A stretch of DNA of 64,000 nt from Ophiosphaerella korrae (lineage: Eukaryota > Ascomycota > Dothideomycetes > Pleosporales > Phaeosphaeriaceae): contig JALNQF010000027.1 of assembly GCA_028456385.1 (NCBI GenBank), positions 186,001-250,000 on the forward strand, given 5' to 3'. Positions 1 through 64,000 of this stretch are shown here, piece by piece. The stretch's first letter is position 1. Each line of letters opens with the position of its first letter. A model generated the notes under the pieces. That model saw only the letters and a list, made by a program, of their open reading frames with translations, was not told where the DNA came from and did no database searches. The translations under genes were made by a program, and so were the position numbers.

Positions 1-669
1 CAGCTAGGTTCTGGTAGAACAGTTCGTTCAACCCCTTGGTCGGCACGGGGAATCGGACCACGTCAGACAAATCGACGAACCGAGCAGGCGTGCCACGGTC
101 ATTCAGCAATGCCGCCATGTAGCGACAGCTGAGCTTCTCGCCCTTGCTAACAATCTTGTCTTCGACACGGCTAGTCACTTCCTCCAAATGTTGCGCCGAC
201 TCGAGAATCTTGGTCAAGCTCTCACACTCGGCATTGACCTCATCGGTGAAGGCAATGAGTATTTCGGCATTCTGGAAGGTTTCTACCGCAGCCTTGATAT
301 GGTCCGCCCGTATGGCCTCGATGATCTCGTCGTATCCTCGATGGCTCGGTTTCTCAGCAGCGCGGGCAGCACGGAGAAGGCGGTTCGTGGTTCCCTCAAC
401 TTTGGTATTGTTGCTGCGTGCAGAGCAGACTATGGCCGCGCGATGGTCTTTGAGCCCATTGCTATACAGAGTCAGTGACTAATTGTCCCGTGGTGTGTCC
501 ATGGTGTCGCAAGGGATGCGTACCTGACGATCGCGGCTATATTTTCTGCAAACTTGCCCACGCTCGTGCCGCCAAACTTGAGTACCACCCATCCTCCTGG
601 CAAATGCTTTTCTTCCATGTGAGCTATCCGCTCAGACCCGTGGTTGTGTCCGTTTACGACTGTAGACAT
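1..669 (-). CDS. HOM3: Aspartokinase, N-terminal part (runs off left edge)
   Basis: Phosphorylates L-aspartate, the first step of threonine/methionine synthesis in fungi. Exon 1 is 669-524 and exon 2 is 461 down to the window edge; the 62-nt intron 523-462 has donor GTACGC and acceptor TATAG with a CTGAC branch site. Exon 1 carries the amino-acid-kinase nucleotide motif (VLKFGGTSVGKF). Exon 2 opens with AAIVCSARSNNTKVEGTTNR, the strongly conserved aspartokinase segment. The ATG at 669 (MSTVVNGHNHG) is the only ATG start near the exon 5' end; an upstream in-frame TTG is not a plausible eukaryotic start. The C-terminal ACT regulatory domains lie outside the window. Identity is certain at family level; the symbol follows yeast HOM3. 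Confidence 0.93.
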
Positions 670-1256
670 TTTAGGTTCTTGTGTATGGACCAATCAACAC
701 GAGGTTTATTTGTATAGTTTTACGTTATCTAGGGTCTGAACGCACCAATTAGGTGTATTTCAGCGTGTGAAAGGTGTTATGTGAGAAGAGGGATGGTTTT
801 GCGTGAAATGATTTCTGGTCCTTGTGGGGCCTAGTCATAGCATTGTTCCGACCTCGCACGCCATTCCGAGTAAGCCCATCGAACCACCGGAACACCGGCA
901 GATGAAATTTTGCCCTAGCCCACCGCCACCTAGACCGTTTTCATTCACAACACGAGAATTCATAAACTGCATAACAAGCGAGTGAACCATTCGATAATAT
1001 ATCTCAGCCACCGTAACCTATGCACAGCAAGCATCCAAGCACAAGCAAACCCAGTATTCAGACTTGGATTCCTATAAATACACTATCCACTAATCCAAGC
1101 AATAATCCCGTCCCGAAGGCAACGCCCATGAAAATGCCGCAATGCCTCACAACGCCCCGCGCCGCCAACCCAGTTTCCCAAACCTAACAAAACCCATTCA
1201 CCAAGGTCCAAAAGCGTCCGACGATTCATCCATCAGACTCCATCAGGAGATCGTTC
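670..1256. other. Intergenic, aspartokinase promoter and BUR1 3' flank
   Basis: 587 bp between the start of the aspartokinase gene and the stop of the kinase gene. No ORF with coding character and no repeat was seen. It should hold the aspartokinase promoter and the downstream UTR of the kinase. Confidence 0.6.
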
Positions 1257-2933
1257 CTAGCGCCTGCGGTAAATGTCGTCGTTGCGCGCATGGTTCCTAT
1301 CCCTCCGCTCAGGACTCTTAGATCGCGTCCTACCCTCTCGTCGGTCCCGGCCAAAGTTCCTAGAATCTCCGGGGCGCTCGCGATCGCGATAGGCGCGGTT
1401 GCGGTCGTCAAGTGGACCATCCTTGGAGTTGCCGGAGTCGCGGGAGCCCCTGCGTTGCCTTTCGTCCGGTTCGCGTGAGCGTTGTTGACCTTCGTAGCTG
1501 GGGATGTAGACGTCGCCTGGGGGAGGCGCGCCTCGGCGCCCGTCGGCATTGTAGCGGGGGACGTTTGGTAGCTGGTGGCGGCCCTCGCCTGGTGGGAGGG
1601 GGAGGTTGCCGTGGCGTACGTCTGCGCCGTTGCCCCAATTTGGTCGACGCTCGCCTGGCGGTGGTGGAGGGGGTCTTTGTTCGTAATGTCGTCGATCGTA
1701 TCCACCTCGAGGAGGGCGTTCAGCACCAGGTGGTCCGCGATCTTGTGCTCCATGTCTTCGGTCACCATTTTGCCATGCGTGGGGTGGTGGGCCTGAGCCA
1801 GTCCATTCGCCATTAGGGCCTCCTCCAACTGTACCGCCTGCAGGGGCTGGAGGTAATGCTTGCTTCTGGCCTCGCGCATTTCGGCGATCAAGCTCGTGCG
1901 AATCAGCAAAGTGTGGAATGTCTTCTTCGCGCATGGGTTTGGGGTTTTCTTTGAAGTAAGGGTGGTCTATCGCATCGATGGCATTGATGCGTCGGCGCCA
2001 GTCTAGACGTAGAAGGTCCTTGAGGAGTGCTAGACCTACGGGAGATAGTTCACGGAACCGCGTGGCAATGTTTCCAGAAAATGTTCCAAATGATCGGACA
2101 TTTTCAGCTCCAGGCAGCTCGTTCCAGCCAGGCATGCTTTGATCGTTGGCTGAGCCTACTAGCTCGAATATGATTTGCGCTTGGTGGATGTCGCTCTGTC
2201 CCGCGAGGATAGGCTTGCGCTTGAACATTTCGCCAAAAACGCAGCCCGCGCCCCACATGTCGATGGCCGGTGTGTATCTTCTCAGCTGAAGAAGTAGCTC
2301 TGGTGGCCGGTACCATCTTGTCACGACGAGAGTAGTATACTCCCGCCGTGCTTCACCATTGCCCTTGCCCCGCTGTGGTACGGGTTCGTCGTAGTGTCGC
2401 GCTAGACCAAAATCTGCGATCTGAAGTCGCCCGCGATTGTTGATGAGCAGGTTGGCTGCTTTCATGTCTCGGTGTAGGATATGGTTGTCGTGGAGGTACT
2501 TGAGGCCCTTGAACAACTGCAACATGTAGCATTTGATTTGCGCTTCCTGAAACTTGACATCAGGGTTATCCAGGAGGCCAGAGAGATCATGGTCCATGTA
2601 TGGTGTGACCATGTAGAGTATCGCACGTTTCCTGCCCTCAGCCTTTGGCCGTTCTACTGCCATCTCTTCCAATTTCAGGGCGTTGTCGTGTGAAAGCATC
2701 TTAAGTAGCTTGATCTCTCGCAGCGCAGTGATGGGAAAGCCATCCTTCTCGTTATGCATCAATATCTTCTTTAGAGCAAAGACATTTCCAGTGACGCGAT
2801 GGCGCGCCTTGTGCACTTCGCCAAACGTTCCTTCGCCGAGCTTCTGCAGAATCTCGTACTCGCCGATCTTGGAACATCCCTTGAAACGGCGCTTCAAGCC
2901 TTGCTGTGGCGTGGAGGTGGTGGGGTTCGCCAT
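1257..2933 (-). CDS. BUR1: Bur1/Sgv1-type cyclin-dependent kinase (CDK9 class)
   Basis: 558-aa intronless Ser/Thr kinase of the Bur1/CDK9 (P-TEFb) class, which phosphorylates the RNA polymerase II CTD and elongation factors in the nucleus with a cyclin partner. Glycine loop GEGTFGEV starts at residue 33, catalytic Lys is in ALKK (53-56), the PSTAIRE-like helix reads PITALRE (67-73), the HRD loop is HRDMKAAN (154-161), DFG is at 174-176, and the activation loop Thr sits in [13 protein letters not shown] near 200. The C-terminal 220 residues are a Pro/Arg/Gly-rich disordered tail, as in fungal Bur1. PITALRE distinguishes this class from Cdc2. Start ATG 2933 fits family N termini. It is divergent from the NDUFB2-like gene, with 439 bp between start codons. 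Confidence 0.93.
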
Positions 2934-3372
2934 TTTGAGGCTGGCAGGGCCGTAGTGCGATGAAGGAGCGTCGTTGTTACTGGCTGTCGGTGGTGCCAGG
3001 GAGTGCGCGGCAACTAGTTATCGCTGTAAAGATGTTGTGTCACATAGAGAGAAGCGTGGTGAAGTGATAAACGTTGCAGTGGCGAACGCTGCCATGGGTC
3101 GGAGCGCACGTGGTCGAGCCGTGCTATTGTGCTGGCATTGCCCCTACAATAGGCTGTTTATTCGCGAGTGAAGGAGCGAGGAACGCGATTGACGGTTGAT
3201 GCAGCGATCCTTGGCGCCCGTGCTAGGGTAACTCCGATCGACCTTAACCTCACCTCACCCACCAGAGACGACGATTGCGAGCCAATTGCCCACCACACAC
3301 TGCAAGTGCGCCCTTCCTATCCCTTTGACCGATTGTTTGTTTTGCTCACTGCATCCAGGCTCGATATCCAGC
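2934..3372. promoter_or_regulatory. Divergent promoter region, BUR1 / NDUFB2-like
   Basis: 439 bp separate the two start codons of genes transcribed away from each other. Both core promoters should lie here. No specific binding site was identified. Confidence 0.5.
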
Positions 3373-3622
3373 ATGCATCCCTCACGAGTGCGGATGGGCC
3401 CGCCCAAATACGCCCCGATGGCAAACCACCCAGTCAAGGTCCCTCCCGTGCGACCCTTCTACAGGTTCATGGCGACAGGCCTCGGCGCATCCATGTGGTT
3501 CTTCGTATGTCCTAGGGCTATAGTACAATAAATGGCTGGCGAGCTAACGATTGCAGTTGATGTACCGCGCGAAGCAGGACGGCCCGGTTCTCCTAGGTTG
3601 GAGGCACCCATGGGAGCATTGA
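3373..3622 (+). CDS. Complex I NDUFB2-like accessory subunit (65 aa)
   Basis: Small single-pass subunit of mitochondrial NADH:ubiquinone oxidoreductase. Exon 1 is 3373-3504 and exon 2 is 3557-3622, with a 52-nt intron (GTATGT donor, CTAAC branch, GCAG acceptor). The junction reads ASMWFF/LMYRAKQDGPVLL and ends GWRHPWEH. The combination of a hydrophobic segment with MWF, then YRAKQDGP, then GWRHPW is the signature I associate with plant and fungal NDUFB2 (AGGG) homologues; this is recall, not a search. Start chosen at MHPSRVRMGPPKY; an in-frame ATG seven codons later is a possible alternative. The protein is too short for automated ORF cut-offs and easily missed. Confidence 0.82.
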
Positions 3623-3818
3623 ACGCAAAATGAGAGGGATCAAGTTAGATTGGAGAAATACATCGATATGGCCTGTACATATATGTTATTAGACTTTGAG
3701 GCAGGAATGTCTGGAAGAGGAAGCTGCAATATGTCGTCTGGGCAATGCCAAGCCATACACAGGAGAACGTCACATCGCGCATCTCACATATGGCTTGAAA
3801 TTCAGCATACAAGCCTGC

Positions 3819-4990
3819 CTACTCTGGCTTCTCGAACAAATAGTGGCTAACACCCCATGTATCGCCTCCAGCCCACTTGAATAACTCGGCGCAAGCAAGA
3901 TAGAACACCTGCCACCTATTCCACCACGTGAGTGCGCCGTTCTTCCCATACGTCTCTTCCAGGCCCGGCCAAATCTTCGCCTTGTTCGAGACCATCGTTA
4001 CCAGCCAGTCTTCGCACGTCTTGCCATAATGCATCCCATTCACCCACCACTGCTTCTTCACCCGTAGATCATCCTGGAAATACAGCAACAAGTCTGCAGA
4101 CAGCATCGTCCCTCCTGTAAAAAAATGCTCTGTCATCCATCCGCCATCAAAATCGTACGGCGTGGTAGCATGCGCAAAGATATGCACAAACAGCTTTCCA
4201 CCCGGCTTCAGTGCTTTGCCGACTTTCGACAAGAGCAGCTGATAGTTCTTCATATGCTCAAACAACTCGATCGACACAACCCGATCATATGCTGCAGCCT
4301 CGAACTCGTAATCTACAACGTCGCCGGTAATGACTTCGAGATTTAAAAATCCTTTTGCTCGCGCAACGGAATCAATATGCTCTTTTTGTGTCCGCGAGTT
4401 AGAAAACGCAGTGACTTTTGAGTTTGGAAATACTTCGGCGAAGTACAGTGATGCTGAACCCCATCCGCACCTACGATGGATGAGTATACTGTTCACGTGA
4501 TGTAAGTGACTTGGGTTGGATGAAGGACTTACCCAAGATCCAAGATACTCATTCCGTTCTTCAGTTCTGCTCTTTCGACATATAATCTCAGCATGGCGAT
4601 CTCGGCTTGTGCGAGCGTTTCGCCGCCCTTTTCGTACAGGCAGGCAGAATACTTCATTCTAGCGCCAAGCATGCCCTGTAGAACACTTGTGCCGACCTCA
4701 TAATGCTGCTCATTTGCTGTGCTGGTTTCTATTGCGATTGGCCTGGTGCGTAGTAGATTGACATATCTCATCTTTGATTCATAGGCGGATTCCAGAGATG
4801 TTGTTGCGATTTGTTGTAGGCGATCGGCGAGTTGACGTCGAATTCCAATGCGAATCAGGGGATGTGGTAGGTATCCATTGTCCAGCAATGGATTTATTAC
4901 TGCATCAGAATTTACAAGATCTGCTAGTGTCAGTATGATGAGTTAACGTTGAGCGTTGATGCGAGATGGCGTACTTGAAATGTAATTCAT
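3819..4990 (-). CDS. Cyclopropane-fatty-acyl-phospholipid synthase-like SAM methyltransferase
   Basis: 351-aa class I SAM-dependent methyltransferase of the CFAS family (COG2230), a family that methylates lipids or alkaloid-like amines. Exons are 4990-4975 (16 nt), 4920-4533 and 4470-3819; introns are 54 and 62 nt. The spliced N terminus is MNYISNLVNSDAVINPLLDN. The SAM motif I spans the second junction: SILDLG/CGWGSASLYFAE. Other family hallmarks are the ANEQHYEVG segment before motif I, KYSACLYEKG, the acidic motif GDVVDYEF, IELFEHMKNYQ, and FVHIFAHATTPYDF. Family members include bacterial CFA synthase and plant coclaurine N-methyltransferase-like proteins, so the substrate cannot be assigned. 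It lies next to a repeat island on its 5' side. Confidence 0.85.
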
Positions 4991-5675
4991 ATTGATTTGT
5001 GGAAGGTAGGTTGACTTTCAGTACTCAACAGCGAACACTGATACACACTCGTATCTAGATTTAGATGTTCTCTCAGATCTATCGTGACTTTGAAGCCATG
5101 TTGTTCAAACTCGACAGTTTCGTCTTTCGCTGAATTCGGCTTAGCCTGCGGTTTAATGACGTAGATGACTTCTATGACAAAACTGCTTGTGCGAGCCCAA
5201 ATCGCGCTGACCGAATTGCAATAAAGTCAGAATGCGTGAATAATTATATTTTCTATCAGACCTTAAAAGGGAGTATGGTATGGGAATGAGATGAACCTTC
5301 AGTAGCCAATTAAAGGAAGCCACACCTTGGCTCATGAAAAAAGATCCCCGTATGCAGTGGATTGGTGCCCGCAAACTTGCAAAAACGCCAGCTTGATAAT
5401 GGTATCAAGTACAAGACTGATTCCAAGAAAACAAAAAGCGTATATAAACAACAGGTCAAATGCAGACTCACCCCATGATAATTAAGTAGGCTTATCTGCT
5501 AACTTAAACTATTGTACTTTCGCAAAGGCTCTCCTTGACAGTTTTACAGTACAACTATTCTTATTTGAGAACCCATCAGTATGACCTTGATTGTACCGCC
5601 ATACTAAATACAAAGCTAGTGTCCATGAATACTCAGAGTGGAGATAAGACACGCCATAGAAGCATCAGCTGAAAG

Positions 5676-5702
5676 TCTCTACGGCGCTAAATGTTGCAGT
5701 GC
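5676..5702 (-). repeat. Dispersed CACTGCAA motif, copy 1
   Basis: Plus strand reads CTACGGCGCTAAATGTTGCA then GTGC; reverse complement matches the family core (CACTGCAACATTTAGCGCCG). Confidence 0.75.
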
Positions 5703-5756
5703 AAGAGGCGGTCGGAAAGAATATCATTCCTTGACCTGCACTTAACTAGTATATTA

Positions 5757-5780
5757 GTGCGTTGACGCTAAGAATTACAC
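5757..5780 (-). repeat. Dispersed motif, diverged copy 2
   Basis: Reverse complement reads GTGTAATTCTTAGCGTCAAC, a diverged version with GCGTCAAC in place of GCGCCGCA. It directly abuts the left end of the foldback element. Confidence 0.5.
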
Positions 5781-6028
5781 AAGGGGGGTGCAAAAAAGGA
5801 CGGGCATGGCTCGTGCGCATAGAATTCCATCGAATCTTACGTACACCGTAATTTACATACAACTTGGATCAACTCAGTATCGTGTGTGCCCACCTCCAGC
5901 TAGGCATAAAGTCTCGCAATGGCTCTTGAATTATATACAGATTTCTATTGGGGTAAAGAATCTTCGATGAATTTCTATAGCCTATGCGCCGCAGGAGCCA
6001 TGCCCGTCCTTTTTTGCACCCCCCTTGT
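5779..6028. mobile_element. 250-bp foldback (MITE-like) element
   Basis: The left end (from 5779) and the reverse complement of the right end (to 6028) share a perfect run that begins AAGGGGGGTGCAAAAAAGGA and continues through CGGGCATGGCTC (32 bp). After a short mismatch the inverted similarity continues with GCGCATAG and then ATTCATCGAA-like sequence, giving an arm of about 60 bp with small gaps. The centre of about 130 bp has no coding potential. No clear target-site duplication was found, so the exact ends are uncertain. The size and structure fit a miniature inverted-repeat element of a DNA transposon. Confidence 0.75.
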
Positions 6029-6056
6029 AACAACACTTGACGCGGACGAATGATCT

Positions 6057-6088
6057 GGTTGCACTGCAACTTTAGTGTCAACGAGCGG
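6057..6088 (+). repeat. Dispersed CACTGCAA motif, copy 3
   Basis: GGTTGCACTGCAACTTTAGT followed by GTCAACGAGCGG. It is inverted relative to copy 1 and lies on the other side of the foldback. Confidence 0.75.
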
Positions 6089-6254
6089 TTGAGCCCCATA
6101 ATTATTGCTTTCACAGCCTTACAACTACAACCCTGCCGCCAATACTCCAACACCGTCGTCCACTAAGAGTCCAAACCATTCAATACCATCCATATCAAAC
6201 CCATATCTGCAAATCGCAAGTCCCCCACTAAGCCACCTTCACCCCCCAAACCCC

Positions 6255-7676
6255 CTAAACCAAATCACACTTCCACTCAGGCCTACACAAGCACCCCTCC
6301 GTCTTCAAATGCATAACCCCCGCCAAACTCGCCTGCACCATCCACGCCGCCCACTCACACTCATGCTCCACAACCCGGCTACTCTCCCCCGTCTCAATGC
6401 GCCCCCGTTTAAACATCAGCAAATGATCCCGTAGCCGCATCGCGGCCTGCGACGTAATCGACTGCACAATCTCGCCGTCCACATCGCCACCGTCACCCGT
6501 ACGCTCTAGTGCCGCAACCACCATGCTTTCCACACGTGAGGCCAAGCCCGCATATATCGAGGTCGACTCTGTGTACTTGTTGAGCGCCTTGGCGGCGGCC
6601 TGGATGCGCAGCGTGTCTTCGCGCGAGGCGGAGGTGCAGGCGAGGGGCTTTTGGGGCTCGGCCATGTTGAAGGAGCCGATGTCGCGAACGACGACGACTT
6701 CGTCGAAGGAGCTGTCGAGCTTGATGAGCGGGGGGTATTGGTGGGAGGGGGGGTCGGTGGCGATGGAGGTGAGGGAGGGGGCAACGTCGGTGGCGGCAAG
6801 CGTGGCAGTGTCTGAGTCGTTGAAGAGGGATTCGGAGAAGCTGAAGCCGTAGCCTTCGCGCTTTTTGGTGGGCTCGACGATGGAGGGGAGCGTGGCGGGC
6901 GTTTCGACTTGGGTTGAGGCTGTTGATTCTATGGAGGCCTTCTTTAGTGGACTGCCTGAGCGATCGTGGCCGTAGCCATAGCCCAAGCGTTGCTTTGGAG
7001 TAATAGAGGGAGCCAAGCTCAAGGGTGAAGATACTGCGCTACTTGCTGAGCGGCTAAAGCCTTGTAAAGCTACGTGCGAACGTAGAATGCGCTGTTCATG
7101 AGCCGGAAGCTGTTTGATAAAGTCCTCGACGCGTGCCTTGGTATTATAAGCATGATTGTTGTCTGTGTTCGTGACTGGAAAGCCTACCACAATGCTGGCT
7201 CGTTCCTTCTCACTAGGGGTGGATAAGTGTGGGTGTTTAGTCTTTGATGACTGCCGTTGAACAGATACAAATGGATCATCGTCTTTCTCATCCTTAACAT
7301 CCTCTTCGTCATTCTCCGAACCTGTAAATGAGAACCGCAACTGAACACTCCCTTGAGAAGCGCGATGATTGGCCGACAGACCATCATCTTCCGGTACATC
7401 GAAGATGGAGGGCTGGCTTGCCGTGGGCTTGTGAAAGGGTTCAGTTGCAATAGGACATGAAAGATCTCCTTCGATACTTACAGACTTTCGACAACGTTTA
7501 GGACGTGAGGCCTGATTGAGAAATAGTGGTGGAGCAAGACCTTGTGTGGTAGCGCGTGTCATGTGTCGCTTTTTGGCCGGAGAGGCGCTCTGGAACATGT
7601 TAGTATATATACTCGCCGCGATAAGAGGGGCGCTTACTTTGGGTGGACTAGAACTCTGCTTCTTGGTTGAAGCCAT
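6255..7676 (-). CDS. Unrecognised Ser-rich protein (473 aa)
   Basis: A single open exon with start ATG at 7676 (MASTKKQSSSPPKVS); an upstream in-frame TTG at 7685 is not used as start. The first 350 residues are low-complexity and Ser/Thr/Pro-rich with basic patches (KKRHMTRATTQG, RPKRCRKSVS), acidic runs (NDEEDVKDEKDDD), and a GYGYGHDRSGSPLKK segment. The C-terminal 120 residues look folded and helical (alanine-rich, from about AAAKALNKYTESTSIYAG to the end) and include two cysteines in GCLCRPEWKCDLV. The gene is 278 bp from the RFC3 stop on the same strand. I recognise no family; the nuclear-type basic/SP motifs only hint at a phosphorylated nuclear protein. Codon character and length support a real gene. 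Confidence 0.7.
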   Translation of the reverse strand: MASTKKQSSSPPKVSAPLIAASIYTNMFQSASPAKKRHMTRATTQGLAPPLFLNQASRPKRCRKSVSIEGDLSCPIATEPFHKPTASQPSIFDVPEDDGLSANHRASQGSVQLRFSFTGSENDEEDVKDEKDDDPFVSVQRQSSKTKHPHLSTPSEKERASIVVGFPVTNTDNNHAYNTKARVEDFIKQLPAHEQRILRSHVALQGFSRSASSAVSSPLSLAPSITPKQRLGYGYGHDRSGSPLKKASIESTASTQVETPATLPSIVEPTKKREGYGFSFSESLFNDSDTATLAATDVAPSLTSIATDPPSHQYPPLIKLDSSFDEVVVVRDIGSFNMAEPQKPLACTSASREDTLRIQAAAKALNKYTESTSIYAGLASRVESMVVAALERTGDGGDVDGEIVQSITSQAAMRLRDHLLMFKRGRIETGESSRVVEHECEWAAWMVQASLAGVMHLKTEGCLCRPEWKCDLV

Positions 7677-7954
7677 TTTTGTCAAGACCAGGTGCTTAGT
7701 TGAACGAGCATAGGGGAGTAAGGGTGCCTTATATATGGAGAGGGGATACGAGCTAAGGGGGCAGCCAGGCGAGTAGCAGCTACTTCATTAGTTCCATAGC
7801 AACGATGGGTGAATCGATTGGGTGAATCGATCAGGGTGATTCGACTAGGAAATGTGGTATCATATTCTTTCACTGTGGCCCCTGCTCAATCTCCAATATA
7901 CATGTCATGATAGTTGTTTTTGAGGCCCGTTCTTGATGTTGATTGAATCTCCGT

Positions 7955-9235
7955 CTATTTCTTTCCGTTCTCCAGAAGCTCGACACCCGTTCTTACTACG
8001 CCGATCGCTGCGCCCGTCTGTATCGCTTCATTGCCACCACCACTCAGCCGATACTCGATATCTGCTAGTCCTGACATCCATGTCACCATGACCTGCGATG
8101 GAACGTCATTATTCATCAGCTCATCACTGATCGTTGTCAAGATATCTGCCAGTGCTAGTCCCTTTGATATTTTTAGGTTGTTTACTGTCCGCAAACAATG
8201 TGTCATGTCCTGGGTTGACAGTAACGTGTCAAGTATGAATTTGATATCGGAAGGATGTGGTGCTGCTATGCAATCATAGATGGTCGTCTGGGTAATCTGG
8301 TCACGCTGAATAGTACTTGGATCTAGAGCTGGCTTGCCTGGGGGTTGTAATGGTGTGCTTGATGCATGGCAAGCTTGGAGGACATTGAGCGCTCGCCTCA
8401 TGTCACCTTTACTGAGATTCACGAGCGATTCCGTTGCGTCTTCAGTGATGTTGACCTTCTCGTCTTCGATAACCTTATCCACAAGGTTTCGGATATCTTG
8501 ATTCTTGAGTGGCGAGAAGCGAAATCGCGTGCATCGAGAAAGTAGTGCAGGTGACAGCTTGTGTGTATAGTTGGCTATTATACAAAAGCGGGTGTTTGCG
8601 GTGTATTTTTCCATAATTCTTCGTAAAGCCATCTGAGCGGTTGCAGTCATGGCATCCGCCTCGTCCAGAATAATGAGCTTGAAGGTGGCCAAAGCAGAAT
8701 CTCCTGCTTTCGGTACGGCGGAGAAGATTTGTTTCGTACTGCTGAAGGTCTTGATCTGCTCTCGCACAACGTCGATACCTCTGTCATCTGAAGCATTGAG
8801 CTCCAGCACCATTTGTCTCATATTCTTGATGCCGTATATGCGTCGAGCGAGTGCGAGGACGGTCGATGTCTTACCAGTTCCAGGTGGGCCGTAGAGAAGA
8901 AGATGAGGTAACCTCTGTACTAAATCAACACAATCCTCTGATCTTTTCAGATTGACCGTACATTTGAATCGACAAACTTATTGATTGTCGCTATTATATC
9001 CTTGTGTCCTTCAACATCGTCAAGAGAGTTTGGTCGATACTTTTCTACCCTACACGAGAGAATTAGCACAGAGAGATGCAAAAGTTGTGTAAACAAAATA
9101 CCATGGCAGCGAGTCCTCGGCTTCGACGGGCAAGTTGGCAGCACTCCGCTTGCCTTTCTTAGGGTCTCCGCCAAAAGTTATGGAGCTGTCTACCACAGGC
9201 GCATCGACGTCCATGTCATCCTCGAAGTCTGACAT
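7955..9235 (-). CDS. RFC3: Replication factor C subunit 3 (clamp loader)
   Basis: 393-aa small subunit of the RFC AAA+ clamp loader that loads PCNA in the nucleus. Exons are 9235-9102, 9049-8962 and 8914-7955; introns are 52 and 47 nt. RFC boxes in order: VEKYRPNSLDDVEGH (box II, after intron 1), YGPPGTGKTS Walker A, LIILDEADAM Walker B (DEAD), NASDDRGIDVVREQI, sensor 1 in IIANYTHKL, and the arginine-finger SRC motif (SRCTRFRF), then KGDMRRALN sensor 2. The N terminus is acidic (MSDFEDDMDVDAP). Yeast naming is RFC3; the human orthologue is RFC5. It is divergent from ARPC3 with 301 bp between starts. Confidence 0.96.
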
Positions 9236-9536
9236 GTTGGTCTTTTACTACTGGTTTTGGATTCTTTGTGTTCTCTTGTTCGTCCTAGGCGTGATTGGGA
9301 AATTGCGATGACGTTATTCAGTAATTGTCGAAAATTGGTGAGATAGATGGGTTTTGAGGACGACGCGTCGATGGCCTTGAACGCGTTAATTGAGAGTCTG
9401 CGCTTAGTCACCCCGCAACTGCTCAAGCTCAGCCCTATGACCACACCTCACCCAACCGCGGAGCTATTCTATCACCTCCGCCAACCCACCAATCTTGGCA
9501 CAACACACAGAGTGCGCCAGCAAGCATACTTTCAAG
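9236..9536. promoter_or_regulatory. Divergent promoter region, RFC3 / ARPC3
   Basis: 301 bp between the start codons of two divergently transcribed genes. No recognised motif stands out. Confidence 0.5.
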
Positions 9537-10322
9537 ATGCCTGTTCGTATTACATCCTCTCGTACAGTTCTATGGCTTTGAATAAGCCATCCCTGCTATC
9601 AGAAAGCTAACGTACCCCACCAGGCCTACCACTCTGTCTTTCTCGATGAGCCAAACCAACAATTGATTGGTGAGACTTGACATTCGCAGCATGCGCTTGC
9701 ACATACGGATCTTTATCATTACTAATCAGACGGCCAGGCAACTTCGCCCTCCTTCCGCTGCGCACACGCACTCGTGGCCCCGCCATCATACTGCCTGCCC
9801 TCCCCGCAGACATCACCGAGCTCACCGTCGAGCCTGCACACGAGTCATACGATCCCCTAGACGAGATTCTCTCCCTATTCCGCGCCAATACCTTCTTCCG
9901 TAACTTCGAGATCAAGGGTCCTGCAGATCGTGTGCTCATCTATGGCATTCTGTTCGTGAGCGAGGTTCTGAGCAAGATCAAGCCAGGCATGAGCAGGAGA
10001 GATGCTGAGAAGGTATGGATATGATGCTTGCTGGTATATATACAACAAAACATACAGTGTGGCTAACGCGACGCAGGCTGTCAACAACATCGCTCTGGAC
10101 ACCAACTTCGCTATCCCAGGCGATGCCGGCTTTCCACTCAACCAAGCGTTCGAAGCACCCGCAGACAGGAACTCAGCTGAGGTACTACGACAGTACATAA
10201 TGCAAATGCGACAAGAACTTGCTGCACGTCTACTCAACAGGGTGTATGCAGACGACTCAGGCCAGCCCAGCAAATGGTGGTTAAGTTACACGAAGAGGAA
10301 GTTCATGGGCAAGGCACTGTAA
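9537..10322 (+). CDS. ARC18: Arp2/3 complex subunit 3 (ARPC3, p21)
   Basis: 190-aa subunit of the Arp2/3 complex that nucleates branched actin at endocytic patches. Four exons: 9537-9542, 9624-9669, 9738-10012 and 10077-10322. The first exon holds just ATG CCT; its donor GTTCGT is weak but the joined N terminus MPAYHSVFLDEPNQQLIGN/F is the conserved ARPC3 start. Further hallmarks are ALLPLRTRTRGPA, LFRANTFFRNFEIKGPADR, and LIYGILFVSEVLSKI. The C terminus WWLSYTKRKFMGKAL also matches the family. Length agrees with known ARPC3 (about 175-190 aa). Confidence 0.95.
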
Positions 10323-12162
10323 GGAATGTATGCGAAGAAATTATACACTTTATTGTAGCAAACCAAGCGAAATTCCAAGTTTCCAATGCTATTTGCCGAC
10401 CTGTATCATACTTTGACGTTCAAAAATACTTTTCATAGTAGAGTATTCATTATCAATTGCTGTGTCACTCGATCTAGCAACTATTGTCTTCTAAACAAGA
10501 GATTCAACAGCCTGAGGTATGGCATGGCTGGTCTACAGGTTAAAAAACCCGTACCCTCCACAGTAACTTTGAGAACCTTGGTAATGTACAGAACCCTGGA
10601 AATGTAAGAAATAGTTCTTGTGGAGGAATTACTCGTCCTTGCACTCAGTTTTTTATTGGTTACAACTATAACATGGTAGTGCTCTTATTACCACTTTTGT
10701 TCTAGAAACCATTTTCGTATATTGTTGCTGATACCTAGGTAGGCAGTAAAACATTCGGTCGCTTGGGCTTAATCTCCAGTACCCGTCACCAGCCAATGTA
10801 TTCTTATAGGTGGGTCTCAGTAACCGCTCTGCGGCGCTAAATGTTGCAGTGCTGAGGACCTGCTGAGGACTTAGTAGGCCTCTGCGCACAGACGAAATTT
10901 ATATAGAAATGGTCGATTTCAATAGAAGGTTCGCAGACCCATTGCCCATAACGCCCATGAACCCCCTTTGTAGAGGCGCGCAAGTTCGCGTCTGGAGGTA
11001 ACTTACTATGAACATTCGGCTATATGTTATCTTGTTTGGCCGTTTCATTCATTGTTATACTACTAATTAAGAATAGTTGGGTTCTCCGTGAACTGAAAAG
11101 GCAAGGATACCTCTTTTCTTTTATAATGCTTGATACATCCGTAGCGCGTATCGCGGTGTACATGATACAGTCTGGATAGCTACAAATTTCAAGATATACT
11201 GCTGGGACCCTTTTTTTGGGTGACAATAACTTGGAATTGTACAGTAGTCGATAGTTCATCGACGAGAAATTTCAAACAAAAATTGAGTAGAGATTTAAGA
11301 TTCTTATCTATCTACGCGTACGTAACTTTGGGAAGCTGATATTATCTGAGTGATGTCAATATTATGGGGAAAGAACACAAGCACAGGAAGAACTAGTGGA
11401 TAGGTTATTGATTTATTTAGTGGCACAAAGTAAAGCATTATCTAGTCAAAGAAGTGCCGTGGTATATTTCCGCTACTCTGTACATGGCTCGGGCCATCTA
11501 AATCGAAGAAACTCCCGAGCTCTCGCAACAAAAATCTAGTCCGTACACGGTGTAGTTAATGGGTAGTGGTGCCTCAGTCTCTCAAATATCGCTATACGCC
11601 ACTAACATCTACGCCAAAGGCCTACAGCTTAGCGTAGGAGGTATATAATTCAATTAGATCTATAGACCTACTCTACTCCCCTTTTAGGTTCTGATATCTG
11701 AGCGATATCAAACATTGATTAATATCACAGCTATATTAGATATCAACAGCTTTGTTTTATTACAGGGCTGCTAATAGTACTTAATATCAAAACTCAAAAT
11801 AATAATGAAGTCTGCTAGCAGTATATCAACTAATCTGCCGTGCGCGCTATGGATACAGTAGATAGTATACTACTAAATAATTTGACTAGAAATCTTAGAA
11901 TACTGTAGCTATACTTATAGATATATCGAATAAAAATTATGAGTAACGAGTTGTCTTATGGTTGCTATATCTCATGTAGCCAACTTTTACTTTTCCAGCT
12001 CACAGAGAGATTAGATAGCTAAATACGAAGATCGACCATGTTGTATTATATTCGACCGTAACACCGTGGTTGAGTTTTTTTTTTTCCAGATGTTTCATTC
12101 ACCGGTGACCTACCAACGATGGTTAGCTAGGCGAAAAGTCGCGCTGCCCCTCTCGACGGTTC
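10323..12162. other. AT-rich gene-free region
   Basis: 1.84 kb without a supported gene. From about 10900 the base composition is visibly AT-rich with short stop-dense frames, as in decayed repeats. One copy of the dispersed motif lies at 10827-10852. Confidence 0.6.
10827..10852 (-). repeat. Dispersed CACTGCAA motif, copy 4
   Basis: Plus strand CTCTGCGGCGCTAAATGTTG then CAGTGC; nearly identical to copy 1, in the same orientation. Confidence 0.75.
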
Positions 12163-13453
12163 ATGGGCCTCAATACGTCTCACTACCCTGCGGCCACCCC
12201 TTCAACCCTTACATCTTTTTGTCGAGCGATGACAGCATCCGTCCCTCCAGTTCGCTGTGGCGACTTCTCTTACTCCTCAGTCCTCTACGCCGATCCTGGA
12301 AATGGTAATCTCCATGCCCGGGCTAGCATTGCTGAACTCGCTGCGCTGCTTCGACCAGAAGCTCCTCGCCTGTACTCAAATGGCCGCAAGCCAGAGACGG
12401 CGGGACCTGCGAAGGATCCACCCTGGCATTATTATTCTAGCCAACTGATCCACTATGGGTTGCCGGTCACGAAGGACAAGAATACAGCGAAGGTAAGGTT
12501 GCTCAATGCTATGAACTAGTTCAAGCTCGAGGTACCGGCTTGAGTGCTCAAGACGGAGAATGACATAAAAAAGGAGTAGGAATTAGAAAACAGGAAGATG
12601 AAGAATAGTGCTAGTACTAGATCTCGTGCAAGTAAGGTTGATAGCAAAGCAAAGGCCGGTAAGAAGGTTACACAGAGTATGGATAGCAGTGTGAACGTCA
12701 CAGGTAAGTTGGAGAATTTGCTGGTAACAAACAGGTCGCTGAAGAAATAATCAACCTATCGCTTTCTCCTGACCTGTCATTTGTGTCGCAACCTAGTATG
12801 CGACCATACACCACTCCTGGAACAAACACACCCCCTCAATCCAAGTCCAAGCGTTTCAATGAAGGCACGCCCATAAAACGAGTCAAGAAGGAGCCGACCA
12901 TAGCGCGTGGGAAGCAAAACTACCCCCCTTCTCCTTCCCCAACTGCATCTTGGCCTCGCATAAAATCAGAGCATAGCTCCTCATCCATTCAGCGCTCTCC
13001 ATATGATAACAGGGAAAGCAATCAAAACATCCTTCTCAGCGGTATTTACGAACTTGAGTGCCCTGTCGCTAGCGATCGATTTGGTGACTATAACCTCGAC
13101 GTCACGCTCTCTGTCGACCCTGATCGAGGCATCTGGTGGGCCACTTTTCGATGGGGTGCGTAGGACGGCATCATCCAGATGAACCCTGGGCCTAGCTACT
13201 ACCATATGCTCGGTCAACCTTGTACCCTTGGCTGGCGCCTGCGAGGTCTCGAGACGGGTGATTTAAAGTTCGGAAAAAGGTGTACAGGCCACATGATGTT
13301 TTTCCATGACCAGACGTTTCAAGGGTCGTTGCATGGAATACCTGGTGTTAGCACAATTGAATTGGAGGGTAGGAGGCAGCCAGGTGAGAGTTTGGGGGAT
13401 GATCTGTAGCATGAGTGGGATGCGTTTGTAGCCGAGGCATATGGTTGTTGAGG
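12163..13453 (+). pseudogene. Decayed fungal gene with five in-frame stops
   Basis: Two blocks of conserved-looking protein sequence. Block 1 (about 12163-12702) includes IAELAALLRPEAP and PPWHYYSSQLIHYGLPVTKD and is interrupted by TAG 12517, TGA 12541 and TAG 12577, with the reading frame plainly continuing (FKLEVPA, ELENRKMKNS). Block 2 (about 12795-13448, another frame, perhaps after an intron starting GTAAGT at 12703) includes LLSGIYELECP, GIWWATFRWGA, DGIIQMNPGPSYYHMLGQPC and STIELEGRRQPG, interrupted by TAG 13161 and TAG 13407. All five stops can arise by one C-to-T or G-to-A change from CAG, CGA or TGG. This pattern resembles repeat-induced point mutation. I associate both blocks with uncharacterised fungal protein families but cannot name them. 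It borders an AT-rich tract. Confidence 0.72.
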
Positions 13454-15816
13454 GTATTACATGGCCATGCATCGAGGGACAAAACAAGATGATGACTGTA
13501 GAACTGAGCGTAGACGTAGCAGGGTGTTGGATTTTGACCCAAGATGCCGCTCAGACCTTTTAATTGCAAAAACATAATAAGGAGAGCACAGGACTATACA
13601 TGCTGCGGGCGTCACCGAGATACCTAGATGGACAGTACTGAAAATAGGCAAAACCGCTTCCACCATAAGAACGCAAAAGCAAACTACCCATCTCTAAATC
13701 TCATATTAGACCAAAATAGAGCGTGAAGCTAGCCCTAAAGAATCCAACTACCCTCCTTTATCTCCAACTTAACAAGCCCATCGTTTTGCCTCGTCGAGGC
13801 ATCACTCACCACTGTCCACTTCTGCATCGATCACGTAGAAACCACAGATACACAGTCGCCATTTATTACAACTGGGCTTAAATCAAAGCCATCAATCCTC
13901 TTCCCCTGTTATGGGATTTTCGAAGCCCGCAAACGCAAACGCAAACGCAGCCCCACCCAACAGCGCAAGTGCAAGCAACAAAAGCTTCACGCACTTCACC
14001 TCGCCCACAGCCCAACATCGCCATCCCTCCAGATCAAAACTTTTCCCGATATACTTTATTAACTTTACATATCCCCTATTTTCACTTGTCGGCGTCGGTT
14101 GGGCACCGGGGTGTCGTATCGAGCGGCACATTTGGTACGGCACTGAGCACAATGGTCCCTGTGAGTTGGAGTGCTTACGGACCCGGAGTGGAATATGCGC
14201 TCCAGCATGGTATAATACGCCAACAAGTGAATTTTTAGACTTTTTTTTGGCCCGCCTTCATTCACTTGGGGGCGCACTGGAGAGACCACCAACGCCCAAC
14301 GCATCTCTTTTCACCAGCACTTTATTTATTTATTTTTTACGAGGTTGATTCCGTTGTGTTTGCGGCTGGTGGTAATGTGTGGGTACACAGTGGTTTTTGA
14401 TAGATGCGGTGGAAAGTTGATGGGGTTGGTCGCTGGGGCGCTATGGGATGTGGGCGAGATGGGGAGTGATGAAATTACTGGCGTGCGTACATTGACATCT
14501 AACGATGGGAGACCTTGTCACCGAGGTTACACACGTCGAGTTAATGGACGGAAAGTTTTTTTTCTCAAACAAGCTCGATACACCGTCCCGTCCTGAGCAT
14601 CCATCTTCCCTCCCACCCACCAAACCACCCCAAACCTCCCTACACACACACACACACATACACACCAGCCAAATGCACGCGCGCCCGTCCCCCAACATCC
14701 TCGCAGCACCGCCATCAACCCCTCCCGGCAACACGGTCCATACAATCACACATACTCCAAAATGTCCATCACTCCAACCAAGGTCGCACAAAAGCCCCCC
14801 CGGTCCTCAACCCGAAACAAGGCCACCACCCGTCGGCCAACGAATTCTCACCCACATCAGTATATGCAAAAGCAATCCTATCGCACGCTCCCGACCCCGC
14901 GACCCAGAGCTGCGGACGGGTGGGCGGGAGGGAGGGAGGGAGGACAGGGAGAATGCCATACGTGACTTCATTCACCTACTATGCTGGCTCCAATCTCCAC
15001 CCCGGCGCTAAGCCTCCAATCCCAATTCTCTATTCCTCTCATCTGAATCCCTCCAATACGCTTCCGCAAAACAAATCACCTCCGTCCCAATTGCCTACCA
15101 CACACATCTAATCCCATACTCCCGTTATCTGAGCATGAAACAGTTCACCAAGGACCTCGCTCCCGTGGCAAAAAAAGGTGTCCAGTAGCACAGACAGCCA
15201 GTGTATGCAAGTCAGCGCCGTTGGATCCTCCCTCCATCCCGTCCGTCTTTCCGTCCTACCGCATCCACCCGCGCAGCTGCGCAACGGTTGCCAAGCGCAT
15301 CTCAACAGGGCATATCTCTTTTTGCGCAAAAAGAAACAGTTCACAAGAAATGCATCACATCACGCCAAGCACTATACATCGCGTAACCGCGTGAATTGAT
15401 CACTTATTATACACAACATCACTATCAACACTCCCTTTTCTCTACAGCCATCTTTCACCACTGATCTCCATCTTTGACAGGGTAATATACTCAAACGCAA
15501 AGAAAAGAACTCATGTTCGTCGTGGGCCCAAGCCAAATCCGTACCACCCCAAACCAAGCCAAAAAAAAAAAAAAAAAAAAGCGAAAAGGAAAGGGAAAAT
15601 TGGTTGCAATGCAAGCTGATCACCCGGCAGATGTTCGAAGAAAGAAAAAGGAAGCCGGTCTAAGGGGATTAAACAGATGAAAGGGAACAAAAGGTAGATA
15701 AGAAAAAAGAACGGGGATCAGAAAAGATTGGGTCTAGACGAAGCGCCTCCTGCGCCAAATGCTCGTTTCATTTGTGTCGCGTCGTCAAGGTGGGTGGCGA
15801 AAGGGGGCAGGGTTGC
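13454..15816. other. Gene-free stretch with simple repeats, 3' of STE12
   Basis: 2.36 kb. It contains AACGCA-type hexanucleotide repeats near 13930, a CA dinucleotide run near 14641-14660, a GGGA-rich run near 14930 and a 20-nt poly(A) near 15560. Open frames here (for example 13911-14348) are low complexity and lack conserved sequence. The part nearest 15816 is probably the STE12 3' UTR. Confidence 0.6.
15561..15580 (+). repeat. Poly(A) homopolymer
   Basis: About 20 consecutive A residues between CAAGCC and GCGAAAAGG. Length is error-prone in sequencing. Confidence 0.8.
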
Positions 15817-18173
15817 TTAGTAGTGGCTTCCGGCCATGAGCTGTTGGGGAGGCGCCATGGTGGTCATGCCGAGGGCAGGGCCAGGAATATCGCTCAAACT
15901 AGGATGGTGGGACAGAGAGAGGTAATCATTGCCGGAATCGGGCGAGTCCTCTTCAAGTGAGTGAAGGTGTTCTTCATCACCCTCGAGATCGTCTTCTTGG
16001 AAGTCACTCAGCGGCTCGCCGTCAGGACGGGGCTCGTGCGTGCGACGGTGTCTGTCGAATTAATTAATACGGCGGCAACGGTTGGAGGATTATCTGCTGG
16101 ACTTACTGGGCAAGATTGTCTGAGCGCGAGAAAGCCTTGTTGCACAACGGGCAAACGTATGGTCGTTCTTGTGTGTGCGTGCGCACGTGTCTAAGCGCCC
16201 AGTCAGCGTCTACCCAATAAAAATAGCACAAAAGCCGTTTGATTGTCGTGAAACAACGGTATGAGGAAATTGCGGGCGCTTACCTTTTGAGGTGCTCTAA
16301 ACGCTTGAAGAGCCTTCCACAAGTAGGGATGGGACACGAGTGGGATTTTTGGGGGTACGGGCCAATTTCCATCATAGTGGCACTGCGGGCACGTCTGAAA
16401 ACAGGAGCGGCGCCTGCGGTGCGCGCAAGGGCGCTGTGCTGCAGAGGCGCCTCAAATAGCTCGCCATTTACCATGCTGTTGAGGTCCTCAGAGTGCATGA
16501 TGGCGTGTTGTGGTTCTGGGCTTTCCTCAACAGTGTGGAGTGGAGTGCCTTGCCGCGAGATGTCAAGCACTGGCTTTTGATCTTGCATCACATGAGGATA
16601 GCTCGCACCATTGGCACTGTTTGGTGAGTTGTGGTTGGACTCATCGGCCTCAGGAACGGGAACGACAGAGCTCGACATGGACCGCCTCAGCTCACTAGGA
16701 CGATGCACTTGGTGGCCGGCGCCGCTTGCAGAGATTGCAGCGGTGATGCCGGCGGCAGAGAGAGAAGAACGCCGTCTCCGTTGCTTGTAGGTTGGGGAAC
16801 CTTCAATGACAGAGTAGACGTTGCCGGGTGCGAAAGGCCTTGAGACGCCGGAGAATCCGGGACCCATGAGGTTCGACGGAGGAATGTTCATTAACGGGTT
16901 GAAGTTGTTTGGCATTGGAAGATCGGGAATAGCGCTGTACAGGCCGGTATCCTCGTTGGCAATGTATGCTGGCTCAGGGCCGAGGCTGATTTGGTGTTGG
17001 GGTGGTGTCAACGGCTCAAAAGACATGCCGCGAGCGCTGTAGTCTTCGTAATGCGATGACACGAACGATGGTGCAGGTGAGTACTCCATGTAGGCGGGCA
17101 TAGAGCTGTGCCTTTGATGTACTTGTGACAACGGAATGCCGTTGCGGTCGTACTGCATCTGTGCGCCGAACTCGCGTTCTCTACTCTTCACAATCGTATT
17201 TTGCATAGACGGCGCCATTGACATTTGCTGGTACTGAGCCATTGGGTCCTCTTGCACGGGTTGTGGCATGGGAGGCATCTGTTGCATTTGAGGCATGGAC
17301 TGCGGTACTGGAACCATGGATGGTGGGGGCATGGACCCTTCCATCCCACGCATCTCTGGTGGGGTATTTTGTTGGAACGATTGGACATTGTTATTGAATG
17401 ACGACGAGTTTGTTTGTTGTGCCTTGGTGAGCTGCTCGAAGAGCGACTGTGACGAGTCGAACTCAAAGGACAAAGCAGGCTCGCTGACGGCCATGGTGGT
17501 AGCCTCCTGGCCCATCTTCTCGCGCTTGAGATCACGCTCTAAAGCATCGAGGAAAAGGCGGTCGTGGGGCACGCTGTACCAGTAAAAGACCTTCTGCTTC
17601 TTTTGTGTTCGAATGCAGTTATTCTTGTACAGGAAATCAAGAAAAGCGCTCTTAGGCTCCTCGAGCGACGCATCTGTGCCGGACTTCAAGTTGCGCAGAT
17701 CTGAGAAGATACCCTCCTCGAACTTCTTGGAGTTCTTAACGGGGCGGCCAAAGGCCTGAAATCTGAAAGAAAGACATCGGACAATGTCTGTTCCTGAGAT
17801 GTGAAAAAGGTTGTTCCTGCGAGGGTGTTAGTTGAGCAGATGCATGGCAGGGCAGGCGCAATGCACTCACCATAATACGCAAGAAACATATTCGCCAGTG
17901 GGCAGGAGGAACCTGCGGATGTACTGATCAGGCTGCCAGTCGACAGGCGCTGAGATGAGAAAATATTTGACTGCAAGCGAGTTAGAAATCAGGCCGCGAC
18001 TGCACACGCAGGAGGCATGCAGCGGTGCACGTACGATTATCGACTTGCTGAAGGGCGACGATGCTGTCGGGTGGCAGGCTTTGTTGGGCATCCTGATCTA
18101 ATAGAAAAGTCTCGGGTGCGACAGAGCGTGCCTGAGGCGGCGGCATCTGAGCATGGTGGGCGGATGGATACAT
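15817..18173 (-). CDS. STE12: Transcription factor Ste12 (STE homeodomain plus two C2H2 fingers)
   Basis: 696-aa transcription factor downstream of the pheromone/invasive-growth MAP kinase pathway. Exons: 18173-18035, 17970-17871, 17816-16284, 16190-16107 and 16051-15817; introns 64, 54, 93 and 55 nt. The homeodomain-like STE domain covers roughly residues 45-165 ([60 protein letters not shown]). A long Pro/Gln/Met-rich middle follows. Two C2H2 fingers lie near 573-623: [19 protein letters not shown], split by intron 3, and [17 protein letters not shown], split by intron 4. The tandem C2H2 fingers are typical of filamentous ascomycetes and absent in yeast Ste12. A TGAAACA pheromone-response-like heptamer lies in intron 3 (16249-16255). 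Confidence 0.96.
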
Positions 18174-21100
18174 GTTGCGCTGCAACACGATCCTCTGTAC
18201 AGTGTTTGGGTGTTTGGGAGTTGGGGACGTCAGACGTAGCAAACCGGGCAGCGCTGGAACACGAGGAATTGGCGGTGGAAAGAGGACCGGCCAGGTTAGA
18301 ACAATGAAATCGGGGCGGCGCGCAAAACGAAGGACAAAAGGCCAGCGACCGTATCAGATATGTTAAATGGGATAATAAAACGGATTGAGGGCCGGCCTCG
18401 GTGTGCAGCGCTCCTCGTCGTCTTGTGCGGACGTGACGTGAGGACTGGGCAGAGGTGAAGGTTAGGGCTTTGGGGATACGAAACGCAAAGCGGAGGGGGC
18501 AGCGGCAGCTTTAGGTGTCGGAGCCGGAGCCCTCGTGAAACAGGAGCTTAGCGGTTTTAGAAAGCTCTATTCCTGGCCCGCGCTTTTGCCCGTCAGCGGG
18601 CTGGACAGTGCGGGGGTAGCTGGGCGGCGGCCAATTGGGCGTATGCACGCGCGAGCTAGGTGCAGCAAGCCGGCCGGGGGGATGGGCGGGCGACTCGTGG
18701 GACATTTCGCACATTTGGCACTGGGCGGATGCGCGAGGAGGGTGTGATTTCCCAGCGCTCTCACGGTGCATGTGCGCATGGTGCATGCCTGTGGCGGTGT
18801 TATTGCACAGTCGGGTTGGCGAGAGCGACTGGGGGGGGAGGGGGAAGTGTGGTAGGGAGACGGTAAAGACGACTGGTGAGAGGCTCTGCCAGGACGCCCC
18901 TTCTTTCTGCTCTGCGCCACGGCAATCACTGCTTGACACTGGTCCTTCTCTTGGGTCGCTCGCTCCTGCCCGCTGGGTGTCCCTTCGGCATCTGCGTCCC
19001 AGTGCACCACCTTCCCTGGGTATCTAGTCCCTTCCCTCTTCCTCCTCCTGGCCTCCTCTGCAGCTTCCTGGACACCTCCGCCCGTGCGCGCGCTCGACTC
19101 GGCGCACTGTCCGCATCTGGACTAGTGCCCCACTGGCTGGCCTCGCTTGTAGCCCATGCCACCACACGGTGCCGGCGTTGCAGATTCGCTCGCTGCCCCA
19201 ACGTTGACCAGCACTGTTGCTTCAGAGCATTCGCGCTGCTTGCGTCAGTTTACACAATCCCATCCAACATGCAGTAGACTATCTGCCAACCTACCTTCAC
19301 TGTCCTCGCACGGCCGGTCCGGCCACCTCCGTCTGTCTATGACACCTCCCAGCGTCATGCTCTGTGGCTCTCTCTCTCTCTCCCTCTCGCCCGTGACGTG
19401 ACGTCTGTGAATGTCTTGCAGTGTGCTTGCTTTGCGTGCAAAACTTTGTTTTGCTTTCTTCACGCCGAACATCTGTCATCTGCCGTCACTCGAGACTTCC
19501 CTCCATCTACTCGACCAAAGTACCACTGTCTTCTGCCACTGACTAGTCAACCGACGAACCTGTACAAACTAGTCGTCTAACGGCGCGCCGCCTAGGGGTT
19601 CACTTCTGCCCCCATCAGCGTTCGCTAACGCCACGCAGCCTGCGCAGGTCATCTAACCGGCGTCACGAGAACAAGTTCTCGCTGACCGCCATCCAGCCTC
19701 CAATGCAGAGCCGATGTGCTGTGGCTGGTCAACTGATTAGCCTGGTGGAGGTGGTGCATCCCAATGCAGGAACCAGCAGAAGCAGGCACTGAGGCCTCGT
19801 TTGATCTCCCTCCTGAAACACGCGCCTAATCCTCGGCCGCCTGCGGGAGTGCCGTAGCCACCCTCCTATCTCTTGCTCTACGCTGCGATGCTTTTCGTCC
19901 AATCTTGCACCGCTCGCCCGTCACCTCGAGTTATTCTTGCACTGTCGTCCAAACACTAGGAGCGCGCTGTCTGCCATCTCCATTAGGTGGCTGCTCGGCG
20001 TGACGCTCTAGTTGCAAGCCAGTGAGGTGGGTGGAAAGCCGTTTCAGACTTGCTTTTGGCTAGCGGTTAGCTGCTAGCCTCTTCAAATCATAGTGCCATC
20101 AGCGAATCAGAGGCATCCGGTGCGCTTGCCTCTCGTGTGCAAGCGCCATGTTCAATTGCCAACCTGGCTGGTAGTACCGTCGCCTCGACTTTCATGCAAC
20201 TCGAGCCTACCCACCACAGCCTTGCTATTTTCAATTACCTGTTTCTGCAGCCCACAAATGAGATACGCATCGTGGTCTGCTGTCGATAAGCTAATTCCTT
20301 CTCCACTGTCTCCAGGGTAGATAGATAGACCTAGTCCAGTGCTCCGTATTGTTTCCTGTTTCATTAGGCTGATCACCTCGAATCCATCGAGCCTCTTAGC
20401 CAATTCCAGCCGGCAATAGTAGCAGTTTCGAGCCCAACTTAAGGTTTTGACACGAAACCCTGGACAATCGAATTCCAAAGTCGATCTCGCCTACTTTCTG
20501 CGAACGCTTGGTGCCTTACCACAAGACCTGCATTACCGTTTCCAAAAACAACATATTGCGTCCTTTTTTGCACGTTGGCTTGAAGCGACGCTGACGGAGC
20601 AAACATCGCAACGGGCATGGTCGAGTTCTGTACCTGCGTTAGTGGGGACGCACTGGCAGTTCTGAAACCCATCCACCCTCTGCTTCAATAGCCTAGCCCG
20701 GATATGAGGCTGCCCGTCTGAGAAGAGCAGTTTTCGTTTTCATCTGCATCCACATCACTACAGATCTGCACGTCGTCAAAATATTGACGTCCCTTTCTGT
20801 CTGCGTGCAACGAGGAACAAGTTAGAGCATGATTTGCCATGCACGGATCAGGAGATTCCACATTTAGGGGCAATCTTTTTCAAGTCATGTCTTGCATAGC
20901 CACCCAGGATCTTTACTCAAGCCGGTGATCGTGGACGAACGACTCCGGATCGAACGTCCTGGGCGGCCTAGTAGGACTCCCTCGAGAAATCGAATTGATC
21001 AGGTACCTGCCCACTCCAGCTATCATATCCGCTAGTATATCCGTATTGGAGCACGCTCTCATTTGCCAGCGGCCGTTGGAAAAAGGAGCGACAGGAATAA

Positions 21101-23204
21101 GTGGGGATTGATTACAGCTTCAGGTTCCCTCGTGCGTCGGAGAGCATCTCCCGCTTCCCGTGATGGGTCCCCAATAGTGAACATTCACCACTGACTCCTG
21201 TACCTTGTGCAGAGCACAGCAAGAGCAGCCGGCGGCGTTCGCTTGACTAAGAAAAAAGGATAACGGCAGGTTCATGCACCTGTTTGAGGTCGGTAATCGG
21301 CTTTTGCTGCATCAGAATCGAGACCTTGTATCAGATTGTTGTCGAGAGTTTCAGATTAATTTGTAGCTTGCATACAGGATCCCATGTGCGTCACTGTACA
21401 CAAGTAAGCTGCCTTGACGGGCCTTTTTGCTGTGCCGTCGGCATTTCCAATTGCTCTCTGCTTGATCCACTCTGCGAGATAGCTATCGCGCGGGTTCCGT
21501 GGAGGCCATGGCATATGCCATATTGTAACCCTTAAGGATTTGGCCGCTAGTCGTATGCAGATAATGCAGCTTCAAGCTCGGAACTGTCAGGGTCTGTGGC
21601 GCTGACTTGGAATAGCCAAACTCTGGCTAGGTTCGCCTGGACTCACTGACTACTATGTTGGCAGGTACTCCTACTGTTTACCATTAGTGCACCATCTTTC
21701 TAGAAGTGTTTGAGTTCTACAGATAAACTTTCTGTCAGCCGGTGCCCCATGCAAACCTCGGGACAAAAATAGCCGGCGTGCTCTTAGTGCGGATTTTCAT
21801 GCGCGACACACCAACGACGACATCGAAACTGAACCTTATTCTAAAGTTGATGGCAGCTCTTGGGAAGAAGCGGCCCGTGCCAGGATAGGGCATGTAGTGG
21901 ATGTTCGTCTCACCGGATTGCTAGCACGCTGTCATGTTGAATTAACTTTCTTAGCGAAGAGGGGCAAAACACCTCCGAGAGCAGCCACTTGCTATGCACA
22001 ATGTGCGATGCCAAGTGCTAGCTCTAGACCCAACAGTGAGATTCCCTTGTAAAATCGGTGAAGGATAGCATGAATTTGCTCAAATCGATAGTGTATTCCT
22101 GCATCTAGTAGGCACATGGCGCCTTGCGTTCTATGGTGCACTTTTGGATGCCTCCGATCGGCAGGTGCGGAACTCACTGGCTACCTAAGCTTTAGGAAGA
22201 TCCGGTTCTCGCGGCTCCTGCGGAATTCACCGCATCCATTGAGGATCCAACATGCGATTTGAGAATGATGTGCATTCTAGAACCTTATTGCGTTGCTTAC
22301 GGAGCTGAGCTGCTGCATACAGTAGACTTTCAACACATCCATCTCACATGATGGATTGTATGATCAAGAGCCCGGTGCGCCGATGTCTGGCAACATCCGG
22401 GAGAGGCCTGGGGTACATGGTGGTACAATAAAGCGTGACGACGGCTGATGGTGACTGCTACTGCGTGGCCAAGGAAGTATATTTCCGGTCATAGCGAATA
22501 AAGGCAAAGAATCGTTCCCGATTACATATTGAGCTGCGAAACCGGTTTCGACCTTTAAAAGTGTTCTGCGGGGCCCACCGCGAAGGATAGTGAGTGTTTG
22601 ATCCTCTGAGAACATTTCGCGGCTTCGCTTCGAGGTTGATCAGTGCCTTCTCGTAGACATTTGAAACCAATCCTGTCTGATTCACAGAAGTTAAATCAAT
22701 ATTAGAGATAACCGGTATTATCTTGTAGATATTCGGATGCTTCTTCATCAGCGTTTGATACTTCTGAATTAGAGAATAACCATGTGCCGGAAGGTTAAGT
22801 TGTGCATCAAGCCTTCGATGCAGTCAAGATACCACATAACAGCATCTGGGCCCATCGAATTCTTAATAGCCAAGCCACCTGTACCGTCTCTGTGACAGTT
22901 AGAGAATGTGGGCTAACTTGCTCGAATTGAATTGTGACATATTTGGTTGCGCAGCGTTCAGCCCGTGTCGGTCGGCTCCAATGATAGCGACAGCAAATCG
23001 TTCTCCGTAGCCGTCCCGCAACAGAATGTCCTCGCTTCTTCTTTCAGTCATACACTATGTCTACTGAGTAAGAAAATATTGATTTCCCTGAAGTTGTTGC
23101 AGATGACATGAAGTTGAAGTGGAGGAGAACTGCTGCTGACAGCTAGCGAGGCTTGGCAATGTGTTCTCGCTGGCACGAGCCGTTCCTCCTGGCATCAACT
23201 TCAC
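18174..23204. other. Five-kilobase gene-free region upstream of STE12 and CRD1
   Basis: 5.03 kb between two divergent start codons, far longer than any other gap here. GC content near 18200-19900 is not low and no repeat family was recognised. ORFs are short and without recognisable domains. TGAAACA-type heptamers occur at 19814-19820 (plus) and 20357-20363 (as TGTTTCA), which would fit Ste12 autoregulation but are about what chance predicts. A long STE12 leader, regulatory DNA, unrecognised small genes or noncoding RNA are all possible. Confidence 0.55.
19814..19820 (+). promoter_or_regulatory. TGAAACA pheromone-response-like element
   Basis: Exact TGAAACA, the yeast Ste12 binding heptamer, 1.64 kb upstream of the STE12 ATG. 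A second copy in opposite orientation is at 20357. Weak evidence: short motif. Confidence 0.25.
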
Positions 23205-24612
23205 ATGACGCACCAATCACGACGACTCTCATCTATGGCCGCTACTAGGCTGCCTCCAACTACCATTGCGTATACTCTGCAGTCGACATTCAGGCAGCGA
23301 AATGCCTTGCGTGTTCCGCTGATAATCCAGTGCTTCCGGCCTATGACCTCACGTGCCTCATGTACATGGATGCAAAATGGCAATTGCCGAAGCAGAATAC
23401 CTTTTAGTTTAAAAAGGAGCCAGATCGTTCAAATAGAAAAGGCTGGTGCATTCAGTACTTCTGTTATTAGGAGATTGCAACGTGAAGATGTAACTTCCAA
23501 GTCGCCGCAAGTAGGTTTTGTTTGATTATGTCTTTGCTTGGTTCCTTAAACCCACTCCTCCAATATATATCTCAATATAAATATGCCTGGTTGGGTATAT
23601 TTCGCATTTTGTATCTACACGAAAGGATTCTGTAATATTTCCCAACCCCCCCCCCCCTTAGAATGTCCATCAATCAACAAATATCCCTAAACTAAACCTC
23701 CACCTATCTCCCAATATAACTATTTACAACCCAGCACAGCAAGCTAATCCCCTCCAGCAACCCCCTCCCGCAATCCTCGCCAACTCCCCCAGCCTACAAA
23801 CCACCACCCACGAAAACATCTACAACCTCCCCAACTTCCTCACTCTAACCCGCCTCCTCGCCACCCCAGTAATCGGCCACCTAATCCTCCAAAACGCCCA
23901 CCTCCCCGCCTTCACCCTCTTCACCTACGCCGCCCTCTCCGACCTCCTCGACGGCCACATCGCCCGGCGCTACGCCCTCCGCACAGTCCTCGGCTCCGTC
24001 CTCGACCCCATGGCCGACAAATTCCTCATGACCACGCTAACCACGTGCCTCGCAATCAACGGCTCCCTCCCCTTACCTCTATTCATCCTCATCATCGGCC
24101 GCGACGCCAGCCTCGCCGCCGCCGCACTATATTACCGCGGCGCCTCGCTGCCGGCCCCCAAGACGCTCAAACGCTACTGGGACTTCAGCCTGCCAAGCGC
24201 AGAAGTGCGCCCCACGCGCATCTCAAAGTTCAACACGTTTGCCCAGCTCAGTCTGCTCGGCGTGCTACTCTGCACAAACCTACTATCCGACCCCACGGCC
24301 ATTGGGTCCGCGGCAGGCGACGTGCTGACGCGCATTCAAGACGTCGTCGTGGTGGTGGTGGGCGGCGAGGAAGGGGTGCGCGCGCTGGTGCGGGGGATTT
24401 CGGGCGTCGTGGCGGGCACAACGGTGTATAGCGGGTTGGAGTATGCGTGGTCGAAGACGGCGGTGGTTATTTTGGGGGGCGATGAGGCGCTGAGGAGGAA
24501 GCAGGGTTTTAGGGGGAGGATGATTATGGCGGGGGGGTTTGGGTCGTTTATTGGGCTTGCGGTTTGGGTGTGGTATAGGGAGGGGGAGAAGGTGGTTGGG
24601 GAGGAGCCGTGA
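23205..24612 (+). CDS. CRD1: Cardiolipin synthase (CDP-alcohol phosphatidyltransferase)
   Basis: 386-aa mitochondrial inner-membrane enzyme that joins CDP-diacylglycerol and phosphatidylglycerol to cardiolipin. Exon 1 is 23205-23510 and exon 2 is 23758-24612; both junctions are phase 0. Exon 1 gives a basic presequence ending KAGAFSTSVIRRLQREDV, typical of fungal matrix targeting. Exon 2 carries ENIYNLPNFLTLTRLLATPV, then the catalytic CAPT motif DG-x2-AR-x8-G-x3-D-x3-D as DGHIARRYALRTVLGSVLDP followed by MAD. The 247-nt intron is long for this window, has a GCTAATC branch site 12 nt before CAG, and holds a 12-nt poly(C) at 23646. An ATG at 23235 is an alternative start. Without exon 1 the motif would be truncated, because the only in-frame ATG of exon 2 (24010) lies inside it. 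Confidence 0.9.
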
Positions 24613-25098
24613 TGCGGGTGTCTTGGATAGTGTACGATATGGCTGCGATGAAAATAATAAGCTGCATGGTGTCAAAAAAAAAAAAAAAAAATCTCTCCCT
24701 TGTGTTTATATCCTGTGGGTTTTATATGCGCTGTTAATTGCCTGTTGATGAAATAATTATTATTTTTACAAGTTTCGACTTTCTTTTTTCTTAGAGTGAA
24801 AATAGGGTGGGATAATGAACACTAATTTTGTAAATTTTATTCTGTAGTTATTTAGAATTGATTTTATTTCACTGACACTCTCCAAGAGTTCATACACGTA
24901 AATTATCATTTCAATATTCACGAGTAATAATCGTTATAACCATGATGACTCCTGTATAATCTATTCACTCCATTCATCATACCCGCAACCCCACCAAACC
25001 CAAGTGCCCAAAGTGTAGATAATATATTTACATCTAAAGCCCACTTCACACTAGTCATACAAAGATAAATACCATGAGAGTAGATAATACGTTCCCTC
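24613..25098. other. Tail-to-tail intergenic region, CRD1 / COQ8
   Basis: 486 bp of AT-rich DNA between two convergent stop codons. It contains a poly(A) run of about 17 near 24674. No gene seen; it should hold both 3' UTRs. Confidence 0.6.
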
Positions 25099-27329
25099 CT
25101 AAACCTTCACACCTTTCCCCTCCCATCTCCCCACAGCTCCCTCAAACAACTCCCGACAGCCAACCCGACTCCCCAACCTCGCACACAACAAAAACGCCCC
25201 GCTCAGCTTCCGATGCAACGAATACGTCTCCTCCGGCGGCGGCGCTAGCCTCTCGCTCACCATAACCGGGATCAACCCGCGCACGCGATCCGTAATAGTT
25301 TGGTCGGAAAAATTATACACGGCGGGGCCATCGATGCGAAAGGGCTCTGCGAGCGTGAGCACTGAGTCAATGTGCGCGGCGCGCATGGCGGGTGATTCGG
25401 CGCCGGTGAGGTAGCCGAGCTGGAGAGCGAGGGCGTGGATGGTGTCGCGATCGACGCGCGACGCGGCGATGAGGGTGGCGATGTACGGGGCAACAAACTC
25501 ATCTGGATATGCGCGGGACGCGCCAAAATCGAGGAGCTCGAGTTTGTTGGTGCGGGTGTTGAAGAGGAAGTTGGTCCAGTTGGGGTCCGTCTGCATGAAC
25601 TTGAAGTCTATGATTTCGCGCAGGCAGAGGCGCAGGATTTGGGTGCCGACCCAATCGCGTTGGGCCTGGGAGAGGGATTTGAGTTTTGTAACGGCGGTGC
25701 CGGACATGAAGTCAGTGGTGAGGACGGTGGGGCCGCTGGCTGAGGGGTAGACTTTGGGGACGGTGAAGGTGGCGGTGTCGTCGGCGAGGAGGTCGTGGAA
25801 GCGCATTTGGCACTCTGCTTCGCGGGTGTAGTCGCATTCCCAGCCAAGCTCTATGCGTGCGTTGGCGATGGTTTTGTCGAGGAACAGGCCTTTTGGTAGA
25901 AGACGAGATGCAGTGAGGAGTATGGAGAGGTTGTTGAGATCAGAGTCGATGGAGTTGGCGACGCCGGGGTACTGGACTTTGACGGCTACCGCTTTTCCAT
26001 TTGATTTGAGCACTGCCCTGTGGACTTGGCCGATGGATGCTGCCGCAATGGGAACATCTTCAAAAGACTCAAACAAATCACGCCAATTCTCCCCTAGATT
26101 ACTGGCGAGGACTTTGTTTCGTTGGGACGCTGGCATATAGTCTGCGCTATCCTGTACTCGTTGCAGGACATGGTGTATTTGTGGTGGGAGCATCTTGATG
26201 TCCTGTATACTGATCATCTGCCCAAGCTTGAGCGCGGCACCTCGCATTCTCGATAGCCTTGATACTAGAACCTCGATGTTGCCTGGGCTAAGCATGAGTG
26301 AGCCCGTGGTCGAAGCAGCACTGCCCGTCACACGCCGCAGGCTTTCGCCAACAGCCCCAACAGCCATGCTGGTGCCGAGGCCGGCATACTGCCACATTCG
26401 ACCGAATCGGGTGGAAGGGACTCTAGACTCTCGTAACGTATAGGCTGCCTTTTCAGGTTCTACACTCGAATCACTGGCTATCTGGGGTGTAGCTGTCAGC
26501 AAATCAGCATGCATCGCGTGTAATGCTCAACAAAGCATACCTCTTGGGTTGAAGTGGCATTGGCCTGCGCATCTTGAGCAAGCTGTGAGGCTAAATCTTG
26601 TGTTTCCTTCTCGGCAACTTTAGGCTGAGCTGTTTGGGCTTGTGGTTCTGGTTTCGACGAGGCAGCCGAGCGGTGTCCATGGCCAGCCCGGTACTGAGGA
26701 GGAATGAAGGGGTTCCCTGACGAGCCTTTGTTCCTTATATGCTCTTTCCTCGATTGGGGGTCACTTCCCAACATCTTGGCCACTCGCGTAGAATGGAACA
26801 CATCTGTATTGACTCCTTCTGGAGTGTCGTCTTGCTGCAAACCAGTCCCAGCGGCCGCAGATGCCTCTCCCCTTGGCTTCCCAGGCAGAGCTACCGTCGA
26901 ATCTTCTAATGCCACGGGCTTGGTGCCCTCAGCGTCCCCCTGCTCTATATCCAATTCCTTCTCAGGCGGCGGCCCGGCAGCCGAGTGTTGTTCTGGCCGG
27001 TCATAATGATGGTCTTGCTCCAAGCCCTCCTTCCTTCTCTCCACAGGCGCATCTCGCCCTCCCCTCCCCACGTCCTCATGTGCCCCGCGTGCCCGCGCTG
27101 CCGCCGCCCTCGCATCCCCCGGGGCTTCTTCGCCGAACCGTTTCGACAGCGCAATGGCCGCGGCCGCGGTAAGCGTAACGCGGTCAGTCTGATTTTTGAC
27201 GGTGCGGGCGAGTGTCGAGGTTTTGCTGTAGGCATCGAGCTGGGACGAGCGCAGCGCCACGTGCTTCTGGGCAACTGCCCTGGACGCACTGAACAGCTTG
27301 GCCGCATCGACGAGCCGCCTACCTGCCAT
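25099..27329 (-). CDS. COQ8: Coq8/ABC1-type atypical kinase (ubiquinone biosynthesis)
   Basis: 723-aa UbiB-family protein; Coq8 is an ATPase supporting the CoQ synthome in the mitochondrial matrix. Exon 1 is 27329-26541 and exon 2 is 26481-25099, with a 59-nt phase-0 intron. The N terminus MAGRRLVDAAKLFSASRAV is a plausible presequence. Residues about 90-260 are low complexity. Exon 2 shows the family hallmarks: KxGQ motif (RGAALKLGQMISIQD), the alanine-rich loop replacing the glycine loop (PIAAASIGQVHRAVL), AVKVQYPGV with the catalytic Lys, ECDYTREAECQ, TDPNWTNFLF in place of HxDxHxxN, and the metal-binding LLDFGASR. Divergent from NTA1. Confidence 0.94.
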
Positions 27330-27799
27330 TGGGGGTTGTAGTGAGTCGACTACGCGGATGCAGACGACATGACGCACGCAAGACAAAGTTCGGGTACGAG
27401 GGCCAAAAAGACATGGGGCTGCGCAGCACCACGGCGTCATAGCTTGCTGCATTGCTGCAGGTCAAGCTCAGCTCATCCTTGCTGCACCCACCCAATCGGA
27501 TTGCCCTGGCCTTCTTACCACTGCAGGTACCTTCCTGCACCGGCAGAATATCACCACCTGTATACCACAGCAATACCTTTGCGTGCTTTGTGCTCAGATA
27601 AGCGCTCTGTCCGCCGACCCCAGGTCGCCCGGCCATCGCCCACGCCCCAATCCACACCCCAATCCACGCCACCATCCACGCCACAAACTCCGCCCGCGCC
27701 CCGCATTCCAGCCCTCCCCACATGAAGAAAGACTTGGACATACCCATCATACACCCATAACCCCAAATCCAGCACCGCAGCCCCAATTGCCCCCCAGCC
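27330..27799. promoter_or_regulatory. Divergent promoter region, COQ8 / NTA1
   Basis: 470 bp between the two start codons. No specific site recognised. Confidence 0.5.
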
Positions 27800-28732
27800 A
27801 TGCCCCCCGAAGATGGCGCCCCCGAATTTAAAAAAATCGCCTGCCTCCAATTCGCCCCAGAAGTAGGCAAAGTGCAAGAAAACATCCGCCGCGCCGACAC
27901 ACTCCTCCGCAACACGCGCATCCCCACCGATCTCGCCTGGCTCATACTCCCCGAACTCGCCTTCTCGGGCTATAACTTCCACTCGCTCGATGAAATCCGC
28001 CCCTTCCTCGAACCCACCGCCGCAGGCATCAGCACCCAGTGGGCCATCCAGGTCGCGCGCCACTACACCTGCCACGTAACCGTCGGCTACCCGGAGATTA
28101 CGACAGGCGCCGCGCCCACGCAGTATAACAGCATCGTCACCGTGAGCCCCGCAGGCGCCGTGCTCAACAACTACCGCAAGTCGTTCCTGTACTACACGGA
28201 CGAAACATGGTCGTCCGAAGGCCCCGCCGACAACGCGCACATCCTGTCCAACGCCTCCTCCCCCGACCAGCCCTTCTACTCGGGCCCGCTCGGCGCCCTG
28301 GGCCAGGTCACCCTCGGCATCTGCATGGACATCAATCCCTACCGCTTCACCGCGCCCTGGGAGTCCTACGAGTTTGCCCGCACCGCCCTCACGCACCAGT
28401 CCCCCTTGCTCGCCATCAGCATGGCCTGGCTGTGCCACTTGACCCCGCAGGAACTCATGGTCGAGCCCGCGCAGCCGGACATTGCAACGGTCGCATACTG
28501 GGTTGAGCGCTTCCAGCCCATTGTCGATAGCAAGGCGGACAAGGCTGTGTATGTTGTGCTGGCGAATCGGTGTGGGACGGAGAAGGGCGTGTGCTATGCG
28601 GGGAGCAGTACGGTCATCAAGATCCAGGGGGGTGTGGTGAGTTTGTTCGAGACGTGTGGGAAGAGCGAGGAGAAGTGTCTTATAGTCGATTTATCGGAGA
28701 GGCCGAAATTTCAAGTTAGGAGTGGGCGGTAG
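27800..28732 (+). CDS. NTA1: Protein N-terminal amidase (nitrilase superfamily)
   Basis: 310-aa intronless member of the nitrilase superfamily, branch 3 (Nta1), which deamidates N-terminal Asn and Gln to feed the Arg/N-degron pathway. The catalytic triad is visible: Glu52 in LPELAFSGYNF, Lys127 in NNYRKSFLYYTDE, and Cys175 in LGICMDINPYRF. The tyrosine-rich FLYYTDE segment and MDINPYRF are the features I associate with Nta1 rather than other nitrilases. The start ATG at 27800 lies ten codons before the conserved KKIACLQFAPEVG strand. Codon use is strongly C-ending. A 295-aa open frame on the opposite strand is a shadow of this GC-rich third position. Confidence 0.93.
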   Translation: MPPEDGAPEFKKIACLQFAPEVGKVQENIRRADTLLRNTRIPTDLAWLILPELAFSGYNFHSLDEIRPFLEPTAAGISTQWAIQVARHYTCHVTVGYPEITTGAAPTQYNSIVTVSPAGAVLNNYRKSFLYYTDETWSSEGPADNAHILSNASSPDQPFYSGPLGALGQVTLGICMDINPYRFTAPWESYEFARTALTHQSPLLAISMAWLCHLTPQELMVEPAQPDIATVAYWVERFQPIVDSKADKAVYVVLANRCGTEKGVCYAGSSTVIKIQGGVVSLFETCGKSEEKCLIVDLSERPKFQVRSGR

Positions 28733-29273
28733 CGTTGTGTGTGTCTTTTTTCTGTGCTTTTGGGTGTATATGTGCAAGCTTAAGATGGTAGGGATAGCGA
28801 TGGAGTTTGGGTGGCAACTGGGCGCAATGGGTCGGCGACCTTCTCGGCCCTTTCTGGTTTGGATGCTATGGAGGTATCTGCCCGATAGTGTCACTGTAGC
28901 CAACATAGGGAAGCACAACGTTACGGACATCACGGCATGTCAATTGCACCCAGTGCGCCCCACATCCACATCACTCATCGTACGCACCAACATATGTGAC
29001 CCAGCAAGTGTATTCATCATCACTACCTAGTCTATTCCATCCCGACTGGATTCGATATCATTTTCAGACCCCAAAGCGCCAGAGTAAGAGTGTCTGGTGT
29101 AGTCTCGTGCCCACCATTCCACTCCATGCATCCTTTATTCGAAGGAAAACCTCGCTCCCGTGACTGCCGCCATATTGCACATGATTCCCCGTTACTCGTT
29201 CGTTAGGTGTTTGTCGTGAAGGAGGTGTAATGAAATTGGGAATCGAGACAGAGCGTGCGGGGGGGTGAGTCGT
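28733..29273. other. Intergenic, NTA1 / RPL39 3' ends
   Basis: 541 bp between convergent stop codons. Nothing beyond UTR-like sequence seen. Confidence 0.6.
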
Positions 29274-29588
29274 CTAGATACCGAGACGGGTCTTGCGCCA
29301 ATGTCGTCGCTTGGCGTTGTACCTAGGTGTGCTGTCAGTTGTTGTTCGCCACGCCCATTTTGGTGCTTATTCGATTTTGAACGGCGGCTGGCGGGCGGTG
29401 ATATCGGGCGCTGCATACCTGATGGTGTTACCTGTCCTCAGGCGGATCCACTGGGGGATGGGGCGGTTCTGCTTCTGCGCGCGGGCAAGCTTCTGCTTGG
29501 TGCGGAATGACTTTTGGCTCTGTGGGTGATGTCAGAATAACTCCAACGGCATTAATTCCGTTATAGGGGGGCTCATTCGTACCGGCAT
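29274..29588 (-). CDS. RPL39: Cytosolic 60S ribosomal protein eL39
   Basis: 51-aa ribosomal protein lining the exit tunnel of the 60S subunit. Exons are 29588-29583 (ATG CCG only), 29519-29419 and 29322-29274; introns are 63 and 96 nt. The joined protein starts [17 protein letters not shown], continues [20 protein letters not shown] and ends [14 protein letters not shown], essentially the invariant eL39 sequence at its invariant 51-residue length. The gene is too short and too split to appear as an ORF. Introns at the very start of ribosomal protein genes are common in fungi. Confidence 0.97.
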
Positions 29589-30046
29589 CGTGACTGCTTG
29601 ACGGCGTTGTCGATGTCGAAGGTGTTGTCGTTGGGGTCAGAGGAATTTCGACTAAGCGAACAATGGTGGTGTGCGGTGCCAAGCGAAGAAGCGACTAAGC
29701 CTGTTGTGGCGCGCTAGCACCGGCAGTACTTGCGTGCGTGGAGCCTAAAAACGGCCTATGATTTGACAGTGGCGGTGGACTGGAGTCGCAAATGCTGTCC
29801 ACGGTGCATTGCCAGCTCAGTATGCAGAAGGATGCTAATCAGAAGTCGCACATATCGCGTTTTTTCGACTATTTCTTTTCTACACCGTTCTGTCATTACT
29901 TGCCCTTCTGGTGCTTTACCATGTATGCGAGATATGAACATGAAAACGCGGAATTACACTTCCCACACAAATTCGACATCAAGGAAGTCGGGGCTACCCG
30001 CCACTTCTGACTTCTCGTACGCCTAGATCTGATACCTTTGTTAGTT
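29589..30046. promoter_or_regulatory. Upstream region shared by RPL39 and the BTB gene
   Basis: 458 bp between divergent starts. It should contain the RPL39 promoter. No telobox-like AACCCTA element was seen. Confidence 0.45.
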
Positions 30047-31048
30047 ATGACTGCTAATTATTCTAGTTCTATGAGTTTTGACACTGTTGTTGTGCATGTT
30101 GGAAAGCCCGCAGTCGATATCCTGGTGTACAAAGACCTCATATGCTCCGTATCTTCCTACTTCCGCGGATCCATTAACCATTCTTTCCTTGGGGTCAAGG
30201 ACGGAACTATTAATTTACGTGATGTGAGCGAGACCACCTTCCGAACCTTTCTTGCTTGGTGCTATTCGCAGTGCCTACCTACTTCACCAAACGACGACCT
30301 TTTGGTTTCCTCTGATCACCGTAGGGACAGTAGCAAGTTAACTAATAACGCTGTCAGCACACAATCATTGATTGGTCGTGGACGCCCCCGCAAACGCATG
30401 TTTGACGAATACGTAGCTGGACGGTCTCCTCACCTCAAGAAGATGGCCGCCCAAGAGGTTGATAATCTCTACCACAAAAATCCATCCTGGCAAGCAAAAT
30501 ACCAAGAAGTTGTGAAATCTCTTATTCGACTATACATCTTTGCGAATAAGTATTCTATTCACCAGCTCAAAGACGACGTTATGTCCACATACATTGGCTA
30601 TTGCATCTCTTATGGCTTCTATCCTGATCCAGACGATGTTGAAATTATTGAACTCGTCTACAAGAACCTACCGCCCACATCCATGCTTCCTCGCTACCTT
30701 GTTTTGTCGACCATATACTTTTGGACCCCAGCAGACCTCACATTGGAATCAGGAAAGCTGGATCGTCTGCATCCTAGATTCACACGCGATGTTATGACTG
30801 CCCAAGCTCAAAGATCTCTGCCACCAAATGACGGCGAGACTAGCGCTACAAAGACTGTGCCGCATTTAGCAAAGTATGGCCTTAGGAATTCATGCGTCTT
30901 TCATGAGCATTTGAATGTCAATGAGAAATGCTGCCGACGCCGCTTGACCAACTCCAAATTCATTTTTGATGGCTTGCTCAATGCGTGTGTGAGGGAAGCC
31001 GAGGGCATTCTTTCGAAAGATTCACGACCCGAGCCTGGAAACGGATGA
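30047..31048 (+). CDS. BTB/POZ domain protein with AT-hook-like insert (333 aa)
   Basis: Intronless. The start is ATG 30047 (MTANYSSSMSFDTVVVHVG); an upstream in-frame TTG is not a plausible start, and the ATG at MSFD is an alternative. Residues about 12-90 match the fungal BTB fold: VVVHVGKPAVDILVYKDLIC, SSYFRGSINHSF, INLRDVSETTFRTFLAWCYS. After the fold an insert reads GRGRPRKRMFDEYV, an AT-hook-like RGRPRKR, followed by the BTB-associated helices SLIRLYIFANKYSIHQLKDD. BTB proteins often serve as dimerising scaffolds or cullin-3 adaptors. Specific function unknown. The C-terminal third is unrecognised and includes a CCRRR cluster. Confidence 0.82.
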   Translation: MTANYSSSMSFDTVVVHVGKPAVDILVYKDLICSVSSYFRGSINHSFLGVKDGTINLRDVSETTFRTFLAWCYSQCLPTSPNDDLLVSSDHRRDSSKLTNNAVSTQSLIGRGRPRKRMFDEYVAGRSPHLKKMAAQEVDNLYHKNPSWQAKYQEVVKSLIRLYIFANKYSIHQLKDDVMSTYIGYCISYGFYPDPDDVEIIELVYKNLPPTSMLPRYLVLSTIYFWTPADLTLESGKLDRLHPRFTRDVMTAQAQRSLPPNDGETSATKTVPHLAKYGLRNSCVFHEHLNVNEKCCRRRLTNSKFIFDGLLNACVREAEGILSKDSRPEPGNG

Positions 31049-32747
31049 ACAGAATACTATGGAGTCTCCGCGAACCGAAAGCGGTGCTCTACTCAAGGTT
31101 TAGCACGGAACAGCCTCCCCGGATAAGCCCAACCTTATGCTCGAGAACGAATTCTGCAAATCTTGGGCCCTACAGACCGTTTGGTGCCTTTTGCCAATTG
31201 CCCCACCATCAAAATTACCGAGGGATACTGGTGTCACAATATTGGTGTTCACTCTTGTGCCAACACCTCTCTACTGACTACACAAGCAACATTCTCAATA
31301 ATATCAAGTGCTGGACTTGTAGAAAATCTCAACTCAATCCATCAGCTGCGCTCGATCTCTACTCTTAACTTTGTAAGTCTTAAAATCTCTTCGTCTAATC
31401 CTGCCTAGAAGTAAAACACACTGATGGTCCTAGCATGATCCCCAAATTCATTGGTGCCAACACCAGTGCCATCGGTTGACATCTTGGTTCTTCTCATGAG
31501 GTATTCTTGGGTATCGCATTCAAAAGGATTTTATGATACCTATAGAATTATCTCACCTTCAGAGGTTACTCGAGTTCCGATTTTTTCAACGGCCAAACAC
31601 CGCTCTTGATTGGGTGCTAATCTATCCACACCTGGCTGCGAACTGGTTGAAAACCATGGTTTCAAATACTTCAATCGAAGTAGGCGCGCTTGTAACATTA
31701 ATTTGTACAATGATCACTAAGCTCCTTGACGAGCAATGAAAAATAGGGTAACCTGCACTTTTAGAACGCATGATGCCCTCCAGGTAGCAATCTTTCTCAT
31801 CCCTTTCATACTAAGCCATCTCAACGTCTCGGCGGTGGTAGATCCGTTAAATCCGATACGTAATCTTCAGACATTGAGTTCTAACAAGTCCGCACTTGCA
31901 GATGAACTCGGATGCCGCCCTCGATGCATGCGCTACCGGGAATATTTTCATCACCGTGAACGGCAGAGGCGTCACGGGATTGCGCGCGTTTCGGATGTAA
32001 CCCGCAGCCTGACTAGAAGGAAATGGACAGTGCAGTGCCTGCCAATAGCAAGCATAGTATCCAGGCTAGACAGGTAATATCGGACTGCAACTGGCAGGTT
32101 GATACAGGCATCCAGCGGATGAGGCCGAGGAAATGGAAACGCCCATTTCGGCCCAAGTGGACCCTGCATTGGATCGTGCCATAATTCACAAGCAAGAATA
32201 ACCGCCGTCGGTTCTGCTTCAAAGCGCAACATGGTTGGGATGGAGCATTTAGTAATTGACATGCACTAGCCTCGAACCGCTACGCATCATGCCAGTGAAA
32301 CGCACAGGAAGCCAAGAATGGTTGAGGCAGTTGATGATCTTTTTCAACCCCGCTAGAGCCCCACGGTCGCCAGCGTAAGAGCTATGACCACCCAATGCAC
32401 GATCACCGACGACGCAGGGATGAAAGGCCGCGGTCTCAATCTTGTCGATCACCTCCAAGAAGTCCTTTCTCCGTCTCGGCGCACCTGCGCGTTTCAATAT
32501 CTTTTCACCCGAGGCTTCACCTTTTTATGCGCGAAGGCCTGAGTCCATTGTTAGTCAGCCCCTGTTTGCGCACTTTCATCTGAAGTGCCTTCGGATCGAG
32601 GCACGGTATTAAGCATTTGCGGTGCACCATAGCAAGAGAGAGAGAGGACCAATTGAAGTGCATCATCGATTTGAAGAGAAAACTATTCACGCCGCGCTAT
32701 TCACGATACCTTGGTGATCAGATTTATTTCACGCGACTGACACGATA
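31049..32747. other. Region with no supported gene
   Basis: 1.7 kb. Both strands carry short unrecognised frames (for example minus 32497-32249 with VVGDRALGGHSSYAGDRGAL), which may be remnants of a decayed gene. No repeat of the dispersed family was found. The last part should hold the CDF promoter. Confidence 0.5.
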
Positions 32748-34632
32748 ATGACAGAGGGTACCGATCCAAAGTCACCTGGGCTTGCCACCCGCTGTGGAAG
32801 TCTTCCACGCTTCTCGAATCCGAAGCTCTTTCATTCACACGCGAGCGACGCTTCCATAGCCATTTCAACGCGTGGACAGCATCTGCCGTCGCTTTTTACG
32901 CGTCGCACGTCGAACCGCAGCAGCCATCGCGGAAGTCATACCGATGACGAGGATGACCTCGAGAACTTTAGAGGGGGTCTTATGATGCCCTACGATAGGG
33001 ATCCAGAGCGGAAGAATAGCAGTGCGGCGTCCGTCTTGAACACACCGCAAATGCGAAGCCAGCGTCTGATAGGAAATTCCAACCCCAGGTACAAATGGTA
33101 AGTATTAGGAGTAAGGATACAAGACAGCCGCGGGACTGATGGCTTCGCAGGGAAAAGTACTACAAGGCCGATGAGGAGCTCAAGGGCCTGAAGCAGCCAA
33201 TGTAAGCTAGTATTGCTCTTCGAATGAATCCAACTAACTCGGGCTTAGACGGGAATACTACGAGCGCAACAACCAGCTTATCCAACACTACATGTATATC
33301 GATCGGCTGCTCGACTCATCCCTTCCACACAATCTGATCCAGGAATACACAAACCACGAATCCGGGAAAGTAAACATTCCGACTACAATCACAGAAGAGT
33401 CGTCTATGTCGAGCACGCCCATCCCGAACACTCCCAGTCAAAACACACCAGCCTGTGGCAGTGAGAATGGGTCTGCGCCTTTCTCCAGTGGTTCTTCGGG
33501 TTCATATGGCACCAATGGATCGAATGGCGCCGCACAAGCCAAGCTCAAACGAACGCCAAAGAACCTCTACAAAGTCCCAGAGGTTGACGAAAACACGCCG
33601 CTGTTGTCACACGACGATGCCGTGGAGGACGAAGAGGAGGCGCTAGCGAACGCAAAGCTGATGGAGTGGGTGCCCGAAGAGGACGAGGACACCGAGAGTC
33701 CCATCGTCAGGCTAGCGCTCTATGTCAACCTCGCCGCCAACACGGCGCTCCTCCTGATGAAAATCGCCGTGGCCGTCATGACCAGCTCGCTCTCCGTCGT
33801 CGCAAGCTTGGTCGATGCGGCACTAGACTTCCTCAGCACAGCTATCATCTGGGTGACGTCTTGGATGATTGCGCGGCAAGACCACTACGCGTACCCTGTT
33901 GGACGTCGGCGCCTCGAGCCCATCGGCGTGCTGGTCTTCTCCGTCATCATGATCACCTCGTTCTGCCAGGTCGGCATCGAGGGCATGTCGCGTCTCACCG
34001 GGTCCGACCACACCGTCGTCGAGCTTACCGTCCCCGCCGTGGCCATCATGGCGTCAACCGTCTTCATCAAAGGCCTATGCTGGCTCTGGTGCCGTCTCAT
34101 CCGCAACTCTTCCGTGCAGGCGCTCGCCCAAGACGCCATGACCGACGTCGTGTTCAACACCTTCTCCATCTTCTTCCCGCTGCTTGGCTACTTTGCGAGG
34201 ATCTGGTGGCTCGACGCGCTTGGCGGTATCTTGCTATCGCTATATGTCATTATCAACTGGAGTACCACGTCGGCGGAGCACATTCGCAATCTGACGGGCG
34301 CTAGCGCGACGGCCGATGAGAGGAATATCTTGCTGTATATGACGATGCGGTTTGCGAAGAGTATCAAGAAGATTCAGGGCTTGCAGGCGTATCATGCCGG
34401 TGATAAGCTCAATGTTGAGGTCGACATTGTGGTTGATGAGCACTTGGCGCTGCGAGACAGCCACGACCTTGGGGAGAGCTTGCAGTATGTGCTTGGTAAG
34501 TCGAACAGCATTATCTATGGTTGTGCGTATGCTAATGGATTTACAGAGAGTGTACCGTATGTGGATCGTGCGTTCGTGCACATCGATTACACCGACTACA
34601 ACTTGCCTACCCACATGGCACAACAAGAGTAG
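32748..34632 (+). CDS. Cation diffusion facilitator, manganese-type (Mn-CDF)
   Basis: 577-aa CDF transporter that should export Mn2+ (or related ions) into an organelle or out of the cell. Exons: 32748-33097, 33151-33201, 33249-34495 and 34547-34632; introns 53, 47 and 51 nt. A 260-residue Ser-rich cytosolic N terminus contains the EKYYKADEELKG and REYYERNNQLIQHYMYIDRL segments found in Mn-CDFs. Transmembrane helices follow from about residue 300. The metal-site motifs are DxxxD in both TM2 (SLVDAALDFLSTAIIW) and TM5 (AQDAMTDVVFNTF), the Mn-CDF signature, unlike HxxxD in Zn-CDFs. The C-terminal ferredoxin-like domain includes VEVDIVVDEHLALRDSHDLG. The last intron is 51 nt without a stop, so retention would insert 17 residues. 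Confidence 0.92.
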
Positions 34633-34981
34633 GAGTATTTGGAGCGAATCTACTCCACTACATCTACCATTTTTGTTCACACACCCATCACCGTACTTTT
34701 GATTGCACCAGCCTCGTCACGACGGGAAATAGGCCGGGCCGGAAGTCTGACACAAAATTTATTCTAGTTGTTAAAAAGGTGTTCACCCATGTGTCGGCTA
34801 AAATCTTTTCCTTTTGTATATCACCCATCTGTCACCATAGCAAAATCCATCCTTGACAGCTCCCCAAACTGCAAACCAACAGTTAAGTGGGGGATCACGC
34901 GGGGTACAAATAACTCGCTCCAATTATCTCAACCGCACTCCCTCACTTCCTCCCATTCAACCTCACATATAAAAAAAAATA
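34633..34981. other. Intergenic, CDF / NYN-LOTUS
   Basis: 349 bp between codirectional genes. It ends in an A-rich stretch just before the NYN gene ATG. No other feature recognised. Confidence 0.55.
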
Positions 34982-35791
34982 ATGACCACAGAAGCATCCG
35001 GCAACCTGGCCCTACTGATCGACGGCGACAACGTCAGCCCCAAAATCCTCCCAGGCCTCCTCGCTGAAATCGCCACCTACGGCACCATCAGCGTGCGCCG
35101 CATCTACGGCGACTGGACGACGCCCCACCTCGCCGGCTGGAAAACGTGCCTGCTCAACCACTCCATCCAACCCATCCACCAATTCGCCTACACAACAGGG
35201 AAAAACTCCACTGATGGCGCCATGATCATCGACGCCATGGACCTGCTGTATACGGGGCGCTTCTCCGGTTTTTGCATTGTGTCGAGCGACAGCGACTTTG
35301 TGAGGCTGGCGGCGAGGATCAGGGAGCAGGGCGTTACGGTGTTTGGGTTTGGCGAGCGGAAGACGGTGCCCGCGTTTATCGCCGCGTGCGACAAGTTTGT
35401 GTATTTCGATGTGCTGAGTGGTGGCGAGGAGGTTGTGCCAGCGCCGGCGCCGCACAAGCCGGTTGTGGCGCCGGTGCAGGAGGGCGTGAGTCTGCGGGAG
35501 CTGAAGAGGCCGCTGGACCGGGCGGCGTTGGAGGCGCTGGAGATGGCGGTGAACGGGAGCGTGGGATACGACGGGAACTATGCGAATTTGGCAGCGGTGG
35601 GCATGTATTTGCGGCGGATTTCGCCGGATTTGAATGCGAGGAATTATGGGTATGATCGGTTGAAGGACTTTGTGGAGGCGTCGGGGATTGTCAATTTGAA
35701 GTGGAAGGATATGGGGAGTAATCCTCCGATTTTGCTGGTGAGTCTTAAGACGCCTAGTACATCTCTCCCTTATCGCGGAGGGCCTAAATAA
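34982..35791 (+). CDS. NYN (LabA-like PIN) domain plus OST-HTH/LOTUS protein
   Basis: 269 aa, intronless. Residues 8-140 form an NYN/PIN-like ribonuclease fold with the expected acidic residues: Asp14 and Asp16 in LLIDGDNVSP, Asp78 in NSTDGAMIIDAMDLL, and Asp103/Asp105 in IVSSDSDFVRLAARIREQG. A Pro/Ala linker follows. Residues about 170-260 look like an OST-HTH/LOTUS winged helix (VGYDGNYANLAAVGMYLRRI, NARNYGYDRLKDFVEASG). The same two-domain layout is common in bacterial LabA/COG1432 proteins; I infer an RNA-directed nuclease or RNA-binding role. LOTUS domains bind RNA (G-quadruplex) or Vasa-type helicases. The bacterial-like architecture and lack of introns make ancient transfer possible, but nothing proves it. 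Confidence 0.88.
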   Translation: MTTEASGNLALLIDGDNVSPKILPGLLAEIATYGTISVRRIYGDWTTPHLAGWKTCLLNHSIQPIHQFAYTTGKNSTDGAMIIDAMDLLYTGRFSGFCIVSSDSDFVRLAARIREQGVTVFGFGERKTVPAFIAACDKFVYFDVLSGGEEVVPAPAPHKPVVAPVQEGVSLRELKRPLDRAALEALEMAVNGSVGYDGNYANLAAVGMYLRRISPDLNARNYGYDRLKDFVEASGIVNLKWKDMGSNPPILLVSLKTPSTSLPYRGGPK

Positions 35792-35899
35792 GTTTGAGCT
35801 TGAATAGATGAATTTCTGAGAGTTGTGGCTGGATTATTAGTTGTCAAGACTAGTTTGAGCATATGCGTTGTCCTACAAACTTGATGCTACTACACTTTC

Positions 35900-37590
35900 C
35901 TAATCCTTCGCGTCAATGCCATACTCTTCCTGTACTTCTATAATCCTCACGCCGCGCTGGTCCGCGATCAAACCCATTAGTCCCTGCCCCACATCCTTCA
36001 GCTCATTGTACTCGTGTAGCAGCTTGATATGATTCTTCACGATTGTGTTCGCCGCAGCCATGATGTCAGCTTCCGTAGGCTCGTTGTCATCACCATGTGT
36101 CTCTGCATCTGAAGATTCATTTTCTTCTATGAGAATCTGAATTGCGGGTAGTGCGGCAAGAGAAGCTAGCATAGCCACCTTTTGCGCTTTGAGTTCAGCG
36201 AGGGTAATCTCTTGTGGGGTTCTCGTAGGAGCGGAGTCTGAGGATGCCACAGAGGCCTGGGTGGGTGGAGTTGACTCTCGGTTAGAACTTGAGTCGACAA
36301 GTGGAGCTGAAGGAATTACAATGGGCTTTGTTTCCTCGTTCGAAATCACTGTGCTTAAGTCATGAGTCGTCGTCAGAGCCGGCTCATTATGGCCGCCCGC
36401 CGCATCATTTTCAGAAACAGGTGCTGATACGTTTGCTGCGAGATCAGTCGTTACAGATGGTAAGGGGTTTGTATCGTGCCTATTTGTGGATGGCGCTTCA
36501 TTCTCAAGATTAGTATGAAGAGCATTAGGACTTGTCGCTGTCTTTGGCATCGTAGTCTCTGACTCCATGCCGATAGCGTTTGTATATGTTCCTATGATAG
36601 ACGGGTTGAATGTTGGTACCATGGTCGGCTCAGAACTCTTACATGTCTCGGAGGTGTTGGGCATGCTTGAAGTTTCCTCAACAGTGCCGATGTCCTAGCA
36701 AATATATGAGAACTGAAAATGAAATAAATAGAATTTGGACAGACTGGATGCTCAATGAAAGAACTCTCGACAAAGTCTCCGCCATGTGCTTGCCACCTAT
36801 CGTCTTTTGGAATTCTGCGCGTGACTTTAACGTTTGACGGAAATGTGGTCTTATCCTCGGCCTGCGAAGCAAGTTCTGAGTTTGTAGTCTCCTCGCACGG
36901 GTTGAGAAAAACTACGGATATATTGTCTTCTGCGTTGCGTCTAGCTTTGTGGCTTTCCGAGCTGTCTGTTACCATCCGTCTGGGCTCCGACCGAGTTCTT
37001 CTGAAATCCACGCTGCTATTTGCTTCGAGTCCTGTATTGGTCGGAAGCTGTTCTGCAGTAGAATCAGAAAAAAGCCTTTGAATTGTGTTCTCCGGCCTAG
37101 TCCCAATGTTCGGCTGCTTGTTAGACGAGGCAGGTTCAGGCGCATAAGGTGTGGTGTTCATCGTTGAAGTATCCGAAGTATCAGCCTTCACCTCAGCCAC
37201 ACCCTTTTGCGATGTCATCTCAACAGATTCTAGCCCTGGCTGGAGTGGTGGTAAACAAGACGCTCCTGTATCGATAACATGACCTTGTTGAGAAGTGGCT
37301 ACGTCAGACTGAACCTCACCACATTCGACTCTGGATGCATCGCAGTCAATAGAAGCATTTACCTGATCAGCTCCCAAGCCATTAGGCGGGCGACCAACAG
37401 GATCGGCCGCGTACCCCTGGGATGCTTGGTGACTCTGGCTCGCCTGCTGTAGCGCGTCTTGGACGTCTTGGTGTGGATCTGACGCGGTTGTGAAAATCTT
37501 ATCAGCAGCACCATCGACCTCGACAGGCGAAGATGTCATAGGCTCCTCTTCCGAGTCTGGGACTTCTCTCCTCTCCTCCCCAGCGGCCAT
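35900..37590 (-). CDS. Swi5/Sae3-domain recombination mediator with long N-terminal extension
   Basis: 546 aa from ATG 37590 (MAAGEERREVPDSEEEP). Exon 1 is 37590-36745 and exon 2 is 36694-35900. The 50-nt intron has donor GTCTGT and acceptor TTGCTAG, phase 0 on both sides. Only the C-terminal 65 residues are a recognised fold: ANTIVKNHIKLLHEYNELKD, VGQGLMGLIADQRGVRIIEV, QEEYGIDAKD, the Swi5 domain. Swi5 with Sfr1/Mei5 stabilises Rad51/Dmc1 filaments in homologous recombination. Known Swi5 proteins are about 80-100 aa, so the 480-residue low-complexity Ser/Thr/Glu-rich front part is unusual. The frame stays open upstream of the ATG to 37857 but begins at a GTG. Confidence 0.83.
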
Positions 37591-37912
37591 GGCGACGGAC
37601 GGTGAAGATGTTGGGTGGTATGGATATTGCTCATCGGCGATGATGGTGTTCCTAGCCGGGTCCCCGCGGAAGCCAATGATAGACGCGCCTTCCTTGCTTG
37701 AGTGGGACAGATAGATAGTGGTAAGAAACGATTGCCGCCTCCTCTTTGCAGGTTCTTCTCCGCCTCCTCTTTCTGTCACTGTCCTTGTGCGCGAAGAAGG
37801 ATTGGTATGTTTGTTTTGCCCGAAAAACCTCCAAATTGGAGCCCTTGAATTTTCCACACCACCAGTAACGTCAACTTAAGATTGCGGCTCGACCGGTTGT
37901 GTCAACGACGCG
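37591..37912. promoter_or_regulatory. Divergent promoter region, Swi5-like / YTP1
   Basis: 322 bp between start codons. It includes the open but ATG-less 5' extension of the Swi5-like frame (37857-37591), which is probably leader. Confidence 0.45.
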
Positions 37913-39470
37913 ATGTTATTCAAAACAGCAGGAGTCGCAGTTGCGGCGGTGCTTCTCAGCGCGACTGTCAGCGGACATGACCATCATATGGACAAGATAG
38001 AAGATGGTCATGCAATATCAGACGATCCTATCGTATGCATATCAACTTTCGCAAGGTTAGACACAAAAGCTAATAATGCCTCAGGATTCGATACTATGGA
38101 TACACATTTTGATACAGACTCTTGCTTGGGGAATCATCTTCCCCACTGGTATGGTCCTGGGTGTAAGGCTAAAGACACAACAACTTCATGAATTCCACAA
38201 CTAACATAGTTTAGATGATACGATCGAAATGGCACGTCCCTGTACAAACTCTCGGGTCTCTCCTCGCAATCGCTGGATACTTCATCGGCCACAAGCATAA
38301 AGGCAGACAATTCGCAAGCAACATTCATGCACAATTTGTCCCTATCATAATGCTCATGTTGATGGCGCAAATTGCAATGGGCGTCTATCTCAAACTCCAT
38401 CTCGAGAAGGGCATACACGGAAAGATACGGAAAGTTGTGGTCAAGACGCATGGGTTTGTTGGCAAGGCAATTCCAATCGTCACTTGGGTTCAGTTCGTCT
38501 TTGGCGGTATCACAGCACTTGGTTTCTGCAGAGCCGACCACACTGGACAATGTCTTGCACACTTCATCATGGGCAGCGCTTTCATCGCATACGGCATCCT
38601 CCTTGTCATACTACTCTTGGTAGGACAAGCCTGGCTTAAGCGTACAGGAAGAAGCCAGGAGTTCTTTGATTCGCTCGTGATAGCTGCCTGGGGCTGCGTA
38701 AATACATTCACCGAACATCGCTGGGGCCATGCATGGGGGCATAATGACCTGCAACACACCTCTATGGGCATAATCTGGTGGGCTGCTGGTCTGGTGGGTG
38801 TATGGCTCAGCCGGTCAAGAACTGGCCGACCCAAGCGAAACCTGATCCCAGGCATAGTCATCTTCGTGACCGGATGGGCAATGTCTGCGCACCCGCAACA
38901 TCTCCCCATCTCGACTATGATCCATACCATATTCGGCTACACCCTGATGGCAGCGGGGGCAGCACGCATTATCGAAATCTCCTTCGTCCTCAAGGACCGC
39001 AGTGCAACTACAGAAGATGGCTCGGATCCAAACAGCTTTCAGTACATGACGCCATTTCTGCTGATCGCAGGTGGCTTCTTGTTCATGGGAGCAACAGAAG
39101 AACAGATGCAGATCCTCCATGACGCAAACATCACCCATGTGTCTTACGTCCTTATCCTATTCAGCGTCGCCTTTTTCATCTTCCTCTGTTAGTCCACCAA
39201 ATCATCAACTCCCATGTCCTTACTAATATGTCTTTAGTTGTCAACATGCTCATCCACCTCTACGCCGTAAGCGCATGGAGTCAAAACTCTAAATCCGACG
39301 CCGAAGCACCTCGCTCTAATGGAATCTCCCATCGGCATACAAACGGCTACACTCGAGTTGAACGACGCGTGCGAGATGCAGAAGAATTCGAACTCGAAGG
39401 TCTGAATTCGGAGGACGAGGACGCGCCGCTTCAGAGCAAGGAGACGAGGCCGCTTGCCATGCATCGTTAA
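37913..39470 (+). CDS. YTP1: Ytp1-family multi-pass membrane protein
   Basis: 467 aa. Exons: 37913-38032, 38085-38162, 38215-39187 and 39238-39470; introns 52, 52 and 50 nt. A signal peptide (MLFKTAGVAVAAVLLSATVS) is followed by a His-rich HDHHMDK. Exon 2 adds a cytochrome-b561-like helix (WIHILIQTLAWGIIFPTGMV). Eight or more further helices follow, with family motifs AMSAHPQHLPISTMIHTIFG, NTFTEHRWGHAWGHNDLQHT and FLFMGATEEQM. Conserved histidines in helices suggest heme or metal binding. Yeast Ytp1 is poorly characterised; a role in the endomembrane system is likely. The C-terminal tail is cytosolic and acidic. Confidence 0.9.
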
Positions 39471-39911
39471 GGTTTACCTTTCATTTTATACATATGGACA
39501 TGGTTGTAATGGTTGGTATTGGTCACGATGGGGTATGGTTATGATATATGTACGGCTGATATATTTGATGAGCATGATTTTGGGCATATTGGGTGTTTGG
39601 CGAGGGGCGCTTTTCGTAATTATACCTTGAGCAGTTATCCTCTGTTACTAATCTTATCGAAATTGGGCACATAAGAGAACATCTTTTCGGTGACATGGCC
39701 TGACAAGAGAGAAGCCCTTGATGAAGAACATATCGCTCATCGCACTTGTAGAAGTTTTGAGGTTACTTTCCAATGGGATATGTAGAAGGCTACGAACTTG
39801 AAATATTATAATATTTCTTATATCAAAAACATATGCGGTCTAGTATGATATAAGGCGACACCGCACCGGCCAAGCTGATCCGAGTGGATCATCAAGATGC
39901 GCGATATTAGT

Positions 39912-39941
39912 ATTGCACTGCAATCTTTAGCTGCAGAGGAG
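39912..39941 (+). repeat. Dispersed motif, copy 5
   Basis: TTGCACTGCAATCTTTAGCT then GCAGAGGAGA; GCGCC replaced by GCTGC. Confidence 0.7.
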
Positions 39942-40147
39942 ACGCTCAGAGTCACACTTAGGATGATTGACGGCAGCGAACTAGCAAACATGAGAATTCG
40001 CAATGCTGGGCGATAACACAGATTCGCTATTATACTTGGGTGTCAAGTGTATGAAGAATAACTGATACCTATCTTTACTAGAATTGTTCTACAGAGGACA
40101 ACGCAAATTGACACCATGGACTCAGGGAACGGTGTGTTTCAACGGCG

Positions 40148-40170
40148 GCACTGCAATTTTAGCGTCAACG
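40148..40170 (+). repeat. Dispersed motif, copy 6
   Basis: GCACTGCAATTTTAGCGTCA then ACG; GTCAACG variant shared with copies 3 and 11. Confidence 0.7.
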
Positions 40171-40362
40171 TAGGTACGACATCTTGCTGGCTTTCGGCTT
40201 CTATTGGCTAAACTGGTGTCAGCTTTAACTATAATAGTTACAGTACAGTAGATATCTAGGGCGTCAAGTACAAGGCTGGCCTATCATTCACTTAGCTGCC
40301 TGAGGGTATAATTTAGTTGAGCCAACCTGCACGTATGCAGTGCGCGCGTCCCACACTGGTCG

Positions 40363-40390
40363 GCACTGCAATCTTTAGCGCCAAAGAGAA
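40363..40390 (+). repeat. Dispersed motif, copy 7
   Basis: GCACTGCAATCTTTAGCGCC then AAAGAGAA. Together with copy 8 it forms an outward-facing inverted pair about 606 bp apart. Confidence 0.75.
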
Positions 40391-40944
40391 GATACCTAGT
40401 CCGCCTGATGCTTTTGCCCAATTTCCAATGAAAATCGCCGTCGTCGTTCTCACCGCGCGAAAACGCGTGTCAAGCTGTGCTCGGTATACATATGTAAAAT
40501 AATTCGAAAGTCTGTAATGTTTCCTGGGCTAAACTATGCCTTGATTAGTTTATAGAGTATAATAGAGATAACTCTCCTCCTTTTGGATAGATTTAAGTGT
40601 GCAAGGAGAGGATAGTCTATTAAATAATTTGAAGAGCCTCGAGGGGAGGCGGATACGGCTGCGTTACGTTCCCATCGGCGATTTACTATCAGCTTCGACA
40701 CACTCCAAATTTCATCTAAACAGTCAAGGGGCAGCGCTCTAGTGAGACCTGAACCCATAATGCAGGCGGCCGGTAGAGCCACGCTCGACAAACGAACAGG
40801 AGGTTGACATGTCGGTTCGCATTACTGTAACGTACAGTATAGAATTTGTTAATTACTAGCTCTAGATTTGCTGATTACAACCGTTCCATTGAGCAAAAAC
40901 AGAGTTCGTACTGGTATCAATGCTCATCAATGCTCGAAGTGCCA

Positions 40945-40973
40945 GCTCTGCGGCGCTAAGAATTGCAGTGCTG
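40945..40973 (-). repeat. Dispersed motif, copy 8
   Basis: CTCTGCGGCGCTAAGAATTG then CAGTGCTG. It is inverted relative to copy 7, so 40365-40971 would begin CACTGCAA and end TTGCAGTG. Confidence 0.75.
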
Positions 40974-41137
40974 TTGCGTGTGCAGTGACGTGATGAGTGG
41001 GTCAGCCCTGTACCCCACGCCCTAGACTACTGCACTACAACTCTTGGTATCAACGCGCTAGCAGACCGGCGAAAGAACAAGTCGAGGAACGATAGGCCAA
41101 CTTGCTTCAACGACAAGGGTTTGCTTGACCGGTAATG

Positions 41138-41166
41138 TTGCACAGCAATTCTCAGCAGCGCAGAGA
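41138..41166 (+). repeat. Dispersed motif, copy 9
   Basis: TTGCACAGCAATTCTCAGCA then GCGCAGAGA; a diverged copy directly before copy 10. Confidence 0.6.
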
Positions 41167-41169
41167 GGA

Positions 41170-41195
41170 CGTTGCAATCCTTAGCGCCGCAGAGG
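41170..41195 (+). repeat. Dispersed motif, copy 10
   Basis: CGTTGCAATCCTTAGCGCCG then CAGAGG. Confidence 0.65.
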
Positions 41196-41369
41196 AGCCG
41201 CCCCAAAGCTACGCTTGGGACAAGCGTCCTACGAATGAGTGAAGAGACTGTTTTGGGATAATCTGAAGGATTACATGGGGCTGAGATGACAACCCAAATA
41301 TCATTTTCAAATTGAAGATTATCAAGACGCGCTTGCTTCTGTGCGTTTCCTGTCGCATCTATGATTTAC

Positions 41370-41393
41370 GCCGCAATTTTAGCGTCAACGACG
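41370..41393 (+). repeat. Dispersed motif, copy 11
   Basis: GCCGCAATTTTAGCGTCAAC then GACG; lacks the CACT start. Confidence 0.6.
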
Positions 41394-41695
41394 CGGACAT
41401 GGATCGAACCAAACTACCGAATTACTACGACTCCGCAGTCCAGGAGAGTTTTTGTGTAATGAATCTTTAGACAAAGCATTTTGGTAGCTTAGTTCCAGGT
41501 TACATAAGAAAGGCCAATAGAAGCCATCCAAAGTACGTACGCCTAGACCTGAAACCTTCAGATCATACTGGACGCCCACTCCGTATCTTGGTGGTTGTAT
41601 ATCCAGCGACAAGGACTATGACGCTATGTGTTCGGGCTAAAATTGTAGGCCTGATGCATGGTTCGTATGTGTGTGTGAAATTGGTCAGACGACGC

Positions 41696-41729
41696 GGTTG
41701 CACTGCAACCTTTAGCGCCAAAGAGGGGA
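41696..41729 (+). repeat. Dispersed motif, copy 12
   Basis: GGTTGCACTGCAACCTTTAG then CGCCAAAGAGGGGA. GGTTGCACTGCAACC is itself a 15-bp palindrome. 32 of 34 positions match copy 13. Confidence 0.8.
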
Positions 41730-42276
41730 CATGCCGGTCGTACAAATTGAGTTGATCTGCAGTGAGAATGTCAACTATTGGCTGTTGGCGATGGTCTGCT
41801 GGTGTAATTTCGCCTAATCCCGCCGATCCTACATATGTCGAAATACATAGTTTCTCAACACAAATCCTCGAGGCGTCAAATCAAGCTTCCACGGATCTTG
41901 GTCCCGGTCCGCACTATGGGGCCGGCCTAGTTTCTGTGGGAGCACATGGTGGCCTACAAGCGAGCAATCATACTCGTTGGCTGGTGGGAACCTTTCTTGT
42001 TAGATAAAGCGCGAGAAACCGTCTCTCACACCCCATGAAGAGCGTCACTTGTCTTTGTCACATGCATGCCGACAAGCTCTTAACTGTGATACGGGGGGGG
42101 GGGCGGAAAATCTAGGGGAATGAGCGCCAGCAGACGTATGTAAGACACAGGGCGGGCGCTTTCAAACATTTTTGAGGCCCCGAGTCAGAATTGCGACAAA
42201 AACGAACGTGTGGTTTAAAAACAAGGTTGATGAGATGTTTTGCAGAACCATGACTAGACACGCTTTTTCTACGGTT

Positions 42277-42293
42277 GGGGGGGGGGGGGGGGG
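42277..42293 (+). repeat. Poly(G) homopolymer
   Basis: 17 consecutive G between ACGGTT and TATCATG; a shorter G run lies near 42092. The length is unreliable. Confidence 0.8.
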
Positions 42294-42356
42294 TATCATG
42301 AATAAATTTAGTAAAGATGACAGTCGCCAATGCTTATCCTTGGTTCAAAGTCCAAC

Positions 42357-43913
42357 TCATGAGTGCAGGCATTCCTCCAAAAACCAAGGCACCCACACCT
42401 CTTTTACCCAAGCCCCCACCATCCGTAGGCCGGCAAGGACCTGATAGCATCCCTCAAGTATCGCACAGTCCCCAAAGGCAGACTCGCCGCCCGCAATAGC
42501 AATACCTTCGGCGACGGTACCGTCAATAGCAAAGAACAAACTGTAGCGTCCGCCAATTGCCATGACCAGCGGCAAGGGCATCAAAATTATATCGCGTTTG
42601 TTGGGCGGTAGGAGAGTACGCAGACGGTTGAAATGAGTTGCGGCCCAGAGTGAGAGTTGGGTTAGCGCAACAGATTCGCTGCCGTTGGGAGTCTTTGTTT
42701 CGATGGAGACGGCAATGGGGTCACGTCTTAGGCTCTGCACGCTCGCGCTCGTGTGGTTAATGCTGTCAACACCATTGTGGGGATCGGCAAGGACCTGCTC
42801 GACAAGATGCGGTGGGATTAAAGTCTCGTCGCAGAGCAATGCATAATCGACGAGTTTAGACTCGGTATCATTGAATCTGGTCTTTGGGACGAGACGGGAA
42901 TTAGGCCGGGCTGATGTGATATTCTGCTGCGTGATGCCTGGCAAGTGCATGCATACCTGGCGCAGCATCATGAAGTGCACATCGCTGTTCCAGCATGGCT
43001 CCGCGGCATCAGAATCCTGCAGTTTGCGCGTCTTGTCTCTTATTTCTTCCATGACGTCAAGCTCCACCAGTATCCTTCCTTGGGAGGGAAGCGCGCTGGG
43101 GGTTTGGCTCCACCACCAATCCTCCACCTCGGTCCGTTCTGCAAACTCGGACTGGATCTCGTATGGTATTATGCCCTTTCCCCTTCGTATACTTTCAATA
43201 TCGCGTACCAACTGCCGTATAGTGACTGGAAACTCCTCCCCACTCAAATGTATCCTCTTCACCTTCCGATCCAGCAAACTGAGATCGACCATGCTCTTCA
43301 CAGGGCTCTTTGACCTGTTTCTTGACTTGCTTGGGTTGGATGTGGCAGTTGTCTTGGTGGCGACGCTTTCTGTGTCTGCAGGGGTCCGAGTAGACCAGGA
43401 GCTCTGCGATCTCTGCGATTACGTATCGGCGGACATCCAGTGGTGCGCGGATGCGGTTATGGATAGATCAACAAGATCAGGGTGGCTGGACGACAGCACA
43501 TCTTGGGGGGGAAGTTCTGTAGTGCGACTGTTGTTTTCCTCTTGCGTACTGTGCTTGTTGTGCATGTCTTGCGCTTCGTCTTCCTCTGTCATGTGAAGCG
43601 CTGCAACATGCATCTCTACCGACACCATCTCATCCGTTAGCTGTCGGCTCCTTGACCTTGTCATTCTCGCATGTAACCGCTCGGTTCGTCGCATCGCGTT
43701 GTTGCGTTTCCTAGCGGTCGATTTCGGGATGGTTGACGTGTGGTGTTGTCGTGAGGCCGCGGGGCCCTTGTCCGACTGGCTGCATTCTCCCCAGACAGTC
43801 GCAAGCCAGTCGTTGATGCTGCGCTCGTTGGAAAACAATGAAGAATGCGAAGAATGCGAGCAGACATCTGTAGCAGGCCAAGTCTCCTCAGCGGGTGGTA
43901 TATATGTGTTCAT
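42357..43913 (-). CDS. Fungal PD-(D/E)XK nuclease-like protein, in-frame TAA
   Basis: One reading frame runs from ATG 43913 (MNTYIPPAEETWPATD) to TGA 42357, about 518 codons, interrupted once by TAA at 43421-43419. The N-terminal part has a SINDWLATVW segment and a long low-complexity Ser/Arg region. The C-terminal 300 residues show the fold of the fungal PD-(D/E)XK-like family: LLDRKVKRIHL, CDETLIPPHLVEQ, and the nuclease core DPIAVSIETKTPNG (Asp then ExK), then LWAATHFNRLRTL. The TAA could lie in a 60-nt intron (from GTTGAT near 43469 to CGCAG near 43410), but the donor is weak, or be a real nonsense change. The gene sits between two repeat-rich tracts. Function unknown; the family is expanded in Pleosporales. 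Confidence 0.7.
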
Positions 43914-44088
43914 TGCAGATGTGTATAACAAGGTGAGGTGGTGTGTAGCGATGAAGGTGAAGTCGAGTTCCTGGTCTGTTGTCGACGGCCTGTTGCCAGG
44001 GCAGCACAGGGAGCGAGCGGCTGGCTAAGCCAACACTAGCTCAATCACTTCAGACATTGACACCCCACCATTCCTATCACTCGTGAAT

Positions 44089-44128
44089 ATTACGATATTA
44101 CGATATTACGATATTACGATATTACGAT
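44089..44128 (+). repeat. Tandem repeat (ATTACGAT)5
   Basis: Five perfect copies of the 8-mer ATTACGAT. Confidence 0.9.
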
Positions 44129-44505
44129 TGATGTATGAAATCCGGCACACCAATTTTGACGTATTAAATTCCGTATCTCGCTTGACTTGGTGCCGACGTC
44201 CAGTGCCTTTGCATGTTGGATCATGGCTCTGCCTCCTTCATGTCTGCTGAAGCTGGCTCTACCTGCTGTAGAAAAAGAGCAAGTATGGGATTGACTCTGT
44301 GTGTGTCTGTGGTCGCATTCTGCGGTCTCTAATGCATACATCTTACGCAGATACTTCTAGAGGAACGTTACCCATACCCTGTCTAGTTCGTATACTAAAA
44401 TTACTTGCCGAAATTCTCAGCTCTACTTACTGTTGCTCCTATATCTTCACGTGTGTGCGTATGTGTGTATTTGTGTTCTAGTCATGCACCCTAAGCCCTG
44501 AGTCT

Positions 44506-44539
44506 GGTTGCACTGCAACCTTTAGCGCCGAAGAGGGGA
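44506..44539 (+). repeat. Dispersed motif, copy 13
   Basis: GGTTGCACTGCAACCTTTAG then CGCCGAAGAGGGGA; closest relative is copy 12. Confidence 0.8.
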
Positions 44540-44822
44540 CATGTTAGTCGTGTGGCTAGGGTAATTCCGCCTGACTGGAGCCCTGTTTGGTGCGCGCGCT
44601 GAAGAGGCCAGTACAACCTCCAGTGCACCTCCAGTACGCAGGTAGTAGTACCGAGTTTATAGCCGAGGCCGTCCCTTAGCGTGAGCTTAATTTTGGACAG
44701 AATTGAGGGTCGTGTTTGGCAACCGTCTACCGTAGGTCCAGTACAATCCTAGTCACGTGACTTTAGAAATATTCAAGATATAAGCTAATAGGACGATAAA
44801 TAGTCAGTCACGATAAAAAAGC

Positions 44823-44836
44823 CAGTCACGTGACTG
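44823..44836. repeat. Perfect 14-bp palindrome CAGTCACGTGACTG
   Basis: A related palindrome AGTCACGTGACT lies at 44752-44763, 71 bp away, with a half-site AGTCAGTCACG between. Confidence 0.7.
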
Positions 44837-45033
44837 TACTGGAGTGTTGAGGTAGTGTACTGCTGGTCTAGAGGTGCAGTACGATTTACAACTCCAGTGC
44901 ACCCTTAAAACGGTATAGGTAGGGTCAATTTGGCACTTGTAGGGGTGTTAAATTGGGTGGCGCGCCTAGCGCCAGTACACCTGCGCGAGCGTGCTGGAGG
45001 TCGCACTGGAGGCTCCAGCGCGTCCGGCTTGGT

Positions 45034-45067
45034 TGTTGCACTGCAACTTCTAGCGCCAACGAGGAGA
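45034..45067 (+). repeat. Dispersed motif, copy 14
   Basis: TTGCACTGCAACTTCTAGCG then CCAACGAGGAGA. Confidence 0.75.
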
Positions 45068-45095
45068 TACTTAGCTTGATGCTTCTGCCTAACGC

Positions 45096-45128
45096 TAGCA
45101 CTGCAAATCTTTAGCGCCGTAGAGGAGA
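45096..45128 (+). repeat. Dispersed motif, copy 15
   Basis: TAGCACTGCAAATCTTTAGC then GCCGTAGAGGAGA. Confidence 0.75.
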
Positions 45129-45235
45129 TGCTGTTGGAATTGTTAGACCCCCTGCGTAGCACTGTAATTCTTAGCGCTGTAGAGCAAATGCTCGTACTCG
45201 TCTTCGCAAATCCTCCTGTTATGACCTCCCACCAC
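45124..45235 (+). repeat. Direct duplication, unit 1 (contains motif copy 16)
   Basis: Shares GGAATTGTTAGACCCC, GCGTAGCACTGTAATTCTTA, TGCTCGTACTCGTCTTCGCA and TGTTATGACCTC with unit 2 at 45443-45556, with scattered, mostly transition, differences. The motif copy is 45157-45188 with the CACTGTAA variant. Confidence 0.75.
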
Positions 45236-45371
45236 CAAGTAGATGCTCATTCAAAGCTGGCCTTGGGTTCCCAGTACCTCGAGCGGTGTTGGCTTTGATT
45301 ATAGGAGTGACAGTATAGAATTGTGGGTACCTAGGTAGTTAGGAGTAATGTACGAGGCTGACCTCTCACTT

Positions 45372-45404
45372 CTTGACCGGTGTTTGACCGGTGTTTGACC
45401 GGTA
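45372..45404 (+). repeat. 11-bp tandem repeat, three copies
   Basis: TTTGACCGGTG repeated three times with one change in each outer copy. Confidence 0.85.
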
Positions 45405-45442
45405 TGCTTACCATGCCAGCCTCCTCATTTCACTGCAATCTT

Positions 45443-45556
45443 TACGCGAACTGTTAGAATTGTTAAACCCCTTTGCGTAGCACTGCAATTCTTAGCGCCG
45501 CAGAGCAAGTACTCGTACTCGTCTTTGCAAACCCCCCTGTCATGCCCTCTCACCAT
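45443..45556 (+). repeat. Direct duplication, unit 2 (contains motif copy 17)
   Basis: Matches unit 1 at 45124-45235. The motif copy at 45478-45508 reads TAGCACTGCAATTCTTAGCG then CCGCAGAGCAA. Confidence 0.75.
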
Positions 45557-45617
45557 CATAGACACACCAGCCCACAAACCCACCCATCCACCCAAACCTC
45601 CAAACCAGGTACCTCCC

Positions 45618-46790
45618 CTAAAACTCCAACTCCTCGACCTCCAACCCACACTCAGCACACCTCTTCCTCTCGACTCCATCCGCCCCCACCACCCCCCTCC
45701 CCCACTCATGCTCATGCCTCTCATACCGCCCCCTAATCCTATCCCCAAACTCGCCTCCATCCCCCCCCATCTTCGCCCTCTTGTATGCCTCGACCCGCGT
45801 CCGTTTCTTCAAATCCTCAAGCTTGTTCCGAAACTTCTTTTCCTTGCGTGCCTTGGCCCCCTCCCGCCTCCTTTCCCACTCCTCATCCAGCGCCTCGGGA
45901 CTCCCCCATTTTGCAGGACTGAAGGCGTGTGCTTCGACCTGCATGCGTAGGAAAAGCTGCATCGGGTGGAAGAACTGCTTGTGCGGATTCGGGCGCTCGA
46001 GGTGCGGGAGGAGTTCTTCATCCTTGAGCTCCGGGTCTGTAAGGAGGTAGTCGTCACGCGCCTCGGTTTTGGTGAGCAGTGAGTATTTGTCGGGGTGGGC
46101 GTCTTTGCATGTAGCGCATACAGAAATGGTAAACACGGATGCAAAGACAGGATCGATTTCTAGTGACTGGCATTCGCGACATACGCTGGGCGTGTCGGGC
46201 AGGCCGTCTGGGTACTTTCCTGGGGCGCCGGGCTCGGAGGGCGTGTTGAGGATCGATAAGTTGGGCTCGTACGGGCCCGCGTGCGTAGCACGCAACTTGC
46301 GCCGTATGCGTTCGCGCTCCCACTCCGCGAGCGAGACACCCTCGGGCTTTTGTTCTTCCTGCGGCATACCTTTCCACATGGCTTTATTATGCGGGTCGTC
46401 CTCTGTGCTGAGGAAGCCGCCCTTGGTGTCCGTCATTTTGCTGAAGTCATAGTCGATAAATTCTGAGCGCGCGTATTTCTTCGCGGGCTGGATGTAATCG
46501 TTTGAGGGCGGCGGTATCATGCCGTTTTGGTCGCGCTTTTGGGGTGAGGAGGCGGCGGCGTTGCGGGATTGGGCGGGCGTGTGAGAGATGGATGAGTGGG
46601 CGCGTTTGGAGCCGGCGATGGGTGTGGGAAAGGGTTTTGCTTGTGGTTGCTGGGTGGCGGCTTTGGCTTCGGCTTTGGCTTTGAGGCGTGCTATTTCCAT
46701 CTTGCGGATCTGTTCTGGTGTAGGAGGGTTGGGCGCGACTTTTCCCGCTGAGCGGGTTGCTCGCGGGGGCGTCCGTTGCCTTTCCGCCAT
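45618..46790 (-). CDS. RAD14: Rad14/XPA nucleotide excision repair protein
   Basis: 390-aa intronless DNA damage-verification factor of nucleotide excision repair. ATG 46790 (MAERQRTPPRATRSAGK) is chosen; the frame is open upstream but that extension starts without an ATG near the promoter. The XPA zinc finger is at roughly residues 204-229: CRECQSLEIDPVFASVFTIS then VCATC. The XPA C-terminal DNA-binding part follows: KYSLLTKTEARDDYLLTDPE, LPHLERPNPHKQFFHPMQLF, LRMQVEAHAFSPAKWGSPEA. The end is basic with a CAECG pair. Divergent from the peptidyl-tRNA hydrolase gene. Confidence 0.95.
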   Translation of the reverse strand: MAERQRTPPRATRSAGKVAPNPPTPEQIRKMEIARLKAKAEAKAATQQPQAKPFPTPIAGSKRAHSSISHTPAQSRNAAASSPQKRDQNGMIPPPSNDYIQPAKKYARSEFIDYDFSKMTDTKGGFLSTEDDPHNKAMWKGMPQEEQKPEGVSLAEWERERIRRKLRATHAGPYEPNLSILNTPSEPGAPGKYPDGLPDTPSVCRECQSLEIDPVFASVFTISVCATCKDAHPDKYSLLTKTEARDDYLLTDPELKDEELLPHLERPNPHKQFFHPMQLFLRMQVEAHAFSPAKWGSPEALDEEWERRREGAKARKEKKFRNKLEDLKKRTRVEAYKRAKMGGDGGEFGDRIRGRYERHEHEWGRGVVGADGVERKRCAECGLEVEELEF

Positions 46791-47277
46791 ATTGAAGAAG
46801 GCGAGGTTTCTGTAGCGAGTATGGGAGTCCAGTGTGTCAGTGCACGGCGTTGTGTGAAGTATGTCGAGACAATGGTAGTGGCGATGCGACACTAGTGCGG
46901 AGTGAGAGTGATGCCTGGACCCTTGTTCCTGAACGATGACGATGCCAAGAGATTATATCGTTCCAGCTCGCTTTGGACGAATCATGCAATGGGAAATCTC
47001 TTCCAAACCTCTTTCAGGTCTTTTGGATCTAGCGGGCTATGACTCGAATGGCTGCGGACGTTCAATTTGTCAAAGGGCGGCTTACCACTCAACACAGCCC
47101 TTACAAATACACAATGACTCTTTCATGGCTGTGGTGGTGCATGGCTCTGTTCTCAACTACGACCATTGTGAAGGATTCCATGCATGATAAACTCTTCCCA
47201 CCGCTCTGACATCTGAATTGGCGCTTACCATTGTAACCCTCCTTTGCTTCCTACAATTCCATCTCAACGCCGTCGCG
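46791..47277. promoter_or_regulatory. Divergent promoter region, RAD14 / PTH
   Basis: 487 bp between start codons. No specific motif recognised. Confidence 0.5.
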
Positions 47278-48216
47278 ATGTCAAACGCGTCTCCACGTGC
47301 GCACGTGCGCAGCCCTGCGCCAGAACCACACATCCCTGTCGCCGATCCCAAAAATCCACAACAACCACCATCCGAACCCACGTCCAATTCCGCAATCCAA
47401 ATAACACCGCCACTCAGCCGGAAGGAAAAACGCATGCAAAAACGCCAAAAACACACACCCACCCTTCCACCCACCCCCCCAGACACCGACACCGAATCCT
47501 CATCCAACCCACCAAAAAAACAATCCAAGAACCGCACCACCACTCCCCTCCCCCTGCCAATGTCCGCCCCCACCCAGAAAATCTACCCCCTCTTAATATG
47601 CTCAATCGGCAACCCAGGCCCCGCCTACGCCAACACCCTCCACTCAACCGGGCACCTACTCACATCCTACATCGCAGCCCGCAAGCAATTCACGCCCTTT
47701 ACAAAGTCCCTCTCCGGCCAGTCCGCCCGCCCAGACACAACGCACATGTCCTTTTCCATTTTGCACGGGTTCCGCCGCACACCGGGCGCGCCGCTCACGG
47801 CGGACGAAGACTGGACGTTGTGGCAGAGCACAAGCCTGATGAATGCGTCGGGGCGCGGGGTGGGGAGGGCGTATCAGGAGTGGATGCGTGGGGTGCGGGC
47901 GCGGTATGGGGCGGGCGCGGAAGGGCGGTTGGTGGTTGTGCATGATGAGCTTGAGGGGGAGGTTGGGAAGGTGAGTGTGAGGGAAGGGGCGAGTAGTGCG
48001 CGGGGGCATAATGGGGTGAAGAGTTGTCAGGCGGCGTTGGTGGGGGTGCGGTGGTGGCGGGTGGGGGTTGGGATAGGGCGGCCGGAGAGTCGGGATGCGG
48101 GTGTGGTGGCGGGGTATGTGTTGGGGAAGATGACGGATTGGCAGAGGGAGAAGCTGGAGAAGAGTGCTGTTGGGGTTGTAAGGGCGTTGGGGGAGATTGC
48201 TGAGGGGAGGAGATAG
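47278..48216 (+). CDS. PTH1: Peptidyl-tRNA hydrolase, bacterial Pth1 type
   Basis: 312-aa hydrolase that releases tRNA from prematurely dropped peptidyl-tRNA, probably in mitochondria. Start ATG 47278 (MSNASPRAHVRSPAPEP). The first 110 residues are a Pro/Thr/Lys-rich extension. The Pth fold then shows all key residues: Asn and His in SIGNPGPAYANTLHSTGH, Asn in STSLMNASGRGVGRAY, Asp in VVVHDELEGEVGKV, and Asn in SSARGHNGVKSC, followed by GIGRPESRDAGVVAGYVLG. The bacterial type is about 190 aa, so the long N terminus is the unusual part. Codon bias changes from C-ending to G-ending within the gene, as in other genes here. Confidence 0.93.
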   Translation: MSNASPRAHVRSPAPEPHIPVADPKNPQQPPSEPTSNSAIQITPPLSRKEKRMQKRQKHTPTLPPTPPDTDTESSSNPPKKQSKNRTTTPLPLPMSAPTQKIYPLLICSIGNPGPAYANTLHSTGHLLTSYIAARKQFTPFTKSLSGQSARPDTTHMSFSILHGFRRTPGAPLTADEDWTLWQSTSLMNASGRGVGRAYQEWMRGVRARYGAGAEGRLVVVHDELEGEVGKVSVREGASSARGHNGVKSCQAALVGVRWWRVGVGIGRPESRDAGVVAGYVLGKMTDWQREKLEKSAVGVVRALGEIAEGRR

Positions 48217-48446
48217 TGCATGTGCGGAAGATATACCCGTCCGGAAGGGACATGGATGTGAGATGATGAAAATGAATTAATGAGTTCGATTGTGGTAGTG
48301 ATAGGTATCTTGCTGAACTCCAGTACAATGCTGATAGTTTGCATCGTCGCAGGACGTGCCGATGCCCACGAAACTGCTATCTCCAAACCCCAGAACACCA
48401 AACCCAACGACTGTAAAATTTATACTCGAAATCTCAATGTTACTCC

Positions 48447-50366
48447 TTATTTCTGAGCTTCTTTCCTCAGCCTCTTTCTCTCCTCGAGTCGCTTCTTCGC
48501 TTGTGCTTTCCGATCTGCAGGGTCCATTTCAACTCTATTTTTTGTAACCTGCGTCGAGCTTGGTCCCTGGTGTGTTGTGATTTTCGCCAGATCAAGCCTC
48601 GGGTCTGTTGAAGAGGCCACTGGGGCTACATTTGGCTTTTCCAAAGATCCAGATTCTAGATTGCTTAGTCTATGTCTTGCTTGTTCTTCCCTGCCCTTGA
48701 CGAGATTTGTCTGGGCCTCCAAATCAAGCACAGATCGCTCTGTGATTTGAGCCCGGGCACCAGAAGCTTTGGTCTCATCAGGCTTTCGATCCACCAGCTT
48801 CGAGGATGACGTAGTCTTGGTACGAGACACTGATTTCGAAGTGCGATGTTGTTTTGGCGGAGGGTTCCATTCGGGCCGGGAGAAAGGCTCACCAGAATAG
48901 CCCGGCATCGCCATCTTGTCTATCTGGTGTATCGAACTTCGATTGTTCAAATCCAATTCCATCCAAGGATCTATACCAGGAGACGGTACAGGTAGGGGGC
49001 TTGACGGTGGTATTACGTCTGCTGGCTGCGTTGAAATGTTCCCTTTGACAGGTTCGGCCCTGCGTGTTCGTAGTGGTGACCTAGACAGTTGCCCGGACAA
49101 TACAGGAACCGAGGCAGCAGTCTGTGCAGGCGGTCGAGGTGATCTACCCAGGATAAGAGAAACTTCTCCTTCGCCGGTTCCCAATCGCGATGGAATAATA
49201 GATCGAGAACTTGTTGGAGGCAGGGTTTGGTGGCGTGGAGGCTTTGGAGAATTGTTCTCCTTGCCAGAAGATGCCATGCTGAGCGACGGCGCAAAGGATA
49301 ACTCGGGGTTCCTCTCCATCTCTGGCAAAACGTGTATAGCCTCCTTACTTACATCCTCATAGATCTCGAACAAAGGTTTGTTCTGTATGGTGTCTGACGA
49401 TGTCATTGCAGTCGAGCGTTCTAGAGCAGCAATACGTCCCTTGAGCGCTGTGATTTCGATATTTGCTGAAGTCTTGTCTGCTACAGCTTGATGTAGTCTT
49501 TCTTTCAGATCCTTGTTCTGCTGCTCGAGCTCCCGTTCCCGTTGCCTGAACTTCTTACGTTCTAGCTCGAGTTTGGTAGCTAACTCGATAACCTCGCCAT
49601 CCTTCTTCATGGCAAATTTCTTAGCGAGCTGTTGTTTCGCAATGACTTTTTTCATTTCTTTCTCGCTCCTCTCCGCATAGCTCTCGTATTGTTCTTTCCA
49701 ATATTTGCCTGATTCTGATCGTGGTGCCCCTAGATCGATTGTAATGTCACTGTCATCCCTCGCTTTCGGCTTTTGCCCTAGTTTTGGTTGTGCGGTGGTT
49801 CTTGCATCCAGTAGCGCCTCTGTGAGCTTGGTGCGCGGTCGTTTGTCGCTTGCCACATCTAATTTCAACTCGGTACCTGGTGTCCAGGGGCTCGGGAACT
49901 TTCCTGGACAATTGTTTGGTATACCGCTTTTTCCAATGTTGCCTCGCTTCCCCTCATTGTCCACTACCTGTGAGCCAAAAGAGACTGTTTTTCTTCCTTT
50001 GCTGGCCGTGCCTGGGGTCATTAAGATACCACCGGGCTGTTTTGAAGGTGATAGTAATTGGCAGTCCTCTATTGGTGCAGGGAGTTCTATGGGTTTTATG
50101 TTTGCCACGTCTAGTTTTGCCTTCCTGTCGAGCTTCGTAGGACCCTTATTAGCATCCTCCGGGGCAGGTGTGCCAAATAGTGCATGTTTAAAGGCATTCA
50201 CAGCGAACTGTGGGGCGGGCGTTTCAGGAGTTTCGATGATTGTAGACTCATAGTTATTTTCTAGAATAATGGTCAGCGAGAGCGTGTACCAATACCAAGA
50301 CGGCGTACCAGGCTGAAGATCCTCTATCGCATTCACAAGTCGTGGGCCCGTAATCCACGAAAACAT
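48447..50366 (-). CDS. CUT12: Spindle pole body protein Cut12-like
   Basis: 623 aa. Exon 1 is 50366-50309 and exon 2 is 50260-48447. The 48-nt intron (GTACGC, CTGAC, TCTAG) is a multiple of three without a stop, so the unspliced frame is open and adds 16 residues. The spliced start is MFSWITGPRLVNAIEDLQPE then NNYESTIIETPETPAPQFAV, NAFKHALFGTPAP, which I recognise as the N-terminal block of fungal Cut12 (spindle pole body formation-associated) proteins. A coiled coil lies about residues 205-310 (YWKEQYESYAERSEKEMKKV to LKGRIAALERS). The rest is Ser/Pro-rich with a basic coiled C terminus. Cut12 helps activate Polo kinase and bipolar spindle formation. Divergent from GCN2. Confidence 0.85.
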   Translation of the reverse strand: MFSWITGPRLVNAIEDLQPGTPSWYWYTLSLTIILENNYESTIIETPETPAPQFAVNAFKHALFGTPAPEDANKGPTKLDRKAKLDVANIKPIELPAPIEDCQLLSPSKQPGGILMTPGTASKGRKTVSFGSQVVDNEGKRGNIGKSGIPNNCPGKFPSPWTPGTELKLDVASDKRPRTKLTEALLDARTTAQPKLGQKPKARDDSDITIDLGAPRSESGKYWKEQYESYAERSEKEMKKVIAKQQLAKKFAMKKDGEVIELATKLELERKKFRQRERELEQQNKDLKERLHQAVADKTSANIEITALKGRIAALERSTAMTSSDTIQNKPLFEIYEDVSKEAIHVLPEMERNPELSFAPSLSMASSGKENNSPKPPRHQTLPPTSSRSIIPSRLGTGEGEVSLILGRSPRPPAQTAASVPVLSGQLSRSPLRTRRAEPVKGNISTQPADVIPPSSPLPVPSPGIDPWMELDLNNRSSIHQIDKMAMPGYSGEPFSRPEWNPPPKQHRTSKSVSRTKTTSSSKLVDRKPDETKASGARAQITERSVLDLEAQTNLVKGREEQARHRLSNLESGSLEKPNVAPVASSTDPRLDLAKITTHQGPSSTQVTKNRVEMDPADRKAQAKKRLEERKRLRKEAQK

Positions 50367-50905
50367 GGTAAGAGTATCTGGAAACAGTGGATATAATATC
50401 GGAGGATTTCTACGTGTACGAGGTGTATACAGCTTGTGGTTGCCCAGTTGCGTGTTTGTTTGGCGGATTGTTTACTAGTACGGAATGAGGGCTATGCTTC
50501 GATTCGCCAATGAAAGGTAGGTCTGACGAAAGCAAAACTGATCGCGAAAGCTTTTGTGTGATCCTCCAACTGTAAGCATGCCAGAATCACTCGTTGGGGA
50601 GGAGTTGTGTTGTTGGTTGTTATGCCCGTCCATCAAGTTCAAGGGTTTGGTTGAGTCGCGTCTGGTCGCGATCACACTAGCACTAATTTGGATTAGCGCG
50701 GGGCCCGCTTGCCAACAGCATTGCCCCCGCTACACTCTTTCTATATGCGCTGGCGACGAAGTCTTTGCGTTTGGCCATGAACCATCTTTCACTCCAACAC
50801 TCGGTGAATCGATATGTCTGCAGTGTAAAGGGCAGCAGCCTCGGCTGCTCGTCTTCCCGTCAACCTCCATGACGGGTTCTACATCCAACCACAAGTCAGC
50901 CCAAA
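50367..50905. promoter_or_regulatory. Divergent promoter region, CUT12 / GCN2
   Basis: 539 bp between start codons. Upstream ATGs exist in the GCN2 leader region (for example 50554) but no conserved uORF is evident. Confidence 0.45.
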
Positions 50906-53900
50906 ATGGCACCGCAAAAAGCATCCAAACACAAAAAGTTGCAGCAGAATGTACTTACTGGACACACGAACGGCGGTTCGCCTGTTACTAGTCCAGTCAA
51001 GGAGGCACTACCCGTCCGCTCTCCTTTGGCCGCTCAACCCACGGAGACCTATGAGAAAGTACAGGAAGATGAACGTGAGGTCTTGAAGGCCGTTTTTATG
51101 GAAGATTATGAAGAATCCGAGGCCACAGGAGCATGGAGTAAAACCACGGACCGTGTACTCCGATTGAAGCTAAGGTCATTTTCGAACGATGATATCTCCA
51201 TCACTTTGTGTGCCAAAATCACCGCTACTTACCCCAAGTCGCTGCCCGCTCTGACCTTCGAGAATGCAACCAACCTGCGGAAAAGAACTTTGGAGAAGCT
51301 TCGCACTCTACTCGCAGAGCGGCCCAAAGAGCTGCTTGGGGAGGTCATGATTCACGAAATCGCGACTGCGATCCAGGATATCCTCGAAGATGAAATTGCT
51401 GTGCGCGAAAATGACGGCACCTTTGCAAACCTAGATGCCGAACGAGCTGTCCAGGAGGCCGTAGCTGCTGAGACTGCCAAGCAGCAAGAAGAGGAGTTGA
51501 AAAGGAAGCGAGATGAAGAAAAGGCAGAAGAGGAACGTGTTCTCCAACAGATGGTCAGCGATGAGGTGCGTCGTAAAGATATCATGGTCAAACGCAAAAA
51601 CAGAGCCTCTGGAGTTGGTCAAACATCTTATTTCCCAACAGGCAGGGCCGCTGGTCATGTTTCGTTCGACAGGACGGTCATCTATCAACATGATGACGCC
51701 ATGATCGATTGTAGCGTCGTTGAGGGTCTACTCCCGTTCCGCACCGGGCCAGTGACTAATAACTTACTGGTAAAACCTGTTGGCGATTCGCCCACAATTA
51801 CACTTGTTCTAAAACGTGCTCGTGTTGGTGGCGGTAACTCTGCTGCTGGGCCACAACTGAAGAAAGCTATCATGGAGCTCGAGGAAGAGATGGAAGAGAT
51901 CAAACGACTACGGCAGAATGCAATAATGACTGTTCTTGACTTCAAAGTTGAACACCTCCCCGACTCAGGTTGGGAAATCAACATATTGATGGAGCACGCG
52001 AATAAGGGTTCTCTAGGCGAAAAACTAGAGGATGATGGGCAGGTTGCGGTCGCAAAAGTACGCGCTTGGACTATTGAACTACTAGAGGCCTTGGATTTTC
52101 TTCATCGTAACGGTATTGTTCACAGGCGCGTCCATCCCCGCAATATACTCTTGAGGAAATCTGCTACAGGAAATTTCTCCGTTAGTCTAGCAGATGCAGG
52201 GTTTCAAAACAGCCTGCATCATATGCAGCATCTGGGCAGAGGGGAACAAATCTCTCCTTTTTCGAGATCAGCATTTTGGGTCGCGGCTGAGCTCGCCCAG
52301 GACGCGCGCCGCACACGTAAAACCGATGTGTGGGATCTTGGGGTTGTGTTTCTCCAGATGCTTTTCGGACTGGAGGTACCCCAGACATATAATTCACCAA
52401 AAGATCTATCGGAGACATTGGGCTGCTCTGACCCACTTCAAGAGATTCTGCGTAAATTTTTCAAACCCGACCCCAAAAAGCGACCATCGGCCTTCGATCT
52501 GATTCCATGTGAGTTCCTACGAGATGACGTACCAGTGTACGAGCAGCCTCCGACTCCAGTGAGATCTAGGCAGTCTTCGACTTCCATGGGCCGATTTAAG
52601 CTTCGACGTGAGTCTTCATCCGGGATAGGTGGACCTTACTCACGATATGCGACCGACTGGGTCGAACAAGGCCGCTTGGGCAAAGGAGGCTATGGAGTGG
52701 TTGTGAAGGCGCGTAACAAAGTTGATGGGCATATTTATGCTATCAAGAAAATCAAGCAGAAGTCAGCCTCTGCGCTTACCGAGGTCCTTTCTGAGGTTAT
52801 GTTGCTATCGCGACTCAACCATCCGTGCGTTGTACGCTACTATACGGCTTGGCCGGAAGAGGACATTCCTGACATGATTGAGGCAGACGATGATGACTCT
52901 ATAACATTCGACAGCGATGATTCGAGTACAAGTAGCGATGACTCACAAGATGGCACTGATGATGGTGGGCTTAGTCACAGCACAGGGGGCTTGGACTTCA
53001 TCAGCTCAAGTGGCTATCCCAATATCGAGTTCGGATCTGATGCAGGGTCAGACGAAGAAGGTAATGATGGCGCTATCGTGTTCGGTTCTGACTCAGGTGA
53101 GTGACAGCAATACGCACCTCAAATGCACTAGCTCAATTTCAACAGAAGACGACACTGGAACTGCGAGTGCGGGGCCAAGATCCCCAGTACTCGAAAAACG
53201 AAACATGTCTATTCCAAACTCTCGCCGATCGGTAAGGTCGGTTCTATATATCCAGATGGAGTTTTGCGAGAAGCAGACGCTTCGTGACCTCATTCGACGA
53301 GGCTTGCATGACGAGCCAGAGGAATACTGGAGACTCTTCCGACAAATGCTGGAAGGGCTCGCCCACGTCCATGGACATGGTATCATTCATCGCGATCTGA
53401 AGCCAGATAACATCTTCATTGACGTTGCAAAAATACCAAAAATTGGTGACTTTGGGCTTGCCACGAGTGGTCAATATCAGAGGCCTGACAAGAAAGTGTC
53501 TGCTGGCATCCAAGACGGTGATATGACTAGAAGTGTGGGGACTGCACTTTACGTCGCACCAGAGCTCAGCTCGAACATGACTGGTAGCTACAATGATAAA
53601 GTGGACATGTATTCCATGGGCATCATATTTTTCGAGATGTGCTTTCCATTATCGACAGCTATGGAGCGGGATAAAATCATTCGCTCGCTTCGGGAACGGA
53701 AGCATGACCTACCCGCAGACTTTGAAAACCCAGAGAAGTCGTTGCAGGGAAGTATTATTGAGTCTTTGATCAGCCATCGCCCATCTGAGCGGCCGAGCTG
53801 TGCCGAGCTACTGCGGACTGGGAAGGTGCCAGTGCAGATTGAAGATGAGGCCGTCAAAGAGGCTCTCAAAGCGTTGTCTGACCGAAACTCGCCACACTAC

Positions 53901-55823
53901 ACTAAAATGATGGCTGCACTATTTTCCCAGAAACCAGACACACAAGCCAGGGATTATGCCTGGGACATGGATGTTGCGGCAAATACTATCAAGGCGAACG
54001 ATGTCCTGCTGCAGAATCTCATCAAGGACAGACTAAAAATGGTATTCCGCAGCCATGGCGCAGTTGAAATCCAACGACAACTGTTGCTACCTTGGTCCGA
54101 TCATTATGCCAACAACAACGTCGTGAAACTTTTCGATCCTTCAGGCACTCTAGTCCAGCTACCTTATGATCTTACTTTGCCGTATGCCCGTAGCATTGGA
54201 CGAGGTGCGCCATTCCTTGAGAAGACCTTCACGATCGGCCAGGTTTATAGGGACATATACACTGGAGGCGCACCGCGCAGTATAGGCGAGGCTGACTTTG
54301 ACATCCTGTCGTATGATACGCTTGATCTCGCCCTCAAGGAAGCCGAAGTCTTGAAAGTTGTTGACGAAATCATTGACGAATTTCCGTCTTTCGGCTCAAC
54401 GCCAATGTGCTTCCATCTTAATCATGCCGATCTCCTGGAAATAGTCATGGAATTCTGCCGGATTAGCGCTCCTCAACGTCCAGCTGTGAAGACGGTGTTG
54501 ACACAACTGAACATCTCAAAGCATGGTTGGCCAGATATACGCAATAGGCTACGCTCCTCGGAGATTGGTGTGTCGTCAACTTCGCTAGACGACCTTGCGC
54601 GCTTTGACTGGAGGGATACGCCGGACAAAGCTTTTGCCAAACTACGACGCATATTCGCAGGCACCAAGTATCTTGATCGCACACACGCAATCTTCGCACA
54701 TCTCAGCTCTGTTGTGAGCTATATGAAACTTTGGAAAGTCAAGCGAAAAGTCTACATCAGCGTTCTGAGCAACTTCAATGAGAAATTTTATGCAGGTGGA
54801 ATATTGTTTCAGTGTCTGTTTGACACCAAACAACGTGAGGTACTCGCCGCGGGTGGGCGGTATGACAAACTGATTGAAGAGTATCGGCCAAAGGGACCAG
54901 GTCATTCGCACACAAGCACGGGCTATCACGCTGTCGGCGTCAACCTGAGGTGGGACTGGCTTGTCAATTCTATGACACGATACCTAAAAAATATAGGCAA
55001 GTCATCATTCCTAAAAAAGCACTCAGGGGAAGATACACCCTCTATATCGTGGATGCCCCGGCGCTGTGACTGTCTCATCGCTAGCTTTGACTCCAACGTG
55101 CTTCGCTCCACAGGCGTTAAATTGGTGGCCGAGCTCATTGCACACGGTTTTACCGCAGAACTTGCAGTAGACGCCCACTCTATTGAAGACATCCTGCGCC
55201 ACTATAGAGATGACAGACACAGCTGGGTCATCGTTGTCAAGCATGGTGTCGCAGGCGACAAACCAGAACTCAAAGTCAAATCCATTGCAAAGAAAGAAGA
55301 CACAGACCTTCGAACTCCCGATCTACTGAACTACCTTCGCAACGAGCTCCGAGACCGTGAGGCTCGCGAAGGTAGTGCGGCCCAACGTTCAACCAAGGCT
55401 ATTGCTAGCACCAATGCTGCGGCCTCGACATCAATGAGATCCAACGTCGATGTGCTCATCGCACAACATCGCTCGAAGAAATCAAATAAGTGGTCAATTA
55501 TCGAAGCCGCACAGTCAAGATCTGCGGAGCTTCTCTCGTCCTTTAATTCTGCGCCTATCGTGGCCGTTGAGTGTAAAGACGAGATTATGGATATCGTTCG
55601 GAAAACTAGACTGAGTGACCCGGATTCATGGCGCCAAGCTATCCAAAAGTTGCCTATTGCGGAAAGAAAATACTTGCAAGATCTGCATAATGTACTCTTT
55701 GGCTACAAAGAGACGTGGGATAGGGTACGAAATGAAGAAGGGAAGGGGAGTGGAGAGGTTGGTAAGGCGTTTGTCTACAGCTTCAGAACTGGCGGGTGCT
55801 TGCTGTATGATCTTGATAGTTGA
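50906..55823 (+). CDS. GCN2: eIF2-alpha kinase Gcn2 (CPC-3)
   Basis: 1622-aa sensor kinase that phosphorylates eIF2-alpha on uncharged-tRNA signals. Exon 1 is 50906-53096 and exon 2 is 53146-55823, with a 49-nt intron. Domains in order: RWD near residues 45-170 (TYEKVQEDEREVLKAVFMED), a charged helix, a pseudokinase near 250-540 lacking catalytic residues (VHRRVHPRN in place of HRD; LADAGF in place of DFG), the kinase near 585-935 (GRLGKGGYGVVVKAR, YAIKKIKQ, an acidic Ser/Asp insert, HRDLKPDNIFI, IGDFGLA, SVGTALYVAPEL), the HisRS-like domain from about 990 (FDPSGTLVQLPYDLTLPYAR, AAGGRYDKLIEEY), and the C-terminal dimer/ribosome region. The full architecture is intact. Confidence 0.97.
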
Positions 55824-56044
55824 GAATAGGATAGGCTTATGGCTATCCAAACGCAGTTATATGCCATGGTGAGCTAGAGGGTTTCAATTCAGCCAAGAAA
55901 GAAGTAACAGTTTGCTAGAAAAAAATGCACCAATACGGGATATTGCATACTAGCCCAAAATGACCAATGCATTTGTAGGTGGGTGAATACAAACACAGCT
56001 AATGCTACATCAAGTACAGCAAAGTCATAACTTCCACCTCCCCC

Positions 56045-57934
56045 CTACTCCGCCTTCAACACACGGTCAATTACGCGATGTCTAAACACCCAACTCCTCG
56101 CCTTCTTCCCAAAGATATACATCGGAATCGTCGTCAACGTAACCGCCACGGTCGTTCCCCCAATAACAAAGAAGCAATTCCTCACCCCCTGCACAGCAAT
56201 CCAATCATTCGCATAAAATGTCAATCCAAACGCAAATATGTTCTTGATGAAGTTCATAATCGCAAACGCCTCGGCAGACTGTTCGCGATGGCAGTCACTC
56301 ACGTAGGTTACGACGGACGTGGTTCCCAGCTGGACGCCGAGATTGATCAGGCCCATGCAGACGATGACGGGGATGGGCCACGGGTCCGATTTGTACAGCG
56401 ACTCGCCCCACGCGAAGAAGCCTGTTGCCGTGAATACGAGATAGGTGATCATGACTGGGAGGCGGAATTCTGGTTCTACGCAATCCAGTTAGCAGGTGTA
56501 CCTACAAGCCGAACAGTCTATCCCTGCCAAAACTTACCGAAAATGCCGTGGTTGCGCTTCGACATGTACTTGGCTACGCCGTCGATGATGTAGCCGGCCA
56601 GCAGCGTTGCGATGACCGACGCCACGAACGACGATAGGTTTGTGGCGCCGACGGAGCTAACGGAGAAGTTGTAGGGCGGTGCGGAGAAAATCTGCGAGAG
56701 GGTGATGGAAATCAAGACTAGCCAGGAGATGCAGATGGTGAAGAGGAGCGTCGCCCACATGACGATGGGCGACACCAACACGAAGAACGGGCGCAGGAGT
56801 GTGCGCCAGAACGATACGTGGTCCCAGTAGCCTGACCATGGGAGGAGCTCTTTTACGTAGGGGATGCGGGGCTCGGAGGCGTCATTCATGGGACGGTTCT
56901 CGATGTGGACAGCGTCTTCTTTCTCGGACTTTGTGCCGACGTCGAGGGTCTTGCCGCTGGTGTCGATGTTGAGGGCGCCGCGGCGTTTGTACGCGGATTC
57001 GGGCATGAAGAAGATTACCAGGAGGAGCATTAGCACGAAGGAGCCTCCCATTGCGTGCATGGCTATGCGGTAGGAGCCGTTCTGGATAATGGATCCGGCT
57101 GGGATTGTCAGTGTTGTGGTGACTGGCGCTGGAGGCTCACGTACCTATTGGTCCGGCGAGGTTGATGCCGCCCAGCACGCCGAGATTGAAGATGGCCATG
57201 CGGAAACCACGTTCGTGGACGTGCCAGATGTCTGCAACGGATGCGGGGATCAAGGCCTCGAAGGGGGCTATCACGTTTGTTAGTCGAGCTCGCCAATCTA
57301 GTAAAAGTGCGTACGTACCCATACAAAAGCCCTGAAGCGTTCGCGCTGCGGCCAACGAACCGAAGCTCTTGACTTCTGCGGCCCAGAAACAGGATACTGC
57401 GAGTCCAAGCGTGGTCACGACGAAGACTGGCCGTTTGCCAACCTTGACGGCCAGTGTGTTGCAGAACAGACTGCCTGCGGCAATTGCCACGATACAAGAC
57501 CCATTACAACCTTGAGAGACTTAGCAGGAATCGGGTGGTGAAGTCGAGGTCCTCACCTAGTGCAAAGCGTTGAAGCGGCACGCCAAAGTCGGTAGCAAGA
57601 GGCACAAATGCTGGCGTCAGCAAAGGCCCAACAGCTAAAACACATGAGCGCCGATACTACTATCACAAGCAATCAACTTACCGCCGACCGCACCGCAGCC
57701 ATACGCGATGACCGCCGTGAACATTTCCTTCTTCCATCTGGGCCAATTGTATGGGTCGTTGGGCGAGTCGGACGGCTGTGGAATCAGCACAATCTCCCCG
57801 GTCGCATCATGCTTCAAGAGGCTGCGATCAATCCCCGAAGCCGCAATCTCAAGGTCAGTTCGGCCCAGCTCGTTTAACGGCGCCGTGCCAGGGACATGTT
57901 CGACCCTGTTGTCGTCTATGATACCCAGCGGCAT
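56045..57934 (-). CDS. MFS drug/polyamine-type transporter (DHA1-like)
   Basis: 545-aa 12-helix major facilitator. Six exons: 57934-57682, 57634-57557, 57510-57319, 57267-57145, 57098-56538 and 56475-56045; introns 47, 46, 51, 46 and 62 nt. Start MPLGIIDDNRVEHVPGTAPL is typical of this fungal subfamily. SDSPNDPYNWPRWKKEMFTA precedes TM1. Motif A is in the TM2-TM3 loop (AVKVGKRPVF). TM5 has LGVLGGINLAGPI, the C-motif-like region of antiporters. A central cytosolic loop contains the KELLPWSGYWDHVSFWRTLL segment. The end is GKKARSWVFRHRVIDRVLKAE. Substrate cannot be read from sequence; relatives include Hol1-type polyamine transporters. Confidence 0.88.
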
Positions 57935-58511
57935 GATTGCGTCCAAGTACGTGAGAAGTTCAAATGACAGAACCTCGAGAATCGTTTGCAAAGAAATAGT
58001 AACCTACATATTTTCGGGGCGGCAGCAGTTGTACTAAAATGTGGAGGGGGGGCCCCGTGTTGCCTGTGTTGTAGGTGTAGGGTGCATCCCACCGTGGCGT
58101 GCGGGGACGGTTGGGGTACGGATTGGTTCCCCTTTGAGCTCATCATGGCCTAGAGGGGTAGTCGCTAGCATTAGGTAGGCCGGCTGTTCAGTGTGGAGAA
58201 GGGCATGATTGTTCCGATAAGCCACTCCAGCGCCCGCTGTGGAGAAGGACGAGAGCAACAGCCATCCCCTGGTCAAGTGAAGGGTGATGTGCCTACATAC
58301 ACATATGTAGACGCATGTACTGAATCACGACGCAAATGCTATCCAGTAGCGGCACTCGATAAACCGGAATTGGGCCCTATTGGAGAAAAGGCGGGGAGGA
58401 CGCTACCCTCGCGCCTAAGTGCATGGTGTAGATAATGCAACGCTTTGAGGTTTGTGACTTTATGAAAGGGTGCACTGGGATAGGGTTTTTTATCCGATGT
58501 TTCGGCATGAT
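57935..58511. other. MFS promoter / helicase 3' flank
   Basis: 577 bp between the MFS start and the stop of the RdRP-helicase frame. Nothing distinct seen. Confidence 0.5.
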
Positions 58512-61500
58512 TCATGTTGCAGGGCTGCCTGCTGCAACGCCCGACCCGAGCTCTACCACCCGACTCCGCTCCACTAGCCGTTTCCACGTCTTCTTGCTTT
58601 CGTCTATCTCGCCATCTTCGCCCACGCCTCCTGTGAGCGTGGCCCTGTTCCCAATGATCACGACTCCGCATTTCGCCCTGGTCATGACTACATTGAGCCT
58701 CCGCATGTCGGCCAGGAATCCAACGTCGCACGACGCATTGCAGCGCACAGTCACGAAGACGACGATATCTGCTTCACGGCCTTGAAACCCGTCGATAGAG
58801 GATACTTCGACGCCCGGTATGGCGGCGCTGAGAGCCTCCTTCTGGCGTGTGTACGGCGTCAGAATAGCTATCGAGGCGTCTGCAGGCTTCGGGGCGTTGT
58901 CGGCACCAGGGCTAGCGAGAAGTTTAATCGCAGCCTTGCAGAGATCAACCTGGCCTTGGTTGAGCTTCGACTGTCGACCGAGATCCTCCGAGGCGCTGCA
59001 TTCTATCCAAACCACACGATGCTCCTTCGGCCAGGGGAAGAGCGAGACGGGTAGCGGTCGAGTATGGTCTGCTACCGCCGTTTTTAACTTTCCGTCGTAG
59101 AACTCCGTGGAGCTGAAGTCGCAAATCGTGCGGTGCATGCGGTACTGCATGTCTAGCATTGCCTTGGCTACATGATCACGGCGTGGTAGGTTATAGTGCC
59201 GTTCGAACAGCGAGACGTCGTAGCCAACGAGTACTGCATTCTTCTGCACTGTGGCGCGGAGCTGGACGTGGTCTCCGACTAGGATTGCGCGGGAACATCC
59301 TTTGACTAAGGGCACGAGGGTGGCTGGTTCGGTTTGCTGTGATGCTTCGTCGACAATGACTACGTTGAACGCCTCACTACGTAGTAGACCGAGGCTCGCG
59401 CCGATGCATGTGGTGAATATTAGACGGGCTTCTTTGATTCTCTTTTGTGCTTTGTGGCGGGCGGACATGTTGCTGCCGAGATCCTTGCCCAGCATTGCGT
59501 CGCAAGTGTATTGTCGAAGATCTGTGGATACCTTGGACAGCTTGTGGTACACTGTTAGCAGTATTCCTAGAGATGGTTTCCATCCATCACTTACCTGGGT
59601 TGACACTCTGACAGGAGTAATATCTAACTTCTTCGCTTCCTTGTCAGCTACAAATCTTCGGAGTATGTTGTCAACGGCGTTATGCGTCGGCGCCGTAATG
59701 AGAAATCTGGATTTCGGCAACGCTTTCAAGAGCTGGCATAAGATGACGATAATGGTGTGCGTCTTGCCGGTTCCGGGAGGACCCCAGATCAGCGTTAGAG
59801 AATGCTGCATGGCAGCTCGAAGTGCGTCATTTTGGCTCTCGTTGAGGGTCGGGTCTTTAACAACAGGTAGTTTGATATTTGGAAGCTCGATCTGATCAGT
59901 TCCAGAAAGACCCAAAAGAGAAGCATAAATGGGGCAACAGGCTTCGCGCTCAGTGTAGAATGCCGTGAGGGAATCGAAGGTCGTTTTGCTCGTGACGAAT
60001 GAACCGCATTGTGTTAAGCTCCATGCGCATTCTCCAAGGTATGAAGGTGGCACATGCAGACATCGGATAGAGACAACACCCATGTCTGCCTTAGCGACAA
60101 GCGCGTCCATCGAGAAAGGTTTTGCCAATGGGTCGTTCCGTGGAGCATTGGTGACGGTGAGTCGAATGTGATCCCCAACTTTGAGAATTCCACCGATAGA
60201 AGAATCGACGCGTAGGAAGCTCTTCACAATCATAAATCCATCTTCGTATTTCTCAAAAGCAAGCTTTATCGATTCCCGCTCTGGCTTCTGGCCGCTTTCT
60301 GCCTCATCGATATGGTCCAAAGCAATGCCAAAAAGCGATGACGTGTATTGGCGGATTGCTGTTGGGCGTCCGACGAGTAATCAGGGCGTCTCTGGCTCAA
60401 GGACTTCAAGGAGAAGATCCAAGGCAATCTCGGATGAGCGAACCGTCAGTGCGATGAGTTCAACCAACTCTGCAAAGTCCTGCAAAGACATCCTCTTCAG
60501 TTCGCGAAGTAGGAGCAAAAGAGGCTGCCTGATAAAACCGGTGAGCTCATTGTCTGCTAATACAAGTTTTTTTACCATGGTCGGAGCTAAATGAACTAGG
60601 TTCTCTTCAACCACTTCTTTTTGATCAACCCACTTTCGTGACTGGAGGAAGGTTGTGGTCAGATACACTGCATCGGGAAGGAATTTCATAAGAGTTAATA
60701 AAAGATTCCGATCACTGAGCGCGAAAGTTGAGTTTTCCCCTGCTGATAGAACATAAGAGAATATATCACGGAGTCGCGATTTCTCACCATACTTCTGGAG
60801 AAGATCCAAAATCTCTCGCAAGTCTCCCGTAGACTTCACCCGCTGCAGCGATGAGAGGTCATTATCACGGCAGACACACTGAACGTGCTCACGACATTCT
60901 TCCCAATTCAAGTGTGCCAGCTTCGGAGCATCATATTCAAGCTCCAGCTTTTCAAAGAGCGGCAGAACTTCTTCGGTGTCGATGTAGTGAAGCCACTGGT
61001 CGAGCACACTCATAGAGGCAACATCACGATTACTGATGATATACACTTCCTAAGCAGAATCAGCATTGTGTATCAAACATCAGCATAATACTTACGGCAC
61101 CCATCACCCCTTCGCGCTGAACCTTGCCAACATGCGTCTGCACATCTCGACTAATCTTATTCAGAGCAATGCTGGCCCTACAATCAAAGTTGATTTCCTC
61201 GCGTACAGTCTTCTCCCTGGCTCTCCGCTTATCCCCCTGACTAGACACAGCACGGTACGCCGAATCATCCCCCTTTGGCGCACTGAGGAAAATCCAAGTA
61301 TCCCGTTTCTTCCGTTGATATAGCTGAAAAACGTGTTCATCGCAGTACAACCGGTAATCAACCTTTGTAGGCACAACACGGTAATTCGCCGACTCATGGC
61401 CCTGCGAGTGGGGAAAGACAAACACTCGCACACGGGCATCCACCGCAACCTCGCTGGCCTTTGCAATCTTCTGCGGAATATACACACCCATACTCACGCG

Positions 61501-63845
61501 TTCGCCCAGGTTCAGTATGATGAGTTTCTTGTGGAAAACCTCTGACGCACGACAAACCGCGGGGAGAAATCGTCCCATGCGGTCGCGCGCCGAGTCAAAC
61601 ACGGGCTTCCAGTGCAGGCGTGGGTGGTCGAGTCCGAAGCGACGGAACTCGTGCGGGTACACGAGGTTGGACTGGAGCAGGGCATTGCGGACGAGGCTCG
61701 GCGTTGTGACGGATGGTGGGAGGCGGCTGAGGAACCAAATCTGTTGCTCGTCCGTGAGGGCGCTGAAGGTGATGAAGTGGCTGTACTCCATCACGTCGAT
61801 GCTGTTGCGGTCACACCAGCGGATGACGACGTTTAGGAGTTCGAATTCTGACATGGCGATCTTGTCCCGGGTTAGGAGTAGGTCCATGATATCTGGGTCG
61901 TCGTGTGCTTCGGGTTTCAGGTTCGCGGTACGGTGGATCAATTCTGTGCATGTCTGGTGCAAAACGTCTAGGATGAAGGGCTTGGATAGAGGGCCTGGTT
62001 CGTGTGGGTCTTCGAGGTTGGCGGGAATCTTGATATGGTTGCCGTCCACGCACTGGGAGAATAGTCGGTTGAGTTGTTGGCATTCAGGGCTCATAGAATC
62101 TCCTAGGCGCGCCCACTTCATGTACAGGTTCTTGACTTTTCCTAGTGATGCGTTGGTGTAACGAGCGAAATATTCTGCGCGAGTGTCGCCTGTTACTGGG
62201 CTGAAGCTTATGGGCTCCTTTCCGCCAGGATATTGCGCGGGTTCGGACATTTTTCTAGGAATGATGTCGCTGTCCCATGTGACGAAAACTGTTATGTGTA
62301 AGTGTTGAACAAAACAACAAAGAAACTCAATTAATGGAAAACCGCATACATTTATCACCGTCCAGATCACCTCCAGACATCAAGTCGGCACTTGGCCGTG
62401 CACCCTTCGTAGAGAATACGATGCAATCAGCTAGATGTGAGAACTCGGGTATGTCGACGGCTTTGAACTTCTGTAAGTCACCCGGGTGAAGACATGGATT
62501 CCTAGTCACCAAAACCTCAGTGTTGATGATGGTTTGTGCCCTCCCATCGCCATCTTGCGTGATGCGGACGAAACACTCTCCCTCTCTCAGTCGTCCTGAA
62601 CAGCCATCCTTAGCTGTTGGGTCACAAACACCAAAGAGCAGTCGAGACTTCGGAATCAATATACGACACCGTTGCTCGTCGCGCTTGTTGATCATACGAA
62701 CGTGCTCTTGCTTAACGAGCGCTTTCAGCGATGCAGAGACAGCGCTTAGCCCTTCGAGCAAAAGCTTCTCTGCCAAGTCGATCCGATTCACATAAGACAA
62801 GAACTGGAACGCAGCTCTTGGGTCTCCTTGGCTGACATTCTGAAGAAAATCGAGATGTGCTGCTTGTTTGGCGAGGAGCATTTCTTGGGATATCCCGAGT
62901 GTGTGCAACAGCACAACAACCTCGTCGTTCAAGCTACCAAATGCATAAGGCTGGACCCTGTTAGCTGATACAAAGCCAGGATAATAATTTCAATACCTTG
63001 GAGTAGTCTACAACAGCGAAACTATGATCTGGCGAGTCTTTGAACTTCCGCATGGAGGCCCGAAACTGAATCTGGATCTGCCCCCGAAGTGTCGGATCCA
63101 AAGTCAGAACTCCCTTGTATCCGCGATAGCGTATCTGGAAAACCGAAGGACAGTATCGTCGGTCGCGAAACACTATGTTGCGTTTTTGCGCCAAGTAGTT
63201 TGCCAGTTTGGAGGAGATGAGGCCGCAGCCGTCGGTGTAGATGTAGTCCTTCGTCGCAACGTCGTCGATGTCCTGACAGCGACCAGGGGGTAGATCGAGA
63301 GCCACTTCGGCGCTTGAGAAGAGTAGTCCGATACGCTTGGCTTTCTTGCCAACAGATTTGAGCTTTGAGAGATCGCCCATTGCCTCGATCTTCGCCGATA
63401 TCTCTTCCTTTGACGCTGCGTATAAAAAGCAAGATCTTGACTTGAGCTGACTGTTCGAATGACCAAAGAAGTGATATATGACACCGTTGATCTTAATTCC
63501 AGCATGTAGCATTCGTGTCATGTAGTTTCCGTTTTCTCTCCCTGTAGCGGGGCGGGAAGGATCGCTTGCTGACGCAGCTGGCCATTGTAGTTTGAAATCC
63601 GTGAAAGAGAGTAGGATAAATCGATCAAGGCTGTCGTGCTGAGTGACTCGATTCGAGGGTACGGTACCCATACGCAGCGTGATATGCTGTTTTTCTCTAG
63701 AAGAGACTACAGATATGCATTTGATAAGCCGTTCTGAATTAGCTTGCTGGGGTTTGGGAAGGTCTGGCACAAGATACTCCCATTTGTCGTCATCTGGGCT
63801 GACACTTGCCTGTAGCGCTTTAGAATACGACTTGAGTGACTTCAT
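58512..63845 (-). CDS. RNA-dependent RNA polymerase fused in frame to SF1 (Upf1/Hrr1-like) helicase, one internal TGA
   Basis: Exons: 63845-62997, 62950-62350, 62288-61096, 61049-59595 and 59540-58512; introns 46, 61, 46 and 54 nt. Summed exons give 1709 codons in one frame, broken only by TGA 60383-60381 (codon 1104). The RdRP part (PF05183-like) has VPSNRVTQHDSLDRFILLSF, YTDGCGLIS, CPSVFQIRYRGYKGVLTLDP, and the catalytic DLDGD at residues 478-482 in LMSGGDLDGDKFFVTWDSD. A helical linker of roughly 200 residues follows. The helicase part has GPPGTGKTHT (Walker A, near 1303), APTHNAVDNILRR, VIVDEASQQTEPATL, LVGDHVQLRATV, MQYRMHRTICDFSS, SSIDGFQGREADIVVF and DMRRLNVVMTRAKCG. The helicase frame has no ATG until 60233, 148 nt past the TGA, so a separate helicase gene is unlikely. 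The RdRP lacks the several-hundred-residue N terminus usual in fungi; an in-frame TGA lies just upstream of ATG 63845. Confidence 0.85.
60381..60383 (-). other. In-frame TGA between RdRP and helicase
   Basis: Codons read LEPETP, TGA, LLVGRPTAIRQYTSSLFG. It is followed by TTA, not the CTA of known leaky stops. Change from CGA would need one C-to-T transition. No intron with good sites and matching phase removes it; the best alternative found is 60404-60288 (donor GTCCTT, acceptor GGCCAG). Confidence 0.85.
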
Positions 63846-64000
63846 CGTGAGATGTCATCCATCTATGGAAGATGAAGGAACGAATCGAAAATTGTGAGAG
63901 ACTAAGTGTTTCGTAAGTAAAAAAAAATTAAAGATTTGATCCGTTTGCTGTACGAAATAGGCTAATACTAGCGGGAGTGAAGCTGATGAAAGATAGCACA
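63846..64000. promoter_or_regulatory. Upstream flank of the RdRP-helicase gene
   Basis: 155 bp to the window edge. A poly(T) on the coding strand and stops in the RdRP frame suggest a promoter or leader, though an upstream coding exon beyond the window cannot be excluded. Confidence 0.4.

Follow-up and report, generated by a model that had tools for sequence, protein, structure and literature searches.

A predicted RdRP–helicase fusion gene of Ophiosphaerella korrae, of the FgRdRP5 type, with an in-frame TGA between its two halves

The window, a stretch of 64,000 nucleotides of the Ophiosphaerella korrae assembly, very probably contains a member of an old Dikarya family, that of FgRdRP5, in which a cellular RdRP is joined to a UPF1-like helicase. 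In this family an SF1 motor may feed the RdRP; in the present copy, as assembled, an in-frame TGA ends the frame.

The gene lies on the minus strand at 63845-58512 and is modelled with five exons and four introns. Exon 1 (62997..63845) starts at the ATG at 63845, with an N-terminus similar to the one annotated for P0001, the closest relative, and is followed by exon 2 (62350..62950), exon 3 (61096..62288), exon 4 (59595..61049), which holds the internal TGA, and exon 5 (58512..59540), which ends in the native stop. The introns are all GT-AG and are found at 62996-62951 (46 nt), 62349-62289 (61 nt), 61095-61050 (46 nt), and 59594-59541 (54 nt); retention of intron 4 would keep the frame, and the resulting 18 residues are missing in the relative P0003. 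This model reproduces the strand, coordinates, exons, and introns of the original prediction, giving the identical 1709 codons, of which two are stops: a TGA inside the frame at 60383-60381 and the terminal TGA at 58514-58512. Elsewhere in the window, GCN2 seemed to be split over two frames, the first of which ends inside GTGAGT; because this GTGAGT follows a GCN2-matching stretch, the break is read as an intron, on the donor side only.

The RdRP domain PF05183 (61996..63659; residues 63-581; E 9.8e-117) spans introns 1 and 2 and includes DLDGD, the catalytic motif of cellular RdRPs (62354..62368; residues 478-482). In the linker that follows (60384..61995; residues 582-1103), which spans intron 3, no Pfam family scored above its cut-off, and over residues 1-1103 as a whole Pfam returned PF05183, two families below their cut-offs, and nothing else. 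Beyond the TGA, a pre-helicase region (59850..60221) can be aligned to this genome's own UPF1, and the SF1 helicase core (58644..59849), interrupted by intron 4, carries PF13086 and PF13087. The RdRP comes first and the helicase is C-terminal, in the same gene and the same reading frame, and this layout, with its DLDGD motif and linker, agrees with what had been proposed. A second copy of the junction was sought across the genome, and the single match was the locus itself.

Homologues were sought by scoring 8000 candidates with lengths of 0.55 to 1.75 times that of the query, a design which therefore favours fusions; within this scope, both Pfam domains were counted by hand in 81 of 93 homologues, and single subjects covering both halves, as expected of a fusion, are common, since 56 of the 93 cover >85% of residues 61-600 and of residues 1151-1690 alike. 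Fusion homologues were found in Pezizomycotina and Agaricomycetes, one of them being P0069 of Trichoderma reesei QM6a. Moreover, pairwise distances in the RdRP half and in the helicase half are strongly correlated (r=0.91; 1596 pairs from 57 proteins), and the fused proteins are grouped together with support of 98/93 in the helicase tree and weakly, at 74/59, in the RdRP tree; both trees contain long branches. Comparison of these proteins thus indicates that the RdRP–helicase fusion is old, present in Dikarya, and widespread, and that its two halves appear to have evolved together. The proposal that the two partners are encoded as one polypeptide stands for the family, and falls for this assembly, in which the TGA splits the halves.

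The frame had been taken to be open through all 1709 codons, with no mention of the TGA at codon 1104 (60381..60383), which lies between the linker and the helicase half. In the alignment, the column of the TGA holds Arg in 83 of the 93 homologues and some residue in every one of them. The single uninterrupted frame that is a feature of the FgRdRP5-type fusion is absent in the window copy; descent from this family stands, and an intact product does not. From 60380 to 58512, 623 codons including intron 4 can be read with the last codon as the sole stop, and the other five frames over the same interval hold 9 to 34 stops each; the coding signal downstream of the TGA is well above chance. The first in-frame ATG past the TGA is 49 codons on, at 60233. 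Signs of decay in the helicase half were sought by comparison with P0001 and none were found: at 475 of 604 positions, to which the comparison is limited because P0001 is without some helicase-half exons, and with a method that is blind to a very recent stop, 8 changes are exclusive to the window copy versus 18 exclusive to P0001. Of the strongly conserved columns of this half, 1 in 102 is altered in the window copy. With no decay in the helicase half, three accounts of the TGA come into question: recent mutation, sequence error and, as the least likely, readthrough.

That the TGA is a real and recent nonsense mutation, leaving the strain with either a null allele or a protein of RdRP and linker, falls just short of probable. 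Fungal RdRP genes can be lost, as exemplified by rdr4 of Cryphonectria, seemingly a pseudogene with truncated products, and two annotated models, P0014 (Alternaria dauci) and P0089, are without helicase Pfam domains, although these may be gene-model faults. The undrifted helicase half is consistent with a young event. Nevertheless, a mutation seen in one assembly is indistinguishable from an error.

An error of sequencing or assembly in a gene that is in fact intact is a substantial possibility, somewhat on the doubtful side. It would account for a stop at a position so well conserved as sense, for the intact domains on both sides of it, and for the lack of decay in the helicase half. However, the change is a substitution and not an indel within a simple run. 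Errors do not seem to be frequent in this genome, because long open frames occur at L001, L002, and L010 (1376, 1332, and 923 codons) and GCN2 is broken only once, at the putative intron, although this is a weak control of the error rate, with open frames chosen for being open and with stops inside other family matches (L003; L018, L024, L026, and L029).

It is very improbable that readthrough or recoding of the stop yields a long RdRP-helicase alongside a short RdRP. Both halves are intact and without relaxation, as such a mechanism would have it, but the stop does not represent a conserved arrangement, since all 93 homologues, which are annotated proteins only, carry a residue in this column. 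A CTA context after the stop is favourable for readthrough, whereas the bases that follow here are TTACTC; RNA folding over the 120 bases downstream is unremarkable (z -1.18), and the native stop is TGA too. The related idea of a functional stop, by which the lineage would have made a two-product gene, with termination giving the RdRP alone and occasional readthrough the RdRP-helicase, is very improbable. It is scarcely to be expected that the TGA lies inside an unrecognised intron: the introns of this gene are short, so a small one could escape notice, but close relatives align without gaps on both sides of the TGA, gaps near it occur only in a few distant relatives (e.g., P0088 and P0090-P0093), and the residue present in every homologue, mostly Arg, speaks against removal by splicing. 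Nine frame-keeping GT-AG pairs (36-160 nt) over the TGA were tried and rejected, with donors GTTCGC or GTCCTT and with the removal of residues kept in relatives.

Hardly credible, too, is a separate downstream helicase gene with its own start, for which helicase-only named models (P0233 from Fusarium denticulatum, 673 aa, and P0239 from Colletotrichum sojae, 691 aa) and the lack of PF05183 in 10 of the 93 homologues, possibly truncated models, could be invoked, but against which stand the conservation in relatives of the residues from the stop to the ATG at 60233 and the many homologues that cover both halves. A search with the helicase half alone took in proteins of about 342-1088 aa only, so full-length fusions cannot show up in it; the best 120 of 1378 matches listed are mostly unnamed ena, lgn, and jgi entries, perhaps gene calls made exon by exon, and a few named helicase-only models are among the matches listed (P0233, P0239, and P0274).

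In fission yeast, Rdp1 works with Hrr1 and, in Neurospora, SAD-1 works with SAD-3, each an RdRP with a helicase; these partners come from separate genes, whereas the two activities are fused here. Hrr1 has been described as the Schizosaccharomyces pombe orthologue of ZNFX-1 that acts with an RdRP. Among solved relatives, the fused helicase scores best with NAM7/UPF1 (3.8e-54), with ZNFX1 well behind (1.4e-23), and it shares 30% identity with the UPF1 of its own genome over 561 aligned positions; in the helicase tree, ZNFX1-type rows are nearest, on a branch that measures 4 changes per column and carries a long-branch warning. By score, UPF1/NAM7 thus seems to be the class nearest to the helicase half, ahead of ZNFX1, to which Hrr1 belongs, while the tree leaves the class open. 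The genome also encodes a separate UPF1 (L010), at least one ZNFX1-type helicase apart from the fusion (L014), and further RdRP loci. With other RdRP loci and a separate ZNFX1-type helicase present, known partners have not merely been joined; the gene is a member of a known family and not simply SAD-1 plus SAD-3, and the original prediction of SAD-1/Rdp1 and SAD-3/Hrr1 in one protein is not supported in this simple form.

In the preferred reading, that of an FgRdRP5-type fusion cut short here, the SF1 motor would load on a target RNA, strip it of structure or protein, and pass the strand to the RdRP, which would make dsRNA for Dicer; in this assembly, the in-frame TGA terminates the frame after the RdRP and the linker. 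The coupling of motor and RdRP, any fixed stoichiometry of the two, the silencing role in this fungus, and the fate of the transcript are what we infer from this arrangement. If the TGA is real, the strain would make an RdRP-linker protein without helicase, or its mRNA would be lost to nonsense-mediated decay. Because the fusion seems to be real and widespread, with halves that have co-evolved, the family could be well suited to testing whether a cellular RdRP receives its template from a motor. The locus itself adds little to this beyond what may be a natural allele in which the helicase is lost and the RdRP retained; if the stop is confirmed, this strain would serve as an experiment of nature on the purpose of the helicase half.

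The fusion has already been described, in the accounts available, as FgRdRP5 (Fgrdrp5, FGSG_09076) of Fusarium graminearum, whose RdRP and helicase domains were reported in 2015 and which was included in a deletion study in 2024. As here, FgRdRP5 is one protein with an RdRP, a C-terminal DEAD-like helicase (1277-1478), and an AAA domain (1475-1677), and architecture and domain positions are alike in both; unlike FgRdRP5, the window copy has an internal TGA. Orthology is drawn from the architecture and from other Fusarium relatives (e.g., P0080, with helicase families at 1286-1687, and P0083-P0086), the F. graminearum protein being considered by its description. A published tree is described as placing Fgrdrp5 on a branch to itself, separate from SAD-1, RRP-3, and QDE-1. 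FgRdRP5 has been given a role in exonic siRNA production, ascospore discharge, and sexual development in Fusarium, the 2024 paper proposes rRNA processing or mRNA decay for its helicase part, and, according to PMC10766185, one study saw disease symptoms and vegetative growth unchanged in fgrdrp knock-outs. On the helicase side, the solved relatives that match best are UPF1/NAM7, from which the fusion differs in bearing an RdRP and a linker N-terminal of the helicase. For the RdRP half, plant RDR2 ranks first among solved relatives (E 7.5e-63); the local match begins at residue 107 of the fungal protein and residue 452 of RDR2, so about 345 fewer residues precede it in the fungal protein. Dictyostelium Rrp and the oomycete RDRs with a DEAD-box helicase are also described as carrying RdRP and helicase in one protein; in these, however, a DEAD-box helicase precedes the RdRP, whereas in the window gene an SF1 helicase follows it.

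The RdRP–helicase gene lies on the minus strand. It begins with an ATG at 63845, which agrees with the start of its nearest relative, P0001 (Phaeosphaeriaceae sp. PMI808), ends with a stop at 58514–58512, and is spliced at four GT-AG introns between exons 63845–62997, 62950–62350, 62288–61096, 61049–59595, and 59540–58512. The model reproduces exactly the 1709 codons of the original prediction; these, however, include a TGA within the frame, at codon 1104 (60383–60381), as well as the one at its end, so that the frame is not open as had been stated. The fusion of domains is real: the RdRP family PF05183 matches residues 63–581 (E 9.8e-117), with a DLDGD motif at 478–482, and the 622 codons downstream of the internal TGA (with intron 4 left in) contain an SF1 helicase, by matches to PF13087 (5.3e-50) and PF13086 (4.6e-45). 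The O. korrae gene is, then, a member of a known fusion family with one unexplained stop codon.

When the gene, with an X at the TGA, was aligned with 93 homologous proteins retrieved using residues 700–1330, all 93 had a residue in the TGA column (Arg in 83; two each with His, Lys, and Gly; one each with Thr, Gln, Leu, and Ser), this call being less certain for the distant P0088 and P0090–P0093 because they have gaps near the site. Since the flanks are gap-free among close relatives, the alignment indicates that the TGA occupies a sense-codon position and not an intron; the homologues are annotated proteins, in which annotators could have masked a stop, usually leaving a gap. The stretch around the TGA is single-copy in the genome (400 bases searched). 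In the same window, a GCN2-like eIF2-alpha kinase gene (50906–55823, plus strand) is split over two frames, the first with the RWD and pseudokinase parts and the second with the kinase, HisRS-like, and anticodon-binding parts, and its frame break, at GTGAGT near 53100, is read as a putative intron.

The gene and P0001 share 901 of 1073 residues before the TGA and 382 of 481 beyond it. Lineage-specific changes were counted where the outgroups present agree (at least three of the homologues P0002, P0003, P0004, and P0006). The window gene and P0001 each have 13 at 1073 sites before the TGA, and 8 vs 18 at 475 sites after it, a surplus in P0001 that may be due to faulty exon models; the linker alone has 9 vs 6, and the part from the TGA to residue 1270 has 4 vs 3. 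At columns in which a single residue makes up 95% or more, the window gene deviates at 1/167 before and 1/102 after the TGA, and P0001 at 1/166 and 0/74. Neither comparison gives any sign of released selection on the helicase half and, therefore, the TGA is young, or an error, or bypassed. If it is real, the main product in this O. korrae strain would lack the motor half. An apparent fungal RdRP pseudogene has been published, Cryphonectria rdr4 of the RRP-3 clade (PMC4182546).

PF05183 occurs with PF13086 or PF13087 in 81 of the 93 matches (precomputed domains, counted by hand), which is not a census because the search was confined to proteins between 0.55 and 1.75 times as long as the query and scored the 8000 candidates with the most words in common; ten lack PF05183. 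The named matches include Dothideomycetes, Leotiomycetes, Sordariomycetes, Lecanoromycetes, Orbiliomycetes (P0088, without PF05183), and Agaricomycetes, as assigned from one or two names looked up per class (n = 7). In 56 of the 93, a single subject covers more than 85% of each half, as the original prediction would have it. Trees were built from 21 fused proteins with six outside rows for the RdRP and nine for the helicase. The fused proteins form one group, at 98/93 in the helicase tree and weakly, at 74/59, in the RdRP tree. Pairwise distances of the two halves correlate (r 0.91, 57 proteins), although shared species history alone also raises this value. Both results fit one old fusion whose halves have been kept together since, a reading limited by long branches and few outside rows.

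Several matches are unusual. Two, P0014 and P0089, are annotated with the RdRP domain and without helicase Pfam domains, and could be gene-model faults or further disabled alleles. P0005, labelled Monosporascus sp. GIB2, has 61% identity over the searched region, as in Pleosporales matches; Monosporascus belongs to Sordariomycetes, whose presumed matches lie at about 34–42%, and the label may thus reflect a mislabelled sample, contamination, or transfer. P0007 (Kalmusia, 2011 aa) carries, on top of its RdRP and helicase, extra families, presumably of short-chain dehydrogenase type, and is perhaps a run-together gene model.

The best solved relative of the RdRP half is plant RDR2 (7.5e-63), in a local match starting at residue 107 of this protein vs 452 of RDR2, with QDE-1 far lower (8.1e-14 at best). 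The genome has seven PF05183 matches, read as four RdRP genes because exons match separately. For the helicase half, the top score is with NAM7/UPF1 (3.8e-54; ZNFX1, 1.4e-23). Compared with the open frames of ten further PF13087 loci in the same genome, it matches the UPF1 locus L010 best, at 207 bits across 561 positions; L011 gives 142 bits, L012 99 bits, and the ZNFX1-type group L014–L017 78 to 91 bits. In the helicase tree, that group is nearest to the fusions, a placement that is unreliable because the branch between them is 4 changes per column. L014, the one member compared with solved structures, found ZNFX1 first, and L015, L016, and L017 group with it at 100/100; these four helicases exceed the single Hrr1 of fission yeast. 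Hrr1 is described as the S. pombe orthologue of ZNFX-1 (PMC9276528). Genome-wide, PF13087 is matched 20 times; among the loci matching either family, L003, L018, L024, L026, and L029 contain stops, which may be introns or further broken copies.

The fusion is already known: the original prediction left open whether such proteins had been described, and one has been in Fusarium graminearum, FgRdRP5 (FGSG_09076), reported with these domains in 2015. Among the literature matches listed, no title or abstract dealt with this Dothideomycete copy or with the breadth of the family. As reported in a 2024 paper (PMC11237814), FgRdRP5 forms a branch separate from SAD-1, RRP-3, and QDE-1 and takes part in exonic siRNA production, and its deletion leaves ascospore discharge at 47.6% of the wild-type level; for its helicase part, the paper suggests possible roles in rRNA processing or mRNA decay. 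According to PMC10766185, fgrdrp knock-outs in one study left disease symptoms and vegetative growth unchanged. Judging from domain content and the Fusarium phenotype, the SF1 motor and the polymerase probably act on the same RNA, making dsRNA for Dicer. The helicase part of FgRdRP5 consists of a DEAD-like helicase domain at 1277–1478 and an AAA domain at 1475–1677 (PMC11237814), and the helicase families of P0080 from Fusarium proliferatum lie at 1286–1687, whereas the RDRs of Dictyostelium and oomycetes are reported to carry a different helicase, of DEAD-box type, ahead of the RdRP (PMC4791657, PMC3661229).
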